A stretch of DNA of 64,000 nucleotides from Allobosea psychrotolerans (GTDB taxonomy: Bacteria; Pseudomonadota; Alphaproteobacteria; Rhizobiales; Beijerinckiaceae): assembly GCF_002917105.1 (NCBI RefSeq), contig NZ_PQFZ01000013.1, positions 62,001-126,000 of the forward strand. Direction: 5' to 3'. Position 1 is the first letter of the stretch, and each line of letters begins with the position of its first letter. The translations under genes were made by a program, and so were the position numbers. A model generated the notes under the pieces. That model saw only the letters and a list, made by a program, of their open reading frames with translations, was not told the origin of the DNA and ran no database searches. This document shows positions 1 through 64,000 of this stretch, piece by piece.

Positions 1-664
1 TCACGTCGAGATAGCCGTGCCGCGCGGTCTCGGAGATCGTCGAGTCGAGGTCGAGCTCCTCGGCCGCGCCGGTGCGGGCGAACTTGCGCAGGCGGCGCAG
101 CGCGATGCGCAGATTGCGCACGCCGAGCTCGCGGGTGTCGTCGAAATCCTTGAACTCACGTTTGTCCCAGACCTTCACCGCGCGGAAATTGCGGTTCTTG
201 TCCTGGCCGATGCGGACGCCTTCGGGGTTATAGCCATAGGCGCCATAGGGCGAGGTGCCGGCGGTGCCGATCCATTTCGAGCCGCCCTGATGGCGACCCT
301 TCTGCTCGGCGAGCCGCTGCTTCAGCGTCTCCCAGAGCTTCTCCCAGCCCAGCGCCTCGAGCTGCGCCTTCTCTTCTTCGGTGAGGTATTTCTCGGCGAG
401 CTTGCGTAGCCATTCCTCGGGGATGCCGGCCTGCTCGATGGCCTGGCCCAGCGTCTCCATGCCCTTGAAGACCTGGGCGAAGACCTGATCGAAGCGGTCG
501 AGATGGCGCTCGTCCTTCACCAGGCAGCAACGGGCGAGGTAGTAGAACTCCTCGACGCGGTGCTCGGCGAGGTCGGCCTCGACGCCTTCCAGCAGCGCCA
601 GATACTCCCGCAGCGTGACGGGAACCTTGTTGGCGCGCAGCTCTGTGAACAGGCGGAGGAACAT
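1..664 (-). CDS. VWA/CoxE-like domain protein, N-terminal 221 residues (runs off the window)
   Basis: The frame is open from an ATG at 664 to the window edge with no stop, so only the N-terminal part is present. The visible protein is mostly helical and charged. It carries a GRHQGGSKWIGTAG stretch followed by SPYGAYGYNPEGVRIGQ, which I recognise as typical of the alphaproteobacterial VWA containing CoxE-like family. The VWA domain itself would be C-terminal and lies outside the window, so the domain call rests on family resemblance. These proteins are usually encoded beside a MoxR-type AAA+ ATPase and are thought to act with it as a chaperone-like pair; that partner would also lie outside. 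Confidence 0.75.
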   Translation of the reverse strand, partial: MFLRLFTELRANKVPVTLREYLALLEGVEADLAEHRVEEFYYLARCCLVKDERHLDRFDQVFAQVFKGMETLGQAIEQAGIPEEWLRKLAEKYLTEEEKAQLEALGWEKLWETLKQRLAEQKGRHQGGSKWIGTAGTSPYGAYGYNPEGVRIGQDKNRNFRAVKVWDKREFKDFDDTRELGVRNLRIALRRLRKFARTGAAEELDLDSTISETARHGYLDV

Positions 665-816
665 CAGGCTAATGTGCGGGGCCTGGGCCTGCGGTCAAGC
701 CGCTCTTGCGCACATCCTGCTGTGATTGCCATGGCCTGGCGGGAACTCCCCTCTGCCGTCATCCCGTGCACAGGCGGATGCACCGCTTGTCCGGGATGGC
801 GGGGAGGGAAACGGTC

Positions 817-923
817 AGAGCATTGCACGAAAAAGCGCGTACCGGCTTTTCGCTGGAGCAATGCTCTCAACCTTAGGATCGATCACGTCGCATTCGGACG
901 GCTCCGTCCGAATGCGACGTGAT
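817..923 (+). repeat. RIME-like mosaic repeat (family E, copy 1)
   Basis: There are two nested palindromes. The first has arms at 817-825 and 859-867 enclosing a region with cgaaaaagc and gcttttcg. The second is a perfect 19-bp inverted repeat, 882-900 and 905-923, with a 4-nt loop. A diverged copy lies in opposite orientation at 3208-3325. The architecture resembles Rhizobium intergenic mosaic elements. Confidence 0.75.
882..923 (-). terminator. Possible transcription terminator of the HU gene
   Basis: A perfect 19-bp stem with a 4-nt loop starts 6 nt beyond the HU stop codon on the minus strand. No run of U follows it, so intrinsic termination is not certain. The stem is also part of a dispersed repeat and may simply block readthrough from either side. 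Confidence 0.45.
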
Positions 924-928
924 TGAGA

Positions 929-1201
929 TTACGCCACGGCCTCGGCGAGATCCTTGGTCACCTTGAACTTGACGACCGTCTTGGCCGGAACCTTGATCAT
1001 CGCGCCGGTCGAGGGGTTGCGGGCCTCGCGGGCCTCGCGCTTGGCGGCCGAGAGCTTGCCGACTCCGCCCAGCGTGACGTCGTCGCCGGACTTCAGGGTC
1101 TTGGCGACGACCGCGCCCAGCGAGGCCAGGATGGCCGAGACGTCGGTCTTGGTCTTGCCGGTCTCTTCGGCGATGGCGGCGATCAGTTCATTCTTGGTCA
1201 T
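929..1201 (-). CDS. hupB: HU family DNA-binding protein
   Basis: This 90-residue protein has the normal length for HU, a small dimeric nucleoid protein that bends and compacts DNA. It starts MTKNELIAAIAEETG and carries the signature around residues 46-65 with GGVGKLS and ARNPSTGAMIKVPA, the tip of the beta-ribbon arm that inserts into the minor groove. The ATG at 1201 is preceded by an AAGGAGGAA Shine-Dalgarno sequence. The gene stands alone, followed by a strong hairpin and preceded by an intergenic space of about 290 bp shared with the divergent monooxygenase gene. Confidence 0.95.
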   Translation of the reverse strand: MTKNELIAAIAEETGKTKTDVSAILASLGAVVAKTLKSGDDVTLGGVGKLSAAKREAREARNPSTGAMIKVPAKTVVKFKVTKDLAEAVA

Positions 1202-1448
1202 GAATTCCTCCTTGAGAAGGGGGTTGTACAGCGTCGCGCAAGGCCGAGCGTCCGTACGGGGTTGCTCCCACGCATCGTTGCTCCCGCAATTTGCGGCGCG
1301 CGAAGGCGCCAGTTGGCACAGCTAAAATCGAAAGACGACAGCTGCGGCGGTAGATACGCACAGAAATCCGCTTCGTTCCGCCCTCCAGGCGGCTAATGTT
1401 GCATGATTCCGACGCGGCAATGGCGCGATTGACAAATCGGGGCCGGTT

Positions 1449-1464
1449 ATTTCAAGCTTAAAAT
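1449..1464. promoter_or_regulatory. Near-palindromic AAGCTT-centred operator, copy 1
   Basis: The 16-bp near-palindrome ATTTCAAGCTTAAAAT ends 26 nt before the monooxygenase ATG. The same core occurs at 9461-9476 upstream of the Liv-type binding-protein gene, with 15 of 16 bases identical. The shape suits a dimeric MarR- or GntR-type repressor; the regulator is not in this window. Confidence 0.55.
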
Positions 1465-1490
1465 AATTCGACGGGCAGGGGCGGGCAGGC

Positions 1491-2735
1491 ATGAAAGTCA
1501 TCATCGTCGGGGGCGGGATCGGCGGTTTGACGCTGGCGCTCATGCTGCATGCGCGCGGCTTCGCACCGACCGTCTACGAGCAGTCCGGGGAGATCCGCGA
1601 GGTCGGCGTCGGCATCAATACGCTGCCGCACGCCATTCGCGAGCTCGCCGAGCTCGGGCTGCTGCCGGCGCTTGACGCGGTCGCCATCCGTACGCGCGAA
1701 CTCGTCTACATGAACCGCTTCGGCCAGACCGTCTGGCGCGAATTGCGCGGCCTGCACGCGGGCGCGCCGGTGCCGCAGTTCTCGATCCATCGCGGCCGCC
1801 TGCAGGGCGTGATCCGCGATGCGGTGGTGGCGCGGCTGGGTCCGGACGCGCTGCGCACCGGCCGCCGCCTGCAGGGCTTCTTGCAGGACGAGGGCGGCGT
1901 CACCGCCCATTTCGCCGATTCCCGGCGCGGCGAGGCCGGCGAGACCGCCCGCGCCGATCTCCTGATCGCCGCCGACGGCATTCATTCGACCGTGCGGGGC
2001 CACTATTTTCCCGATCAGGGGCCGCCGCGCTGGAACGGCGTGCAGATGTGGCGTGGCGCCTGCGACTGGCCGCTCTTTCTCGATGGCGAGAGCATGATCA
2101 TCGCCGGCGGCATGGCCGGGAAGCTGGTGCTCTACCCGATCGCCGCGGGTGCGACGCCGCAGACACGGCTGACCAACTGGGTCGTCAACATCCGCACCGG
2201 CGACCCGGACAAGCCGCCGCCGAAGGAGGCCTGGTCCAAGCCCGGCCGGCTCGAGGACGTGCTTCCCTTCGCCCGGCGCTTCAGCGTGCCCGGCGTCGAC
2301 ATCATGGCTTTGATCCAGGCCTCGCCCGGCTTCTGGGATTATCCGATGTGCGATCGCGACCCGCTGCCGCGCTGGACCCATGGCCGCGTCACGCTGCTCG
2401 GCGACGCCGCCCATCCGATGTATCCGGTCGGTTCGAACGGCGCCTCGCAGGCGATCCTCGATGCGCGCTGCCTCGCCGATCTGCTGGTTCGCGCCGAGCA
2501 TCCGCGCCATGCGCTCGCCGCCTATGAGGCGGTCCGCCTGCCCGCTACTGCCGAGATCGTCGCGATGAACCGGGTCGGCGGTCCCGAGCGCGTCATCGAT
2601 GCCGTCGAGGCGCTGGCGCCCAATGGTTTCGACGATGTCGAGCGCGTGCTGAGCTACGCCAAGCGCGAGGCGATCGTGAAATCCTATGCCGGCAAGGCAG
2701 GTTTTTCCGCCGAACAGTTGCTGAAGCGTGCCTGA
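1491..2735 (+). CDS. FAD-dependent monooxygenase (flavin-dependent oxidoreductase)
   Basis: This 414-residue class A flavoprotein monooxygenase resembles salicylate and 3-hydroxybenzoate hydroxylases and PhzS. The Rossmann GxGxxG dinucleotide motif is at residues 7-12 (GGGIGG), and the second FAD motif LLGDAAHP is near residue 302, followed by PVGSNGASQAI. Such enzymes hydroxylate an aromatic or heteroaromatic ring using NAD(P)H and O2 in the cytoplasm. The substrate cannot be read from sequence. The operator just upstream is shared with the Liv-type importer at 4.4-9.4 kb, which suggests the importer supplies its substrate. The start is the ATG at 1491. Confidence 0.85.
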   Translation: MKVIIVGGGIGGLTLALMLHARGFAPTVYEQSGEIREVGVGINTLPHAIRELAELGLLPALDAVAIRTRELVYMNRFGQTVWRELRGLHAGAPVPQFSIHRGRLQGVIRDAVVARLGPDALRTGRRLQGFLQDEGGVTAHFADSRRGEAGETARADLLIAADGIHSTVRGHYFPDQGPPRWNGVQMWRGACDWPLFLDGESMIIAGGMAGKLVLYPIAAGATPQTRLTNWVVNIRTGDPDKPPPKEAWSKPGRLEDVLPFARRFSVPGVDIMALIQASPGFWDYPMCDRDPLPRWTHGRVTLLGDAAHPMYPVGSNGASQAILDARCLADLLVRAEHPRHALAAYEAVRLPATAEIVAMNRVGGPERVIDAVEALAPNGFDDVERVLSYAKREAIVKSYAGKAGFSAEQLLKRA

Positions 2736-3053
2736 TCAGCTCGGCTGACGCCGCTTTCGCATGGCGTCGAGCGAAATCGGCGCGACCGGCTGGCTTTCCC
2801 CCGGCGTCAGGAAGGCGACGCCGACATCGTCGCCGCGACGCCAGCATTGCCGGACGCGGACGCTCTCGTCCCGGTCGGCGATGTCGATTTCGAATGTCTT
2901 CGGCAGCGCGATCCAGTCGCTCATGCGCACCAGCGCGCCGGTGTCCGACCAGTTGCGCAGGGTGCAGTCGAGCACCGACTGACGGCCGTTGAAGACGACG
3001 CTCGCGCCCTGATAGACCCGGCTGCGCGGCGTTTGACGACGTTCAATTGTCAT
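2736..3053 (-). CDS. PilZ domain protein 1
   Basis: This 105-residue single-domain protein starts MTIERRQTPRSR and shows the two c-di-GMP-binding elements of PilZ: an arginine-rich RRxxxR-like N-terminus and a D/NxSxxG motif (NWSDTGA). PilZ proteins sense cyclic di-GMP and commonly modulate motility, adhesion or exopolysaccharide. A longer reading starting at 3242 runs through a dispersed repeat and is not preferred. The stop abuts the end of the monooxygenase gene (convergent, no gap). A similar PilZ gene lies just upstream on the same strand. Confidence 0.85.
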   Translation of the reverse strand: MTIERRQTPRSRVYQGASVVFNGRQSVLDCTLRNWSDTGALVRMSDWIALPKTFEIDIADRDESVRVRQCWRRGDDVGVAFLTPGESQPVAPISLDAMRKRRQPS

Positions 3054-3207
3054 GGCGCGTTCCCTTCCCGGACGAAGCCAAGCTTCATCGGCTCTTGGTT
3101 GCCACCATAATGACGCAGCGTCAGACGTGATGCATGTCATTCCGCGGCTTAAGATTAACCGCGGAAGTGGCCGCTCTGGGCCCTTGCCGACGTGCGGGCC
3201 TGCTCGC

Positions 3208-3325
3208 TTACGTCGCATTCGGACGGTTCTGTCCGAGTGCAAAAGGCATCATCGCTTCCAGAAGTTGAGAGCATGGCTCGAACGAAAAGCCGGAGCTCAT
3301 TTTTTCGCGCAAGGCTCGAACAGCT
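3208..3325 (-). repeat. RIME-like mosaic repeat (family E, copy 2)
   Basis: Read on the minus strand this matches the copy at 817-923: a gcgaaaaa...ggcttttcg block, then gagcatgctctcaac-like sequence, then the palindrome built on cattcggac (3216-3225 with 3231-3240, one mismatch). It fills the gap between the two PilZ genes. Confidence 0.7.
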
Positions 3326-3347
3326 GCTGACGCGCGCCTGGCGCGAT

Positions 3348-3713
3348 TCAGCCGGCTTCGGTGAGCTGGCGGATGCGGCTTTTCAGGCGGACATTGTCCT
3401 GCTCGCACATCTTCAGCCGGCGGGCCATGTCGAGCGGCACCACGCCCTGGCTTTCGTGTTGCGCCTCGAAGGCAATACCGATGCGCCCGCCATCACGCCA
3501 GCGTATCCGGGCGTTGTAGGAGCGCTGGCGCTGGGCGATGTCGAGATCGAAGGCGCTGGGCAGCGCCACGGCGTCGGAGAGCAGGAGCAGCGCGCCGTCG
3601 TCGGACAGGTTGCGGACAAGGCAATCCAGCGTCGAGCGCCGCTGGTTGAAGCAGACCGTGCCGCCCAGCAGGGTGCGCAGGCGCGGGTTCTTCCGGCGTT
3701 CCGTGGTCGTCAT
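3348..3713 (-). CDS. PilZ domain protein 2
   Basis: This 121-residue protein starts MTTTERRKNPRLR and carries the PilZ motifs, an N-terminal RRxxxR and NLSDDGA near residue 38. It is a paralogue of the gene at 2736-3053, longer by a C-terminal helix (ARRLKMCEQDNVRLKSRIRQL) with heptad-like spacing that could be a short coiled coil for dimerisation. A CtrA-type box sits about 83 bp upstream, which would link it to cell-cycle-regulated motility or surface functions. An in-frame upstream start at 3791 would overlap that region and is less likely. Confidence 0.85.
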   Translation of the reverse strand: MTTTERRKNPRLRTLLGGTVCFNQRRSTLDCLVRNLSDDGALLLLSDAVALPSAFDLDIAQRQRSYNARIRWRDGGRIGIAFEAQHESQGVVPLDMARRLKMCEQDNVRLKSRIRQLTEAG

Positions 3714-3795
3714 TGCAGGGCCTGATCCAGTCGCGTCGTCGTTGCGCATTGCAACCTGAGCGCGATTATGGCGCAAGCCGCGGTGGGGCACAGCC

Positions 3796-3817
3796 TTAAG
3801 CTTTGCTTAACCTTAAC
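3796..3817. promoter_or_regulatory. CtrA-type box upstream of PilZ gene 2
   Basis: TTAA (3796-3799), a 7-nt spacer, then TTAACC (3807-3812), followed by another TTAAC half-site (3813-3817). The alphaproteobacterial CtrA consensus is TTAA-N7-TTAAC, so this is an exact match. It lies about 83 bp upstream of the minus-strand PilZ start. Confidence 0.55.
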
Positions 3818-3925
3818 AAGGCGCCTTTTCGGGCGTCTTGGGCGTCGGGCCATTGAAGCCGGTGTCGAGGCGAGCGGCCGGAACCACCGCCGGCTCGCCT
3901 CCTTCCAGCCTCCCTCCCGCGAGCT

Positions 3926-4384
3926 TCAGGCGCCTTCGGGAGGAGGGGGCAGGAAGTCGACCTCGTATTTCGCCGACAATGCCACGACCTCGGCCGGGTT
4001 CTGCTGCGGCATCGAATGGATCGCCCAGAACAGGTCGTAGAGCCGTCCGGTCGGCGCGACCCAGAACAGGCATTTCACCGTGGCCTCCCCCTTGTTGAAC
4101 AGCCCGTGCGGGACGTTGCGCGGCAGGCGGATCAGGTCGCCGGCGGTGGCGAAGCTCTCCTGCCCGTCGAGCACGAGGTCGAGCCGGCCTTCGAGCAGAT
4201 AGATGAACTCGTCCTGGGTCGGGTGGATATGGGGCGGCACGAAGGTGCCGGGCGGGAAGGTGGCATGCCAGGAGAACGAATCCTCGCTCAGCGACTTGGG
4301 CACATAGGTCTGGCCCAGGATGTTCCACGAGATGGCGTCGATGCCCTCATTGGCCTTGGTCACGCCGGCGGTCAGCGGTTTCAT
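3926..4384 (-). CDS. Cupin domain protein
   Basis: This 152-residue single-cupin protein has metal ligands recognisable as H52, H54 and E59 in PHIHPTQDEF and H93 in VPHGLF, with the second motif starting GDLIRLP. Cupins of this size include dioxygenases, isomerases and ligand-binding proteins; the reaction cannot be decided. It begins 18 bp downstream of the LivF-type ATPase gene on the same strand, so it is the last gene of the importer operon and probably acts on the imported compound or a product of it. ATG 4384 has a GGAGAAG Shine-Dalgarno sequence. Confidence 0.8.
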   Translation of the reverse strand: MKPLTAGVTKANEGIDAISWNILGQTYVPKSLSEDSFSWHATFPPGTFVPPHIHPTQDEFIYLLEGRLDLVLDGQESFATAGDLIRLPRNVPHGLFNKGEATVKCLFWVAPTGRLYDLFWAIHSMPQQNPAEVVALSAKYEVDFLPPPPEGA

Positions 4385-4402
4385 CGGCTTCTCCTTTGCC
4401 CG

Positions 4403-5101
4403 TTAAAAATGCAGGAAGCGGTCCTTGACCGCGCTGTCGCTGCGCAGATCATCGCTCGTGCCGCGCCAGACGATGCGGCCTTTTTCCAGCACGACATGCC
4501 GGTCGGCGAATTTCGCCAGCGCGTCGACATTCTTGTCGATCACCAGAATGGATTCGCCCTCGGCCTTCAGCGCCGTCAGGCATGACCAGATCTCCTGCCG
4601 GATGATCGGGGCCAGGCCCTCGGTCGCCTCGTCCAAGATGATCAGCTTGGGGTTGGTCATCAAGGCCCGACCGATCGCCAGCATCTGCTGCTCGCCGCCG
4701 GAAAGCTGGTTGCCGCGATTGGCGCGGCGCTCCTTCAGGCGCGGGAAGAAATCATAGATCCGGCCGATGTCCCAGCGCGCCCTACCGAAGCGGCTGGCGG
4801 CGGTGGCGATCAGGTTCTCCTCGACCGACAGCGTCGGGAAGATCTGCCGTCCCTCCGGCACCAGCCCGATGCCGGCCTGAGCGATCCTGAACGGGGCGGC
4901 GCCGGTGAGGTCGCGACCGGCGACGCTGACCCGCCCGGCCTTTGGCGGGATCAGGCCCATGATCGCGCGGATCGTCGTGGTCTTGCCCATGCCGTTGCGG
5001 CCGAGCAGCGTCACCACCTCGCCTTCGCCGATGGTGAGGTCGATCCCGAACAGGATCTGCGCCTCGCCATAGCCGGCATCGAGGTTTTCGACGGTCAGCA
5101 T
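4403..5101 (-). CDS. Branched-chain-type ABC transporter, LivF-like ATPase
   Basis: This 232-residue ATPase has Walker A GRNGMGKTT, signature LSGGEQQ and Walker B LIILDEA. The VPEGRQIFPTLSVEENL stretch is characteristic of LivF. It powers import with the LivG-like subunit of the same operon. The start is the ATG at 5101. The 166-bp gap to the upstream livG-like gene is filled by a dispersed repeat; the open frame extends upstream through that repeat but lacks a better start. Confidence 0.9.
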   Translation of the reverse strand: MLTVENLDAGYGEAQILFGIDLTIGEGEVVTLLGRNGMGKTTTIRAIMGLIPPKAGRVSVAGRDLTGAAPFRIAQAGIGLVPEGRQIFPTLSVEENLIATAASRFGRARWDIGRIYDFFPRLKERRANRGNQLSGGEQQMLAIGRALMTNPKLIILDEATEGLAPIIRQEIWSCLTALKAEGESILVIDKNVDALAKFADRHVVLEKGRIVWRGTSDDLRSDSAVKDRFLHF

Positions 5102-5119
5102 GGCGTGGCGGCCCCTTCT

Positions 5120-5247
5120 GTCATTCCGGGGCGCGCCGCAGGCGCGAACCCGGAACCCACGACCGGGTGAGATAGCCCAACGACATGATGAGCACCGCGC
5201 CCGGTCGTGGGTTCCGGGTTCTTCGCGATGCGAAGCCCCGGAATGAC
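5120..5247. repeat. Dispersed palindromic repeat family B, copy 1
   Basis: This is bounded by gtcattccggggc and gccccggaatgac, with inner gaacccggaaccca and tgggttccgggttc arms. It lies between the livF- and livG-like genes, inside an operon. Confidence 0.85.
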
Positions 5248-5267
5248 AGATGTGGAGCGAACCGCCA

Positions 5268-6009
<742 letters not shown>

Positions 6010-6017
<8 letters not shown>

Positions 6018-7029
6018 CGCGCCTACTCCCGAATCTGCTTGCAAGCTTGCCGATGATACCGACCAGGCCGCCGCGCGTGAACAGCACGAAGAGCACGATC
6101 AAGGGGCCGAAGATCACCCGCCAATGCTCGGTCCAGCCGGACAGCACGTCCTCGGCGAAGAGATAGGCCAGCGCGCCGATAATCGCGCCGTGCAAGCTGC
6201 CGACGCCGCCGAGGACGACCATGAAGATGAGCTCGCCCGAGCGCTGCCAGGAGATGAAGGCGGGGCTGACGAAATCGGTCTGGTTGGCGAGCAGGAAGCC
6301 GGAGAGGCCGGCGATCATGCCGGAGATGACATAGGCGACCAGGCGGATGCGGCCGACATCGTAGCCGGTCACGGTGACCCGCGTCGCGTTCTCGCGCGCG
6401 GCGCGCAGGGCCCGGCCGAAGCGCGAGGCGACGATGGTGCTGATCAGCGCGTAGCAGCCGGCGAGCGTCGCCAGCGTGACGTAGTAGAATGATGTCCGGT
6501 TGGCGAAGGGCTTGAAGCCGGCGAGTGTGCTGCGCTCATAGAGCGTCAGCCCGTCATCGCCGCCATAGGCCGAGAGCGCCTGCGCCAGGAAATAGGCCAT
6601 CTGGCCGAAGGCCAGCGTGATCATGATGAAGGCGACGCCGCGCGTCCGCAGCGAGACGGCGCCGGTGATCGCCGCAAAAAGCGCGCAGGCCGCAAGAATG
6701 ACCGGCAGGATCAGGAGCGCCTCGCTTCGCCCCTCGGTGATCATGATCCCGGTGGCATAGGCGCCGATGCCGATGAAGGCGGCATGGCCGAAGGAGACGA
6801 GCCCGCCAACGCCGAGGATGAGATCGAGCGAGAGCGCGGCGATGGCGAAGATCATCGCGCGCGTCACCAGCGTCAGCCAATGTGCAGGGACGCCGAGCGA
6901 GACCGCAAGCGGCATGGCGGCCAGCGTCAGGAACAACAGGATGGCAATGAGCGGCCGCCGGCGCGGCGGCGCGGCCGGTCGGGCGGCCTCGGCAAGGGCG
7001 ACATCGGCAGGGGCGGGCGCCAGGCTCAT
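6010..7029 (-). CDS. Branched-chain-type ABC transporter, LivM-like permease
   Basis: This 339-residue integral membrane protein has roughly ten hydrophobic segments. It carries the LivM hallmarks FGHAAFIGIGAYATG and the cytoplasmic loop with GRALRAARENATRVTVTGYD (ATPase coupling). It overlaps the livH-like gene by 4 bp and the livG-like gene by 8 bp, so translation is probably coupled. The N-terminal PPRRRP stretch precedes the first membrane segment. Confidence 0.9.
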
Positions 7030-7952
7030 GAGCGGCCCTTGGCCGGCAGCAGGCCCTCGGGCCGGACGAACAGCACGATCGCCATGACGAGATAGATCAG
7101 CATCGAGGACAGCGCCGCTCCCGTCGCCCGGGCCGAAGGCGCGCTCATGAACAGTCGCAAGAGGTCGTTCATGAAGGAGCGGCCGAGCGTGTCGACGAGG
7201 CCGACGATCAGGGCGCCGACGAAGGCCCCGCGGATCGAGCCGATGCCGCCGACCACGATGACGACGAAGGCGAGGATCAGCACGGTGTCGCCCATGCCGG
7301 GCTCGACCGAGAGGATGGGCGCCGCCATCGCGCCGGCAAAGCCCGCGAGCATGGTGCCGAAGGCGAAGACCACCATGAACAGCTTGCGAATGTCGACGCC
7401 GAGCGCCGAGACCATCGAAGCGTTGGAGGCGCCGGCGCGCAGCAGCATGCCGGTGCGCGTCTTCTCGACGATGAACCAGAGCAGCCCGCCGACCGCGAGC
7501 CCCGAGCCGATCAGCGCGAAGCGATAGACGGGATAGAGGATGCCATCCATCAGCCGGACCGAGCCGGTCAGGAATTCAGGAACGGGAACCGAAAGCGGGG
7601 CCGCGCCCCAGATGATCTTGACGCCCTGGTTGAGCAGCAGGATCAGTCCGAAGGTGGCGAGCACCTGGTCGAGATGGTCGCGCTCATAGAGATGGCGGAA
7701 GACCAGAAATTCGAGCGCGAGCCCGATCAGCAGCGCGGCCGCCAGCGCCAGCGCCAGCCCGAGCAGGAAATTGCCGGTGAGCCCGACGAAGGTCACGGCA
7801 AGATAGGCGCCGAGCATGTACTGCACGCCATGCGCCAGGTTGATGAAGTCCATCACCCCGAAGACGAGCGTCAGCCCCGCCGCGACCAGGAACAGCAGGA
7901 TGCCGAACTGGAGCCCGTTGAGGATCTGGACGATGAGGAGGCTGGTGGTCAT
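7026..7952 (-). CDS. Branched-chain-type ABC transporter, LivH-like permease
   Basis: This 308-residue membrane protein starts MTTSLLIVQILNGLQFG, typical of LivH, with FGVMDFINLAHG early and a loop carrying GASNASMVSALGVDIRKL, the usual ATPase-contact region. It forms the translocation pore with the LivM-like subunit. ATG 7952 is chosen; a longer frame upstream reads into a dispersed repeat. Confidence 0.9.
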   Translation of the reverse strand: MTTSLLIVQILNGLQFGILLFLVAAGLTLVFGVMDFINLAHGVQYMLGAYLAVTFVGLTGNFLLGLALALAAALLIGLALEFLVFRHLYERDHLDQVLATFGLILLLNQGVKIIWGAAPLSVPVPEFLTGSVRLMDGILYPVYRFALIGSGLAVGGLLWFIVEKTRTGMLLRAGASNASMVSALGVDIRKLFMVVFAFGTMLAGFAGAMAAPILSVEPGMGDTVLILAFVVIVVGGIGSIRGAFVGALIVGLVDTLGRSFMNDLLRLFMSAPSARATGAALSSMLIYLVMAIVLFVRPEGLLPAKGRS

Positions 7953-7978
7953 GGGTAAGCCGCGACGATGCCGGAAGG

Positions 7979-8195
7979 GCGCGGGGAACCCTCTCCCGGA
8001 GGGAGAGGGCAGGGTGAGGGGTAGGCCACTTGACCAGTCGGGCTGGCGCTGACCGCGCACCTTGGTTCAGGCTGACGAGTTCGGGCCAGCACCTCACCCC
8101 TGTCCCTCTCACCAATCTCGGGCTTGCCCGAGATTGGCACTCAGAGTGTCGAAGTCGGGTAGACCCGACTTCGATGCAGGAGAGGGGTTCCCCGC
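7979..8195. repeat. Dispersed repeat family D, copy 1, with two nested palindromes
   Basis: Outer arms are ggggaaccctctcccgga near 7983 and agaggggttccccgcg near 8181. Inside are two perfect 12-bp hairpins, 8112-8123 with 8126-8137 and 8149-8160 with 8163-8174, each with a 2-nt loop. It fills the gap between the binding-protein and livH-like genes. Confidence 0.8.
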
Positions 8196-8207
8196 GGTTC
8201 AGTCGCC

Positions 8208-9383
8208 TTATTTGAGCGCGCAATCCTTGGCATGCGGGTCGGCATAGTCCGTGAACACCTTCTGGGCGATCTCGGTCTGGAACTTGCCGTCCGGGCGCTT
8301 GGCGACCTTGACCAGGTAGAAGTCCTGGATCGGGTAGCCATTGGTGTTGAACTTGAACTTGCCGCGCAGCGAGGTGAAGTCGGCCTTCTTGATCGCGGCG
8401 CGCAGCTTGTCCTTGTCGGCGGTGCCGCCGGTCGCCTTGACGGCGGAGTCGATCAGCAGCGCGGCGTCATAGGCCTGCTGGGCATAGGAGCCCGGCACGA
8501 TCTTGTAGGCCGCCTCATAGGCGCTGACGAAGGCCTTGGTCTGCGGATTGTCCATGTTCGGCGCCCAGGTCATGCCGCCGAAGAGGCCGACCGCCGCGTC
8601 CTGCTGTGCCGGCAGCGTCGATTCATCGACGGTGAAGGCCGAGAGGAACGGGATCTTGCCCTGCAGGCCGGCCTGCGACCACTGCTTGACGAAGTTGACG
8701 CCGAGGCCGCCCGGCAGGAAGGCGAAGACGACATCGGGCTTGGTCGAGGCGATCTTGGCGAGGTCGGAGGCGAAGTCCATCGAGGTCAGCGGCGCATAGA
8801 CCTCGTCGACGATCTCGCCCTTGAAGTAGTTCTTGAAGCCGGCGAGCGAGTCCTTCCCGGCCTGGTAGTTCGGCGCGATGATATAGGCGCGCTTGTAGCC
8901 TTGGTCCTGCGCGTATTTGCCGAGCACCTCGTGGACCTGGTCGTTCTGGTAGGAGGTCACGAAGAAGTTCTGGTTGCAGGCCTTGCCGGCCATGGTCGAG
9001 GGGCCGGCATTGGGGCTGATCAGGAAGGCGCCGGAATCGAGCACGGGCTTGGCGATGGCGCCGAGGATGTTCGAGAACACCGGGCCGACGACGAAATCGA
9101 CCTTGCCGCTGTCGACGAAGGCCTTGACCTTGCCGACCGCGACATCGGGCTTCAATTCGTCGTCGATGACGGTGATCTGCACCGGCACGCCGCCGAGCTT
9201 GCCGCCCTTCTGGTCGACCGCGAGCTGGAAGCCGTCGCGGACCTGCTGGCCGAGTGCGGCCGCCGGGCCGGTCAGCACGCTGACCACGCCGATCTTGATC
9301 GGCTCCTGCGCCTGGGCGCCGGCCGCACTGAGCGCGAGCAGGCCGACGCTGAGCGAGAACGCGAATTTGAGTGTCATGTCCAT
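8208..9383 (-). CDS. Branched-chain-type ABC transporter, periplasmic binding protein
   Basis: This 391-residue protein has a Sec signal peptide (hydrophobic FAFSLSVGLLALSAAG, cleavage after AQA near residue 25). The mature part begins EPIKIGVVSVLTGPAAALGQ, the start of the type 1 periplasmic binding fold seen in LivJ/LivK and aromatic-acid binding proteins. It delivers ligand to the downstream LivHM/LivGF-like subunits. The class covers branched-chain amino acids, amides and many aromatic acids, so the ligand is open; the shared operator with a ring hydroxylase favours an aromatic compound. The operator lies 78 nt upstream of the ATG. Confidence 0.88.
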   Translation of the reverse strand: MDMTLKFAFSLSVGLLALSAAGAQAQEPIKIGVVSVLTGPAAALGQQVRDGFQLAVDQKGGKLGGVPVQITVIDDELKPDVAVGKVKAFVDSGKVDFVVGPVFSNILGAIAKPVLDSGAFLISPNAGPSTMAGKACNQNFFVTSYQNDQVHEVLGKYAQDQGYKRAYIIAPNYQAGKDSLAGFKNYFKGEIVDEVYAPLTSMDFASDLAKIASTKPDVVFAFLPGGLGVNFVKQWSQAGLQGKIPFLSAFTVDESTLPAQQDAAVGLFGGMTWAPNMDNPQTKAFVSAYEAAYKIVPGSYAQQAYDAALLIDSAVKATGGTADKDKLRAAIKKADFTSLRGKFKFNTNGYPIQDFYLVKVAKRPDGKFQTEIAQKVFTDYADPHAKDCALK

Positions 9384-9460
9384 GTCCTCCCGGGACGAAC
9401 GAGAAAGCGACGGCGCGGCAGGGGACCCTCACCCTCTCCACCACGCGACGAAGGCATATT

Positions 9461-9476
9461 GTTTCAAGCTTAAAAT
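9461..9476. promoter_or_regulatory. Near-palindromic AAGCTT-centred operator, copy 2
   Basis: GTTTCAAGCTTAAAAT lies 78 nt upstream of the binding-protein start and matches the site at 1449-1464 in 15 of 16 positions. It is therefore a likely site for the same regulator. Confidence 0.55.
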
Positions 9477-9523
9477 ATCTGCAAGGGGCTCAGGGCGAAG
9501 ATTTGTCGGGGTCCCGCCTCAGT

Positions 9524-9653
9524 GTCATTCCGGGGCGGCCCGCAGGGCCGAACCCGGAACCCACGACTGGGCGCGCCCTTTGCCAACCCGGTCGTGAAGG
9601 AGCACCCGGTCGTGGGTTCCGGGTTCTTCGCTCACGCGAAGCCCCGGAAAGAC
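9524..9653. repeat. Dispersed palindromic repeat family B, copy 2
   Basis: gtcattccggggc at one end and gccccggaaagac at the other, with gaacccggaaccca / tgggttccgggttc inside. It fills the gap between the purine importer operon end and the Liv-type operon promoter. Confidence 0.85.
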
Positions 9654-9658
9654 AAGCG

Positions 9659-10741
9659 TTACGCCTGCACGCCGTCGACATACCAGTCCATCTTGGAAAG
9701 CATCTCGTCGGAGGCCTTCTCGCCGGCCTTGACCCGGACCTCGCCCTTGAGATCCTTCAATTCGCCGGTGAAGGGGTGCAGCGTGCCCGCGACGATGCCC
9801 TTCTGGACCTCGTCGGCCGCCGCGCGGGCGGCGGGCGTCACCGCGTCGTTATAGGGCGCGAGCTTGACGAAGCCGTCCTTGATGCCGCCCCAGACGTCGC
9901 CGGACTTCCAGCTGCCGTCCATGACCTCCTTGACGCGCTTGATGTAGTAGCCCGACCAGTCGTCGACGATCGCCGAGAGATGCGCCTTGGGCGCGAAAGC
10001 CTTCATGTCCGAGGCCTGGCCGAAGGCGAAGACGCCGCGCTGCTCGGCCGCCTGCAGGGCGGCTGCCGAGTCGGTGTGCTGGGTGATCATGTCGGCGCCC
10101 TGGTCGATCAGCGCCTTGGCGGCGTCGGCCTCCTTGGCGGGGTCGTACCAGGTCGAGGCCCAGATCACCTTTGTCTTGAAGTTCGGGTTCACCTTGCGGG
10201 CGGCGAGCGTGAAGGCGTTGATGCCCATCACCACCTCCGGAATCGGGAAGGAGGCGATGTAGCCGGCCTGGCCGGTCTTCGACATATGCCCGGCGATGGT
10301 GCCGATCACGGCCCGGCCCTCATAGAAGCGGGCGTTGTAGGTCGCGACGTTCTCGGCGCGCTGATAGCCGGTCGCGTGCTCGAAATGGATCTTCGGGAAC
10401 TGCTTGGCCACCTGGATCGTCGGATTCATGAAGCCGAAGGAGGTGGTGAAGATGATCCGGTTGCCGGCCTGGGCGAGCTGGCGGATGGCGCGTGCGGCAT
10501 CGGGCCCCTCGGCAACGTTCTCGATGAAGCTGGTCTTGATCTTGTCGCCAAACTCCTTCTCCAGCGCCTTGCGGCCCTGGTCATGCGTCCAGGTCCAGCC
10601 ATGGTCGCCGACGGGGCCGACATAGATGAAGCCGACGCCGAGCGGGGCCTGCGCCGAAGCTTGGCCGCCGATCAGCGGCAGGGTCGCGGCAGCGGCGCCC
10701 GCGCCGAAATTGAACCGGCGGCGCGTGATGATGGAGGTCAT
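9659..10741 (-). CDS. BMP-family ABC transporter substrate-binding protein (purine/nucleoside type)
   Basis: This 360-residue protein starts MTSIITRRRFNFGAGAAAA, a twin-arginine-like signal ending in SAQA. The mature part GVGFIYVGPVGDHGWTWTHDQG is the characteristic opening of BMP/Med-type binding proteins for nucleosides or purine bases. It is the last gene of a run beginning with xdhA, so the ligand is probably a purine base or nucleoside feeding xanthine dehydrogenase. ATG 10741 is chosen over an upstream in-frame start at 10813, which would overlap the permease gene. Confidence 0.88.
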   Translation of the reverse strand: MTSIITRRRFNFGAGAAAATLPLIGGQASAQAPLGVGFIYVGPVGDHGWTWTHDQGRKALEKEFGDKIKTSFIENVAEGPDAARAIRQLAQAGNRIIFTTSFGFMNPTIQVAKQFPKIHFEHATGYQRAENVATYNARFYEGRAVIGTIAGHMSKTGQAGYIASFPIPEVVMGINAFTLAARKVNPNFKTKVIWASTWYDPAKEADAAKALIDQGADMITQHTDSAAALQAAEQRGVFAFGQASDMKAFAPKAHLSAIVDDWSGYYIKRVKEVMDGSWKSGDVWGGIKDGFVKLAPYNDAVTPAARAAADEVQKGIVAGTLHPFTGELKDLKGEVRVKAGEKASDEMLSKMDWYVDGVQA

Positions 10742-10772
10742 GATGTGGTCTCCCCGTTTGTGGTTTGCAGCG

Positions 10773-11696
10773 TCACGACGCCGAGAATGGCTTGCCGAGG
10801 CAGGCCGGCGCATCGAGCCGGCCGGTCTTTCGTCCTAGCGACATCATGGTCAGAACGGCAATTGTCGCAAGGTAGGGGGCCATCGCCAGAAGCTCCGGCG
10901 CGAGCCAGGTGACGCCGGCCGCCTTGGCCTGCAATTCGAGCGTCATCACCGCTCCGAACAGATAGGCCCCCAGCAGCAATCGCCCGGGCCGCCAGGCGGC
11001 GAAGACGACGAGCGCGAGCGCGATCCAGCCACGGCCCGCGGTCAGGCGGTCGGCCCACATCGGCGTCAATGCCAGCGAGAAATAGGCCCCGCCCAGGCCG
11101 GCCAGCGCCCCGCCGAAGGCGATCGCGCCATAGCGGATGGCGATGACGGGGTAGCCGATGGCATGGGCCGAGGCGTCGTTCTCGCCGACGGCGCGCAGGA
11201 TCAGGCCGGGCCGCGTCTTGCGCAGGAACAGGCTGACCGCCAGCACCAGCGTAAGCGAGAGATAGACGACGATGTCGTGGCCGAAGACGGCGCGCAGGAT
11301 CGGATGGCCCGCGAGCGCCTCGGGAAAGACCGGCCCCAGCCGCGTGATGGTGCGCCCGACGAAGCCCGCCCCGATCAGCGAGGAGGCGCCGATACCGAAG
11401 ATCGTCAGCGCCAGGCCCGTGGCGACCTGGTTGGCGGTAAGGGAGAGCGTCAGAACGGCGAAGATCATCGCGGTGGCGACGCCGGCAGCGAGTGCCGCGA
11501 CGAGACCCAGCGTCGTGCTGCCGCTGCTATAGGCGACGGCGAAGCCAGCCACCGCGCCGGCGAGCATCATGCCCTCGACGCCGAGATTGAGCACGCCAGA
11601 TTTCTCGACGACGAGCTCGCCCAGCGCCGCCAGCAGGATCGGCGTCGAGGCGGCGACGAGCGTCATCAGGATTGAGACGAGGATGGCGGAGGTCAT
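10773..11696 (-). CDS. BMP-type ABC transporter permease 2
   Basis: This 307-residue membrane protein has about eight hydrophobic segments. It contains LVVEKSGVLNLGVEGMMLAGA, the typical motif of the second permease in nucleoside importers (NupQ/YufQ type). It lies between the first permease gene and the binding-protein gene, on the same strand. The 276-bp gap to the upstream permease is occupied by repeats. Confidence 0.88.
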   Translation of the reverse strand: MTSAILVSILMTLVAASTPILLAALGELVVEKSGVLNLGVEGMMLAGAVAGFAVAYSSGSTTLGLVAALAAGVATAMIFAVLTLSLTANQVATGLALTIFGIGASSLIGAGFVGRTITRLGPVFPEALAGHPILRAVFGHDIVVYLSLTLVLAVSLFLRKTRPGLILRAVGENDASAHAIGYPVIAIRYGAIAFGGALAGLGGAYFSLALTPMWADRLTAGRGWIALALVVFAAWRPGRLLLGAYLFGAVMTLELQAKAAGVTWLAPELLAMAPYLATIAVLTMMSLGRKTGRLDAPACLGKPFSAS

Positions 11697-11720
11697 GGCG
11701 AACTACAGGTCTTAACGAAT

Positions 11721-11890
11721 GGGCGCGGGGAACCCTCTCCCGGATGGGAGAGGGGCAGGGGTGAGGGTGTGCGCGAAAACACCTGAGCGCAACGATCGCA
11801 GCCGGTGCTGCGGATATCGCCGGCCTCATTCGATGAGGGCGGGCCCTCACCCCTACCCCTCTCCCATCCGGGAGAGGGGATCCCGCGCCC
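11721..11890. repeat. Dispersed repeat family D, copy 2
   Basis: gcgcggggaaccctctcccggatgggag on one side and ctctcccatccgggagaggggatcccgcgc on the other form a long imperfect palindrome between two permease genes of one operon. Confidence 0.85.
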
Positions 11891-11900
11891 ATCCGTCTCG

Positions 11901-11948
11901 CCCAGTCGTGGGTTCCGGGTTCTTCGCTGCGCGAAGCCCCGGAATGAC
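11901..11948. repeat. Family B repeat, half copy
   Basis: Only the right half of family B is present (cgtgggttccgggttc ... gccccggaatgac), abutting the family D copy. Confidence 0.75.
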
Positions 11949-11972
11949 AGAGGTTGGCGGGAGCACGCTTCG

Positions 11973-13037
11973 TCATGCCGCCCGTGCCTTCCAGCCGATC
12001 CGGTAGCGCACCAGCACGTCGGTCGCCAGCAGCATGAACAGCAGCAGCGCCTGGAACATGCCGGTCGCGGCCTGAGGCAGCTTGACCGTCGTCTGCGCGA
12101 TCTCGCCGCCGACATAGGTCGCCGCCAGCACGATGCCGCCAAAGACGATGCCGAGCGGGTTCAGCCGGCCCAGAAACGCGACGATGATCGCGGTGAAACC
12201 GTAGCCGGTCGGGAATTGCGGGGTGAGCTGGCCGAAGGGGCCGGCCGCCTCGAACAGGCCGGCAAGGCCCGCAAGCCCGCCGCCCGCCAGCAGCGTCGCC
12301 CAGGTCACCCTGTCCGAGCTGAAGCCGCCATGGCGCGCCGCCGCTGGCGCCAGCCCTACGACCTTCACCGCATAGCCCGCTGTCGTCTTTTCCATGACCA
12401 GCCAGGCGATGACGGCGATGACGAGCGCGAGCGGGATGCCGAGATGGATGAGCGAGCCTTCCGCCAGCACGGGCAGTGTCTGGTCGGGCGTGAACATCCG
12501 AGTCTGCGGGAAGTTGAAGCCGTCGGGGTCCTTCCAGGGGCCGCGCACGAGGTAATACAGGCCCTGCACCGCGACATAGGTCAGCATCAGGCTGGTCAGG
12601 ATCTCGCTGACCCCGAGTTTCACGCGCAGGAAGGCGGGGATCGCCGCCCAGGCCATGCCGCCAAGGATGCCGGCGAGCGCCATGGCGGGCAGGATCCACC
12701 ATCCCGTCATGTCGTAGGTCGCGAGCGCCACGCCGGTGCCGGCGATCGCGCCCATGATGTATTGCCCCTCCGCCCCGATATTCCAGACATTGGCGCGGAA
12801 GCCGATGGCAAGCCCGAGCGCGATCATGACGAGCGGCGCCGCCTTGACGCCGAGATCGGGCCAGCGCTGCGGCTCCAGGAACGGCGTCAGGAAGATGTCG
12901 CGCACGGCGTGAAAGCCGTCATAGCCCATGGCGGAGAAGACGATCATGCCGATCAGCATGGTGAGCAGGACCGCGATCAGCGGGCTCGCATAGAGCATGA
13001 GCGAGCTTGGCTCGCGGCGGCGGCGCCATTCAAGCAT
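11973..13037 (-). CDS. BMP-type ABC transporter permease 1
   Basis: This 354-residue membrane protein contains FRANVWNIGAEGQYIMGAIAG, the conserved motif of NupP/YufP-type permeases. An arginine-rich N-terminus (MLEWRRRREPS) precedes the first membrane segment. ATG 13037 overlaps the ATPase gene by 8 bp, indicating translational coupling. With its partner permease it forms the channel for a purine base or nucleoside. Confidence 0.88.
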   Translation of the reverse strand: MLEWRRRREPSSLMLYASPLIAVLLTMLIGMIVFSAMGYDGFHAVRDIFLTPFLEPQRWPDLGVKAAPLVMIALGLAIGFRANVWNIGAEGQYIMGAIAGTGVALATYDMTGWWILPAMALAGILGGMAWAAIPAFLRVKLGVSEILTSLMLTYVAVQGLYYLVRGPWKDPDGFNFPQTRMFTPDQTLPVLAEGSLIHLGIPLALVIAVIAWLVMEKTTAGYAVKVVGLAPAAARHGGFSSDRVTWATLLAGGGLAGLAGLFEAAGPFGQLTPQFPTGYGFTAIIVAFLGRLNPLGIVFGGIVLAATYVGGEIAQTTVKLPQAATGMFQALLLFMLLATDVLVRYRIGWKARAA

Positions 13038-14586
13038 GGGTCGCTCCCGTGCTTTCGCCGGCGCCATGCACGCCGCCCATCATCAGGCCGATCTCGTCGA
13101 TGCGCAGGCTCGCAATCGCGCGCGGGGCGGACAGCCTGCCCTCATTGAGGACGCAGAGCCGGTCGGCGAGTTCGAGCAGTTCGTCGAGATCCTGCGAGAT
13201 CACCACCACGGCCGAGCCCTTGGCGGCGAGGTCGACCAGCTCCTGCCGGATCGCGGCGGCAGCACCTGCATCGACGCCCCAGGTCGGCTGCGAGACCACG
13301 AGCACGGCCGGCTGCTGGCCGATCTCGCGGCCCATGATGAATTTCTGCAGGTTCCCGCCCGAAAGCGAGCGCGCCAGCGCGCCGGGGCCGGTGGTGCGCA
13401 CGTCGAAGCGCTGGATCACGCTCTGGGCGAAGCGCAGCACATCGCCACGCGCGACGAAACCGAGCGGGGCGAGCGGCAGGCGGTGGCGCGCGGTCAGGAT
13501 GCTGTTGTCGGCAAGCGAAAAATCCGGCACGGCGGCATGGCCGTTGCGTTCCTCGGGCACGCAGGCGAGGCCGGCCGCCCGGCGCGCACCTGCTCCCTCC
13601 AGGCCGATCGGCCTGCCATCGAGCCGAACGGCGTCCGGGGCGGCAGCCAATCGCTCGCCCGAAAGCGCTGTCAGCAGCTCCGACTGGCCGTTCCCCGCGA
13701 CGCCGGCGATGCCGAGGATCTCGCCGGCGCGCGCCTCGAACGAGACCGCCTCGAGATCGGTGCCGAAGGGCGGCTCGCCCGCCAGCGACAGGTCCTGGAC
13801 GCTGAGCCGGACGGCGCCCGCGCCAGCGCCGGGTTTGTGCTCGATCTGGCGCAGCTCCGCGCCGATCATCAGCTCGGCCATGCGCTTGGTGCTCTCGACC
13901 CTGGGGTCGCAGGTCGCCACGACCCGGCCGCCCCGCAGGATCGTGGCGGCCTCGCAGAGCGCTTTGATCTCATGCAGCTTGTGCGAGATGTAGAGGATCG
14001 CGCAGCCCTCGGAGGCGATCTGGCGCAAGGTCTCGAACAAGCGCTCGACCTCCTGCGGCGTCAGCACCGAGGTCGGCTCGTCCATGATCAGCAGCTTCGG
14101 CTTCTGCAGCAGGCAGCGCACGATCTCGATGCGCTGGCGCTCGCCGACCGAGAGCGTATGCACCTCCCGCTCGGGGTCGAGCGGCAGCGAATAGCTGTCG
14201 AGGATCGCGGCGACGCGGGCCTTCAGCGCCTCGCGATCGACCGCCTCGTCCAAGCCGAGCGCGATGTTCTCGATCACCGTCATCGCGTCGAACAGCGAGA
14301 AATGCTGGAACACCATGCCGATGCCGAGCCGGCGCGCCGCCTTGGGGGAGGGGATCGAGACGGTCTCGCCATTCCAGGCGATCGTGCCCTCATCGGCGTG
14401 CTGGACGCCGTAGATGATCTTGACCAGCGTCGATTTGCCGGCCCCGTTCTCGCCGAGCAGCGCGTGGATCTCGCCGGGGCGGACGCTCAGGCTGATATCC
14501 TCATTCGCCTTCACGCCCGGAAAGCTCTTGGAGATATGGGCGAGCGCCAGCCGCGGCGGCACCTCCTGCTCACGCGGCTGGTTCAT
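13030..14586 (-). CDS. BMP-type ABC transporter ATPase (two nucleotide-binding domains)
   Basis: This 518-residue tandem ATPase has an N-terminal half with a canonical Walker A (GENGAGKST), signature LSVGERQR and Walker B LLIMDEPTS. The C-terminal half has the degenerate GVAGNGQSE Walker A and LSGGNLQK signature typical of sugar/nucleoside importers, in which only one site is fully active. ATG 14586 overlaps the xdhC end by 17 bp, tying the importer into the xanthine dehydrogenase operon. Confidence 0.9.
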   Translation of the reverse strand: MNQPREQEVPPRLALAHISKSFPGVKANEDISLSVRPGEIHALLGENGAGKSTLVKIIYGVQHADEGTIAWNGETVSIPSPKAARRLGIGMVFQHFSLFDAMTVIENIALGLDEAVDREALKARVAAILDSYSLPLDPEREVHTLSVGERQRIEIVRCLLQKPKLLIMDEPTSVLTPQEVERLFETLRQIASEGCAILYISHKLHEIKALCEAATILRGGRVVATCDPRVESTKRMAELMIGAELRQIEHKPGAGAGAVRLSVQDLSLAGEPPFGTDLEAVSFEARAGEILGIAGVAGNGQSELLTALSGERLAAAPDAVRLDGRPIGLEGAGARRAAGLACVPEERNGHAAVPDFSLADNSILTARHRLPLAPLGFVARGDVLRFAQSVIQRFDVRTTGPGALARSLSGGNLQKFIMGREIGQQPAVLVVSQPTWGVDAGAAAAIRQELVDLAAKGSAVVVISQDLDELLELADRLCVLNEGRLSAPRAIASLRIDEIGLMMGGVHGAGESTGATHA

Positions 14587-15412
14587 GTCTGGCCCGTCTC
14601 CCATTCGCCGGCTGCCGGTGGCCAAGCAAGCAACGCACCAGCTCGGCCGCCGTCAAGGCCGCGATCACCTCCGGGCGCTTGTCGTCCACATCGCAGCCGC
14701 CGATCGGGCAGGTGAGGCGGGAGAGCGCTTCGTTTCTCCCGCCGGCCCGCAGGAAGCTGGACTCGAAACGCGCCCGCTTCGTCGCCGAGCCGATCATGCC
14801 GACATAGGACCCGTCGCTGCGTGCCAGCGCCGCTTCCGTCAGGCGATAATCCAGCGCGTGGCTATGGGTCAGGATCACGAAGGCGCTGCCGGGCTTCGCC
14901 GCCTCGATCGCCGTGACGGGATCGGCCATTCTGATGCAGGTGATCGCTGAGGGCAGGCCGTCCATGACGCCGTCGCGGTCGTCGATCAGCGTTGTCGCGA
15001 AGGGCAGGGGAGCGAGCGCAAGGGCAAGCGCCCGGCCGGTATGGCCGGCGCCGAACAGGAGGACGCAGGGCCGCAGAACCGCGTCGGCCTTCTCGCTCGC
15101 GGCGTGTCTGGCGATGTCGGCCGCCGTCGCGCGTTTGAGCGCGACCTGGACCCGTCCGCCGCAGCATTGGCCCATTTGCGGGCCGAGCGGGATGTCGAGT
15201 GCGCGCTGCGCTGCGCGCTGGGTCAGCATTTCGCGGGCGATGTCGATGCAGTGGAATTCGAGCTGCCCGCCGCCGATGGTACTGGCGGTCGCAGCCGCGC
15301 TGACGGCCATGGTGGCGCCGGCCTCGCGTGGGGTTGAGCCCTCGGCATGGGTGATGGTGACGAGGATGGTTCCGTCTCGGAAGTGGCGGGTGATGAAGGC
15401 GGAGAGGTTCAT
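14570..15412 (-). CDS. xdhC: Xanthine dehydrogenase accessory protein XdhC
   Basis: This 280-residue protein has the XdhC_CoxI N-terminal domain (GSTPREAGATMAVS, GGGQLEFHCID, GQCCGGRVQV) and a C-terminal Rossmann-like domain (VLLFGAGHTGRALAL, YVGMIGSATKRARF). XdhC binds molybdenum cofactor and promotes its sulfuration before insertion into XdhB. It lies downstream of xdhB across a repeat-filled gap of about 295 bp. ATG 15412 is chosen because a longer frame upstream is repeat sequence. Confidence 0.93.
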   Translation of the reverse strand: MNLSAFITRHFRDGTILVTITHAEGSTPREAGATMAVSAAATASTIGGGQLEFHCIDIAREMLTQRAAQRALDIPLGPQMGQCCGGRVQVALKRATAADIARHAASEKADAVLRPCVLLFGAGHTGRALALALAPLPFATTLIDDRDGVMDGLPSAITCIRMADPVTAIEAAKPGSAFVILTHSHALDYRLTEAALARSDGSYVGMIGSATKRARFESSFLRAGGRNEALSRLTCPIGGCDVDDKRPEVIAALTAAELVRCLLGHRQPANGRRARHEPAA

Positions 15413-15440
15413 ATCCCACCCTCCGCCATATCGACGCCGA

Positions 15441-15685
15441 GGCGCGGGGAACCCCTCTCCAGTAAGGAGAGGGGCAGGGGTGAGGTGTCGGCCCCTGGAC
15501 CAGTTGCGTAACATTTTGCCGTCATTGCGAGCGCAGCGAAGCAATCCAGGGGACGTAGAGCGAGCCCTCCAGGATTGCTTCGCTGTACTCGCAACGACGA
15601 TGGAGCGGCGGTCAGGCCACTGCCAAAGCGTCCAACGGCCGACCCCTCACCCTGCCCTCTCCCTACGGGAGAGGGTTCCCCGCGC
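15441..15685. repeat. Family D repeat copy 3, enclosing a family A copy
   Basis: gcgcggggaacccctctcc and ggagagggttccccgcgc are the outer arms. The centre holds a complete family A element at 15521-15598, so one repeat appears nested in the other. It lies between xdhB and xdhC. Confidence 0.8.
15521..15598. repeat. Dispersed palindromic repeat family A, copy 1
   Basis: gtcattgcgagcgcagcgaagcaatcc at the left and ggattgcttcgctgtactcgcaacgac at the right form a near-perfect palindrome. The same element occurs inside xdhA and at 29277 and 45853. Confidence 0.85.
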
Positions 15686-15707
15686 TTGGATCGGCAAGTG
15701 GTCAGCC

Positions 15708-18068
15708 TCATCTCCCCACCTCCGCCCTGACCCGCTCCACCGCCGTCAGCACCCGCTCCGGCGTCGCAGGCGCGTCGAGCCTCGGGCAGACCCTGTGCCC
15801 GCCGACGCTCGCCACCGCATCGGAGAGCGCGTGCAGCACCGAGATCGCCAGCATCAGCGGCGGCTCGCCCACGGCCTTGGAGCGATGGATCGTCGGCTCG
15901 CGATTGGGTGCGTTCTCCAGCAAGTCGACATTGAAGATGCGTGGCCGGTCCGACGCCACGGGGATCTTGTAGGTCGAGGGCGCATGGGTCCTGAGCTGGC
16001 CCTTCTCGTCCCAGACCAGCTCCTCCGTGGTGAGCCAGCCCATGCCCTGGATGAAGCCGCCCTCGATCTGGCCCTTGTCGATCGCCGGGTTCAGCGATGT
16101 CCCGCAATCATGCAGGATGTCGACGCGCTCGACCTTGTATTCGCCGGTCAGCGTGTCGATCGCGACCTCGGCGGCCGCCGCGCCATAGGCGAAGTAATAG
16201 AATGGGTGGCCGCGTCCGGCCTTGCGGTCCCAGTGGATCTTCGGCGTCGCATAGAAGCCGGTGGCGGAGAGCTGGATGCGGGCCATATAGGCGGCCTGGA
16301 CGAGTTCGGCGAAGGTGATTTCGCGCGCACCGATCTGCACGCGGCCGGGCAGGAAGGCGATCGCCGCGGGCTCCTCCTGCCAGTGCCTGGCGGCGAAGGC
16401 GGTCAGCCGCGCCTTGATCGTCTCGCAGGCGTCGAGCGCCGCCATGCCGTTGAGATCCGAGCCCGAGGAGGCGGCGGTGGCGGAGGTGTTGGGCACTTTC
16501 CCGGTCGTGGTCGCGGTGATCTTGATCTGGTCCAGCCCGATGCCGAAGGCCTGGCCCACGACCTGGGCGACCTTCACATGCAGCCCCTGGCCCATTTCGG
16601 TGCCGCCATGGTTCAGCATCACCGTGCCGTCGGTATAGACATGCACCAGCGCGCCGGCCTGATTGTACCAGGTCGCGGTGAAGGAGATGCCGAATTTGAC
16701 CGGCGTCAGCGCCAGGCCGCGCTTGATGATTGGGCTTGCCGCATTGAAGGCGCGGACCGCCTCCTGCCTTGCCTTGTAGTCGCAGCGCCGTTCGAGCTCC
16801 GCGATGACCTCGCCGCCGATCATGTCCTCGACGGTCTGGTGATAGGGCGTGACGTTGCGGCCAGGTCCGTCACTGGAGGAACTGCCGCCATAGAGGTTGC
16901 GTCGGCGCACCTCCAGCGGGTCGAGCCCGGTCGCGAAGGCGATCTCCTCGATGAAGCGCTCGGCCCCGACCATGCCTTGTGGCCCGCCGAAGCCGCGAAA
17001 GGCGGTGTTCGAGACGGTGTTGGTGCGCAAGGGCTCGGAGCGGGCGCGCACCGCCGGGTAGAAATAGCAGTTGTCCATGTGGAACAGCGCCCGGTCGGTC
17101 ACGGGGCCCGACAGATCGGCGTTCCAGCCGCAGCGCGCGGCATAGACCGTGTCGACCGCCAGGATATGGCCGTCATCGTCGAAACCGATCTCGTAATCGC
17201 AGACGAAGTCATGGCGCTTGCCGGTGATGACCATGTCGTCGTCGCGGTCGGGCCGGAGCTTCACCGGCCGGCGGAGTTTGCGGGCGGCGAGCGCCGCGAC
17301 GCAGGCGAAGAGATTGGCCTGCGTTTCCTTGCCGCCAAAGCCGCCGCCCATGCGCCGGATCTCGACGGTGACCGCATGTGAGCCGACGCCGAGCACCTGG
17401 GCGACCATGTGCTGGACTTCCGAGGGGTGCTGCGTCGAGGAGGCGACGAACATGTCCTCGTCCTCGCCGGGAATGGCGAGCGCGATCTGGCTTTCCAGGT
17501 AGAAATGATCCTGCCCGCCGATCGCCATCGAGCCCTTCAGGCGGCGCGGGCTCGCGGCAAGCGCGGCTGCGACATCGCCGCGTTCGAGCTTGAGCGGGTC
17601 GGTGACGAGCTCCCCGCCTGCGGCGCGGGCGGCGGCAACGTCGAGGAGCGGCGCGGCCTCCTGATACTCAGCTCGGGCGAGCAGGGCCGCGCGCCGCGCC
17701 TGGTCTCGTGTCTCGGCGACGACTGCGAAAAGCGGCTGGCCGTGATGCAGCACCGTCTCCGTCGCGAAGACCGGCTCGTCATGGCGATGCGTCGAGGAGA
17801 TGTCGTTCTGGCCCGGAATATCCTTGGCCGTCAGCAGGCAGAGCACACCCGGCGCGGCGCGAACGGGTTCCAGATCGAGCGCGATCAGGCGGCCATGGGC
17901 GATACCGCTCAGGCCGAGGCAGGCATGGGCGAGGCCGGCGGGCTCGGGGATGTCGTCGATATAAACAGCCTCGCCGGCGACATGCTTGCTGGCGGAATCA
18001 TGCGGGCGTGCCGCGCCGGCAGGTCCTATCGTGCTCTCGGGATCGAGCCGCTTGCGCGCGTCAGCCAT
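15708..18068 (-). CDS. xdhB: Xanthine dehydrogenase molybdopterin-binding subunit XdhB
   Basis: This 786-residue molybdenum subunit oxidises hypoxanthine to xanthine and xanthine to urate. Residues matching the known active site of Rhodobacter capsulatus XdhB (Glu232, Arg310, Glu730) can be located: E248 in GGGFGGKE, R326 in TDRALFHMDN and E735 in KAVGEPP. This supports true purine specificity rather than another xanthine-oxidase-family activity. The start overlaps the xdhA stop by 8 bp. Length is normal for the family. Confidence 0.95.
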   Translation of the reverse strand: MADARKRLDPESTIGPAGAARPHDSASKHVAGEAVYIDDIPEPAGLAHACLGLSGIAHGRLIALDLEPVRAAPGVLCLLTAKDIPGQNDISSTHRHDEPVFATETVLHHGQPLFAVVAETRDQARRAALLARAEYQEAAPLLDVAAARAAGGELVTDPLKLERGDVAAALAASPRRLKGSMAIGGQDHFYLESQIALAIPGEDEDMFVASSTQHPSEVQHMVAQVLGVGSHAVTVEIRRMGGGFGGKETQANLFACVAALAARKLRRPVKLRPDRDDDMVITGKRHDFVCDYEIGFDDDGHILAVDTVYAARCGWNADLSGPVTDRALFHMDNCYFYPAVRARSEPLRTNTVSNTAFRGFGGPQGMVGAERFIEEIAFATGLDPLEVRRRNLYGGSSSSDGPGRNVTPYHQTVEDMIGGEVIAELERRCDYKARQEAVRAFNAASPIIKRGLALTPVKFGISFTATWYNQAGALVHVYTDGTVMLNHGGTEMGQGLHVKVAQVVGQAFGIGLDQIKITATTTGKVPNTSATAASSGSDLNGMAALDACETIKARLTAFAARHWQEEPAAIAFLPGRVQIGAREITFAELVQAAYMARIQLSATGFYATPKIHWDRKAGRGHPFYYFAYGAAAAEVAIDTLTGEYKVERVDILHDCGTSLNPAIDKGQIEGGFIQGMGWLTTEELVWDEKGQLRTHAPSTYKIPVASDRPRIFNVDLLENAPNREPTIHRSKAVGEPPLMLAISVLHALSDAVASVGGHRVCPRLDAPATPERVLTAVERVRAEVGR

Positions 18069-19638
18069 GGTCGGCCTCCGCCAGGAGCCCGGCGACGCGT
18101 GTGGCCGTCCCGGTTTGCGTGGTCTCGATCAGGAAGCGCCGCAGCAGATTGCCCGCGACCGTCAGGCGATAATGTGCCGAAGCGCGCATGTCGGTGAGCG
18201 GCTGGAAATCGCTCGCCAAGGCGGAGATGGCGTCAGAGACAGCCATCTCGTCCCATATGCGCCCGGTCAGCGCCGCCTCCGCGGCCTTCGCCCGCTTCGG
18301 GATGCCGGCCATGCCGCCATAGGCAAGCCGCGCTTCGCTGATCCGGCCTGCGGCGTCGCGCTGCAGGAAGAAGGCGCCGCAGACCGCCGAGATGTCCTCG
18401 TCGAAGCGTTTCGAGATCTTGGAGACGTGGAAGAATGCGTCTGTCGGCAGCTTCGGCACCAGGACCGCTTCGACGAACTCGCCGGGTTGGCGATCCTGCT
18501 TGCGGTAGTCGAGGAAGAAGTCTTCGAGCGGGATGGTGCGGCGCTGGAGTGCGTCTGTCTCCCCCGTCATCGCGAGCGTAGCGAAGCGATCCAGGGGGGC
18601 TCGCTCGACGTCACCCTGGATTGCTTCGTCGCTGCGCTCCTCGCAATGACGGCGTGCCAGCACCAGCCGCGCGCCGAGCGCGATCAGCGCCGGCGGCAGG
18701 TCGCCGATCGGCGAGCCATTGGCGATGTTGCCGCCGATCGTGCCGGCATTGCGGACCTGCTCGCCGCCGAAGCGCCGCATCAATTCGTCGAGCTGCGGCG
18801 ACAAACCCGCCAGCGCCTTGCGGAGATCGACATGATTGACCATCGCGCCGATGCGCAGATGGTCACCTTCGTCGGCGAGGTCGCGCAGCGCTTCGATCCG
18901 CCCGAGCGCGATCACGGGAGAAAGCCGCCGCATGCCCTTGGTCACCCAGAGCCCGACATCGGTCGCGCCCGCGACCAGCGTCGCATCGGGGTGGGCGAGC
19001 ATGAGTTCGGCGAGAGCTGCGAGGCATGCCGGCGCGTAGAAGCGGCTGCCCCTGCTGCCCAGCGCCAGCGTCGCATCGTCCTGGAGCGCAGCAAGCCGGC
19101 TTGCGATCCGCGGCCGGTCCGTCGCGAAACGCTCCTGCGAGCGCTGGCCGAGCCCGTACATGCGCTGCGCCGCGGCGATGATCGGTTCATAGCCGGTGCA
19201 GCGGCACAGGTTCCCTGCCAGCGCGTCCTCGATGCGCGTCACGCCCGGCGCATCCTCGTTCAGCCAGAGCGCAAACAGCGACATCACGAAGCCCGGCGTG
19301 CAGAAGCCGCATTGCGAGCCATGGCAGTCGACCAGTGCCTGCTGGACCGGGTGCAGCGCGCCGTCGGCGCCCTTCAGATGCTCCACGGTGAGCAACTGGC
19401 AGCCGTCCAGCGTCGGCAGGAAGCGGATGCAGGCGTTGATCGCCTCATAGCGCAGTGCACCGCGGTCGAGCCGCCCGACCACGACGGTGCAGGCGCCGCA
19501 ATCGCCCTCGGCGCAGCCTTCCTTGCTGCCGGTCAGGCGCTGGTCGAGGCGCAGCCAGTCGAGCACGGTCAGCGTCGGATCGCAGGATGCGATCTCGACC
19601 AGCCTGTCGCCGAGGAGGAAGCGCAGCGTCTCACGCAT
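18061..19638 (-). CDS. xdhA: Xanthine dehydrogenase small subunit XdhA, carrying an in-frame repeat insertion
   Basis: This 525-residue subunit passes electrons from the molybdenum centre to NAD+ through two 2Fe-2S clusters and FAD. The first cluster cysteines are C42, C47, C50 and C70; the second are C110, C113, C145 and C147. FAD motifs are near 222 (VAGATDVGLWV) and 302 (GGNIANGSPIGDLPP). Residues about 330-359 (RHCEERSDEAIQG...LAMTGE) are not part of the family; they are the translation of a family A dispersed repeat (DNA 18566-18650). Removing them gives about 495 residues, the expected size. The gene leads the operon and is divergent from guanine deaminase. Confidence 0.93.
   Translation of the reverse strand: MRETLRFLLGDRLVEIASCDPTLTVLDWLRLDQRLTGSKEGCAEGDCGACTVVVGRLDRGALRYEAINACIRFLPTLDGCQLLTVEHLKGADGALHPVQQALVDCHGSQCGFCTPGFVMSLFALWLNEDAPGVTRIEDALAGNLCRCTGYEPIIAAAQRMYGLGQRSQERFATDRPRIASRLAALQDDATLALGSRGSRFYAPACLAALAELMLAHPDATLVAGATDVGLWVTKGMRRLSPVIALGRIEALRDLADEGDHLRIGAMVNHVDLRKALAGLSPQLDELMRRFGGEQVRNAGTIGGNIANGSPIGDLPPALIALGARLVLARRHCEERSDEAIQGDVERAPLDRFATLAMTGETDALQRRTIPLEDFFLDYRKQDRQPGEFVEAVLVPKLPTDAFFHVSKISKRFDEDISAVCGAFFLQRDAAGRISEARLAYGGMAGIPKRAKAAEAALTGRIWDEMAVSDAISALASDFQPLTDMRASAHYRLTVAGNLLRRFLIETTQTGTATRVAGLLAEADHG
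18566..18650. repeat. Family A repeat inserted in frame in xdhA
   Basis: gtcatcgcgagcgtagcgaagcgatcc at the left and ggattgcttcgtcgctgcgctcctcgcaatgac at the right match the intergenic family A copies. The insertion keeps the xdhA frame open and lies in the FAD-binding domain, after the GGNIANGSPIGD motif. Confidence 0.85.
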
Positions 19639-19756
19639 TCTGCCCGCATCCCTCGCAAACCCAAATCATGCCCTCAGATTAGGCATGATCGATGCTTGGC
19701 CGAAAGCTTTGATTTGGTGCAGATATGACCTGAATTTAAGCCGGAGCCCCAAGCCC
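19639..19756. promoter_or_regulatory. Divergent xdhA / guanine deaminase control region
   Basis: A 118-bp space separates the divergent starts. It contains a palindromic AAAGCTTT core at 19703-19710 flanked by cg/ga. This could be an operator for purine-responsive control, but there is no second copy here to support it. Confidence 0.35.
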
Positions 19757-21064
19757 GTGACCGAAACGAAAGCCACCCGGGCGCTGCGCGGCCGCCTGCT
19801 CTGGTTCGTCGGCGATCCCGAGACCATGGGCGAGGCCGCGCACGCTTACGTCGAGGATGGGTTGCTGGTCATTGCCGACGGCATGATCGCGGCCGTGGGC
19901 GAGGCCGCCGCGCTGTTGCCGACGCTGCCGGCCGGGGCCGAGATTGTCGATCATCGCCCGCATTTGATCATGCCTGGCTTCATCGACGCCCATCTGCACA
20001 TGCCGCAGACGCAGGTGATCGCCTCCTATGGCGCGCAATTGATGGAGTGGCTCAACACATACACCTTCGTCGAGGAGCAGAAATGCGGGCAGCAGGGCCA
20101 TCCCGAAAAGCTCGCCCGCTTCTTCCTCGATGAATTGCTGGCGAACGGCACGACGACGGCAGTGGTTTATTGCTCGGTCCACCCGCAATCGGTTGAAGCG
20201 CTGTTCCTGGAATCCGAGCGCCGCAACACCCGCATGGTCGCCGGCAAGGTGATGATGGACCGCAATGCGCCCGACGCCCTGACCGATACCGCCGGGAGCA
20301 GCTATGCCGATTCCAAGGCGCTGATCGCGCGCTGGCATGGCAGGGGCCGGCAACTTTACGCCATCACGCCGCGCTTCGCGATCACCTCGACGCCCGAGCA
20401 ATTGGCGGCGGCGGGGCGATTGGCGGCGGAGCATCCCGACTGCCATGTCCAGACCCATATCAACGAGAACCAGGGCGAGATCGCCTTCACCCGCGAATTG
20501 TTCCCGGATGCGCCCGATTATGCCGGCGTCTACGAGCAATACGGCCTGCTCGGCCCCAGGAGCCTGATGGGCCACTGCATCCACATGACCAAGCGCGAAT
20601 GGCGCGCCTTTGCGCAAGCCCGGGCGGTCGCGGTGTTCTGCCCGACCTCGAACCTCTTCCTGGGCTCGGGGCTGTTCGACTGGGCGCGCGCCAGGCGCGA
20701 GGGCGTCCCCGTCGCGGTCGCGACCGATATCGGCGGCGGCACCTCCTATTCGATGCTGAAGACGATGTCGGAGGCCTACAAGGTGCTGCAATTGCAGGGG
20801 CAGTCGCTCCAGGCCTTCGCGGCGCTGCATGCGATCACGCGCGGCAATGCGGTCGCGCTCAAGCTCGACCATCTCATCGGCTCGCTCGAACCCGGCCATG
20901 AGGCGGATGTCGTCGTGCTCGACCCCGCTGCGACGCGGGCGATGGCGCACCGGCTGGAGACGGTGCGCGATCTGGCCGAGGAGCTCTTCGTGCTCGTCAC
21001 CCTCGGCGACGAGCGCAATGTCGCCGCGACCTATGTGATGGGGGAGCGGGTGGCGCCGACGTGA
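19757..21064 (+). CDS. guaD: Guanine deaminase
   Basis: This 435-residue amidohydrolase converts guanine to xanthine plus ammonia. Zinc-binding HxH is at 79-81 (DAHLHMPQTQ); later metal and catalytic motifs are HINENQGE, MGHCIHM and the ATDIGGG aspartate. The start is taken as GTG 19757 (protein MTETKATRALRG); an in-frame upstream ATG near 19685 is possible but would add a poorly conserved leader. It sits divergently from xdhA, so guanine deamination, xanthine oxidation and purine import are encoded together. Confidence 0.92.
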   Translation: MTETKATRALRGRLLWFVGDPETMGEAAHAYVEDGLLVIADGMIAAVGEAAALLPTLPAGAEIVDHRPHLIMPGFIDAHLHMPQTQVIASYGAQLMEWLNTYTFVEEQKCGQQGHPEKLARFFLDELLANGTTTAVVYCSVHPQSVEALFLESERRNTRMVAGKVMMDRNAPDALTDTAGSSYADSKALIARWHGRGRQLYAITPRFAITSTPEQLAAAGRLAAEHPDCHVQTHINENQGEIAFTRELFPDAPDYAGVYEQYGLLGPRSLMGHCIHMTKREWRAFAQARAVAVFCPTSNLFLGSGLFDWARARREGVPVAVATDIGGGTSYSMLKTMSEAYKVLQLQGQSLQAFAALHAITRGNAVALKLDHLIGSLEPGHEADVVVLDPAATRAMAHRLETVRDLAEELFVLVTLGDERNVAATYVMGERVAPT

Positions 21065-21160
21065 CTCCCTCTCCAATCCAAATCGGATGTTTCCGACTTT
21101 GGATCACGATCCATGCCAATCCCAGGCAAGGCCGCGACCAGGCGAGGAAGAGCGCTTCTT

Positions 21161-21316
21161 CCCTTCTCCCCTCGCGGGAGAAGGTGGCGCGGAGCGCCGG
21201 ATGAGGGGGCGCCGTGCCCTTTCCGATTAGCGTCGCAAGGCAAACCGGTAATCGTCGAGCGCCCCCTCATCCGTCTCGGCTTCGCCGAGCCACCTTCTCC
21301 CGCGAGGGGAGAAGGG
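21161..21316. repeat. Family D-related inverted repeat
   Basis: cttctcccctcgcgggagaaggtggc ... gatgagggggcgc is mirrored by gcgccccctcatccg ... gccaccttctcccgcgaggggagaag, giving long imperfect arms around a centre of about 46 bp. A fragment recurs near 62289. Confidence 0.8.
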
Positions 21317-21395
21317 AAAGCGCGCGCCGACAGGCGTGGGGGAACCCTCTTCCGGAGGGAGACGGCAAGTTGTCGCGCACTGGTCAAGAGCCCTG

Positions 21396-21432
21396 CCCGT
21401 GTTCAACAAACTCGGAGACTGTTGAACACGGG
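21396..21432 (-). terminator. Hairpin downstream of the D-aminotransferase gene
   Basis: Perfect 13-bp arms (21396-21408 and 21420-21432) flank an 11-nt loop, 18 bp beyond the aminotransferase stop. A terminator is plausible, but no U-run follows. Confidence 0.4.
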
Positions 21433-21449
21433 ATGCGCCGGGGCCGTTC

Positions 21450-22307
21450 TCACCCCAGAACGCCGCCCTTCCGAGCGAAATCGACATAGATCTCGCGCAG
21501 GCGCAGCGTCGTCGGTCCCGGCGCGCCGTTATGGATGGTGTGGCCGTCGAGCGAGGTCACCGGCATGACGAAGGCCGTGGCGGAGGTGATGAAGGCCTCC
21601 TCGGCGTCGAGCGCCTCCTCGAGGGTGAAGGTCCGCTCCTCGAAGGTGAAGTCGGTCTCGGCCAGGAAGGCGAGCACGGCCTTGCGCGTGATGCCGGGCA
21701 GCACCTTGTTGGAGAGCGGGCGCGAGATCAGCGTCTTGCCCTTGACGATCCAGGCGGTTGCCGAGGCGCCCTCGGTGACGACGCCGTCCTCGACCAGCCA
21801 GGCGTCATTGGCGCCCTGCTCGGCGGCATATTGCTTGGCGAGCACCTGGCCGAGCAGGCCGACGCTCTTGATGTCGCGCCGTTCCCAGCGCAGATCAGGG
21901 AAGGTCACGACCTTGATCCCGGTCTTCACGGTCGGCGCATTCACATAGTTGCGCGCCTGGGTGAACAGCACCAGCGTCGGCTTGATGTCTTTGGGGAAGG
22001 CGAAGTCGCGGTCGGCCGCACCGCGCGTGACCTGCAGATAGACGCCGCCCTCGTCGAGGGCGTTGCGCTTGATCATCTCCTCATGGATCGCGACCAGCTC
22101 AGTGCGCGACCAGGGCAGTGGCAGGTTGATCTCGCCGCAGGAGCGCTCGAGCCGTGCCAGATGCGCCTCGCAATCGACGAGCTTGCCGCCGAGCACGGCC
22201 GAGACCTCGTAGATGCCGTCGGCGAAGATGAAGCCACGATCGAAGACCGAGATCTTCGCCTCTTCCTCGGGGAGGTATTCGCCATTGACGTAGACGATGC
22301 GGCTCAT
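21450..22307 (-). CDS. D-amino-acid aminotransferase (fold type IV PLP enzyme)
   Basis: This 285-residue protein starts MSRIVYVNGEYLPEEEAKISVFDRGF, typical of D-alanine aminotransferase. The PLP lysine is K147 in RRDIKSVGLL, and the later EGASATAWIV and LPGITRKAVL motifs bind cofactor phosphate. It transfers amino groups between D-amino acids and 2-oxoacids. It diverges from a D-2-hydroxyacid dehydrogenase gene, so both may work on the same 2-oxoacid pool. ATG 22307 is chosen; the longer open frame upstream is antisense to that dehydrogenase. Confidence 0.9.
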   Translation of the reverse strand: MSRIVYVNGEYLPEEEAKISVFDRGFIFADGIYEVSAVLGGKLVDCEAHLARLERSCGEINLPLPWSRTELVAIHEEMIKRNALDEGGVYLQVTRGAADRDFAFPKDIKPTLVLFTQARNYVNAPTVKTGIKVVTFPDLRWERRDIKSVGLLGQVLAKQYAAEQGANDAWLVEDGVVTEGASATAWIVKGKTLISRPLSNKVLPGITRKAVLAFLAETDFTFEERTFTLEEALDAEEAFITSATAFVMPVTSLDGHTIHNGAPGPTTLRLREIYVDFARKGGVLG

Positions 22308-22485
22308 GGGGCAGACTCTTGGATCGGAGGGCTTGGGGATAGCCCTCTTTCCTAGCCGAGCCTTTCCGGCGAGGCGAGCCTCAAAGCCGGCTTGCGGATC
22401 AGCGCGGCGCGCAACACTGTGCCCGCGCCGCGAGAGTAGGATGCGTTGCAGCTGAGGCGGCCGAGCTGAAGTGAAGGAAGTCTGC

Positions 22486-23472
22486 ATGAACCGTCCTCTC
22501 GTCATCGTCCTCGACGACAGCCAGCATGTCGCCCGGCAATCCGCCGACTGGTCCGGGCTGGAGGCCCGGGCGGACGTTCGTTTCCTGAGCCAGGCGTTCG
22601 CCAGCGAGGAGGCGGTCGCGGCCGCGCTGGCCGACGCCGAGATCATCATCCCGACGCGCGAGCGCACGGCCTTCGGCGCGTCGCTGATCGGCCGCTTGCC
22701 GAAGCTCAGGCTCCTGGCGCTGACCGGCGGACGCGCCCAGACGCTCGATCTCGCCGCCTGCACGGCGGCCGGCGTGATCGTCAGCAACACCGGCGGAAAA
22801 CATGTCGGTGCGGCAACAGCCGAGCTCGCCTTCGCGCTGATTCTCGCCAATGCTCGCAGCCTGCCGCAGGCCGATGCGCTGATGCGGGCCGGCGGCTGGC
22901 ATGAGGGCCTGCCGCTGGGAGATGTCGTTGCCGGCAAGCGGCTCGGCATCGTCGGCCTCGGCAAGCTCGGCCAGCGCGTGGCGCGCTACGCCAAGGCCTT
23001 CGACATGGAGGTCGTCGCCTGGAGCCAGAACCTGACCGCCGAGGCCGCCGCAGCCGCAGGCGTAGCCTATGTCGGGAAGGATGAACTGTTCGCGACCTCG
23101 GACGTGGTCTCGCTGCATCTCGTCCTGTCCGAGCGCACGCGCGGCATCGTCGGCGCGGCCGAGCTTGCCGCGATGAAACGCGGCGCCTGCCTGGTGAACA
23201 CGGCGCGTGGCCCGCTCATCGACGAGGGCGCCCTGCTGGAGCATCTGCGCAAGGGCGCGATCCGTGCCGCGCTCGACGTCTACGATCAGGAGCCGCTGCC
23301 GCGCGATCACCCGCTGCGGAGCTTGCCCAATGTCGTGCTGACGCCGCATCAGGGCTATTCCGCCGCGCCGGTCCTGGCCGAGTACTATGGCGAGAGCATC
23401 GAGAACGCGCTCGCCTTCCTCGACGGCAAGCCGACCCGGGTGATGAATCCGGAGGTGCTCGGGCGTTCCTGA
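22486..23472 (+). CDS. D-2-hydroxyacid dehydrogenase family protein
   Basis: This 328-residue NAD(P)-dependent enzyme interconverts 2-oxoacids and D-2-hydroxyacids. The Rossmann motif is GIVGLGKLGQ, with the family catalytic triad recognisable as Arg in NTARGPLIDE, Glu in DVYDQEPLP and His in LTPHQGY. ATG 22486 is preferred to GTG 22471 because GAAGGAAG sits at the right distance before it. It shares a 178-bp divergent promoter region with the aminotransferase gene. The exact substrate is unknown. Confidence 0.88.
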   Translation: MNRPLVIVLDDSQHVARQSADWSGLEARADVRFLSQAFASEEAVAAALADAEIIIPTRERTAFGASLIGRLPKLRLLALTGGRAQTLDLAACTAAGVIVSNTGGKHVGAATAELAFALILANARSLPQADALMRAGGWHEGLPLGDVVAGKRLGIVGLGKLGQRVARYAKAFDMEVVAWSQNLTAEAAAAAGVAYVGKDELFATSDVVSLHLVLSERTRGIVGAAELAAMKRGACLVNTARGPLIDEGALLEHLRKGAIRAALDVYDQEPLPRDHPLRSLPNVVLTPHQGYSAAPVLAEYYGESIENALAFLDGKPTRVMNPEVLGRS

Positions 23473-23494
23473 GCGTTTTCGACGGCACCGCACC

Positions 23495-23640
23495 GTCATT
23501 CCGGGACATGGCGAAGCCATGGGCCTGGAACCCAGAACCGCTAAGCGTCCTCGTGAAGCGACCCGGCGACCCGTGCCTTCTCAGGCAGCCGCATCGGTTC
23601 TGGGTTCCGGGCTCGATCCTTCGGATCGCCCCGGAATGAC
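23495..23640. repeat. Dispersed palindromic repeat family B, copy 3
   Basis: gtcattccgggacatggc at the left and gatcgccccggaatgac at the right, with cctggaacccagaaccg and cggttctgggttccgg arms inside. It lies between convergent genes. Confidence 0.85.
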
Positions 23641-23669
23641 GGAGCGGTTGTTGCGGTCGACATCTCCGC

Positions 23670-25268
23670 TCAAGCCTTGATCGAAGCCGCGATCAGCCGG
23701 CGCGTGTAATCCGCTTGCGGCGCCTCGAAGATCGCCTCCGTCGGCCCGCTTTCGACGACGCAGCCATCCTTCATCACCATGACCCAGTCCGCCATGGCGC
23801 GGACCACGCCAAGGTCGTGGCTGATGAAGAGATAGGAGAGGGCATGCCGGGCCTGCATGTCCTTGAGCAGCGCGACGATGCTCTTCTGCACGGTGCGGTC
23901 GAGCGCCGAGGTCGGCTCGTCCAGCACGACGAGCTTGGGGTGCAGGATCATGGCGCGGGCGATCGCAATGCGCTGGCGCTGGCCGCCCGAGAATTCATGC
24001 GGGTAGCGGTTGCGCAAGGCAGGCTCGAGCGAGACCTCGGCCAGGGCCTGCGCGGCGCGCAGGTCGCGCTCGGCGCGCGTGAGATGGGGCGCATGCACGA
24101 GCAGGCCTTCGCTGACGATCTCGCCGACCGTCAGGCGTGGCGAGAGCGAGCCGAACGGGTCCTGGAAGACGACCTGAAGGCTGCTGCGCAAGGGCCGCAT
24201 CGCGGCGCGGTCGAGCGGCGCGAGGGCGCGGTCCTCGAAGCGGATCGTGCCAGCCGACGGCACGAGCTTCAGCACCGCCTTGCCGAGCGTCGACTTGCCT
24301 GAGCCGGATTCGCCGACGATGCCGATGGTCTGGCCGCGCCGCAGCGTCAGGTCGACGCCGTCCACGGCGTGGAGCAGGGCGGTCTCGCGGCGCAGGAAAC
24401 CGCGCGACAGATCATAGCTGACGCGCAGATCCCGCGCCGAAAGCAGGATGGGCGCGTCGTCGGGCGGCGGCGCCTTGCGGCCTTCCGGCTCGGCTGCGAG
24501 CAGCATCCGGGTATAGGGATGCGCGGGCGCGCTGATGATCTGCCGCTTCGTCCCGCTCTCGACGACCTCGCCTTGCCTCATCACATAGACGCGCTCGGCA
24601 TGCTGGCGCACGAGGCCGAGATCATGGGTGATCAGGATCACCGCCATGCCGAGACGCTGGCGCAGTTCCGCGATCAGCGCCAGGATCTCCGCCTCGATGG
24701 TGACGTCGAGCGCCGTGGTCGGCTCGTCGGCAATCAGGATGTCGGGGTCGTTGGCGAGCGCCATCGCGATCATCACGCGCTGGCGCTGGCCGCCGGAGAG
24801 CTCGTGCGGGTAGGATGAGAGCCTGGCTTCGGGCCGCGGCATCCTGACCAGTTCGAGCAGTTCGAGCGCCCTGGCGCGCGCCGCCTTGCGCGACAGGCCC
24901 TGATGCTTGCGCAAGGGTGCGGCGATCTGCGCGCCGATCTTGAACAGCGGATCGAGCGAGGTCATCGGCTCCTGGAAGATCATCGCGAGCTTGCGGCCGC
25001 GATAGGCGTTGAGCGCGGCGGCCTTGAGGCCGAGCAGTTCCGCGCCGCGATAGCGGATCGAGCCCGTCGCCTCGCCGTTGCTGGCGAGCAGGCCCATGGC
25101 GGCCATGACGCTCTGGCTCTTGCCGGAGCCGGATTCGCCGACGATCGCGACGAATTCGCCGGCCCCGACATCGAGATCGACGCCGCGCACCGCCTCGACC
25201 ATGCCGTCATTGCTGCGGAAGCGGACATGGAGATTGCGGATCGAGAGGATGGGATCGCCCGTCGTCAT
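23670..25268 (-). CDS. Peptide-type ABC transporter ATPase, fused DppD-DppF-like
   Basis: This 532-residue protein has two complete oligopeptide-type ATPase domains. Domain 1 has [25 protein letters not shown] and [12 protein letters not shown]. Domain 2 has [30 protein letters not shown] and [12 protein letters not shown]. In many relatives these are separate DppD and DppF proteins; the fused form (as in YejF or GsiA) is also common. ATG 25268 lies 1 bp after the upstream permease stop, so this is a tight operon. It powers import by the permeases upstream. Confidence 0.9.
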
Positions 25269-25269
25269 C

Positions 25270-26391
25270 CTAGCGATCCCTGGGGTCGAGCGCGTCGCGC
25301 AGGCCGTCGCCGAGGAAGTTGAGCGCAAACAGCGTCGTCACAAGGGAGGCTGCGGGGAAGGCCAGCATCCACCAGGCGCCCTGGATGGCGCGCGCGCCGT
25401 CCGAGATCAGCGCGCCCCAGCTCGTCATCGGCTCCTGCACGCCGAGCCCGAGGAAGGACAGGAAGCTCTCCAGCAAGATGACCTTGGGCACCAGCAGCGT
25501 GACATAGACGATCACGGGGCCGAGTGTGTTGGGGATGATGTGGCGCCAGATGATGCCGCCCGTGGTGACGCCCAGTGCCTCGGCCGCCAGCACATATTCC
25601 TGCCGCTTGAGCGAGAGCGTCTGGCCCCGGACGATCCGGGCCATGTCGAGCCATTCGATCGCGCCCACTGCCAGGAACATCAGGATGAAGTTTCGGCCGA
25701 AGAATACCACCAGCAGGATGACGAAGAAGATGAAGGGCAGGGCGTAGAGCACATCGACCACGCGCATCATCAGCATGTCGATGCGCCCGCCGAGATAGCC
25801 GGCGGCCGCGCCATAGAGCACGCCGATGATCAGCGCGACGCCGGTCGCGAGCAGGCCTATGGCCAGCGAGACGCGCCCCGCGATCAGGGTGCGGGTCAGG
25901 AGGTCGCGGCCATTCGCATCGGTGCCGAACAGGAAGCGCTGACGCTTGAGCGGGACCTCGAGGGCAAGCCTGCGGCCCTCCTCTTCATTCGCTGTGATCC
26001 GGGGTGTGCCGAACTGGTCGGAGCGGTCGAAATAGACCAGCAGGCGCTGGTCGATCGGGCGTGGCGAGGTCAGCGTCAGGCGCAGGCTTTCGCCCACGAC
26101 CGCGACATCGCCCGGCGTCGCGCGGATGCGGGCGGCGATGCGCTGGACGGCGGCGGGGATCGCATCGGCTTTCGGATAGCTCTCCAGGCTGGCGGGCACG
26201 CGGACATAGTCGGGATAGACCCGGTCGTAAGGGTGGCCGGTGAGCCAAGGGCCGGCGATGCAGGAGAGCGCCATCAGCCCCAGCACGATCAGGCTCGCGA
26301 CCGCCGCGCGGTTGCGCATCAGGCGGTTGCGCGCATCCTGCCAGAGCGAGCGGCCGATCATGGGCAGGGGCGTGAGAGGCGAATCGCTCAT
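25270..26391 (-). CDS. Peptide-type ABC transporter permease, OppC/DppC-like
   Basis: This 373-residue permease has an N-terminal membrane anchor, a periplasmic stretch of about 110 residues, then five membrane helices. LFGTDANGRDLLTRTL is the typical entry motif and EYVLAAEALGVTTGGIIWRHIIPN is the EAA coupling loop. The long periplasmic insert resembles YejE-type permeases. It ends 1 bp before the ATPase gene and begins 10 bp after the OppB-like gene stop. Confidence 0.9.
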   Translation of the reverse strand: MSDSPLTPLPMIGRSLWQDARNRLMRNRAAVASLIVLGLMALSCIAGPWLTGHPYDRVYPDYVRVPASLESYPKADAIPAAVQRIAARIRATPGDVAVVGESLRLTLTSPRPIDQRLLVYFDRSDQFGTPRITANEEEGRRLALEVPLKRQRFLFGTDANGRDLLTRTLIAGRVSLAIGLLATGVALIIGVLYGAAAGYLGGRIDMLMMRVVDVLYALPFIFFVILLVVFFGRNFILMFLAVGAIEWLDMARIVRGQTLSLKRQEYVLAAEALGVTTGGIIWRHIIPNTLGPVIVYVTLLVPKVILLESFLSFLGLGVQEPMTSWGALISDGARAIQGAWWMLAFPAASLVTTLFALNFLGDGLRDALDPRDR

Positions 26392-26401
26392 CGCGCCATG
26401 C

Positions 26402-27322
26402 TCAATCCAACCTGACGCGGGGGTCGAGCAGGGCGTAGAGCAGGTCGACCGCGAGGTTGAAGACCAGCACGAAGACGGCGATGACGACGACCGTGCCCAT
26501 CACCAGCGTGTAGTCGCGGTTGAGCGCGCCCTCGACGAAATAGCGGCCGATGCCGGGAATGCCGAAGATCGTCTCGACCACGACCGAACCGGTGAGAAGG
26601 GCTGCCGCCGCCGGGCCGAGATAGGAGACCACCGGCAGGGCCGAGGCTCGCAGCGCATGCAGTGCGACCGTTGAACCGTCGAGCCCCTGGGCACGCAAGG
26701 TGCGGATATGGTTGGCGCGCAGGGTCTCGATCATGGCCGCCCGCGTCATCCGCGCGATCACCGCGATCTGCGGCAGCGCCAGCGTGACGACCGGCAGGAT
26801 GACGTTGCGCAAGGCCCCGCCATTCCAGCCGCCGACCGGCAGCCAGGCGAGCGTCAGCCCGAAGACGATCTGCAGCACCGGCGCGACGACGAAATTGGGG
26901 ATGGTGATGCCGGCCGCGGCGAAGCCCATCACCGCGTGGTCGGCGTTGCCGTTCTGGCGGAAGGCGGCAAGCGCTCCCAGCGGCCCGCCGATCAGGAGGG
27001 CGAGCGCCAGCGCGCAGGCGCCGAGCCGCATCGAGACCGGCAGGCCCTGCGCGAACAGTTCGGCGATCGAGAAATCGCGGAAATAGAAGGACGGGCCGAA
27101 ATCGCCGCGCAGCAGCGCGCCGAGATAGGTCAGGTATTGCTGATAGAGCGGTTGGTCGAGCTGGTAGATGCGCCGCAGGTTCTCCATCACCTTGGCCTCC
27201 AGCGGCCGTTCGAGATCGAACGGCCCGCCGGGCGCGACGCGCATCAGGAAGAACGACAGCGTCACCACGACGAAGAGCGTCGGGATCGCGGTTGCGAGGC
27301 GGCGCAGGATGAAGGGGAGCAT
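26402..27322 (-). CDS. Peptide-type ABC transporter permease, OppB/DppB-like
   Basis: This 306-residue permease starts MLPFILRRLATAIPTLFVV, with FFLMRVAPGGPFD after the first helix, a diagnostic opening of this family. The EAA-like loop NHIRTLRAQGLDGSTVALHALRASALP follows helix 4. It is the second gene of the operon after the binding protein, with a repeat-filled gap of about 155 bp between them. Confidence 0.9.
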   Translation of the reverse strand: MLPFILRRLATAIPTLFVVVTLSFFLMRVAPGGPFDLERPLEAKVMENLRRIYQLDQPLYQQYLTYLGALLRGDFGPSFYFRDFSIAELFAQGLPVSMRLGACALALALLIGGPLGALAAFRQNGNADHAVMGFAAAGITIPNFVVAPVLQIVFGLTLAWLPVGGWNGGALRNVILPVVTLALPQIAVIARMTRAAMIETLRANHIRTLRAQGLDGSTVALHALRASALPVVSYLGPAAAALLTGSVVVETIFGIPGIGRYFVEGALNRDYTLVMGTVVVIAVFVLVFNLAVDLLYALLDPRVRLD

Positions 27323-27337
27323 CAGCGGACGCGCCGC

Positions 27338-27468
27338 GTCATTCCGGGGCGGCCCGCAAGGGCCGAGCCGGGAACCCACGACCGGGTGAGACTTGCGCCG
27401 AAACCAGTCGCAAACGCCCGTCCAGTCGTGGGTTCCGGGTTCGCGCCTTTGGCGCGCCCCGGAATGAC
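27338..27468. repeat. Dispersed palindromic repeat family B, copy 4
   Basis: gtcattccggggcggcc ... ggcgcgccccggaatgac with the usual inner gggttccgggttc arm, between the binding-protein gene and the OppB-like gene of the same operon. Confidence 0.85.
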
Positions 27469-27476
27469 AGCAAGAT

Positions 27477-29078
27477 TCAAGGCTTCAAGCTCAGGAACCG
27501 CGTCGGGATCGCCCCGCGCAGGTTCTGCTCGAAGCCGACCAGCTTGGGCGAGACCAGGTTCTTGGTGGAATAATACAGGATCGGGATCCAGGGCACGTCG
27601 GCTGCCAGGATCGCGTCGGCCTCGCGCAGGATCGCGGCGCGCTTGGCGAGGTCGACCTCGTCGGCGGCGGTCTTCATCAGCTTGTCGAAGGTCGGGTTGT
27701 CGTATTTGCCCGAGTTGAAGCCGGTATTGTCGCTCTGGAACAGGAAGAGGAAGTTCTGCGGGTCGGAATAATCGCCGATCCAGCCATAGCGGGCGACGTC
27801 GAAATCGCCGCCGTCGCGCAGGAAGGCGAAATGCGTCTTGCCGTCGGTGTTGATGAAGGAGGTTTCGACGCCGATCGCCTTCCACTGCTCGGCGATGGCG
27901 ATCATGGTGCGGCGGTTGTTGTCGGTGGTGTTGTAGCGCAGCTGGACTTTCAGCGGCACTCCGGGGCCGAAGCCCGCGGCGGCGAGCAGCCGCTTCGCCT
28001 CGTCCTCGCGGTCGAGCGGCGAGGCGTTCTTGAAGTCGGCCTCGGCGCGCTCGCCGTAATTGCCGATATTGGGCGGGATCACGCCATAGGCCGGCAGCAT
28101 CGTGCCGCCCCAGATCTCGTCGGCGATGAATTCGCGGTCGATCACCAATGACAGCGCCCGGCGCACGCGGACATCGTCGAAGGGCTTCTTGGCGCTGTTG
28201 ATGATCAGGAAATAGGTGCCCAGATAGGGCGCGACCTTGACCTGGTCGCCGAGCTTCTCGCGCAACTGCTTGATCTGGTCGGCCGGGATGTCGGTCGTCA
28301 GGTGCAATTCGCCGGCCTGGAAGCGGCGCGCCGCGGCAGCCAGATCCGAGGAGGGGTAATAGATCACCGTGTCGATCTTGACGTTGGCGGCGTCGTGGAA
28401 GGCCTTGTTCTTGTCGAGCCGGATATGGGAGTTGGGCACGAACTCCTTCAGCACATAGGCGCCGTTCGAGACCCAGTTCTCCGGCTTGACGAAATCCTTG
28501 CCGAACTTGGCGACCGAGGCCGGGTGGACCGGCAGCCCGCTCTGATGCGTCAGCAGTTCAAGCAGATAGGGCGTCGGCCGCTCCAGCTTGAGCTCGAGGG
28601 TGTGCTCGTCGAGCGCCTTCACGCCGAGATCGTCGAGCCTGGTGTCGGCAGCGGCCTTGTTGATCTTCTCGGCATTGAGGATGGGATAGAGGATATTGGC
28701 GTATTTCGCCCCGGTCTCAGGGTTCACCATCCGCCGCAGCGAGAACACGAAATCAGACGCAGTGACCGGGTCGCCATTCGACCATTTCGCGGTGCTGCGC
28801 AGCTTGAAGAGGTAGGTCTTGCCGTCCGGCGACATCGTCCAGCTCTCGGCGACGCCGGGCACGACCTCGCCCTTCATGCTGTGGATGACCAGCCCCTCGG
28901 AGAGGTCCCGCAGCAGATGCGCTTCGGTGACCGTCGAGGTCTTGTGGGCGTCGAGCGTCTCGGGGTCGCCGTCATTGCCGCGGTGGAAGACCACCTGAGC
29001 GGCGGCCGTCGCCACGCCGGAGATGGCAAAGCCTGCGGCAAGCAGGAAGGGCACGGCGCGGCGCGTGACGTCGAACAT
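27477..29078 (-). CDS. Peptide-type ABC transporter substrate-binding protein
   Basis: This 533-residue solute-binding protein is in the OppA/DppA family (SBP_bac_5). A signal peptide (MFDVTRRAVPFLLAAGFAIS, cleavage near ATAAAQ) is followed by LDAHKTSTVTEAHLLRDLSEGL and WSNGDPVTASDFVFSLRR, the usual conserved blocks. The family binds oligopeptides but also opines and other ligands. It leads the four-gene importer operon that runs down to 23670. Confidence 0.9.
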   Translation of the reverse strand: MFDVTRRAVPFLLAAGFAISGVATAAAQVVFHRGNDGDPETLDAHKTSTVTEAHLLRDLSEGLVIHSMKGEVVPGVAESWTMSPDGKTYLFKLRSTAKWSNGDPVTASDFVFSLRRMVNPETGAKYANILYPILNAEKINKAAADTRLDDLGVKALDEHTLELKLERPTPYLLELLTHQSGLPVHPASVAKFGKDFVKPENWVSNGAYVLKEFVPNSHIRLDKNKAFHDAANVKIDTVIYYPSSDLAAAARRFQAGELHLTTDIPADQIKQLREKLGDQVKVAPYLGTYFLIINSAKKPFDDVRVRRALSLVIDREFIADEIWGGTMLPAYGVIPPNIGNYGERAEADFKNASPLDREDEAKRLLAAAGFGPGVPLKVQLRYNTTDNNRRTMIAIAEQWKAIGVETSFINTDGKTHFAFLRDGGDFDVARYGWIGDYSDPQNFLFLFQSDNTGFNSGKYDNPTFDKLMKTAADEVDLAKRAAILREADAILAADVPWIPILYYSTKNLVSPKLVGFEQNLRGAIPTRFLSLKP

Positions 29079-29209
29079 GGAAGCCTCCCCTGGCGGTGGC
29101 CGACTCTGCGGCGCACAGGCATCGTCAGGGAAGTAGAGCCCGGCTTTCAGCGCCTGCCAAGGCGGAAAAACAGGTCTTGGAGACCGGTGGTTTGAATTGG
29201 AACCACGGC

Positions 29210-29258
29210 GTCATTCCGGGGCTGCGCCCCCGGGTCCGACCTTTGGTCGGCCCAAGGA
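29210..29258. repeat. Family B repeat, truncated
   Basis: gtcattccggggctgcgcccccgggtccgac matches the left end of family B. The right half is missing. Confidence 0.65.
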
Positions 29259-29276
29259 TAAACTCCGCGAAGATCC

Positions 29277-29396
29277 GTCATTGCGAGGAGCGTGAGCGAC
29301 GAAGCAATCCAGGAGGTTTCGCTCGACGGCCCCTGGATTGCTTCGCGGAGCCTGGACTCGGGCTTGCCGAGGCAAGACCCGGGTGCTCGCAATGAC
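29277..29396. repeat. Dispersed palindromic repeat family A, copy 3
   Basis: gtcattgcgaggagcgtgagcgacgaagcaatcc at the left and ggattgcttcgcgga ... tgctcgcaatgac at the right. The right arm carries an extra palindrome (tcgggcttgccgaggcaagacccgggt). Confidence 0.85.
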
Positions 29397-29400
29397 GCGT

Positions 29401-31704
29401 CTAGCCAGCCACTGCGATTGCCGCCCGCTCCTGCGCCTCGACCACCGCCAGCGCCGTCATGTTGACGACGCCGCGCGCCGTCACCGAGCCGGTGAGGATA
29501 TGGGCGGGCTTGGCCGCGCCGATCAGGATCGGCCCGACGGGCAGCGCGTCCGCCAGCACCTTGGCGAATTGATAGGCGATGTTGGCGGCGTCGAGATTGG
29601 GGAAAATCAGGACGTTGGCGACGCCCTTCAGGCGCGACGAGGGCAGCACGCGCTCGCGCACCATGGCGACGAGCGCGGTATCGGCCTCCATCTCGCCGTC
29701 GCATTCCAGCTCCGGCGCACGCTCGCGGATCAGGCCGAGAGCCTTGCGCATCTTGAGCGAGGAGGGCGTGTCGGCGGCGCCGAAATCCGAATGCGAGAGC
29801 AAGGCGATCTTGGGTTCGATGCCGAAGCGCGCGACATGGCTCGCCGCGAGCACCGTCATGTCGGCGATCTCCTCGGCGGTCGGGTCGGCCTTCACATGGG
29901 TGTCGGCCAGGAAGAAGGCGCCCTTGTTGGTGATGATCAGGGTCATCGCCGAGATGTCGCAGACGCCGGGCTGCAGGCCGATGATGTCCTTGATGTGCCG
30001 CAGCCGCGAGAGATAGCGCCCCTCCAGCCCGGCGATCATGGCGTCGGCCTCGCCGCGCGCCACGGCCAGCGCCGCGATGACCGTGTTGTTGGTGCGCACC
30101 AGCGAGCGGGCGGCGTCGGGCGTGATGCCGCGCCGGCCGGCGATGTCGAGATAGGTCTGGACGTAGTCGCGATAGCGCGGATCGTCCTCCGGATTGATCA
30201 GTTCGAAATCCCGGCCGGGCTTGATCGACAGGCCGAAGCGCTCGATGCGCGTCTCGATCACGCTCGGGCGGCCGATCAGGATCGGGACCGCGAGCCCTTC
30301 CTCGAGCGCGACCTGGGCGGCGCGCAGCACGCGCTCATCCTCGCCCTCGGCATAGATCACGCGCTTGGGGTCGGCCTTCGCCTGGGCGAAGAGCGGCTTC
30401 ATGATGAAGCCGGAGCGGAAGACGAAGCGCGACAGGTCCTCGCGATAGGCCTCGACATCCTCGAGCGGTTTGCGCGCCACGCCGGTCGCCATCGCGGCCT
30501 CGGCGACGGCGGGTGCGATGCGCAGGATCAGGCGCGGGTCGAAGGGGTTGGGGATCAGCGAGGTCGCACCAAAAGTCGAGGCCTCGCCGCCATAGGCGCG
30601 CGCCGCGATGTCCGAGGTCGCCTCACGGGCAAGCGCCGCGATGGCGCGCACGGCCGCGAGCTTCATCGCCTCGTTGATCGTCGTCGCCTGCACGTCGAGC
30701 GCGCCGCGGAAGATATAGGGAAAGCACAGGACGTTGTTGACCTGGTTCGGATAGTCCGAGCGCCCGGTGCAGATCATCGCGTCCGGGCGCACGGCGAGCG
30801 CGTCCTCCGGCGTGATCTCGGGGTTGGGGTTGGCGAGCGCCAGGATCAAGGGCTTGGCTGCCATCTGCTTGGCCATCTCGGGCTTGAGCACGCCCGCCGC
30901 GGAGAGGCCGAGGAAGATGTCGGCGCCGCCGATGACCTCGGCCAGCGTGCGGGCGTCGGTCTCCTGCGCATAGACCTCCTTCCAGCGGTCCATCAGCGTG
31001 TTGCGGCCCTTATGGACCACGCCTTCGAGGTCGGTGACCCAGATATTCCGGCGCTGGGCCCCGAGCGAGACCAGCAGGTTGAGGCAGGCGAGCGCGGCGG
31101 CGCCTGCGCCGGAGACGACGATCTTGACTTCGCCGATATGCTTGCCGGAGAGATCGAGCCCGTTCAGCACCGCCGCGCTGACGATGATCGCCGTGCCGTG
31201 CTGGTCGTCATGGAAGACCGGGATCTGCATCCGGGCCTTGAGCTGCTCCTCGATCTCGAAGCATTCGGGACCCTTGATGTCCTCGAGATTGATGCCGCCG
31301 AAGGTCGGCTCCAGCGCCGCGACGACCTCGACGAATTTCTCGATGTTCTTCTGCTCGACCTCGATGTCGAAGCAGTCGATGCCGGCGAATTTCTTGAACA
31401 GGACCGCCTTGCCCTCCATCACCGGCTTGGAGGCGAGCGGTCCGATGTCGCCGAGGCCGAGCACGGCGGTACCGTTGGTGATGACGGCGACGAGGTTCTG
31501 GCGCGAGGTCAGTTCGGCGGCCTGGCTGGGATCGTCGACGATCGCCTCGCAGGCGGCAGCCACGCCGGGCGAATAGGCCAGCGCCAGATCGCGCTGGTTG
31601 CCGAGCGGCTTGGTCGCCTGGATTTCGATCTTACCGGGGCGTGGGCTGCGATGGTAGACGAGCGCGCCCGAGCGCATATCCGCCGACAAGGTACTCTTGG
31701 CCAT
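29401..31704 (-). CDS. maeB: NADP-dependent malic enzyme with C-terminal phosphotransacetylase-like domain
   Basis: This 767-residue MaeB-type enzyme decarboxylates malate to pyruvate with NADP+ reduction. The N-terminal part (about 1-430) has [12 protein letters not shown], the malic-enzyme [14 protein letters not shown] motif, [11 protein letters not shown] (metal site) and a Rossmann region [13 protein letters not shown]. The C-terminal part (about 445-765) is a phosphotransacetylase-like domain, usually regulatory. ATG 31704 is preferred to GTG 31710. The enzyme links C4 acids to pyruvate and NADPH supply. Length is standard for the fused class. Confidence 0.95.
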
Positions 31705-32010
31705 CCCCACGCTTCCTTCGCATCGCCGTCAATCCGAGCAAACGGGGTCGCGCGGAAAAGCGGCGGCGTCAAGCGCGGGCGGGAGATGAAGGGCTCGCGC
31801 CGAGGCAAATTCTTCGAACCCGCACCGAGCCCAGCTGCCGAAGGCAGCGTGGAAGCCCGCCGCCAGCCCAGCATGAATGGCGGCTTAACAAGGCCGGCAT
31901 CGCGAAAAAATAATGCGCTTGGAGCGCCATGGTTGCGCTGAATTATCGTTCCCACATGCCCGCCGCTCGGTCATTGGCCGGCTGTTCCTGGCGGTTCTTC
32001 CTGGGAGGGG
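31705..32010. other. 306-bp divergent intergenic region
   Basis: I see no gene and no copy of the dispersed repeats here, unlike most gaps in the window. It must hold the promoters of maeB and of the MoxR operon. A TTAAC half-site occurs near 31885. GGGAGGGG stands directly before the MoxR start. Confidence 0.5.
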
Positions 32011-33048
32011 ATGATGGACGCAATGCGCTCAGCCTTCGACGAAGTCGTCACGCTGCGTCAGGCCAAGCAACTGATCCAGTGCATGGCTCATGAGCAGAGC
32101 TTTCTGCTGCTTTCGGCCCCGGGATTGGGCAAGTCCGAGCTGGTTTATGAGGCGGCGCGCGAGGCCGGCCTGCCCTGCCGCTCGCTGCTCGGCACGCAGA
32201 TCGCTCCTGAGGATGTGAGCGGTATTCCGCGCATCATCGGCGAGCGCTCGGTCTTCTGCCCGCCGCGCGTCCTGCTGCCGGAGAAGCCTGAACCCTTCTG
32301 CCTGTTCCTCGATGAATTGCCGGCCTGCTCGCCCGACGTCCAGAAGGCGTTCTACTCGCTCCTGCTCGAGCGCCGGCTCGGCGAGCATGCCCTGCCCAAG
32401 GGCACCTGGGTGGTCGCAGCGGGCAACCGCCTGCAGGACCGCGCCCTGGTGCGGGCGATGAGCTCGGCCCTCGTCAACCGCGTCACCATCCTGCAATTGC
32501 GGGTGGATGTCGCGGAATGGCTCGCCTGGGCGCAGCGCGCCGGCGTCCGGGCCGAGATCCGCAGCTTCATCGCGACGATTCCCGACGCCCTGATGCGCCC
32601 GGTGCCGGCCGAGCCGACGCCGTTCTCGACGCCGCGCGCCTGGGCGCTGCTGTCGCGCGCGCTCGACATGGCCCAGAAGGCCGGGCTGCTCGGCAACGAG
32701 ACGCGCCGGGCGCTGGCTTTCGGGCGGCTCTCGCCGGAGGATGCGGTGGTGTTCTGCGCGCTGGCGGAGGATTCGATCGGCGCCGTGCGGCCGCTGGAGG
32801 AATATCTGCGCAAGCCGGAGCTCCTGCCCAAGGGCGATTCGGCGCGCTGGTTCATCCTCGACTGCATCCGCCAATTCGTCCGCGACGGCCGGGCTGACGG
32901 CATCAGGCCGCATGTCGTCAACCGCTTCCTGCGCGCCCTCTCCAGCGAGCATCAGCTCCTCCTGCTCAACGACATGGTCGAGACATGGGGCGCGCTCGGG
33001 GCCGACCGCGCCATGCACGCGCTCCTGCGCAAGGTCGCGGCGGCATGA
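32011..33048 (+). CDS. MoxR-type AAA+ ATPase
   Basis: This 345-residue AAA+ ATPase has Walker A at 36-42 (APGLGKS), Walker B at 96-103 (FCLFLDEL), sensor-1 asparagine N139 in VVAAGNR and a helical lid in the C-terminal half. MoxR proteins act as chaperone-like ATPases with VWA partners. The stop overlaps the start of the next gene (ATGA), so the two are translationally coupled. The Shine-Dalgarno sequence GGGAGG fits ATG 32014 slightly better than ATG 32011. It is the first gene of a three-gene operon with a metallopeptidase-VWA protein and an LCCL protein. Confidence 0.9.
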   Translation: MMDAMRSAFDEVVTLRQAKQLIQCMAHEQSFLLLSAPGLGKSELVYEAAREAGLPCRSLLGTQIAPEDVSGIPRIIGERSVFCPPRVLLPEKPEPFCLFLDELPACSPDVQKAFYSLLLERRLGEHALPKGTWVVAAGNRLQDRALVRAMSSALVNRVTILQLRVDVAEWLAWAQRAGVRAEIRSFIATIPDALMRPVPAEPTPFSTPRAWALLSRALDMAQKAGLLGNETRRALAFGRLSPEDAVVFCALAEDSIGAVRPLEEYLRKPELLPKGDSARWFILDCIRQFVRDGRADGIRPHVVNRFLRALSSEHQLLLLNDMVETWGALGADRAMHALLRKVAAA

Positions 33049-34304
33049 ACGGCGCTCCGGAGAGGCCTGCCGATGAACGCGCCACCCGCGCGCGGATCGC
33101 GAAGGGCTTGCGGCTGGTGACAGTCCCGTTTCCGCATCTCTCGGGCCTGGCGGCGGCGGTGCGCGTCGAGATCGATGCGCGCGTGCCGACGATGGGCGTC
33201 TTCGCCTCCGGCCGGATGCTGGTGAACCCGTCCTTCACAGCGCGGCTCTCGGCCGACGATCTCGTCTTCGTGCTCGCCCACGAGCTCCTGCATCTGGCGC
33301 TGCGCACCCATGACCGGGCGCGCGGCAGCGCCGCGCTCGAGTTCAACTACGCCCATGACTACATCCTCAACGACATCCTGCGGCAGGCGTTGGGCACGGT
33401 GACGATCCCGGCGGGCGGGCTCGACATGCCCGGCGCGCGCGAGAAATCGGCCGAGGAGATCGTCCTCGACATGCGCCGCAGCAGCCACTTCATGTCCTCC
33501 CGCACGCAGGTCTGGGAGGGACAGGTCGCGACCGTCGAGCAGGTGCTCGGCGCTGCCCGGCAGGCGCCCGACGGCACGATGGGCGACGCGCTCGACGCCA
33601 GGCGCGAGCGCGAGCTTTTCCCGCAGGACACGGCCGACCAGGCTGAGCGCAGCCGGGCGATCCGCGATCTGGCCGGGCGCGGCATGGTGCTGGCCAAGGC
33701 GATGGGCGCGATGCGCGGACGCGGTGACGGGCCGGGTGGTTCGCAGCAGCATGTCCAGGCACAGCGCGGCCTCTACCGCACGCCCTGGCATGTCGCGCTC
33801 CAGATCTGGCTCGAAGGCGCAGCACCGGGCGAGCGGAGCTTCACCCGCGCCTCGCGGCGCGGCAACGACCGCACCGATCTCGTGATGCCGGGCCGCAAGC
33901 GCCATTCCTGGATGCTCAACGTCATCCTCGACACCAGCGCCTCGATGGGGGACGAGATCCCGCTCGTGCTCGGCGCCATCGCCGATTTCTGCGATGTGGC
34001 CGGGGTCGACGAGATCCGCGTCGTGCAGTGCGATACCGTCGTGACCTCCGACGAAATCCTCTCGCCGGGCGGGCTCGCGACTTACGAGATCTCAGGCTAT
34101 GGCGGCAGCGACCTGACGCCGGCGCTCGCCGCTCTGGCCGAGGATGGGCGTGTGACCGCCGCGGTCGTCATCACCGATGGCGACATCACCTACCCGGCCG
34201 AGCCCGTTCCCTATGCGGTGCTCTGGGTGCTGCCGAAACCCTCCTCGACCTTCCAGCCGCCCTATGGGCGGGTCATCACCCTGGAGCCGGGAGACATGCC
34301 GTGA
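33045..34304 (+). CDS. Putative metallopeptidase-VWA fusion protein (DUF2201 type)
   Basis: This 419-residue protein has two recognisable parts. The N-terminal half carries a zincin motif HELLH at 79-83 with downstream NYAHDYILND. The C-terminal domain is VWA-like, with the MIDAS DxSxS at 296-300 (DTSAS), a conserved SDLTPAL threonine and ITDGD at 376-380. This architecture matches the DUF2201 / VWA-like family of predicted metallopeptidases found next to MoxR ATPases. The active site looks intact. The likely role is an ATPase-controlled protease or chaperone; the target is unknown. The start overlaps the MoxR stop by 4 bp. Confidence 0.85.
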   Translation: MNGAPERPADERATRARIAKGLRLVTVPFPHLSGLAAAVRVEIDARVPTMGVFASGRMLVNPSFTARLSADDLVFVLAHELLHLALRTHDRARGSAALEFNYAHDYILNDILRQALGTVTIPAGGLDMPGAREKSAEEIVLDMRRSSHFMSSRTQVWEGQVATVEQVLGAARQAPDGTMGDALDARRERELFPQDTADQAERSRAIRDLAGRGMVLAKAMGAMRGRGDGPGGSQQHVQAQRGLYRTPWHVALQIWLEGAAPGERSFTRASRRGNDRTDLVMPGRKRHSWMLNVILDTSASMGDEIPLVLGAIADFCDVAGVDEIRVVQCDTVVTSDEILSPGGLATYEISGYGGSDLTPALAALAEDGRVTAAVVITDGDITYPAEPVPYAVLWVLPKPSSTFQPPYGRVITLEPGDMP

Positions 34305-34317
34305 AAGGAGGCTTGCC

Positions 34318-34704
34318 ATGAAAGTCGTCCAGGACCTGATCGCCTATTTCGACCGGCGCGGACAGCTGTCGCGCCGGCAGCTCAAGAAGCTGCTCGATCA
34401 GAACTCCGTCGCCTCCGAGGCGCCGCCGAACATGCACGGACTCTGCGAAAAAGTTGGTGCGGTCTATTATTTCCGCATTACGGGCGTGGTCGAAGGCCAG
34501 CTCTGGGGCACGGATATCTATAGCGGCGATTCGGCGCTTGGGGCTGCCGCCGTGCATATGGGGCTGCTGAAGCCCGGCAAGACCGGCGTTTTCCGGGTCA
34601 CGGTGGTGACGCCGCCGGAAAAATTCCCCGGCACCGAACGCAACGGCGTGACCAGCACCGAATATGGCAGCTACCAATATGCCTGGCAGCTCTCGGCGAT
34701 TTGA
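34318..34704 (+). CDS. LCCL-domain protein, third gene of the MoxR/VWA operon
   Basis: This 128-residue cytoplasmic-looking protein has no signal peptide. Residues about 1-30 are a basic helical segment (FDRRGQLSRRQLKKLL). Residues about 43-125 resemble an LCCL domain: LWGTDIYSGDSALGAAAVHMGLL, then a beta-rich part with GVTSTEYGSYQYAWQL. LCCL was first described in animal extracellular proteins (Limulus factor C, cochlin); bacterial versions exist but are poorly characterised. A perfect AAAGGAGG Shine-Dalgarno sequence lies 6 nt before ATG 34318, only 13 bp after the VWA stop, so it belongs to the operon. It may be the ligand-sensing or adaptor part. Confidence 0.75.
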   Translation: MKVVQDLIAYFDRRGQLSRRQLKKLLDQNSVASEAPPNMHGLCEKVGAVYYFRITGVVEGQLWGTDIYSGDSALGAAAVHMGLLKPGKTGVFRVTVVTPPEKFPGTERNGVTSTEYGSYQYAWQLSAI

Positions 34705-34791
34705 ACGCGGGGCTGGCGACGATGCCCTGAATTGCTCGTTGTGGCTTGCTCTGACGGCCTTGAGCGCTGAGCGATGGCGCTATTCTCTGCC

Positions 34792-34938
34792 GTCATTCCG
34801 GGGCGATCCGAAGGATCGAGCCCGGAACCCAGAACCGATGCCGCTGCTTGAGAAGGCAAGGGGGGGCCGGCTCGCTTCACGACGACACGCATCGGTTCTG
34901 GGTTCCGGGCCCATGGCTGCGCCATGTCCCGGAATGAC
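34792..34938. repeat. Dispersed palindromic repeat family B, copy 5
   Basis: gtcattccggggcgatccgaagg ... catgtcccggaatgac with inner cccggaacccagaaccg / cggttctgggttccggg. It occupies most of the 300-bp gap after the LCCL gene. Confidence 0.85.
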
Positions 34939-35004
34939 GGCAGAGAATAACGTGGTCGCCGAGCGTCGTGAGATTAAGCCGTGGCGGAGAGCCTACGTCT
35001 CCGC

Positions 35005-35241
35005 TCAGAACGCCTTGAACGTAATGATCGTGTGCGTGTCGGAGATTTCCGGGATCGACTGCACCTTCTGGGCGATGAAATGGCCAATATCGACATCGGC
35101 CGCGACATGGAACTTCGCCAGGATGTCGTAATTGCCGGCGGTCGAGTAGATTTCCGAGGCGATCTCGCGGTCGGCGAGTTCGCTGGCGACCGCATAGGTC
35201 TTGCCGAGCTTGCATTTGATCTCGACGAAGAAGGTCTGCAT
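35005..35241 (-). CDS. Stand-alone Lrp/AsnC ligand-binding (RAM) domain protein
   Basis: This 78-residue protein consists only of the RAM/Lrp C-terminal domain: MQTFFVEIKCKLGKTYAVAS, then TAGNYDILAKFHV and a final SDTHTIITFKAF. There is no helix-turn-helix. Such single-domain proteins form oligomers that bind amino acids or modulate Lrp-type regulators. An in-frame start at 35256 would add five residues. It lies alone between repeat-filled gaps, so its partner cannot be read from context. Confidence 0.85.
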   Translation of the reverse strand: MQTFFVEIKCKLGKTYAVASELADREIASEIYSTAGNYDILAKFHVAADVDIGHFIAQKVQSIPEISDTHTIITFKAF

Positions 35242-35288
35242 CGTGGGGCTCCGCAACTCATCAGAGGCTTTTGTGGAAACAACCCTCA

Positions 35289-35408
35289 GCCCTCATCCTG
35301 AGGAGCCATTCCTTTTGGAATGGCGTCTCGAAAGATGTTCCAGGAGGCTCCCGAACCATCTGGAGCATCCTTCGAGAGGCCGCTGCGCGGCTCCTCAGGA
35401 TGAGGGCT
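35289..35408. repeat. Dispersed palindromic repeat family C, copy 1
   Basis: gccctcatcctgaggagcc at the left and ggctcctcaggatgagggc at the right, with ctcgaaagatg / catccttcgag arms inside. The other copies at 48769 and 59799 lie inside genes. Confidence 0.85.
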
Positions 35409-35462
35409 GGAGGCGTCGAAACGGACGCTCAACTTCTGGATAGAGCCTCCGGCATGGTCAGA

Positions 35463-36302
35463 TCAAGCGCCGGCGAGTTCGGCGAGCCTGCGGCTCATGG
35501 CGCTTGCGGGGTCAGTGAGGTCGGCGAGCACCGTGAAATGGTTGGCCCCGGCGATCTCGCCATAGCGTGTGCGCACGCCTTCGAGGCCCCAGACATCGAC
35601 GATGCGGCGGCTCTGCTTGAGATACTCCTCGCTCTCGGCCCCGCCGACGACCGCATCCATGACGAGGCCGGAAGGCGCCGGCCAGAACAGCGGGCTTTCG
35701 CGCTCGGCGGCTTCCATGTCGAGGTTCAGGGCGCCGTTGATGCTGGTCTCGGTCAGCGGCTTCAGATTGTAGAGGCCGGAGATGCCATAAGCCGCCGGCA
35801 CGAGCTTTTCCGGCAGGTCGGAAGCGACGTTCTTCCAGTCGGTCGCGAGCAGGCAGGCCGAGAGATGTCCGCCGGCGGAATGGCCGGCCGCAACGACCGG
35901 CAGGTTGAAACGCCGCCACAGCGCGGCGGCAGCCTGCTGCATCTCCCAGACGATGTGGCCGAGATCGACCTGCGGGCAGAGATCATAGCCCGCGACCGCG
36001 ACGGGCACGCCGAGCTGGTTCAGCCCGCGCGCCATATGCGAGAAGAAGCCCGGATCGAGCGCCTGCCAGTAGCCGCCATGGATGAACATGACGATGGCGT
36101 TGCCGCGGACGGCCTGGGGCTTGAACAGGTCGTAATACTGGCGCGCGCTGTCGCCATAGGACACGCCGAGTTCGCAGACGGCGCCCTCGCGATAGGCGGC
36201 CGCGTCGCTGGCCCAGCCGGCGATGATGCCGGGATGCTCGGGCACGCGGGCGCGGTTGTTGTATTCGGTCTCGTAGTCCGGCGAGGTTGCAGTCTCTGGC
36301 AT
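35463..36302 (-). CDS. Alpha/beta hydrolase, arylformamidase/esterase-like
   Basis: This 279-residue hydrolase starts MPETATSPDYETEYNNRARVPEHP. It carries the oxyanion-hole HGGYW motif and the nucleophile elbow GHSAGGH. HGGYW plus YNNRARVPEH is typical of the kynurenine formamidase-like branch of the family, which cleaves N-formylkynurenine or other small esters and amides. No kynurenine pathway gene lies nearby, so the substrate is undecided. ATG 36302 is chosen; the region upstream is the divergent promoter shared with the asparaginase gene. Confidence 0.85.
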   Translation of the reverse strand: MPETATSPDYETEYNNRARVPEHPGIIAGWASDAAAYREGAVCELGVSYGDSARQYYDLFKPQAVRGNAIVMFIHGGYWQALDPGFFSHMARGLNQLGVPVAVAGYDLCPQVDLGHIVWEMQQAAAALWRRFNLPVVAAGHSAGGHLSACLLATDWKNVASDLPEKLVPAAYGISGLYNLKPLTETSINGALNLDMEAAERESPLFWPAPSGLVMDAVVGGAESEEYLKQSRRIVDVWGLEGVRTRYGEIAGANHFTVLADLTDPASAMSRRLAELAGA

Positions 36303-36487
36303 CAGCGGCTCGAAGGCTTCCCGGTTCCTGTTTGCAGCCCGGATCGGCGCGGGCGCGCGCCGCTTCCATCGCAGGCCGCGCCAGTTTGCGCCATCGCTTT
36401 TGACAGGTCGAGCGCCAAACGCCACAAGGCCACGCGCCGGCCGCATGACCCTGTCGAAGATTGGCCCGCCGGATATCGGAGCCTGCC

Positions 36488-37486
36488 ATGGAAAATCCCG
36501 TTCTCGCCGAGGTCACCCGCGGAAACACCGTCGAGTCGCGCCATCGCGGCGCGCTGATCGTCGTCGATGCCGATGGCGGCGTGGTCTTCTCGGCCGGCGA
36601 TGTCGAGCGGCCGGTGTTCCCGCGCTCGGCCGTCAAGGCGATCCAGGCGCTGCCCCTGTTCGAGAGCGGCGCGGCCGATCGCTACGGCCTGAGCGAGCCG
36701 GAAATCGCGCTCGCCGTCGCCTCCCATTCCGGCGAGCCGCTCCATGCCGAGACCTCGCTCGCCATGCTCAGGAAGGCCGGGCGCGATGCCGGCTGCCTGG
36801 AATGCGGCGCGCATTGGCCGATGAACGAGGCCGCCGCCCGCGCCATCGCCAGGGCAGGCGCCGAGCCGAGCGCCTTGAACAACAACTGCTCGGGCAAGCA
36901 TGCCGGCTTCGTCTGCCTCGCCTGCGGGCTGGACGAGGATCCTGCCGGCTATGTCGGGGCTGGCCATGCCGTGCAGCAGGCGGTGCGCGGGGCGCTGGAA
37001 GGCGTCACCGGTGCAGCGCATACAAGTGAACGGATGGGCACGGATGGCTGCTCGATCCCCTCCTATGCCGTGCCGCTGAAGGCGCTGGCGCTCGGTTTCG
37101 CCCGCCTCGGCACCGGCCATGGCCTCGGCCCGGAGCGCGCCAAGGCTGCGGCCCGCATCCGCAAGGCGGTGGCGGCCCATCCCTTCATGGTGGCCGGAAC
37201 CGGGCGCTTCGACACCCGCGCGATGGAGCAGCTGCGCGAGCGCGCCTTCATCAAGACGGGCGCCGAGGGCGTCTATTGCGGTTCGCTGCCGGAGCTCGGC
37301 TACGGCATCGCGCTGAAATGCGACGATGGCGCAGGACGGGCGGCCGAGGTCGTCATGGCGGCGCTGATCGCGCGCTTCCTGCCCTTGGACGAGGCTGAGG
37401 CGACAGCCTTCGCGCCGCTGCGCGAAAGCGTGCTGAAGAACTGGAACGGCATCGAGGTCGGGCGGGTGAGGGCGGCCGGCTTCTGA
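36488..37486 (+). CDS. Asparaginase of the Rhizobium etli thermolabile type
   Basis: This 332-residue protein belongs to the class exemplified by R. etli AnsA/ReAV, unrelated to E. coli-type asparaginases. Family catalytic features can be located: the SxxK pair S47-K50 (PRSAVK), S79 in ASHSGE, and the metal-site residues C134 and K137 in NNNCSGKHAGF with C188 in GTDGCSIP. It hydrolyses L-asparagine to aspartate and ammonia. ATG 36488 is chosen; an in-frame start at 36461 has weaker support. It diverges from the hydrolase gene. Confidence 0.9.
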   Translation: MENPVLAEVTRGNTVESRHRGALIVVDADGGVVFSAGDVERPVFPRSAVKAIQALPLFESGAADRYGLSEPEIALAVASHSGEPLHAETSLAMLRKAGRDAGCLECGAHWPMNEAAARAIARAGAEPSALNNNCSGKHAGFVCLACGLDEDPAGYVGAGHAVQQAVRGALEGVTGAAHTSERMGTDGCSIPSYAVPLKALALGFARLGTGHGLGPERAKAAARIRKAVAAHPFMVAGTGRFDTRAMEQLRERAFIKTGAEGVYCGSLPELGYGIALKCDDGAGRAAEVVMAALIARFLPLDEAEATAFAPLRESVLKNWNGIEVGRVRAAGF

Positions 37487-37547
37487 GCGACGCGACGGAT
37501 TGCCATCCCGCCTGATCGGGACGATCCTCGCAGCCCGATGACGGTGC

Positions 37548-39254
37548 ATGGCCATGCCGCAACTCCCGATCTCGCCGGGTTCTGAACGAAGCATCGCGGC
37601 TGAGCCGGCGCCCGGGGTAGGGGCATCGCGCTTCCCTGGGCTCGGCCGCGACATCGTCGCCGGGCTGACGCTCGCGGCGATCACCATTCCCGAGCAGATG
37701 GCGACCGCGCGTCTCGGCGGCTTCGAGCCGCAGATCGGCTTCTTCGCTTTCGTTGCGGCCACTTTGGGCTTCGCCGTCTTCGGCGCCAGCCGCCTCCTCA
37801 CCGTAGGTGCCGATTCGACGATCACGCCGATCTTCGCCGGAGCGCTCGCCGCACTTGCCGGCAGCGGCGGCAATCTGGGCCACACAGCGCCGACGCTGGC
37901 GCTCCTGGTCGGCGTGCTGCTGCTGCTCAGCGGCGTGCTGAGGCTCGGCTGGATCGCGGCTCTGCTGTCGACGCCCGTCATCACCGGCTTCCTGGCCGGC
38001 GTGTCGATCCATATCCTGGTGTCGCAATTGCCTGGCCTGTTCGGCCTTCCCGGCGGCAGCCACAAGCTCGTCTCGCAGGTTCAGGAGATCTATGCGCAAA
38101 GAGGCGCGATCAACCCTGTGTCGACGGCGATCGGCCTGTCCGTGCTGGCGATCATGCTGGTCTGCGAGCGCATCACCGCGCGCTTGCCGGGCGCGCTGAT
38201 CGCGCTCGGGCTGGCGACGATGGCGGTGATGCTGTTTCGGCTCGAGGCGCGCGGCGTCGCGGTCCTCGGCGTCCTGCCCGAGGGCTTGCCGCCGCGCTTC
38301 AGCCCGGATCTGGGCTGGGAGGATTTCCGGCAGCTCCTGCCGCTGGCGCTGATCATCAGCCTGGTCGTCATGATGCAGACGGCGACCGTCAGCCGCTCCT
38401 TCCGCGATCCCGACGGGCGGGAGGCCAATGTCGACCGCGACTTCCTCGGCCTGGGCGCCGCCAATCTGCTCGCCGGGCTGGCGGGCGCCTTTCCCGTCAA
38501 TGCGAGCCCGCCGCGCACCGCGGTGGTGGTCGAAAGCGGCGGTGGCAGCCAGCTTGGCGCGCTGACGGCGGCAGCCCTGGTGCTCGCTTTGGCGCTGGCG
38601 GGCGGCGCGCTGCTCGCCCATGTGCCGGAGGCCGCGCTGGCAGGCGTCCTGCTCTGCGTCGCGCAGCGGATCTTCCGGCTCAGCACGATCCTGACCATAG
38701 CGCGGCAGGCGCCGGCCGAATTCGCCCTGATCCTGTGCACCGCATTCGCAATCATCCTGCTGCCGATCGAGACCGGCGTCGCCATTGGCGTCGGCCTGTC
38801 GCTGATCCACGGCGTCTGGATGACGACGCGCAGCCAGCCGATCGAGTTCAGCAAGATCGCGGGGACGACGATCTGGTGGCCGCCGGGCGAGGGCGGCGAG
38901 ACCGAACCGGTGCCCGATGTCCTCGTCGTCGCCTTCCAGGCGCCGCTGCTCTTCGCCAATGCGCAGAGCTTCCAGCACGGCATGCTGGACCTGCTCGAAC
39001 GTCAGCGCCCGGCGCTCCTCGTCCTCGAGGCGGGTGGCATCGCCGCGATCGACTACACCGCCGCCCAATCGCTCCTGGCCCTGGCCGGTGTCTGCCGCGA
39101 CCGGGGCATCGCCTTTGCGATCGCCCGCGTCGAATCGGTGCGGGCGCGCCAGGCCCTGCAGCAATTCGGCGTCGTCGCCGCGATCGGCCAGGACCATCTC
39201 TTCCACAGCGTCGACGAGGCCGTCGGGGCGCTGCGACCCGGCGCCAGCGTCTAA
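37548..39254 (+). CDS. SulP family anion transporter with STAS domain
   Basis: This 568-residue membrane protein has about eleven to twelve hydrophobic segments in the first 430 residues. Typical SulP sequences are DIVAGLTLAAITIPEQMATARLGG near the start and NLLAGLAGAFPVNASPPRTAVV later. The C-terminal 130 residues form a STAS domain (DVLVVAFQAPLLFANAQSF, LVLEAGGIAAIDYTA). SulP carriers move sulfate, bicarbonate or dicarboxylates; the substrate is not readable. Two in-frame ATGs (37548, 37554) lie close together with no clear Shine-Dalgarno sequence. Confidence 0.9.
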   Translation: MAMPQLPISPGSERSIAAEPAPGVGASRFPGLGRDIVAGLTLAAITIPEQMATARLGGFEPQIGFFAFVAATLGFAVFGASRLLTVGADSTITPIFAGALAALAGSGGNLGHTAPTLALLVGVLLLLSGVLRLGWIAALLSTPVITGFLAGVSIHILVSQLPGLFGLPGGSHKLVSQVQEIYAQRGAINPVSTAIGLSVLAIMLVCERITARLPGALIALGLATMAVMLFRLEARGVAVLGVLPEGLPPRFSPDLGWEDFRQLLPLALIISLVVMMQTATVSRSFRDPDGREANVDRDFLGLGAANLLAGLAGAFPVNASPPRTAVVVESGGGSQLGALTAAALVLALALAGGALLAHVPEAALAGVLLCVAQRIFRLSTILTIARQAPAEFALILCTAFAIILLPIETGVAIGVGLSLIHGVWMTTRSQPIEFSKIAGTTIWWPPGEGGETEPVPDVLVVAFQAPLLFANAQSFQHGMLDLLERQRPALLVLEAGGIAAIDYTAAQSLLALAGVCRDRGIAFAIARVESVRARQALQQFGVVAAIGQDHLFHSVDEAVGALRPGASV

Positions 39255-39275
39255 CGATTTGCGGGAAACACTGCC

Positions 39276-39420
39276 GTCATTCCGGGGCGATCCGAAGGAT
39301 CGAGCCTGGAACCCAGAGCCGATGCGGGTTCTCCATAACGCGCTCGCATGGCGAGCCTCAAACGTCGCGCGCATCGGTTCTGGGTTCCGGGCTCAGGCCT
39401 GCGGCCTGCCCCGGAATGAC
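39276..39420. repeat. Dispersed palindromic repeat family B, copy 6
   Basis: gtcattccggggcgatccg ... ggcctgccccggaatgac, between convergent sulP and the Tat-exported protein gene. Confidence 0.85.
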
Positions 39421-39450
39421 GGCGGTGTTTCATTGCGCCCTGGTTTCGCC

Positions 39451-40830
39451 TCAGCCGACCGCGTTGTTCTCCACCTTGACGCCGGCGGCCCTGGCATCGG
39501 CCGTCTTCGTCAGATCGCCGGTCACGGCCCGGCCGTATTCGGTTCCCACCACCGCGCCGCTCCTCGCCTCCGCGATGGTGTTGTTGGCGATCAGCGCGTT
39601 GCGCTCCTTCGGCACCAGCGAGACCGAGATGCCGATGCCGGTCTTGCGCACCATATTGCCGGTCGCGACGAGGTTGCGCATGCCCCAGGACCAGCCGAGC
39701 GAGATGCCGATATCGCTGGCGTCTTCGATGACGTTGCCGGTCACCGCCGCTTCCGCCTCGACATGTACGCCGGCGCCGCCGATGAGCTCCTTGCCCTTCG
39801 GCGCAAAACCCTTCCGGGCGTTGCGGATGATGTTGCTGGCGACGACGCTGAGCCTGCCGCCATGGTCGAGATTGGTGACGTTGATCCCTTGCGCGCAATC
39901 CTCGACGAGGTTGCCGGTGATGAGCGCGCCCTCGAAGGCGAATTCGGCATAGAGCCCGGTCTCGCCGCAGCGGCGGCCCTGATTGCCGATGATCTGCACG
40001 CTGGAGCCGGAATTGTTGCGGATGAAGGTCAGCGCGCAATCGCGCAGGCTGTTGCCCTCGATGATGACGCCGCCGGCCTTGAACAGGCTGATGCCGTTGC
40101 CGTTGGGGCCGTCGCCGCCGGCATCCGAGCGGATGCGGTTGAGGCGGTTGCCACGAATGATCGACTGCTCGTCGCCGGGCTGGCTGCGCCAGAGCTGGAT
40201 GCCGTTATTGCCGCAATCCTCGATTTGGTTCTGCTCGATCGAGAGCCCGCGCGAATCCAGCGAGAACAGGGCGGATTCGCGCATGCTGCGGAAGCGGTTT
40301 CCCAGGATGCGGCCGCCCGTGCGGTCCAGTCTCAGGCCGATCGAGCCGGCATTGGTGAACTCGCAATCCTGCAGGCTGAGATCCAGCACCTCGTCGGCGC
40401 TCAGCAGGCCGCTTCGTTGGGCGATGCGGATATCCAACCCATCGAGCCCGATGCCGACGAGCGCGGCGCGCTTGATCCCGCGCGCCAGCAGGATGGGGCC
40501 GGCCTGCGCAGCCGTGAACTGCGTTGCGCCAGGGACGCCTATCAGCCGGGCGCCCTCGGGCAGGGTCACATTGGCGATGCGGTATCGGCCGGGCGCGACG
40601 ATCAGGGGCGCATCGCGCCTGGCCGCCTCGATCAGGGCGTTCTGCAGCATGCGCGACTGGTCGTCCGGCGAGCCCGCGCGCAGGCCGAACTGCGCCGCCT
40701 CCAGGCCGAACTGCCCGAGCGCGGCGGAGCCCGCCGCGCGCTTGGGCGCTTGCGCCGATACGCCGGGTGCATGGGCCATGCCTGTGCCAAAAAGCGCCGC
40801 AGCCAGCAGGGAACGCCGGGATAGAGCCAT
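39451..40830 (-). CDS. Tat-exported right-handed beta-helix repeat protein (TIGR03808-like)
   Basis: This 459-residue protein starts MALSRRSLLAAALFGTGMA, a twin-arginine signal with SRRSLL, and the signal ends near VSAQA. The rest is a series of parallel beta-helix coils with repeated GNxxxD/N patterns (IIRGNRLNRI, VIIEGNSLRDC, VQIIGNQGRRC, ALITGNLVEDC). It resembles the uncharacterised Tat-translocated repeat family TIGR03808. The fold suits carbohydrate binding or lyase activity in the periplasm. The open frame continues far upstream, but that part is repeat DNA and antisense to meaB. Confidence 0.85.
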   Translation of the reverse strand: MALSRRSLLAAALFGTGMAHAPGVSAQAPKRAAGSAALGQFGLEAAQFGLRAGSPDDQSRMLQNALIEAARRDAPLIVAPGRYRIANVTLPEGARLIGVPGATQFTAAQAGPILLARGIKRAALVGIGLDGLDIRIAQRSGLLSADEVLDLSLQDCEFTNAGSIGLRLDRTGGRILGNRFRSMRESALFSLDSRGLSIEQNQIEDCGNNGIQLWRSQPGDEQSIIRGNRLNRIRSDAGGDGPNGNGISLFKAGGVIIEGNSLRDCALTFIRNNSGSSVQIIGNQGRRCGETGLYAEFAFEGALITGNLVEDCAQGINVTNLDHGGRLSVVASNIIRNARKGFAPKGKELIGGAGVHVEAEAAVTGNVIEDASDIGISLGWSWGMRNLVATGNMVRKTGIGISVSLVPKERNALIANNTIAEARSGAVVGTEYGRAVTGDLTKTADARAAGVKVENNAVG

Positions 40831-40930
40831 CGAAGCCTCCGTGAGCGCCGGGTGCTTCAAGCGGCGTGCCGTGGCTGCTGTCCCGCCTTGGGATGGTGTC
40901 CGGGCCTGAGAGCACGTTGGAACCACTACC

Positions 40931-41074
40931 GTCATTCCGGGGCAGGCCGTAGGCCTGAGCCCGGAACCCAGAACCGCAGGTGGAAAAGAAAGAGTACGCG
41001 ACCGGGTCGCTTCGTTCGGCAGTGACAGCGGTTCTGGGTTCCAGGCTCTTCGCTGCGCGAAGCCCCGGAATGAC
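40931..41074. repeat. Dispersed palindromic repeat family B, copy 7
   Basis: gtcattccggggcaggcc ... gcgaagccccggaatgac, between meaB and the Tat-exported protein gene. Confidence 0.85.
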
Positions 41075-41114
41075 GCGTGGTTCCGGTGAAAATCATCAAG
41101 CTTCCGGCAGGCTC

Positions 41115-42122
41115 TCACAGCCCGAGCGCCTGGGCGATCTCTTCGGCGGCGAGCGTCGGCGCGAGCCTGCCCGCTGCCACCGCCGCCTCCAGCTCTGGCG
41201 TGCGCGCCTTCAGGGCCGGGTCGTGGCGCAGTCTTGCCTGCAGCCGGTCCTGCACCATCGCCCACATCCACTTCACATCCTGCCGGCGGCGCTTCTCCGC
41301 GATCAGCCCTTTCGCCTCGTGCCGGGCGCGATGGGCCTCGACCTTGCTCCAGAGCGCCTCGAGCCCCTCGCCGGTCAGGCCGGAGATGGTGATGACGGGC
41401 GGCGACCAGAGCGGCGAGGCGGGGGCGAGGATATGCAGCGCCGCCTGGTATTGCGCGGCCGCCGCCCGCGCTGCGGCGGCGCCCGCGCCATCGGCCTTGT
41501 TGACCGCGATCATGTCGGCGAGCTCGATGATGCCCTTCTTGATGCCCTGCAATTCGTCGCCGGCATTGGGCAGCATCAGCACCAGGAAGAAATCGGTGAG
41601 ATCGGCGACCGCCGTCTCCGACTGCCCGACGCCGACGGTCTCGACCAGGATGACGTCGAAGCCGGCCGCCTCGCAGAGCAGCATGGTCTCGCGCGTCTTG
41701 GCCGCGACGCCCCCGAGCGTGCCGGAAGACGGGGAGGGGCGGATATAGGCGCATGGGTCGACCGCGAGACGCGCCATCCGGGTCTTGTCGCCGAGGATCG
41801 AGCCGCCGCTGCGGGTCGAGGACGGATCGACCGCCAGCACCGCGACCTTGTGGCCCTTGGCGGTGAGATAGCTGCCGAGCGCGTCGATCGTGGTCGATTT
41901 GCCGACGCCCGGCACGCCGGTGATGCCGACGCGGATCGCTTTGCCCGCTTTGGGCAGGAGCTGCTGGATCAAGGCCTGCGCCTGCCGCCGGTGATCGGCC
42001 CGGCGCGATTCCACCAAGGTGATGGCGCGCGCCAGCGCCGCCCGTTCGCCGGCGAGGATCGCCTCGCCAAGCGCCGGGACGGACGCGGAGGAGACGGAAG
42101 CGGGGGAGGAAGCATCGCTCAT
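41115..42122 (-). CDS. meaB: Methylmalonyl-CoA mutase-associated GTPase MeaB
   Basis: This 335-residue G3E-family GTPase has P-loop GVPGVGKST, the conserved [20 protein letters not shown] block, [10 protein letters not shown] and the NKADG guanine motif. MeaB gates cobalamin loading of methylmalonyl-CoA mutase and protects it from inactivation. The mutase genes are about 15-20 kb away rather than adjacent. ATG 42122 is the start. The N-terminal 20 residues are serine-rich and variable. Confidence 0.95.
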
Positions 42123-42243
42123 GGCGCTGAGCTAACAAGGCTTGGGCATGGGCGACAAGGCTTGGCCGACAAGGCGTCGATCCGTCGTCACTGTGTCATG
42201 GATACATCTTGATCATGCGCGGCCTGGGTGAGAGCTATGCGGG

Positions 42244-43410
42244 ATGAGGCGTGTGCTGTTGCAGTTTCGTTTGGCCCCGGTGCTCCTGCTGGCTGCGTTG
42301 GCGCTCTCCGCCTGTGGCGGGCAGTCGCGAACCCTGTTGCTGACCGCCTCGGAGAAACAGGGCGACATCGTCGGCAAGGTCCGCATGTTCGTCGCGACCA
42401 CGCGGGCATCCTCCGACCTGCCGGAATATTTCAATGGCGAGCGCGGGCTGGCGCTCGGCTTCGCCAAGCTCAACATCACCGTTCCGCGCAGCCACAAGTC
42501 CGGCGAGCTCGAACTGCCCGATGCCGGCGCTGCAGCTGATCCGGCGAAGCATTTCGCTGTCGTCGAGGTCGACCGCCTCGACCTGTCGCCGGTCGTCGCC
42601 GAGGTCAGGCGCGAGATCATGCGTCGCCCGGCCTCCGAGCGCGACGTGCTGGTCTTCGTACACGGCTACAACACGAATTTCGCCGATGCGGCCTATCGCT
42701 TCGCGCAGATCGTCCATGATTCCGGCTTCAAGGGCGTGCCGGTGCTGTTCACCTGGCCCTCGCGGGGCCAGCTCCTGCAATACCCCTATGATCGCGAGAG
42801 CGCCTTCTATTCGCGCGATTTCCTGGAGGCGAACCTCCGCGCCATCTCGCGTGAGATCGGTACGACGCGCATCGACATCCTGGCCCATTCGATGGGCACC
42901 CTCCTGACGCTGGAGGCGGTGCGGCAGGCCGCGATTCGCGGCGACGGCGGCTTCGGCGGCAAGCTGCGCGACATCATCCTCGCCGCGCCCGATGTCGATC
43001 TCGACGTGTTCAAGACGCAGATGCGCCAGATCAAGCGGCCGGTGACGGTCTTCGTCTCGGCCGATGACCGGGCGCTCGCCTTCTCCAGGCGCTTCGCCGG
43101 CGACAAGACGCGCCTGGGCGCGATCTCGTCCAAGGACACCGAGATCGTGGCGGAGCTGGAAAAGCTCGGCGCGCGCATCATTGACATCTCGGACATCTCG
43201 ACAAGCGACAGCCTGAACCACGCGAAATTCGCCGCCTCGCCCAAGGTCGTGCAACTGATCGGCCGCCGCCTCGAGGCCGACAAGGGCATCGCGACGGCGG
43301 GACCGGGCCTGGGCGACAAGCTCGGCGACGTTGCCAGCGGCGTCGTCGGCACGGTCGGATCGACGGTCAATCTCGTAGTCACGGCGCCGGCTGCGATCGT
43401 CGGCCGCTGA
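42244..43410 (+). CDS. Lipoprotein alpha/beta hydrolase (DUF900 type), paralogue 1
   Basis: This 388-residue protein has a lipobox LSAC with C24 as the lipidation site, so it is probably membrane-anchored facing the periplasm. The hydrolase core has VFVHGYNTNFADAAYRFAQ and the nucleophile elbow AHSMG with S216, characteristic of DUF900. The C-terminus is rich in glycine and valine and weakly hydrophobic. A shorter paralogue lies 165 bp downstream. The substrate is unknown. Confidence 0.85.
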   Translation: MRRVLLQFRLAPVLLLAALALSACGGQSRTLLLTASEKQGDIVGKVRMFVATTRASSDLPEYFNGERGLALGFAKLNITVPRSHKSGELELPDAGAAADPAKHFAVVEVDRLDLSPVVAEVRREIMRRPASERDVLVFVHGYNTNFADAAYRFAQIVHDSGFKGVPVLFTWPSRGQLLQYPYDRESAFYSRDFLEANLRAISREIGTTRIDILAHSMGTLLTLEAVRQAAIRGDGGFGGKLRDIILAAPDVDLDVFKTQMRQIKRPVTVFVSADDRALAFSRRFAGDKTRLGAISSKDTEIVAELEKLGARIIDISDISTSDSLNHAKFAASPKVVQLIGRRLEADKGIATAGPGLGDKLGDVASGVVGTVGSTVNLVVTAPAAIVGR

Positions 43411-43575
43411 GAGAGCCATTGGGATGAGGGCTCGAAAATTCAATCAGCCTCCCATCCCAATCAGGCTCCAATCCTGATCAGCCTCGAACACGCCGCAATC
43501 TGGCCGCGTTAGCGTGGCGTTAAGGCCGTGCTGGCCAACTCGGCCACCTCCTGACGCTTTGGATAGTCTCCACCC

Positions 43576-44583
43576 ATGCCAGATTTGCGGCACGCATCCC
43601 TTTGCCGACGCTCCCTGCTGCTCGCGCTGCTGTCCACGACCCTGGCAGCCTGCGCGCAGACCGAAGCCGCCGTCTCGCCCTTTTCCGAGCCGACGCGCGC
43701 GGACGCATCCGCCCTGGGCAAGGAGCCGACGCTCCTGGTGGTGACCACGCGCAAGCCGACCGGCGGCGGCCAGCCCTTCTTCGGTCCGGAGCGCGGGACC
43801 CTGACCTTCGCCGAGGCGCAGCTCTCTCCTCCCGGGCGCGGCATCGCCGGCCGGGTCTCCTCCGTCGTCAATGGCGATTGGGCCGTTCTCGGGCTCGATC
43901 GCCGGACCTCGACGGGGGCGGCCCGCAGCTTCGCCGAGGCCGTCAACGGCCGCGACGTGCTGCTTTACGTGCATGGCTACAACGAGACCTTCGAATCCGC
44001 GGCACGCAGCGCGGCCCAGCTTTCGCATGCGCTCGAATTCCAGGGCCGCACGGCCCTGTTCAGCTGGCCGTCCGGCGGGGCGCTGCTCGACTATGGCTAT
44101 GACCGCGAAAGCGCGCTCTGGTCGCGCGACGGTTTCGTCCAGGCGCTGCGGGCCCTGGTCAACAACCCCACCGTCGGGCGCATCCATATCGTCGCGCATT
44201 CGATGGGCACCTTCCTGACGCTGGAGGCGCTGCGCGAATTGCGTGCGGAGACCGACGTCTCCTCGCGCATCGGCGCGATCGTCTTCGCCTCGCCCGATGT
44301 CGATATCGACGCCTTCGAGCAGACGGTCTCGAAGCTCGGCCCGCTGGCGCAGCGCATGACGCTGATCATCGATCCGGGCGACCGGGCTCTCGCCGTATCC
44401 GCCCGCATTGCCGGCGGCGTTGCCCGCGCCGGCGCGGCGGAGCGCGCGCGGCTGGAGGCGCTGGGCGTGCGCGTCGCCGATACCTCGGGGCGGGGCTGGA
44501 GCATGCTGCGCCACGACCTCTTCCTCTCCGACAACGAGGTCACGCTGGTGGTGCGCCGGGCGATGGAGCGCGTGGGCGCCTGA
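43576..44583 (+). CDS. Lipoprotein alpha/beta hydrolase (DUF900 type), paralogue 2
   Basis: This 335-residue protein has lipobox LAAC (C26) after a hydrophobic leader, then LVVTTRKPTGGGQPFFG, LLYVHGYNETFESAARSAAQ and nucleophile S209 in AHSMG. It shares the architecture and motifs of the preceding gene, so the pair arose by duplication. It lacks the glycine-rich tail of paralogue 1. Confidence 0.85.
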   Translation: MPDLRHASLCRRSLLLALLSTTLAACAQTEAAVSPFSEPTRADASALGKEPTLLVVTTRKPTGGGQPFFGPERGTLTFAEAQLSPPGRGIAGRVSSVVNGDWAVLGLDRRTSTGAARSFAEAVNGRDVLLYVHGYNETFESAARSAAQLSHALEFQGRTALFSWPSGGALLDYGYDRESALWSRDGFVQALRALVNNPTVGRIHIVAHSMGTFLTLEALRELRAETDVSSRIGAIVFASPDVDIDAFEQTVSKLGPLAQRMTLIIDPGDRALAVSARIAGGVARAGAAERARLEALGVRVADTSGRGWSMLRHDLFLSDNEVTLVVRRAMERVGA

Positions 44584-44618
44584 GGGTTTTGAGACCGGCC
44601 TGCGACCGAGGCTCCCCC

Positions 44619-44764
44619 GTCATTCCGGGGCGATCCGAAGGATCGAGCCCGGAACCCAGAACCGATGCCGCCGCTTGAGAAGGCATGGGGCGCGGGTTCG
44701 CTTCATGACAACACGCATCGGTTCTGGGTTCCGGGCTCAGGCCTGCGGCCTGCCCCGGAATGAC
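44619..44764. repeat. Dispersed palindromic repeat family B, copy 8
   Basis: gtcattccggggcgatccgaagg ... ggcctgccccggaatgac, in the gap before the secreted hydrolase gene. Confidence 0.85.
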
Positions 44765-44879
44765 GGGCGAGAACAACGCCATCGCTCAGCGCTGAAGGCC
44801 GTCAAGATGAGCCATCGCGCTTGCCCGTCATCGCCTCGCGACGCAGGATCGCGCTGGGCGATGATGCAAGGTACTGACG

Positions 44880-45809
44880 ATGATCAAGCTCTCGACGATG
44901 GCGGCGATGCTGGCCGCCTGTATCTCCGTATCCGTTGCCACGCCTCTTGCCATACCCTTTGCGACGCCCCTCGCGGCGCATGACCTGACGCCTTTCCAGG
45001 AGGTCGGGCGCGGCCATGTGCTGCATGAAGACGTTTCGCCGGCGGGGAGCGAAACGATCAATATCGAGACCTATGTCCCGCAGGCCTGCGCCAGCAAGCC
45101 GTGCCCGCTCGTCATCGCGGTGCACGGCCTGGGGCGCAACGCCGCCAATACACGCGACTACTGGATCGGATCGGCCGATCGCCACGGGCTGCTGATTGCG
45201 GCACCGCATTTCGACAAGGACCGCTTCCCGACCCGTCTGTTCCAGCAGGGTGGCGTCCAGGGCGAGCCCGACCATGCGAAATGGCTCTATGCGGTGATCG
45301 AGCGCTTCTTCGATGCAGGCCTGAAGAGCGGCCGCGTCTCGGGCTCGAGCTATGTGCTCTTCGGCCATTCCGCCGGGGCGCAGTTCGTCCACCGCATGGT
45401 GATGCTGATGCCGCAGGCGCGCTTCTCGACCGCGATCTCGGCCAATGCCGGCTATTACACCTTGCCCGTCGGCAAGGATGCGGCGGGTGGGTTCAGCTTT
45501 CCCTATTCGCTCGACGGCACGCCGGCGACGGATGCCAGCCTCAAGGCCGCTTTCGCCAAGCCTCTGCTGATCATGCTGGGCGATCAGGATGTCGACCCCA
45601 ACCATCCCCAGTTGAACACGAGCAAGGGCGCGGAGGCGCAGGGCCCCAACCGCTTCGCGCGCGGCCAGAACTTCGTCGCGGTCGCAGCAGTCGAGGCGAA
45701 GCGGCTCGGCGTCGAAAGCCGCTGGCGCGAGATCACCGTGCCCGGCGTCGCCCATGAGCAGAAGAAGATGGCGAGTGCGGCAGCGGCGGCGCTGTTCGGC
45801 GGGCAATAG
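44880..45809 (+). CDS. Exported alpha/beta hydrolase, PHB depolymerase/feruloyl esterase-like
   Basis: This 309-residue protein has a signal peptide (MIKLSTMAAMLAACISVSVATPL). The mature part contains PLVIAVHGLGRNAANTRDYW and the nucleophile S164 in FGHSAGAQFVHRM, followed by IMLGDQDVDPNH with a candidate catalytic aspartate and PGVAHEQ with the histidine. The pattern is that of small secreted esterases related to polyhydroxybutyrate depolymerases. The exact substrate is not decided. Confidence 0.8.
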   Translation: MIKLSTMAAMLAACISVSVATPLAIPFATPLAAHDLTPFQEVGRGHVLHEDVSPAGSETINIETYVPQACASKPCPLVIAVHGLGRNAANTRDYWIGSADRHGLLIAAPHFDKDRFPTRLFQQGGVQGEPDHAKWLYAVIERFFDAGLKSGRVSGSSYVLFGHSAGAQFVHRMVMLMPQARFSTAISANAGYYTLPVGKDAAGGFSFPYSLDGTPATDASLKAAFAKPLLIMLGDQDVDPNHPQLNTSKGAEAQGPNRFARGQNFVAVAAVEAKRLGVESRWREITVPGVAHEQKKMASAAAAALFGGQ

Positions 45810-45852
45810 GGAGCAAGGCCATCCGCGCTGCCATCGCGAGACCACCCACGCC

Positions 45853-45938
45853 GTCATTGCGAGCGCAGCGAAGCAATCCACGGGGACGTCGAGCTCTGCC
45901 GCTCTGGATTGCTTCGTCGCTTCGCTCCTCGCAATGAC
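45853..45938. repeat. Dispersed palindromic repeat family A, copy 4
   Basis: gtcattgcgagcgcagcgaagcaatcc ... ggattgcttcgtcgcttcgctcctcgcaatgac, between the secreted hydrolase gene and the convergent asnC-type gene. Confidence 0.85.
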
Positions 45939-45958
45939 GGCGTGGGTGGCGCCGATGT

Positions 45959-46417
45959 CTAAAGCGGCGGCAGGCCGTTGCGCTTCTTGATCACGGCCAG
46001 CGCGAAATTGGATTCGACCGACTGGATGCATTTCAGGCGCGTCACCTTCTGCTTCAGGAAGCGCTCATAGCCCTCGATGCCGTCGGTCAGGACGCGCAGG
46101 TGATAATCCTGGCTGCCGGTCATCAGATAGCATTCGGTGACCTCGCTCCAGCTTTCGACGGCCTTCTCGAACTCGGTGATGTTCTCCTGCGTCTGCTGCG
46201 ACAGGCGCACCGAGACGAAGACGCTGAAGGGCAGGCCATAGGCTTTTGCATCGACGATCGCGGCATAGCCCTTGATGACGCCGGTCTCCTCCAGCCGCTT
46301 CAGCCGGCGCAGGCAGGGTGTCGGCGAAAGCCCGACCTTCTCGGACAGCTCCTGATTGGTGATGCGGCCATCCTCCTGCAGCACGGCGAGGATACGGCGA
46401 TCGATGGAATCGAGCAT
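45959..46417 (-). CDS. Lrp/AsnC family transcriptional regulator
   Basis: This 152-residue regulator has an N-terminal winged helix (LDSIDRRILAVLQEDGRITNQ, LSEKVGLSPTPCLRRLKRLEE) and a C-terminal RAM domain (TGSQDYHLRVLTDGIEGYERFL). It reads divergently from the methionine gamma-lyase-like gene across 149 bp, the usual arrangement for a local Lrp-type activator responding to an amino acid. The ligand may be methionine or another sulfur or branched amino acid. Confidence 0.92.
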   Translation of the reverse strand: MLDSIDRRILAVLQEDGRITNQELSEKVGLSPTPCLRRLKRLEETGVIKGYAAIVDAKAYGLPFSVFVSVRLSQQTQENITEFEKAVESWSEVTECYLMTGSQDYHLRVLTDGIEGYERFLKQKVTRLKCIQSVESNFALAVIKKRNGLPPL

Positions 46418-46566
46418 GGTCTGCTCCTGTTCGGCTCATCATTGGCAGAAAGCTGCATCAAGCGCCTTTACGGCAATGATGATCGGTCATGCAATGCCGT
46501 GGCGAAAGGCGTAACCTGACGCTCACGAGCCATGGGCGAACCGTGCCGCCGCGGAGGACATAATCG
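46418..46566. promoter_or_regulatory. Divergent AsnC / gamma-lyase control region
   Basis: The 149-bp space between two divergent starts must hold both promoters and the probable Lrp-type binding sites. No clear repeated operator was found by eye. Confidence 0.4.
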
Positions 46567-47850
46567 ATGAGCGAAGACAGCTACCACAAGGACCGGATCG
46601 CCAACCGCAAGCTCCATCCGGAAACGCTGATGATGGGCTTCGGCTATTCGCCGGCGATGTCGGAAGGCTCGCTCAAGCCGCCGATCTTCCTGACCTCGAC
46701 CTTCGTCTTCCAGAACGCCCAGCAGGGCAAGGATTTCTTCGACTTCACCTCCGGCCGGCGCCGGCCCAAGCCCGGCGAAAAGCCGGGCCTGGTCTATTCG
46801 CGCTTCAACCACCCCAATATGGAGATCCTCGAGGATCGCCTGGCGATCTGGGACGAGGCCGAGAAATGCGCGGTCTTCGCCAGCGGCATGGCCGCGATCG
46901 CCACAACCTGCTTCGCCTTCCTGCGCCCGGGCGACACCGTCATCCATTCGCGCCCGCTCTATGGCGGCACCGAGACGCTGCTGAAGAACCAGATGGGCGC
47001 CTTCGGCGTCACGCCCTTCGGCTTCACCGACGGCCTCGACATCGCGCAGATGCGCGACACCGCCAAGGCCGCGGCCGCCAAGGGGCGCGTCGGCATGATT
47101 CTGGTCGAGACGCCGGCGAACCCGACCAACGGGCTGGTCGATCTCGCCGCCTGCGCCATGATCGCCGATGAGCTGGAGAAGTCCCAGGGCCACCGCCCGC
47201 CCGTCGTGGTCGACAACACCATGCTCGGCCCGAAATACCAGAAGCCGCTGAAGCAGGGCGCCGATCTCTCGCTGCTCTCGCTGACCAAATATGTCGGCGG
47301 CCATAGCGACCTCGTCGGCGGCTCGATCAGCGGCTCGGACGCGCTGGTGCGGCAGGTCAAGAGCTGGCGCGGCTCGCTCGGCACGCAGCTCGATCCGAAC
47401 TCCTGCTGGATGCTGATGCGCTCGCTGGAGACGCTCGATATCCGCATGAGCCGCGCCAATGAGAACGCCAAGCTGGTGGCGGAGTATCTCTCCAGCCATC
47501 CCAAGGTGGCCAAGGTGCATTATCTCGGCGATCTCCGGGATGGCGACCCGCGCAAGGCGGTGTTCGACCGGCAATGCACGGCCGCCGGCTCGACCTTCGC
47601 CTTCGACGTCAAGGGCGGCGAGAAGGAGGCTTTCGCGCTGCTCGACAACCTGCAGATCATGAAGCTCGCGGTCTCGCTCGGCGGCACGGAGACGCTGGTC
47701 TCGCACCCCGCCGCGATGACGCATTCGGGCGTGGCGAGGGAACTGCGCGAGGAGATCGGCCTGACCGATGCGCTGATCCGCATCTCGGTGGGAATCGAGA
47801 ATATCGAGGACCTGATCTCGGATCTGGCGCAGGCGCTGGAGGCGGTCTGA
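46567..47850 (+). CDS. Cystathionine gamma-synthase family PLP enzyme, methionine gamma-lyase-like
   Basis: This 427-residue enzyme has the PLP lysine at K241 (LSLTKYVGGHSDLVGG), VYSRFNHPN near 77-84 and ETPANPTNGLVDL near 181. The family splits sulfur amino acids; this branch, with a long N-terminus and ATG 46567, resembles methionine gamma-lyases, which yield methanethiol, 2-oxobutyrate and ammonia. Other gamma-family activities cannot be excluded. The divergent AsnC regulator probably controls it. 2-Oxobutyrate would feed propionyl-CoA and then the mutase encoded at 56-62 kb. Confidence 0.88.
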   Translation: MSEDSYHKDRIANRKLHPETLMMGFGYSPAMSEGSLKPPIFLTSTFVFQNAQQGKDFFDFTSGRRRPKPGEKPGLVYSRFNHPNMEILEDRLAIWDEAEKCAVFASGMAAIATTCFAFLRPGDTVIHSRPLYGGTETLLKNQMGAFGVTPFGFTDGLDIAQMRDTAKAAAAKGRVGMILVETPANPTNGLVDLAACAMIADELEKSQGHRPPVVVDNTMLGPKYQKPLKQGADLSLLSLTKYVGGHSDLVGGSISGSDALVRQVKSWRGSLGTQLDPNSCWMLMRSLETLDIRMSRANENAKLVAEYLSSHPKVAKVHYLGDLRDGDPRKAVFDRQCTAAGSTFAFDVKGGEKEAFALLDNLQIMKLAVSLGGTETLVSHPAAMTHSGVARELREEIGLTDALIRISVGIENIEDLISDLAQALEAV

Positions 47851-47905
47851 GGCGGGATGCTAGGCGGCGGCGTTGGAGGCTGATGATTTCAGTCTGAACC
47901 ACGCC

Positions 47906-48051
47906 GTCATTCCGGGGCGACCCGTAGGGTCGAGCCCGGAACCCAGAACCACAGGTGGTGACGAGATAAGCGCTGCCGATGATGAGGCCTGAATCCCAGT
48001 TCCGTCGGTTCTGGGTTCCGGGCTCAGGCCTGCGGCCTGCCCCGGAATGAC
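47906..48051. repeat. Dispersed palindromic repeat family B, copy 9
   Basis: gtcattccggggcgacccg ... ggcctgccccggaatgac, between convergent genes. Confidence 0.85.
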
Positions 48052-48075
48052 GGTGGCGGGGCAATTCACGACGCT

Positions 48076-48930
48076 CTAGAACCCGCTGCAGCTGGTTTCC
48101 TGAATCGCGCAGATCTGGTTGAGCCAGGCCCGGAAGCGGCCCGGCGGCAGCCCGCTCTGCGCGGTGGGCGCGATATCGAGCCGCTGCCCCAGGGCGTCGC
48201 CGGCGGGCAGGGGCCCGAACTCGACCAGGGCCCATTTGCCCTGGCAGCCGATCAGCCGTCCTACAGCCCGCAAGCCGTCATTGTCGAGCGTCAGCCCGGC
48301 CTCAGTGCCGAGCACGATGGCCGCCTTCTCGCTCGGCTGGGCCCGGCCGGCCTGGCTTTGCGTCTTGACGGTCAGCTTCTGGCCGCTGACCCAGCCTCGC
48401 CCGCCATACATCGCCCGCTCGCGCGCGCCGGTCAGCTGCGCGTTGTCGCGGGCGTTGCGGATGCGGAACCAGCCCTTGGCGCCGGCCGTGATCTCGACCT
48501 CGACCATCACGGAGAGCCCTTCGATCTCCTTGCTGAGCGTCACGGGCGGCAGCCGCCCGACGATGCCGAAGCCCGTCCCTGGCCCCGAGCGGACATTGAG
48601 GCCGGCGGGATCGGTCTCGGTGACGAAGGCGCCGATCGCGCAGGCGGTTTCGCCGGGCGGGGCCTCGATCGGGCGCTCCTGGGCGCAGGCCGTCGCGACC
48701 GACCAGGCCGAGGCGATGATGGCCGCGGCTAGCGCAGGAAGGCTTTTAGAGGCTGTTTGGCCCCCCGAGCCCTCATCCTGAGGAGCCATTCCCTTGGGAA
48801 TGGCGTCTCGAAGGATGCTCCAGGAGGCTCCGGAACTATCTGGAGCATCCTTCGAGACGCCGCTTCGCGGCTCCTCAGGATGAGGGCTGGAGTTTCCCAA
48901 CAGGCTCTTTCCGATCGGCGGCGTGGGCAT
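48076..48930 (-). CDS. Exported SH3-domain protein with a repeat inserted in its signal-peptide region
   Basis: As read from ATG 48930 the product is 284 residues, beginning MPTPPIGKSLLG. Residues about 13-52 (SPHPEEPRSGVSKDAP... to QDEGSGG) are a translated family C repeat. A hydrophobic signal core follows (KSLPALAAAIIASAW, cleavage near ACAQ). The mature part has a bacterial SH3 domain (LNVRSGPGTGFGIVGRLPP). ATG 48930 lies 4 bp after the upstream stop, as expected for an operon. The only other in-frame start before the signal core is ATG 48789, which lies inside the repeat and would restore a short N-terminus. The original gene probably read MPTPPIGKSLPALAAA directly. Confidence 0.7.
   Translation of the reverse strand: MPTPPIGKSLLGNSSPHPEEPRSGVSKDAPDSSGASWSILRDAIPKGMAPQDEGSGGQTASKSLPALAAAIIASAWSVATACAQERPIEAPPGETACAIGAFVTETDPAGLNVRSGPGTGFGIVGRLPPVTLSKEIEGLSVMVEVEITAGAKGWFRIRNARDNAQLTGARERAMYGGRGWVSGQKLTVKTQSQAGRAQPSEKAAIVLGTEAGLTLDNDGLRAVGRLIGCQGKWALVEFGPLPAGDALGQRLDIAPTAQSGLPPGRFRAWLNQICAIQETSCSGF
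48769..48888. repeat. Family C repeat inserted in the SH3-domain gene
   Basis: gccctcatcctgaggagcc ... ggctcctcaggatgagggc, the same element as at 35289. It is flanked by the look-alike codons AAGAGCCTG and AAAAGCCTT (encoding KSL on both sides), which may be traces of a target duplication. Confidence 0.8.
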
Positions 48931-48934
48931 GGCG

Positions 48935-50017
48935 TCAGCGCGCCGCGTTGACGAGCACGTAGAACAGCGAAGACGGCTTTCCGACCGTCGCCAGGAACGC
49001 CTTGAAGCGGTTCGAGGGGATGGTCTGGCAGCCGGCGGACCAGGTGTCGGGCTCGAGCACGCTGTCCTTGCCGCCCTGGTGGATAAACATCGAGGTGCCG
49101 GCCTTCCTGGGGTCGATCCGGCTGGGGTCGGCCGTGGTGAAGCGCCCGTCGCCGTCGGTGTCGCGCTCGACGACCTGTGTGATCTTGGTCTGGAAGGCGC
49201 GGGCGCCGACATGCCCCCCTGGTTTCTCGTAATAGTGATAGGTGCCCTCGATCAGCCGGCCGAGATCCCTGATCTTGTCGCTGTTGATGTCTTCGCCGTC
49301 GATCTTGTTGAAATGCACGCCGCCATAGCGCCGGTCCTGCCGGCTGGAGGCACGTTGCGAATACTGGGCGCCGGGCTCGGTGCAAATCGGAAAGATCGTC
49401 GACATCCCTGTCGATCCGATCCTGCGCAGGACGACGAGCCTGTCGTCATAGGAGCCCTCGCCGTGATGCGCGAGCGTACTCGTTTCATTGCGCAGGGACA
49501 AAAGCGAGACCATGCCGCCCCTGAAATAGGCTCGCGCCATCGGGCTCGCAAAACGCCGGAACACGGCGGCGTAGGCATCGAATTGCTGCTTCGGCGTCTG
49601 AAAGTAGAGCTTGCCGCCATCGGGCCTGCACAGCCGCACCGCCTCGATCTGCTCCCACAGCGCCCGGTTGTCGCGCCTGCGCAGCGCAGCCTTGGCCACC
49701 TTGCCCAGGCGGATCTCGGCGGCGCGCCAGACATAGTCCTGCAGCGACCAGGGCACGGTCTCGACCAGCGCCAGCCAGGCCTCGACATCGAGGCGCGCAT
49801 GGCTGGACAAGGCCTTGTTCAATTGCCGGCCGAAGGCCGCGAAATCGAGCGGTCTTTCCCTCAGCCAGGCAGGCGGGCGATGGTCCTGGGCGACGGGCTG
49901 GCCTTTGGCTGCGGGCTGCTCCGAGACGACTGCCAGATTTGCGCGCGCGTCGGCGCGCGGCTTGATGATCCAGGAGGGCTGATCGCGCCCGCCGATCGTC
50001 AGATCAGGCCACGGCAT
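48935..50017 (-). CDS. Hypothetical protein with YkuD-like H/C motif and calcium-loop motif
   Basis: This 360-residue protein has no clear signal peptide. Near the C-terminus, H313 (MFIHQGG) and C330 (WSAGCQTI) are spaced like the catalytic His and Cys of YkuD-type L,D-transpeptidases, although the family match is not certain. Residues 286-297 (DTDGDGRFTTAD) form a canonical DxDxDG calcium loop. Upstream is a helical region (about 55-200). It ends 4 bp before the SH3 gene, so the two may form a cell-wall-directed pair; SH3 domains often target peptidoglycan. Confidence 0.6.
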   Translation of the reverse strand: MPWPDLTIGGRDQPSWIIKPRADARANLAVVSEQPAAKGQPVAQDHRPPAWLRERPLDFAAFGRQLNKALSSHARLDVEAWLALVETVPWSLQDYVWRAAEIRLGKVAKAALRRRDNRALWEQIEAVRLCRPDGGKLYFQTPKQQFDAYAAVFRRFASPMARAYFRGGMVSLLSLRNETSTLAHHGEGSYDDRLVVLRRIGSTGMSTIFPICTEPGAQYSQRASSRQDRRYGGVHFNKIDGEDINSDKIRDLGRLIEGTYHYYEKPGGHVGARAFQTKITQVVERDTDGDGRFTTADPSRIDPRKAGTSMFIHQGGKDSVLEPDTWSAGCQTIPSNRFKAFLATVGKPSSLFYVLVNAAR

Positions 50018-50287
50018 GCAATCGCTCCGTCATGGCAGGCCCTTGGAGCCAGGCAGCTTCGGTTGGCAGCGGGCTGAAACTAACCATTCGTCATAGGGCT
50101 GCGCAAGCGTGTCGGCAGCTGGAGAGCGTCATTGTCAGGCTTGCGCCCCGAGAATCTCATGACCAGAGAATCTCCTGGCCAGAGCGCTCTGGTTTACGAG
50201 ATGGCCGGGTCAAGCCCGACCGTGACGCGCTTGGGATCCCGGCGCTCCGCTTCGCCTGGGATGACGCGGTATTTCCGAGCAAGGGCT

Positions 50288-51025
50288 CTAGAAACCCACG
50301 CGCCCCCAGCCCGGCAGCTTGAGGGCGGGGTGGCGCAGGTCGAGGCCGGCGACGAGGCCGAGAAGGTTGAGCTCCACGCCTTCGACCCAGCCCAGCGTCA
50401 CGCCGGCAAGGCCGAAGAGCGAGGCCTGCACGCCGGTGCGGCTCGGGGTGAACCCGGCGAAGAGCCCCTCATCGCGCCAATCCTTGCCGATCGCCGTCGA
50501 CGGCAGGGCCTGGGAGAGTTCGGGAACCTCGGCCAGCACATGCTGGACGAAGCTGTTCGAGTTCGGGCCGGGCCAGGCGAGATAGCTGCCCGGCGCGGGA
50601 TAGGCGTAATCGGTAACGGCGGCGCGGATGCGCGGGATCATGCGTTCGGCTTGCTCGCCCCGGATTTCGGCGACGGGTTCAGGTGCGTTGCCGAACCAGC
50701 GGCCATCGGCCTCGCGCAGGTTGACGCGCACCGGCGTGCCCCAGCCGACGACGTCGAAGCGGGTGTAGGTGCCGGCGCCCTTCTCCTTCACCACGATCCA
50801 GGAATGATGCGCGAAGATGCCGCGCCAGCGCCCGACGCGGGCGGCGAAGACATGTACCACCGCCTCCGGTTCGCTCGCGGCTGTCGGCAGGAGCCTGGCG
50901 CTTGACCAGTCGGCCCCGCGCCAGTCGCTGGCATTGGCCTGCAACGACCACCAGGCGGCGTGGGTCGCCACCGGCAGCAGGAACAGGATGGCAAAAAACG
51001 TGAGGAAGCGGCGCAGGTGATGCAT
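50288..51025 (-). CDS. DUF3750 family protein
   Basis: This 245-residue protein, or 255 from an ATG at 51055, starts MHHLRRFLTFFAILFLLPVATHA, a signal or anchor helix. The conserved part has VHVFAARVGRWRGIFAHHSWIVVK, YTRFDVVGWG and WPGPNSNSFVQHVL, which I recognise as DUF3750. The His and Asn/Ser-rich motifs hint at hydrolase-like chemistry, but no function is established. It stands alone between a low-content gap and the repeat-rich region before potF. Confidence 0.8.
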   Translation of the reverse strand: MHHLRRFLTFFAILFLLPVATHAAWWSLQANASDWRGADWSSARLLPTAASEPEAVVHVFAARVGRWRGIFAHHSWIVVKEKGAGTYTRFDVVGWGTPVRVNLREADGRWFGNAPEPVAEIRGEQAERMIPRIRAAVTDYAYPAPGSYLAWPGPNSNSFVQHVLAEVPELSQALPSTAIGKDWRDEGLFAGFTPSRTGVQASLFGLAGVTLGWVEGVELNLLGLVAGLDLRHPALKLPGWGRVGF

Positions 51026-51138
51026 CCACCAGGATATGTGGCCGCCATGTTGCATCGCAAGGTCGCGGCCGCGACGACTGCGCGTCGTGCCGCGATCACA
51101 ATGACTTGAGGCGCGCGAGCAAGCTGCAAGAGCCGGAT

Positions 51139-51177
51139 GATGTCAGATGGGCTCACAAAGTGATCCCATCTGACATC
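51139..51177. repeat. Hairpin upstream of potF
   Basis: Perfect 13-bp arms (51139-51151 and 51165-51177) flank a 13-nt loop. The sequence looks like a common rhizobial intergenic palindrome. Confidence 0.6.
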
Positions 51178-51201
51178 TGAATCCGTCTCTCATCAAAGAG
51201 T

Positions 51202-51254
51202 TAGAGCAGGATTGATGCGAAAAACCGGTTTCCACTTTTTCGTATCCTGCTCTA
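51202..51254. repeat. RIME-like palindrome upstream of potF (family E relative)
   Basis: The arms tagagcagga (51202-51211) and tcctgctcta (51245-51254) enclose gaaaaaccggtttccacttttt, a motif widespread in rhizobial genomes. It ends 39 bp before the potF start, so it may affect potF expression. Confidence 0.65.
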
Positions 51255-51293
51255 GCTTGCGCGGCGATTGCGACAAGGGGGAGCAGGCTTTCG

Positions 51294-52406
51294 ATGACTG
51301 AGTGTGGTTGGGCGAAGGGAGTTCTTGCGGGCGCGGCGATGGGGTTCGCGCTTCTCGCTGGGGGCGCTGCAAACGCGCAGACCAAGGAGCTGCGGATCTA
51401 TAACTGGTCCGATTATGTCGATCCCGAAGTGCTTGATGCCTTCAAGAAGGAGACCGGGATCACAGTCGTCTACGACACCTTCGACCAGATGGAGACGGTC
51501 GAGACCAAGCTGCTCGCCGGCAAGACCGGCTATGACCTGATCGTGGTCACGGCCTCCTTCCTGCCGCGCCATATCCCGCTCGGGCTCTATGCGCCGATCG
51601 ACGCCAGCAAGGTTCCGAATCTGAAAAACGCCTGGCCGGAGATTCAAGGGCGGCTCGCCAAATATGATCCCGGCAACAAATACGCCGTCAACTATATGTG
51701 GGGCACCACCGGCATCGGCTACAACGTCGCCAAGATCAAGGAGCGGCTCGGGCCAGACGCCGTGATCGACAGCTGGAAGATCATCTTCGAGCCCGAGCAG
51801 CTCAAGAAGCTCTCAAATTGCGGGGTGCATGTGCTGGATGCCGTCGAGGAGATGTTCCCGGCCGCTCTGCGCTATCTCGGACTGAACCCGGATTCCAAGG
51901 CCGAGGCGGACCTCAACAAGGCCGGCGAATTGCTGCGCAAGATCCGGCCGCACATCCAGAAATTCCATTCCTCGGAATACATCAACGCGCTGGCAAACGG
52001 CGATATCTGCCTCGCCGTCGGCTATTCCGGTGATGTGCTGCAGGCCAGGAAGCGGGCCGAGGAGGCCAAGAACAAGGTCGAGATCGCCTATGCCATCCCG
52101 AAGGAGGGCGCCTTGATGTGGTTCGATTCCTTCGTCATCCCGAAGGATGCGGGCAACCCCGAGGCGGCGCTGGCCTTCATCGATTTCGTCAACCGCCCGG
52201 CCATGGCGGCGAAGAACTCCGACTTCATCCAATATGCCAATGGCAACCTCGCCTCGCAGCCCTTGCTCTCGGCCTCGGTGCGCGGCAATCCCGGCATCTA
52301 CCCGCCGGAAGCCGTAATGGCGCGGCTCTATACGATCACGCCCTACGACCAGAAGTCGCAAAGGCTGGTCAACCGGCTCTGGACCCGCGTCAAGACGGGC
52401 AAGTGA
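51294..52406 (+). CDS. potF: Polyamine ABC transporter substrate-binding protein PotF-like
   Basis: This 370-residue periplasmic protein has a signal peptide ending near ANAQ. The mature part starts with ELRIYNWSDYVDPEVLDAFKKETG, the hallmark of PotD/PotF. Binding-site elements are YMWGTTGIGYN and GYSGDVLQA. It binds putrescine or a related polyamine and delivers it to PotHI. It is the first gene of the potFGHI operon, with potG starting 40 bp downstream. Confidence 0.93.
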   Translation: MTECGWAKGVLAGAAMGFALLAGGAANAQTKELRIYNWSDYVDPEVLDAFKKETGITVVYDTFDQMETVETKLLAGKTGYDLIVVTASFLPRHIPLGLYAPIDASKVPNLKNAWPEIQGRLAKYDPGNKYAVNYMWGTTGIGYNVAKIKERLGPDAVIDSWKIIFEPEQLKKLSNCGVHVLDAVEEMFPAALRYLGLNPDSKAEADLNKAGELLRKIRPHIQKFHSSEYINALANGDICLAVGYSGDVLQARKRAEEAKNKVEIAYAIPKEGALMWFDSFVIPKDAGNPEAALAFIDFVNRPAMAAKNSDFIQYANGNLASQPLLSASVRGNPGIYPPEAVMARLYTITPYDQKSQRLVNRLWTRVKTGK

Positions 52407-52446
52407 CCGGGCGGCAAGTGAGCGAGCGGCACGTGAACGGGGCCAG

Positions 52447-53634
52447 GTGAGCACGGCAATGGGGCAGGGGACGTTCGCCAAGCGCAAGGCCTCGCCGGGC
52501 AGCGTGCGCCGCGCCTTCCAGCCCTGGAACGACCCGCAGGCGCGCCCGCTGGTGGAGTTCCGCAATGTCACCAAGCGCTTCGGGCCCGTGACGGCGGTCG
52601 ATGGGCTGTCGCTTTCGCTCTATCCGCGCGAATTCTTCGCCCTGCTCGGCCCTTCCGGCTGCGGCAAGACCACGCTGATGCGGATGCTGGCGGGGTTCGA
52701 GCGGCCCGATTCCGGCGCGATCCTGCTCGACGGCGTCGACATCACTGCCGTGCCGCCGCATCTGCGCCCGGTCAACATGATGTTCCAGTCCTATGCGCTG
52801 TTTCCGCATCTCAGCGTTGCCGACAATATCGGCTACGGGCTGAGGCGCGAGGGCTTAGCCAGGCCCGAGATCGCTCGCCGCGTCGCGGAGATGCTGGCGC
52901 TGGTGAAGCTCGAGGGGCTCGGCGCGCGCCGGCCCGACCAGCTCTCCGGCGGGCAGCGCCAGCGCGTCGCGCTTGCCCGTTCGCTCGCCAAGCGGCCAAA
53001 GCTCCTGCTGCTCGACGAGCCCATGGCAGCGCTCGACCGCAAATTGCGCGAGGCGACGCAGTTCGAACTGATGGATCTGCAGAGCACGCTCGGCACCGCT
53101 TTCATGGTCGTCACCCATGATCAGGACGAGGCGATGACGATGGCCGACCGCATGGCGGTGATGGACCATGGCCGGCTGGTCCAGATCGGGCCGCCGGATG
53201 TGATCTATGAGGCTCCGGTCAGTCGCTATGTCGCCGAGTTCGTCGGCGACATCAATGTCCTGGAGGGGCGCGTCTCGGCCGTCGAGGGCGATCTCGTCAG
53301 GGTCGAGAGCGCTGTCGCAGGTCCGCTCGAGCTGGATGAGGATGCGCCCGGCTTCGCGCTGGGCGACACACTGCTTGTCGGCTTGCGGCCGGAGAAGATC
53401 GCGCTCAGCCATGACGAGCCGGCGCAAGGCCTCAACAAGGTCAGGGGCGAGATCTGGGACATCGGCTATCTCGGCGACGTCACCATGATCCAGGTCATGG
53501 TCGGCGGCGAAGGCGGCACGCTTTTGAAGGTTGCGCTGGCCAACCGCACAAGGCGGATCGAGCGGCCCTTCGCCTGGGACGATGCGGTCTGGCTGTCCTG
53601 GGACGTCGAAGCCGGGCTGGCTCTGGCGCCATGA
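52447..53634 (+). CDS. potG: Polyamine ABC transporter ATPase PotG-like
   Basis: This 395-residue ATPase has Walker A GPSGCGKTT, signature [14 protein letters not shown], Walker B LLLLDEPMAALD and a C-terminal TOBE domain (VGLRPEKIALSHDE). The start is GTG 52447 (MSTAMGQG), about 40 bp after the potF stop; the intervening sequence holds quasi-repeats of a ggcaagtga-like unit. It powers polyamine uptake. Confidence 0.93.
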   Translation: MSTAMGQGTFAKRKASPGSVRRAFQPWNDPQARPLVEFRNVTKRFGPVTAVDGLSLSLYPREFFALLGPSGCGKTTLMRMLAGFERPDSGAILLDGVDITAVPPHLRPVNMMFQSYALFPHLSVADNIGYGLRREGLARPEIARRVAEMLALVKLEGLGARRPDQLSGGQRQRVALARSLAKRPKLLLLDEPMAALDRKLREATQFELMDLQSTLGTAFMVVTHDQDEAMTMADRMAVMDHGRLVQIGPPDVIYEAPVSRYVAEFVGDINVLEGRVSAVEGDLVRVESAVAGPLELDEDAPGFALGDTLLVGLRPEKIALSHDEPAQGLNKVRGEIWDIGYLGDVTMIQVMVGGEGGTLLKVALANRTRRIERPFAWDDAVWLSWDVEAGLALAP

Positions 53635-53662
53635 AGAATTTCACGCTCCCTTCGACCGGAAT

Positions 53663-53830
53663 GGGCGCGGAGAACCCTCTCCCGAAGGGAGAGGGCAGGG
53701 TGAGGGGTAGGCCGTTTGATGCTTTAGCCGTGACCTTACCGCTGCTTCGCTGTGAGGGTCGCGCTTGACTGGTCAATGGGCCTACACCTCACCCCTGCCC
53801 CTCTCCTTGCAGGAGAGGGATTCCCCGCGC
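53663..53830. repeat. Family D repeat, copy 4, inside the pot operon
   Basis: gggcgcggagaaccctctcccg on one side and ctcctgcaggagagggattccccgcgc-like sequence on the other. It separates potG from potH by about 240 bp within what is normally a compact operon. Confidence 0.8.
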
Positions 53831-53877
53831 GTTCTGCGGCAAGCGGCGCATGGGAGCTTTAGAGAGGGGCTGGTGTC

Positions 53878-54777
53878 ATGAGCGCCACCTCCCGCCAGCG
53901 GCTCGGCTGGCTCGTGCCACTGATCCCCTATCTCTGGCTGCTCGCCTTTTTCCTCGTGCCCTTCGCGATCGTGCTGCGCATGGCGTTCTCGCATGCCGAC
54001 ACGGCACTGCCGCCCTATGCGCCGCATTTCGCAGGTTTCGCTGCGATCGGAGAGTTCCTGGCCGCGCTCGATCTCGATAATCTCCGCCTGCTCGCCGACG
54101 ACGCGCTCTACTGGCAGAGCTATCTCTATTCCTTGCGCATCGCCGGCCTGACGACCTTGCTTGCGCTCGCGATCGGCTATCCGCTTGCCTATGCGATGGC
54201 GTCCGCTCCCAAAAGCTGGCGAGGCGCCTTGCTCGTGCTCGTCATCCTGCCGTTCTGGACCTCCTTCCTGATCCGCGTCTACGCCTGGATCGGCATCCTG
54301 CGGCCCGATGGTTTGCTGGACGCGGCGCTGATGGGCCTTGGCCTGACGCGGGAGCCGCTCAGGCTGATGAACACCGAGGCCGCCGTGCTGATCGGCATGG
54401 TCTATTCCTATCTGCCCTTCATGGTGCTGCCGCTCTTTGCTGAGCTCGAGAAGCTCGATCGCTCCCTGCTCGAGGCCGCCGCCGATCTCGGCGCCAGGCC
54501 GTGGACCGCCTTCCTGACCGTGACCTTGCCGCTCTCCATCCCCGGCGTGCTCGCCGGCTGCGCGCTCGTCTTCATTCCGGCGGTCGGCGAGTTCGTCATT
54601 CCCGATCTGCTCGGCGGCCCCGACACCATCATGATCGGCAAGGCGCTGTGGACGGAGTTCTTCTCGAACCGCGACTGGCCGCTCGCCTCGGCGGTGGCGG
54701 TCGTGCTCCTCGTCCTGCTGGTCCTGCCGCTGGTGCTGCTCCAGCGCGCGCGCCTCGCGCGGGGAGGGGCGGCATGA
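53878..54777 (+). CDS. potH: Polyamine ABC transporter permease PotH-like
   Basis: This 299-residue permease has six predicted membrane helices. LLEAAADLGARPWTAFLTVTLPLS is the EAA coupling loop, and FVIPDLLGGPDTIMIGKALW is typical of PotB/PotH. Its stop overlaps the potI start (ATGA). It starts at ATG 53878 after GAGAGGGGC. Confidence 0.92.
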   Translation: MSATSRQRLGWLVPLIPYLWLLAFFLVPFAIVLRMAFSHADTALPPYAPHFAGFAAIGEFLAALDLDNLRLLADDALYWQSYLYSLRIAGLTTLLALAIGYPLAYAMASAPKSWRGALLVLVILPFWTSFLIRVYAWIGILRPDGLLDAALMGLGLTREPLRLMNTEAAVLIGMVYSYLPFMVLPLFAELEKLDRSLLEAAADLGARPWTAFLTVTLPLSIPGVLAGCALVFIPAVGEFVIPDLLGGPDTIMIGKALWTEFFSNRDWPLASAVAVVLLVLLVLPLVLLQRARLARGGAA

Positions 54778-55568
54778 AACGGCTCGGACCTGGCCTCATC
54801 CTGGCGCTCGTCGCCGGTTTCGCCTTCCTCTATTTGCCGATCCTGGCGCTCATCGCCTATTCCTTCAACGCCTCGCGCCTCGTCACCGTCTGGGGCGGGT
54901 TCTCGACGCATTGGTATGGCGCGCTCATGCGCAACGAGCCGCTGCTCGACGCCGCCTGGCTGAGCCTGCGACTGGCCTGCGTCTCGGCGACGCTGGCCAC
55001 GGTGCTGGGCACGCTTGCGGCCCTGGCGCTGGCGCGCCATGGCCGGTTTCGCGGCCGGACCCTGTTCTCCGGCATGGTGCTGGCGCCGCTCGTCATGCCG
55101 GAGGTCATCACCGGCCTGTCGCTGCTCCTGCTCTTCGTCGCGGCTGAAATCGAGCGCGGCTTCTGGACCGTGACGATCGCCCACGCGACCTTCAGCCTGG
55201 GTTTCGCCTGCATCGTCATCCAGGCGCGGCTCGTCGGTTTCGACCGCTCGCTCGAGGAGGCGGCGCAGGATCTGGGCGCGACACCGCTTATGACCTTCTG
55301 GACCGTGACCTTGCCATTGATCTGGCCGGCGGTCGCGGCGGCCTGGATGCTCGCCCTCACGCTCTCGCTCGACGACCTCGTAATCGCGAGCTTCACCACC
55401 GGGCCGGGCGCGACGACCCTGCCGATGCGGCTTTATTCAGCCGTACGGCTCGGCGTCTCCCCCGAGATCAACGCCGCCTGCACCTTGATGATCGGCGCGG
55501 TCGCTGTCGCCGTGATCGCAGCCTCGCTCCTGCTCAAGCGCGAGCGGATGGCCGGCGCGGATAAATAG
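54774..55568 (+). CDS. potI: Polyamine ABC transporter permease PotI-like
   Basis: This 264-residue permease starts MKRLGPGLILALVAGFAFLYLP with YSFNASRLVTVWGGFSTHWY, typical of PotC/PotI. The EAA loop is LEEAAQDLGATPLMTFWTVTLP. ATG 54774 overlaps potH by 4 bp and follows a GGGGAGGGGC Shine-Dalgarno sequence. It completes the importer. Confidence 0.92.
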   Translation: MKRLGPGLILALVAGFAFLYLPILALIAYSFNASRLVTVWGGFSTHWYGALMRNEPLLDAAWLSLRLACVSATLATVLGTLAALALARHGRFRGRTLFSGMVLAPLVMPEVITGLSLLLLFVAAEIERGFWTVTIAHATFSLGFACIVIQARLVGFDRSLEEAAQDLGATPLMTFWTVTLPLIWPAVAAAWMLALTLSLDDLVIASFTTGPGATTLPMRLYSAVRLGVSPEINAACTLMIGAVAVAVIAASLLLKRERMAGADK

Positions 55569-55664
55569 CAGGTGAATGGCGGCCTCAAGCCCCGTTCAGC
55601 CCCGGCATGCGAATGTCCAGGTCAGGCGAGGGGGTGTCCTTCGCCGTCAGACAGGATAGGGACC

Positions 55665-55919
55665 ATGTTCCGCACATTCGCCGGCCTCTCCACCCTCGCC
55701 ATCGGCGCTGCGGCGCTGGCTGTCGCGAGCTTCGCGCCGATCACATCCGCGAGCGCCTTCGACGGCCGCTATGGGCGCGGCTATGAGCGTGCGGACTATG
55801 GTTGGCGCCCGGCGCCGCCCGTCGTCCACGGCTATTGGGGCCGGCGCTATTGGCACCATCAATATGAGGGCCGCGGCTTCCGCGCACCGCCGCCGCCCTA
55901 TGGCTATGGCTGGCGCTGA
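55665..55919 (+). CDS. Small exported Gly/Tyr/Arg-rich protein
   Basis: This 84-residue protein has a signal peptide (MFRTFAGLSTLAIGAAALAVA, cleavage near SASA) and a mature part rich in Gly, Tyr, Arg and Trp (GRGYERADYGWRP, WGRRYWHHQYEGRG). Similar short exported proteins are common and uncharacterised in Hyphomicrobiales. ATG 55665 follows AGGATAGGGA. Confidence 0.65.
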   Translation: MFRTFAGLSTLAIGAAALAVASFAPITSASAFDGRYGRGYERADYGWRPAPPVVHGYWGRRYWHHQYEGRGFRAPPPPYGYGWR

Positions 55920-56021
55920 GTTAAGGCATCAGGCGGCGGGCGCGCTTGCGCCTGCCGCTTCTCGGGCGTTGCGGCATGTTTCGCCAAATGGAACAAAACA
56001 GCTGAGCGGGAGGTTTCTGTG

Positions 56022-56396
56022 ATGGAAACGAGGACCACGATCATGATCCGCAAGACCCTCATCGCTGCCGCGACGACGCTGGTTCTCGGCGCAGGCTTCG
56101 TCGGCCTGGGCGGCGTGGCCGCGCCGAGTTCGGCTCAGGCTCAGTGGCGCGACTATGATCGCCCCTATTACGGCCAGCGCCGGCATTACCGCGAGCGCGC
56201 CTATCGCCCGCAGCGGCCTGCTTATGGGCGAACTTATGGGCGAAGCTATAACGTGCCTGCCGGCCCGGGCGGCCTCGGCCGCGCCGGGGTTCTGCCGGAC
56301 GGGCGGCGCTTCTACACGCCGCCGGGCCGCGAATTGCCGGGCGGGCAGACCTACGAGACCTCTCCCAGGGGGCAGGGAACGGGCGGGTATAACTGA
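56022..56396 (+). CDS. Small exported Tyr/Arg-rich protein
   Basis: This 124-residue protein starts METRTTIMIRKTLIAAATTLVLG; an internal start at 56043 gives a cleaner signal peptide (MIRKTLIAAATTLVLGAGF, cleavage near AQA). The mature part is rich in Arg, Tyr and Pro, with repeated YxRxY-like units (RPYYGQRRHYRERAYRP) and a GRELPGGQTYE tail. GGGAGG lies 8 nt before ATG 56022. It resembles the preceding small gene in composition, but I do not recognise a function. Confidence 0.6.
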   Translation: METRTTIMIRKTLIAAATTLVLGAGFVGLGGVAAPSSAQAQWRDYDRPYYGQRRHYRERAYRPQRPAYGRTYGRSYNVPAGPGGLGRAGVLPDGRRFYTPPGRELPGGQTYETSPRGQGTGGYN

Positions 56397-56436
56397 TCGC
56401 TCGCCCGATTGCGCGAACGATATCCAGCCGCCGGGA

Positions 56437-58598
<2,162 letters not shown>

Positions 58599-58602
<4 letters not shown>

Positions 58603-59432
58603 GGCTTTCTCCCGTCGGATTGATCCCACCAATGGTGGAAATGATGCACCGGTCCGTGGCCATGGCCAACCTGAACCTGGTCTGCGGCGGCGATGGCCGC
58701 CGAAATATAGCTCTTCGCCCGGGCGACGGCCTCGGGCAAAGCGAGCCCCTTGGCGAGGCCCGCCGCGATCGCCGACGACAAGGTGCAGCCCGTGCCATGG
58801 GTGTTGCGCGTCGCCAGGCGCGGCGCGTTGAAGCGCTGGCGCGCGCCGCCGGAGAGCAGCAGGAGGTCGCTGCTGACCTCGCCCGCACCATGCCCGCCCT
58901 TGATCAGGACGTTGTGGGCTCCAAGCGCGGCAAGCTTGCCGGCCTGCTCGTCGATTGCCGCATCGGTCTCGGCGATGCCGGTGTGCAGCAGCGTAGCGGC
59001 CTCCGGCAGGTTCGGCGTGATCAGCGTCGCCAGCGGGAAGAGCTGGCGGCGGATCGCGTCGACGGCGTCGTCCTGCAGCAATTTCGCGCCCGACGCCGCG
59101 ACCATCACCGGGTCGAGCACGATGTTGCGGGCCTTGTGGCGGATCAGCCCGGCAGCGACGGTCTCGATCAGCTCTGCCGTCGCCAGCATGCCGATCTTGA
59201 CGGCAGCGACATCGAGATCCTCGAACACCGCGTCGAGCTGCTGGGCGACGAAATCTGCCGGCACGGCATGGATCGCGCGCACGCCGGTCGTGTTCTGCGC
59301 GGTCAGCGCGACGATGACGCTGGCGCCATAGACCTGATGCGCCGCAAAGGTCTTGAGATCGGCCTGGATACCGGCGCCGCCGCTGGAATCGGAGCCGGCG
59401 ATGGTCAGGGCGATGGGGGGCGTCGTGCTCAC
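58599..59432 (-). CDS. thiD: Hydroxymethylpyrimidine/phosphomethylpyrimidine kinase ThiD
   Basis: This 277-residue ribokinase-fold enzyme phosphorylates HMP and HMP-phosphate in thiamine synthesis. It has [17 protein letters not shown] near residue 12, TPNLPEA, and the anion-hole motif [12 protein letters not shown]. It overlaps the antitoxin gene by 4 bp upstream and the mutase gene by 4 bp downstream, so all three are translationally coupled. No other thiamine gene is in the window. The C-terminus ends in a His-rich stretch ([13 protein letters not shown]). Confidence 0.93.
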
Positions 59433-59725
59433 TCGGCGGCTTCCAATGTGATCCTGAGTTTGGTGCCCGTGGCCTGGGCGTAGCGCTCCAGCGTGCGGGT
59501 CGAGGGCTTGCCACGGCCGCTTTCGAGCCGCGCGATCACGGACTGCGTCGTGCCCATGCGCTGGGCAAGCTCTTCCTGCGTCAGGCCGGCCCTGGTGCGG
59601 GCGCGGATCAACGAGGTCAGCAGGGCGAATTCCTCTTCGAGCGCGTCATATTCGCGCTTGAACTCGGGGTCGCTCATCTGTGCGAGACCCCATTCCCGAA
59701 CGCTGAGTGTCTGGTCCTTTGTCAT
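59429..59725 (-). CDS. XRE/HigA-like antitoxin, toxin partner decayed
   Basis: This 98-residue protein has a helix-turn-helix in the middle ([20 protein letters not shown], about residues 48-67) and a helical N-terminus ([22 protein letters not shown]). This matches antitoxins of RelE/HigB-type modules in which the toxin gene comes first. The toxin gene upstream is a pseudogene (59739-60067). The gene ends 4 bp inside thiD. Its retention may reflect this coupling, a regulatory role, or neutralisation of other toxins. Confidence 0.85.
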
Positions 59726-59751
59726 GTCACGCTCTTTGTCATGTCACGCTT
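59718..59751. repeat. 17-bp tandem duplication at the antitoxin start
   Basis: tttgtcatgtcacgctc occurs twice in direct succession (59718-59734 and 59735-59751, one mismatch). It duplicates the antitoxin start codon region and the overlap with the toxin stop. Confidence 0.8.
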
Positions 59752-60067
59752 CTGGCACGCTCCCGCGCGAGGCGAAGTTCCTTCGTCTGGACATGTGAGC
59801 CCTCATCCTGAGGAGCCGCGAAGCGGCGTCTCGAAGGATGCTCCAGCTTGCACTGGAGCCTCCTGGAGCATCCTTCGAGACGCGCTCCTGCGGAGCGCTC
59901 CTCAGGATGAGGGCTCGCGGAGTTTCCACATGGACGCTCAGACCTTCTCTGACGACCAAGGCTCCGTAACGGAATAGCTTCGAACTCATATCGGCGGGGA
60001 GCGCGTCGGCTTCCTCGCGCACGAGTTCGTTCAAAAATGAAAACGACCATCCTGATATCGTGTTCAT
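59739..60067 (-). pseudogene. RelE/HigB-like toxin gene disrupted by a family C repeat
   Basis: The N-terminal 44 codons from ATG 60067 include FLNELVREEADALPADM, typical of RelE/HigB-type toxins. The C-terminal end in another frame (KELRLARERARSVT, stop at 59739) matches the usual tail of these toxins. Between them lies a family C repeat (59799-59915), and about 50 central residues, including the catalytic region, are absent. Frame differs on either side of the repeat, so no complete toxin can be made. The toxin start is 12 bp after the small mutase subunit stop. Confidence 0.7.
59799..59915. repeat. Family C repeat inside the toxin pseudogene
   Basis: gccctcatcctgaggagcc ... gctcctcaggatgagggct, the third family C copy in the window. 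It replaces the centre of the toxin gene. Confidence 0.85.
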
Positions 60068-60079
60068 AGCAAATTTGCG

Positions 60080-62065
60080 CTAATCGGGCAATGCCGAGAT
60101 GGCAAGCGCGCTTTCGAGCAGGGCCACGACATCGCAGCCGGCATGGATGAAGTCGCTGACACCGGCCGCCCTGAGCGCGGCCTCGCTCTCGCCTGGCCGC
60201 CCTGCAAGCCAGATCGTCGCGCCGGCTTGCTGGAGCACCGTGGCGGCTGCGGCCGCCTCCGCCGCATAGCGCTCATCCGAGCCGCAGAGGCAGGCGAGGC
60301 GCGCGCCCGATGCCTTGTAGGCTGCGACGAGGGCCGCAAGATCGGTCGCACCGTCCTTGGCGAAGCCGTCATCGCTGCGCGCCGCCAGCCCCCCGGTCTC
60401 GAACAGGTTGCGGGCGAAGCCGGCGCGCGCGGTGAAATCGGCGATCGGCCCCAGCGTCGCCAGGAAGACGGTCGGGCGCTCGGGGAAGGCGTCGGCCTTG
60501 TCGCGCAGGGCCTCGAACGCCTCGGCCAGACGATGCGAGGGCAGGGGCTCGGCTCGCAGCGCCTCTTCCGGCGCGCTCAACGCCTGCTCGCGCGTCGCGC
60601 CCTGAGCCAGCCGGGCGATGAGGTCGCCCTGGTCCTGGGTGCTCGCCTTGGTCGCGGAGGGGCGGGCTGCCCGGCGCGCGGCGGGCGCGACATCGAGCAC
60701 GCTGACGGGGGCCTCTTTCAGATTGGCGAATTCGCTCGTCCCGGTGATCGGCTCGCGGCGCGTGGCGATCGCCTTGGCGCGCGCCTCCCTCTGGCGGGCG
60801 AGGCCTGCCTGGACATGGCCGTTCGTCAAGGCCGAGACGATGCCCGGCAGGCCGCCCTGGGCCTCGCGCTCGAGGTCCTGGAACTTGCTCCAGCCCTGCT
60901 CGCAGAGCGCTTGGGTCAGGCTCTCGAAGCTGCCGGCCCCGGCGGCGGGGTCGGCGACGCGCCAGAGATTGGCCTCTTCGAGCAGCACGAGCTGGGTGTT
61001 GCGCGCGATGCGGCGGGCGAAAGCGTCGGGCAGGCCGAGCGCCGCCGTGAAGGGCAGGACGGTGAGGCTGTCAGCGCCACCGATCCCGGCCGAGAAGGTC
61101 GCGATCGTGCCGCGCAGCATATTGACCCAAGGGTCGCGCCTGGTCAGCGAGCGCCAGGCGGTCTCGGCATGCAGGGGCATCGGCTTCGGCGCGAGCCCGC
61201 AGGCCGTCTGCACGCGCTCCCAAAGCAGCCGGGCGGCGCGGAACTTGGCGATGGTCATGAACTCGTCGGTGTCGGCGACGAGGACGAAGGAGATCGCGTC
61301 GCGCGCCTCATCCAGCGCCATGCCTTGCGCTTCGAGCGCGCGCAGATAGGCGACCGCCGTGGCAAGCGCAGCGCCGAGTTCCTGCGCCTCGCTCGCCCCG
61401 GCCTCGTGATAAAGCCGGGCGTCGGCGCTGAGGAAGGGGCCCTTGAAGCCGCGCTCCCTCAGCGCCCGGACCGTCTCCGCCAGCCGGCGGCCGATCTCGG
61501 GCCAGGATGCGGCGAAGACGCCTTCGCTCGCCAGCAGCCCGATCGGGTCGAGTCCGAAATCGACCGCGCCGCGATCGGGCGCGATGCCGCGCTTCTCGAA
61601 CAGGGCCGCCAGCAGGAGCGCATTGACGCGGCCCTGCGGGGCTGGGTCGAGCCGCAGCCGGATCAGCTCCAGCATGACGCCGTCAAGCGCTGCATCGAGC
61701 GCGGCGACATCGCCCGCGACGAGCCCGTGGCCGCGCGCCGCACGCGCCCCCACGAAGGACAGCGCCAGCGAATCCGCCCCGCCTTCGAGATCGGCCAAGG
61801 CGAGTTCCTGGGCTTGCGCCGGTTCGGGATGGTCGACGCGTGCCGCGACATGCCAGCGGCCGGCCTCGGCGCGCAGCGGCCTCTGCGTCGGGCTGGCGGC
61901 GGCATAAAGCGGCTCGATGCGGATGCCGTCGGCGCTGCGGCCGACCAGCCGCTTCTCGAAATCGGCGCCCTTCAGGACCTTGTCGACCGCGCCCCGCCAT
62001 TGCTCCAGGGAGGGCGAGGGAAAGGCGTTCATGAAAGGCAGGTCTGACAATGCGGCCGCGTTCAT
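60080..62065 (-). CDS. Methylmalonyl-CoA mutase, small subunit
   Basis: This 661-residue protein starts MNAAALSDLPF. It has the mutase TIM-barrel fold (AETAWRSLTRRDPWVNMLRGT, RIARNTQLVLLEEANLWRVADPAAGAG) but no DxHxxG cobalamin motif in its C-terminal domain, as in the non-catalytic small subunits of heterodimeric mutases (Propionibacterium MutA type). It stabilises the catalytic large subunit. ATG 62065 is preferred to 62122. It is the first gene of the unit mutase-small, toxin remnant, antitoxin, thiD, mutase-large. Confidence 0.92.
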   Translation of the reverse strand: MNAAALSDLPFMNAFPSPSLEQWRGAVDKVLKGADFEKRLVGRSADGIRIEPLYAAASPTQRPLRAEAGRWHVAARVDHPEPAQAQELALADLEGGADSLALSFVGARAARGHGLVAGDVAALDAALDGVMLELIRLRLDPAPQGRVNALLLAALFEKRGIAPDRGAVDFGLDPIGLLASEGVFAASWPEIGRRLAETVRALRERGFKGPFLSADARLYHEAGASEAQELGAALATAVAYLRALEAQGMALDEARDAISFVLVADTDEFMTIAKFRAARLLWERVQTACGLAPKPMPLHAETAWRSLTRRDPWVNMLRGTIATFSAGIGGADSLTVLPFTAALGLPDAFARRIARNTQLVLLEEANLWRVADPAAGAGSFESLTQALCEQGWSKFQDLEREAQGGLPGIVSALTNGHVQAGLARQREARAKAIATRREPITGTSEFANLKEAPVSVLDVAPAARRAARPSATKASTQDQGDLIARLAQGATREQALSAPEEALRAEPLPSHRLAEAFEALRDKADAFPERPTVFLATLGPIADFTARAGFARNLFETGGLAARSDDGFAKDGATDLAALVAAYKASGARLACLCGSDERYAAEAAAAATVLQQAGATIWLAGRPGESEAALRAAGVSDFIHAGCDVVALLESALAISALPD

Positions 62066-62444
62066 CTGCGCTTGTGCTCCCTCTGCCCTGCCATTGTGCA
62101 ATCGCGAAGCGCTGATTGCCATGGGTGCGGGCGCACCGCCATGCCTAGTTCGTCGTAAGGGGCGTGCGTGAATGTGGTGTGGTGGGGTGAAGGAAGTTAG
62201 CAGGCCAGACGGTGAAGTTGATGGTGCTGGCGGGTCTCAAGGCATTGTCGACAGTGGCAGCGCAGCCCCGAAAATGACGAGCGCTCGTCCCTTCTCCCCT
62301 CGCGGGAGAAGGGGAACGCGCAGCCCCAAGTCCCCGGCCATGCCGGCGATCATCGCCGGAGCGCAGTTTTTTGCCTTTCCAGGGCCGGTTTGCTACTCCT
62401 GTTGCGCTACTCCTGTGACGAGCTGGTTGCGAAGGAGCTGGATC
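62066..62444. other. 379-bp divergent intergenic region
   Basis: I see no gene. It holds a short family D-related fragment (62289-62315, cttctcccctcgcgggagaag), a palindrome at 62345-62360 (cggcgatcatcgccgg) and a duplicated gctactcctgt unit near 62392-62418, just before the DUF4399 gene. Promoters for both divergent genes must lie here. Confidence 0.5.
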
Positions 62445-63278
62445 ATGCTGGATCGTTATGCCTTGCGGGCCTTGGCGGTGTGTTCGATCCTGCTCCTGAC
62501 GCCCGCGCTCGCCCCGGCGCAGACAGCGCGCACGCCGATCCGGCCCGATGCCGTGGTTTCTTTCACGGATCTCAAGGATGGCGCCGTCATTCCGCCGAAG
62601 CTCACCCTCAGGTTCAGCGCATCCAATTTCGAAGTTGTTCCGGCGGCGGTCGCGAAAGCCAATTCCGGCCATCACCATCTTCTGATCGACAGCCCGGTGC
62701 CGCCGCTGGGCGAGCCGATTCCGAGCGATCCCGGCCATCTGCATTTCGGGCGCGGCCAGACGGAAGCCGAGCTTGTTCTCGCTCCGGGTCCGCATACGCT
62801 GCAATTGCTGCTCGGCGACCATGACCATGTGCCGCATAATCCTCCGATCATGTCCGCGGTGATCCACGTGACGGTGTCCGACAAGGCCACCGCGCCCGGG
62901 CGCACGGCGTCGCTGCCGGATTCGGAGGTCTATTTCATCGGCCTTTCCAACGGCTCGGTCGTCCCGCAAAACCTGACGGTCCGGTTTGGACTGCGCAATA
63001 TGGGGGTCGCCCCGGCAGGTGTCGTCAAGGCCGGCACCGGGCATCACCATCTCATCATCGACCGGCCTACACCCGCTTTGGGTGAGCCCATCGCCAGCGA
63101 TCCGAACCATCTCCATTTTGGCCGCGGTGAGACTGAGAAGAAGATCACGCTGACACCCGGCCGGCACACGCTGCAGCTCGTGCTGGGCGATCAAGACCAT
63201 ATCCCGCATGATCCGCCGGTCATGTCACGGCGGATCGAAGTGAGGGTGGTGAGGCCGCACAGGCAGCGGCGCTGGTAG
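62445..63278 (+). CDS. Exported protein with two DUF4399 domains
   Basis: This 277-residue protein has a signal peptide (MLDRYALRALAVCSILLLTPA, cleavage near APAQ). It carries two tandem copies of a domain marked by HHHLLID/HHHLIID, HLHFGRG and LLGDHDHVPH/VLGDQDHIPH (about residues 40-140 and 160-265). This is the DUF4399 signature, rich in conserved histidines that could bind a metal. AAGGAG precedes ATG 62445. Many relatives have a single copy, so this is an internal duplication. Function is unknown. Confidence 0.82.
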   Translation: MLDRYALRALAVCSILLLTPALAPAQTARTPIRPDAVVSFTDLKDGAVIPPKLTLRFSASNFEVVPAAVAKANSGHHHLLIDSPVPPLGEPIPSDPGHLHFGRGQTEAELVLAPGPHTLQLLLGDHDHVPHNPPIMSAVIHVTVSDKATAPGRTASLPDSEVYFIGLSNGSVVPQNLTVRFGLRNMGVAPAGVVKAGTGHHHLIIDRPTPALGEPIASDPNHLHFGRGETEKKITLTPGRHTLQLVLGDQDHIPHDPPVMSRRIEVRVVRPHRQRRW

Positions 63279-63405
63279 ACAGGTGCGGGAGAGACAGGAG
63301 TGGATGTCGAAAAACGTCGGCGCGGCGCGAGTAACTCTGATCCGATGATTGTAAGATCTTTAGAATCTTGCCCCGCTCCCGGTATTTCGCAGACGATGGT
63401 AGTCC

Positions 63406-64000
63406 ATGGCAGCTGAATTGAATGTGATCCTGGGCTCCGGCTTTCCCTATCTGACGCCTGCATCCAGGCTCGTGGCTGTCGCATTGGGCCTCATCGTCTG
63501 GCTGTTGCCGCATCCGGCTTGCGCCGGGTCATCGACGCCGCGCCCTCCCGGCGCTATTGTTCTGGCTCAAGCGGCCCCGGCCGCGCCGGCCGCTGATGCA
63601 GGCAGCCTCGAAACCCGCTACTGGAATTCGATCAAGGACAAGACGGATCTCGGCGATTTTCGGATTTATCTCGATGCCTGGCCAAACGGGCTCTATGCAG
63701 CCGAGGCGCGCGCCCGGATCGAGCGCTTGAGCGGCAAGGCGCCGCCCCCCTCTGCGCCCGCTCCCGCTGCGCCGGTCGCGCCTGCCAATGCTCCCTTGCA
63801 GGATTGCGCCGAGTGCCCGCCGATGATTCCCATCGCAGCGGGCGCTTTCGCCATGGGATCGACCGAACAGTTCCGCTTCGAGGCGCCGGTCCACACCGTC
63901 ACCATCCGGAAGCCGTTTTATATCGGCCGCACCGAAGTGACCTACGATGAATGGGATGCCTGCGTCGCGGCCAAGGGCTGCGCGTTCTCGCCGGACGATC
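63406..64000 (+). CDS. Formylglycine-generating enzyme (SUMF1)-like protein, 5' part
   Basis: The frame is open from ATG 63406 to the window end (198 codons). An N-terminal membrane/signal segment (VALGLIVWLLPHPACA) is followed by an Ala/Pro-rich linker and a short region YWNSIKDKTDLGDFRIYLDAWPNG, common in proteins with peptidase- or kinase-linked domains. The SUMF1/FGE-type domain then starts with CPPMIPIAAGAFAMGS and IGRTEVTYDEWDACV. Catalytic residues lie beyond the window, so enzyme activity cannot be judged; many relatives are non-catalytic. Confidence 0.8.
   Translation, partial: MAAELNVILGSGFPYLTPASRLVAVALGLIVWLLPHPACAGSSTPRPPGAIVLAQAAPAAPAADAGSLETRYWNSIKDKTDLGDFRIYLDAWPNGLYAAEARARIERLSGKAPPPSAPAPAAPVAPANAPLQDCAECPPMIPIAAGAFAMGSTEQFRFEAPVHTVTIRKPFYIGRTEVTYDEWDACVAAKGCAFSPDD

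Follow-up and report, generated by a model that had tools for sequence, protein, structure and literature searches.

Pairs of a MoxR ATPase and a vWA protein are known to aid the assembly or restructuring of partner complexes and, where a third protein accompanies them, have been described as ternary conflict systems (PMC7159879). In the VMAP system the genes run VMAP-MoxR-vWA, and the MoxR protein is extended at its N-terminus by a region that bears WxhapG and PsWRxa motifs (PMC7159879). Jumbo phages encode a MoxR ATPase together with a vWA cochaperone that is fused to an N-terminal metallopeptidase domain, a pair for which a role in virion assembly with peptidolytic processing has been proposed (PMC7824862). 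N4-like phages offer a further comparison, as gp24 and gp25 belong to their core genes and gp25 has a vWFA domain (PMC4193335, PMC7650795).

The locus described here lies in a window of 64,000 nucleotides, the whole stretch of DNA that was analysed. It consists of three plus-strand genes at positions 32011-34704 that encode, in this order, a MoxR ATPase (P0001), a metallopeptidase-VWA protein (P0002) and an LCCL protein (P0003). Like the jumbo phages it has adjacent genes for a MoxR and a peptidase-fused vWA protein; compared by description, the pair is phage-borne there, whereas here it is chromosomal and joined by LCCL as a third gene (PMC7824862). The trio is not located in a phage genome; its flanking genes are common to trio-less genomes of the genus. 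Phage LIT1 encodes an N4 gp24-like protein that P0001 also matches, at 29.8% over 83%, and has a gp25-like gene nearby. N4-like and other phages differ in the third gene; none of 50,697 phage records has an LCCL match.

With the VMAP and other MoxR-vWA ternary systems the locus shares an operon that joins MoxR and vWA to one more conserved protein, as well as a patchy spread (PMC7159879). The gene order differs, the LCCL gene being last (MoxR-VWA-LCCL) where VMAP is first, and the gene preceding MoxR here is on the opposite strand. Unlike the VMAP-system protein, P0001 has no N-terminal extension, with about 35 residues before Walker A and no Trp among them (PMC7159879), and the vWA protein here differs from those of the VMAP ternary systems in having a peptidase-like domain. 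The term 'LCCL' is absent from the main text of PMC7159879, and no paper containing both LCCL and MoxR was found in open-licence PMC full text. The first-pass annotation had put the three genes forward as a candidate undescribed system. As far as the open-licence PMC text goes this survives for the LCCL partner, but the MoxR/metallopeptidase-VWA pair is already in print (PMC7824862).

The operon and its three products

The three genes had been called coupled in the first-pass annotation, and the coordinates are confirmed on the sequence. MoxR ends and VWA begins within a shared ATGA (33045-33048). The last base of the VWA stop codon is 34304 and LCCL begins at 34318; in the 13 bp between them an AAGGAGG Shine-Dalgarno sequence can be read (34305..34311, plus strand), six bases 5′ of the LCCL start codon. 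Across 22 distinct orthologous loci, second copies of the same DNA being set aside, the VWA/LCCL junction is a 4-base overlap in 18 and a gap of 13, 13, 30 or 89 bp in the other four. A consensus scan of 31650-35010 returned two promoter-like sites against 0.4 expected. One is a weak site upstream of the operon, TTAACA-18-AATAAT (31885..31914, plus strand, 10/12 matches); the other is inside the LCCL gene on the minus strand.

Two neighbours lie outside the system. The left border is a divergent malic-enzyme-type gene (29401..31710, minus strand) and the right neighbour in the window is a small Lrp/AsnC-type gene (35005..35241, minus strand), both named by reading the translations. A foreign origin by composition was considered and rejected, with the GC3 of MoxR and VWA (0.88-0.89) inside the range of six neighbour genes (0.835-0.912). 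The GC3 of the LCCL gene is lower, 0.775, a value from which we draw no inference since the gene is short.

The first product, P0001 (32011..33048, plus strand, 345 aa), is a MoxR-type AAA+ ATPase by its Pfam and PHROG matches and by motif conservation. It matches Pfam AAA_5 at E 4.4e-6 and 27.2 bits (cut-off 22), and its best PHROG family is phrog_1297 'ATPase' (E 1e-56). The segments PGLGKS (37-42) and LFLDE (98-102) and the residue R157 are a Walker A-like motif, a Walker B-like motif and a candidate arginine finger, respectively. Residues P37, G38, G40, K41, S42, D101, E102 and R157 are invariant among 10 aligned homologues, and P0001 has the AAA+ core, complete with both Walker motifs, that marks MoxR AAA+ ATPases. 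Characteristic of the clade are also a helix-2 insert and a hexameric ring. In a MoxR tree of 17 rows the Bosea sequences group with that of genome G032 (support 100/98); long branches meet in this tree, according to a program warning, so that the deeper placement is unsure. Nei-Gojobori dN/dS against eight orthologues, with the window gene as reference, is 0.04-0.17 for MoxR and 0.17-0.35 for the VWA gene.

Pfam, PHROG and motif evidence divides P0002 (33045..34304, plus strand, 419 aa) into an N-terminal HELLH metallopeptidase-like domain and a C-terminal VWA domain. Its Pfam matches, DUF2201_N (PF13203, E 4.5e-16) and DUF2201 (PF09967, E 3.1e-15), are both above cut-off. The best PHROG family is phrog_1314 (E 3.9e-42), which bears the label 'HNH endonuclease', at odds with the Pfam result. 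The earlier reading of intact HExxH and MIDAS motifs is borne out by HELLH at 79-83 and DTSAS at 296-300. In a set of 16 homologues, 8 of which are close Bosea sequences, H79, H83, D105, N109, D296, S298, S300 and D378 are invariant and E80 is nearly so. The zinc-peptidase motif of locus L067 reads HHVLH, an exception to the conserved E80. P0002 therefore has both the HExxH of the DUF2201_N putative metallopeptidases and the DxSxS MIDAS with a distal Asp (D378) of the DUF2201 vWA co-chaperones, and D105, invariant in all 16, is a candidate third zinc ligand. An AlphaFold model from eight close sequences (mean pLDDT 41) is too poor for the zinc site to be read.

The third product, P0003 (34318..34704, plus strand, 128 aa), has a conserved N-terminal segment of about 45 residues followed by a cysteine-poor LCCL domain, and is the sole LCCL match in its genome. 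The first-pass annotation had placed an LCCL-like domain over residues 43-125, had noted that a signal peptide was missing and had suggested a search with HMM profiles. The match to Pfam LCCL (PF03815) has an E-value of 1.5e-13 and a score of 51.2 bits, above the curated cut-off of 22.6, and spans residues 60-119 against profile positions 34-92 of 96. The domain is thus significant, but the match takes in neither residues 43-59 nor the first third of the profile. Judged by eye, no signal peptide is visible. An AlphaFold model from eight close sequences has a mean pLDDT of 49, too poor for reading the fold.

LCCL domains have a conserved DSxxC cysteine with a role in disulfide formation. In the Bosea-type orthologues the corresponding position 75 is G (21) or A (1) and a cysteine in none of the 22 distinct loci, whereas the DSxxC cysteine occurs in all 40 aligned stretches of other bacterial LCCL proteins from 17 genomes (some of the 40 are overlapping parts of one protein, and six larger loci that repeat the same genes were omitted). 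Given the missing cysteine at position 75, we class P0003 as a cysteine-poor LCCL homologue and not as a canonical LCCL domain; it is not cysteine-free, because C43 is invariant in 22/22 distinct loci. The other bacterial proteins resemble P0003 in the WG-x-x-x-Y-x-x-DS core, in H-x-G and, for most, in NG(V/I)(T/S). They differ in the DSxxC cysteine, in mostly signal-like N-termini and in having no P0001 or P0002 match in the adjoining DNA (up to 1.5 kb per side for most).

Among solved structures the best sequence match of P0003 is Rxt3 (8i03_I, E 2.9e-4), a eukaryotic transcriptional regulatory protein that belongs to a nuclear histone deacetylase complex. P0003 scores 28.7 bits against Pfam Rxt3, just below the cut-off of 29.9, and the alignment shows that in Rxt3 the DSxxC cysteine is replaced by alanine. 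We know of no AAA+ or VWA context for Rxt3, and no paper that mentions both Rxt3 and LCCL was found in open-licence PMC full text. With no cysteine at position 75, no visible signal peptide, and Rxt3 also being without that cysteine, P0003 looks like a cytosol-adapted LCCL protein that probably works in the cytosol.

The LCCL gene is under purifying selection. Its dN/dS against ten orthologues, with the window gene as reference, is 0.06-0.27, and pairwise pN/pS among LCCL orthologues has a median of 0.275 and a largest value of 0.618; the dN/dS method is simple Nei-Gojobori and synonymous change is high in the farthest orthologues. An alignment of the orthologues has 21 invariant columns of 45 in the N-terminal segment and 40 of 83 in the rest, and the first 45 residues may be a docking segment.

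Distribution of the trio

Within the genus a P0003 match was found in 19 of 67 genomes and a P0001 match in the same 19, at a distance of 1256-1467 bp in every case; the MoxR match is shortened in three of them (G695, G717 and G693). As the same genomes carry the LCCL and the MoxR genes, the trio is a unit and not a chance neighbourhood. Seven genome_contigs loci with P0003 relatives at 83-95% identity (six Bosea or Rhizobiales records and one Beijerinckiaceae MAG) all have the order MoxR-VWA-LCCL, although by their contig positions these are among the 19 and not independent of them. The malic-enzyme-type gene flanks the unit in 7/7, with only the start of the gene present in locus L027, and the right-hand (downstream) neighbour varies between genomes.

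A sample of 199 genomes of the family gives a similar picture. Seven have a P0003 match, six of them full length (64-100%); in the seventh, G253, the match is partial (32%) and the protein's N-terminus looks signal-like. P0002 matches occur in 13/199, six at 64% or more and seven at 24-35%, and a close P0002 (at least 64%) is confined to the six genomes with a full-length P0003. The locus of one of the six, G221, is cut by a contig end. In another of them, genome G275 (locus L035), the LCCL frame is open but MoxR and VWA are each broken up over several frames, which would be odd if LCCL works solely with the pair, unless the split is an assembly error. LCCL and VWA distances correlate with r 0.95 over 20 of the 22 distinct loci, two with short VWA matches having been dropped. 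This is as expected for co-inherited genes, and common descent of the genomes by itself gives the same result.

The trio comes and goes as a block within the genus, whether by gain or by loss. Five of the seven trio-less Bosea examined have adjoining malic-enzyme and Lrp-type genes with no trio match between them, spaced by 147-349 bp in four and by about 1.3 kb in L105. A sixth, L110 (genome G207), has about 130 bp where the trio sits and right-hand DNA as in the trio-bearing L028-L030 and L032, and the seventh, L111, has other right-hand genes. As 48 of the 67 genomes of the genus are without it, the unit is an accessory function and not a housekeeping one.

Outside Bosea and its family no trio was seen in the samples of order, class and phylum that were searched; rarer cases may occur beyond these samples. 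Partial LCCL matches were found in 5 other genomes of 199 from the order, 9 others of 385 from the class and 2 others of 299 from the phylum, and no P0001 or P0002 match lies around these distant loci (up to 1.5 kb per side for most). LCCL domains elsewhere in the same bacterial class are mostly in proteins with signal-like N-termini. Judged by eye, 11 of 13 other-bacterial LCCL loci, some of which carry the same genes, have signal-peptide-like N-termini; L079 is not signal-like and L078 is without a visible start.

All 12 of the more distant MoxR loci (L039, L045, L046 and L064-L072) are without a P0003-like ORF of at least 60 residues. The nearest sister pair, L039 in G032, has 61% identity to MoxR and about 44% to VWA; another gene overlaps its MoxR start and no LCCL gene is alongside. 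Among the ORFs listed, the genes that adjoin the more distant pairs differ, and no third protein common to the other pairs emerged, eight neighbouring ORFs having no Pfam match at E 0.01. The conserved linkage to the MoxR/DUF2201 pair on which the earlier proposal leaned is therefore found in Bosea and its family, with joint occurrence in 19/19 genomes of the genus, but is not general. Neither of the two outcomes named in the first-pass annotation as speaking against the proposal, a missing LCCL match or a missing linkage in other genomes, was observed.

A phage origin of the LCCL gene was rejected, as the phage records gave no match and a scan of viral contigs with two short peptide patterns confirmed none. 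P0001 matches 789 of the 50,697 phage records; among 30 listed of the 789 identities are mostly 24-33%, and one of these 30, an unannotated 'Bacteriophage sp.', has 48% over 64% of P0001. Plasmids gave three weak partial P0003 matches, and neither of the two inspected has an annotated MoxR or VWA gene.

Possible roles of the unit

The reading that we prefer, and in which belief and doubt are evenly balanced, is a three-component AAA+ unit, where MoxR drives the VWA/peptidase protein and a cytosolic LCCL protein is the recognition adaptor. It builds on the general MoxR-vWA mechanism (PMC7159879) and on the peptidase-fused pair of jumbo phages (PMC7824862), and it is favoured by the joint presence and absence of the genes, the selection on LCCL, its correlated divergence with VWA and its apparent adaptation to the cytosol. 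MoxR would form a hexameric ring that powers the VWA protein, the MIDAS site of the latter would grip a client peptide, and cleavage of that client by the HELLH domain of P0002 may follow. The LCCL protein would stay in the cytosol and serve as an adaptor for recognition, either of the client or of a small ligand, with its conserved N-terminal segment as the likely docking part. Each of these steps, from ring formation and the gripping of a peptide to cleavage and recognition, is suggested by what the respective families do. A bolder version, tentative and on the whole doubtful, is that a secreted LCCL domain moved to the cytosol, lost its signal peptide and cysteine, and became the subunit dedicated to recognition in a peptidase machine driven by ATP. 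This would be a new ternary type of MoxR-vWA system that reads an envelope- or invader-derived ligand inside the cell.

The tight linkage and co-inheritance of the genes suit a client no less than an adaptor. The LCCL protein could thus be what the pair folds, loads or cleaves, with LCCL carrying the final activity, as known MoxR-vWA pairs assemble or restructure partner complexes (PMC7159879) and the LCCL frame is open in L035 while the pair is broken. We think this rather unlikely, since P0003 is small (128 aa) and family searches recognised no catalytic motif in it; an N-terminal segment as invariant as the rest also suits docking, though it is no proof. Least credible of all is that the LCCL gene travels with the pair by chance and has no functional connection with it. 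In G032 the sister pair does lack an adjoining LCCL gene, and other genes beside the more distant pairs differ, but joint occurrence in 19/19 genomes, the 4-base overlap in 18/22 loci, purifying selection on LCCL and the correlated LCCL/VWA divergence argue against it.

Patchy presence (19/67), as a block, and a general likeness to the MoxR-vWA ternary conflict systems (PMC7159879) would also fit an anti-phage or anti-element function, with LCCL as the sensor of an intruder against which the ATPase/peptidase then acts. This is unlikely: the one PADLOC match (E 0.029 over 36 residues of P0001) is not useful, the neighbours, as named from their translations, look metabolic and unlike a defence island, no effector was recognised in the unit, and the locus has neither a VMAP partner nor an N-terminal extension on its MoxR. 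Maturation of a specific metalloenzyme or membrane complex, in the manner of CoxD/CoxE or RavA/ViaA, is listed among the roles of studied MoxR-vWA pairs (PMC7159879). It seems quite improbable here, with no target enzyme gene in the operon and a downstream neighbour that varies between genomes.

In summary, the trio is real and conserved, a three-part variant of the MoxR-vWA systems that is narrow in its observed spread. What is new, as far as the open-licence PMC text goes, is the LCCL third partner, in which the DSxxC cysteine is missing (22/22 Bosea-type loci) and not present as in the other bacterial proteins (40/40). A compact three-gene unit that is present or absent as a block in related Bosea provides a handle on the ligands of LCCL domains and on how MoxR-vWA systems choose their clients. 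It also offers an apparent case of an LCCL domain adapted to work inside the cell, to which Rxt3 may be a parallel.

The malic-enzyme/Lrp junction and an intergenic repeat

The junction between the malic-enzyme-type gene and the Lrp/AsnC-type gene, where the trio is found, can also host a further stretch of sequence. In the trio-less Bosea locus L110 this stretch spans 2031-7632 and, from its open reading frames, reads as an ABC peptide-transporter module; it is also found downstream of the LCCL gene in the trio-bearing Bosea-type loci L028-L030 and L032. Since the transporter-like stretch, like the trio, is present in some genomes and absent in others at this junction, the junction tolerates insertions.

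An intergenic repeat of ~150 bp, with CCGTCATTCCGGG and its reverse complement at its ends, has five copies in the window (23493-23642, 34790-34940, 39274-39422, 44617-44766 and 47904-48053). The second of these lies shortly downstream of the LCCL gene, and an additional, sixth left half starts at 40929.

Motifs and labels of the VWA proteins

The DUF2201 protein of the window, P0002, matches the PHROGs family phrog_1314 across almost its full length, and the HNH endonuclease label of this family therefore looks wrong. At three more distant MoxR loci (L064, L065 and L067), from a single family in the same class as the window's organism, the HExxH of the MoxR-adjacent VWA-type proteins reads HHILH or HHVLH, so that, judged by this motif, these proteins are probably not peptidases. 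Upstream, MoxR is adjoined in L064 and L065 by a gene of ~230 residues without a Pfam match.

MoxR/VWA pairs in other genomes

In the relative G275 (L035:988-3201) the LCCL gene is open and the MoxR and VWA genes are broken into several frames, reflecting either decay or an assembly error. At the nearest sister pair that lacks LCCL (L039), a different gene (4757-5725), without a Pfam match, overlaps the MoxR start, which suggests that the third partners of MoxR/VWA pairs may be swapped.
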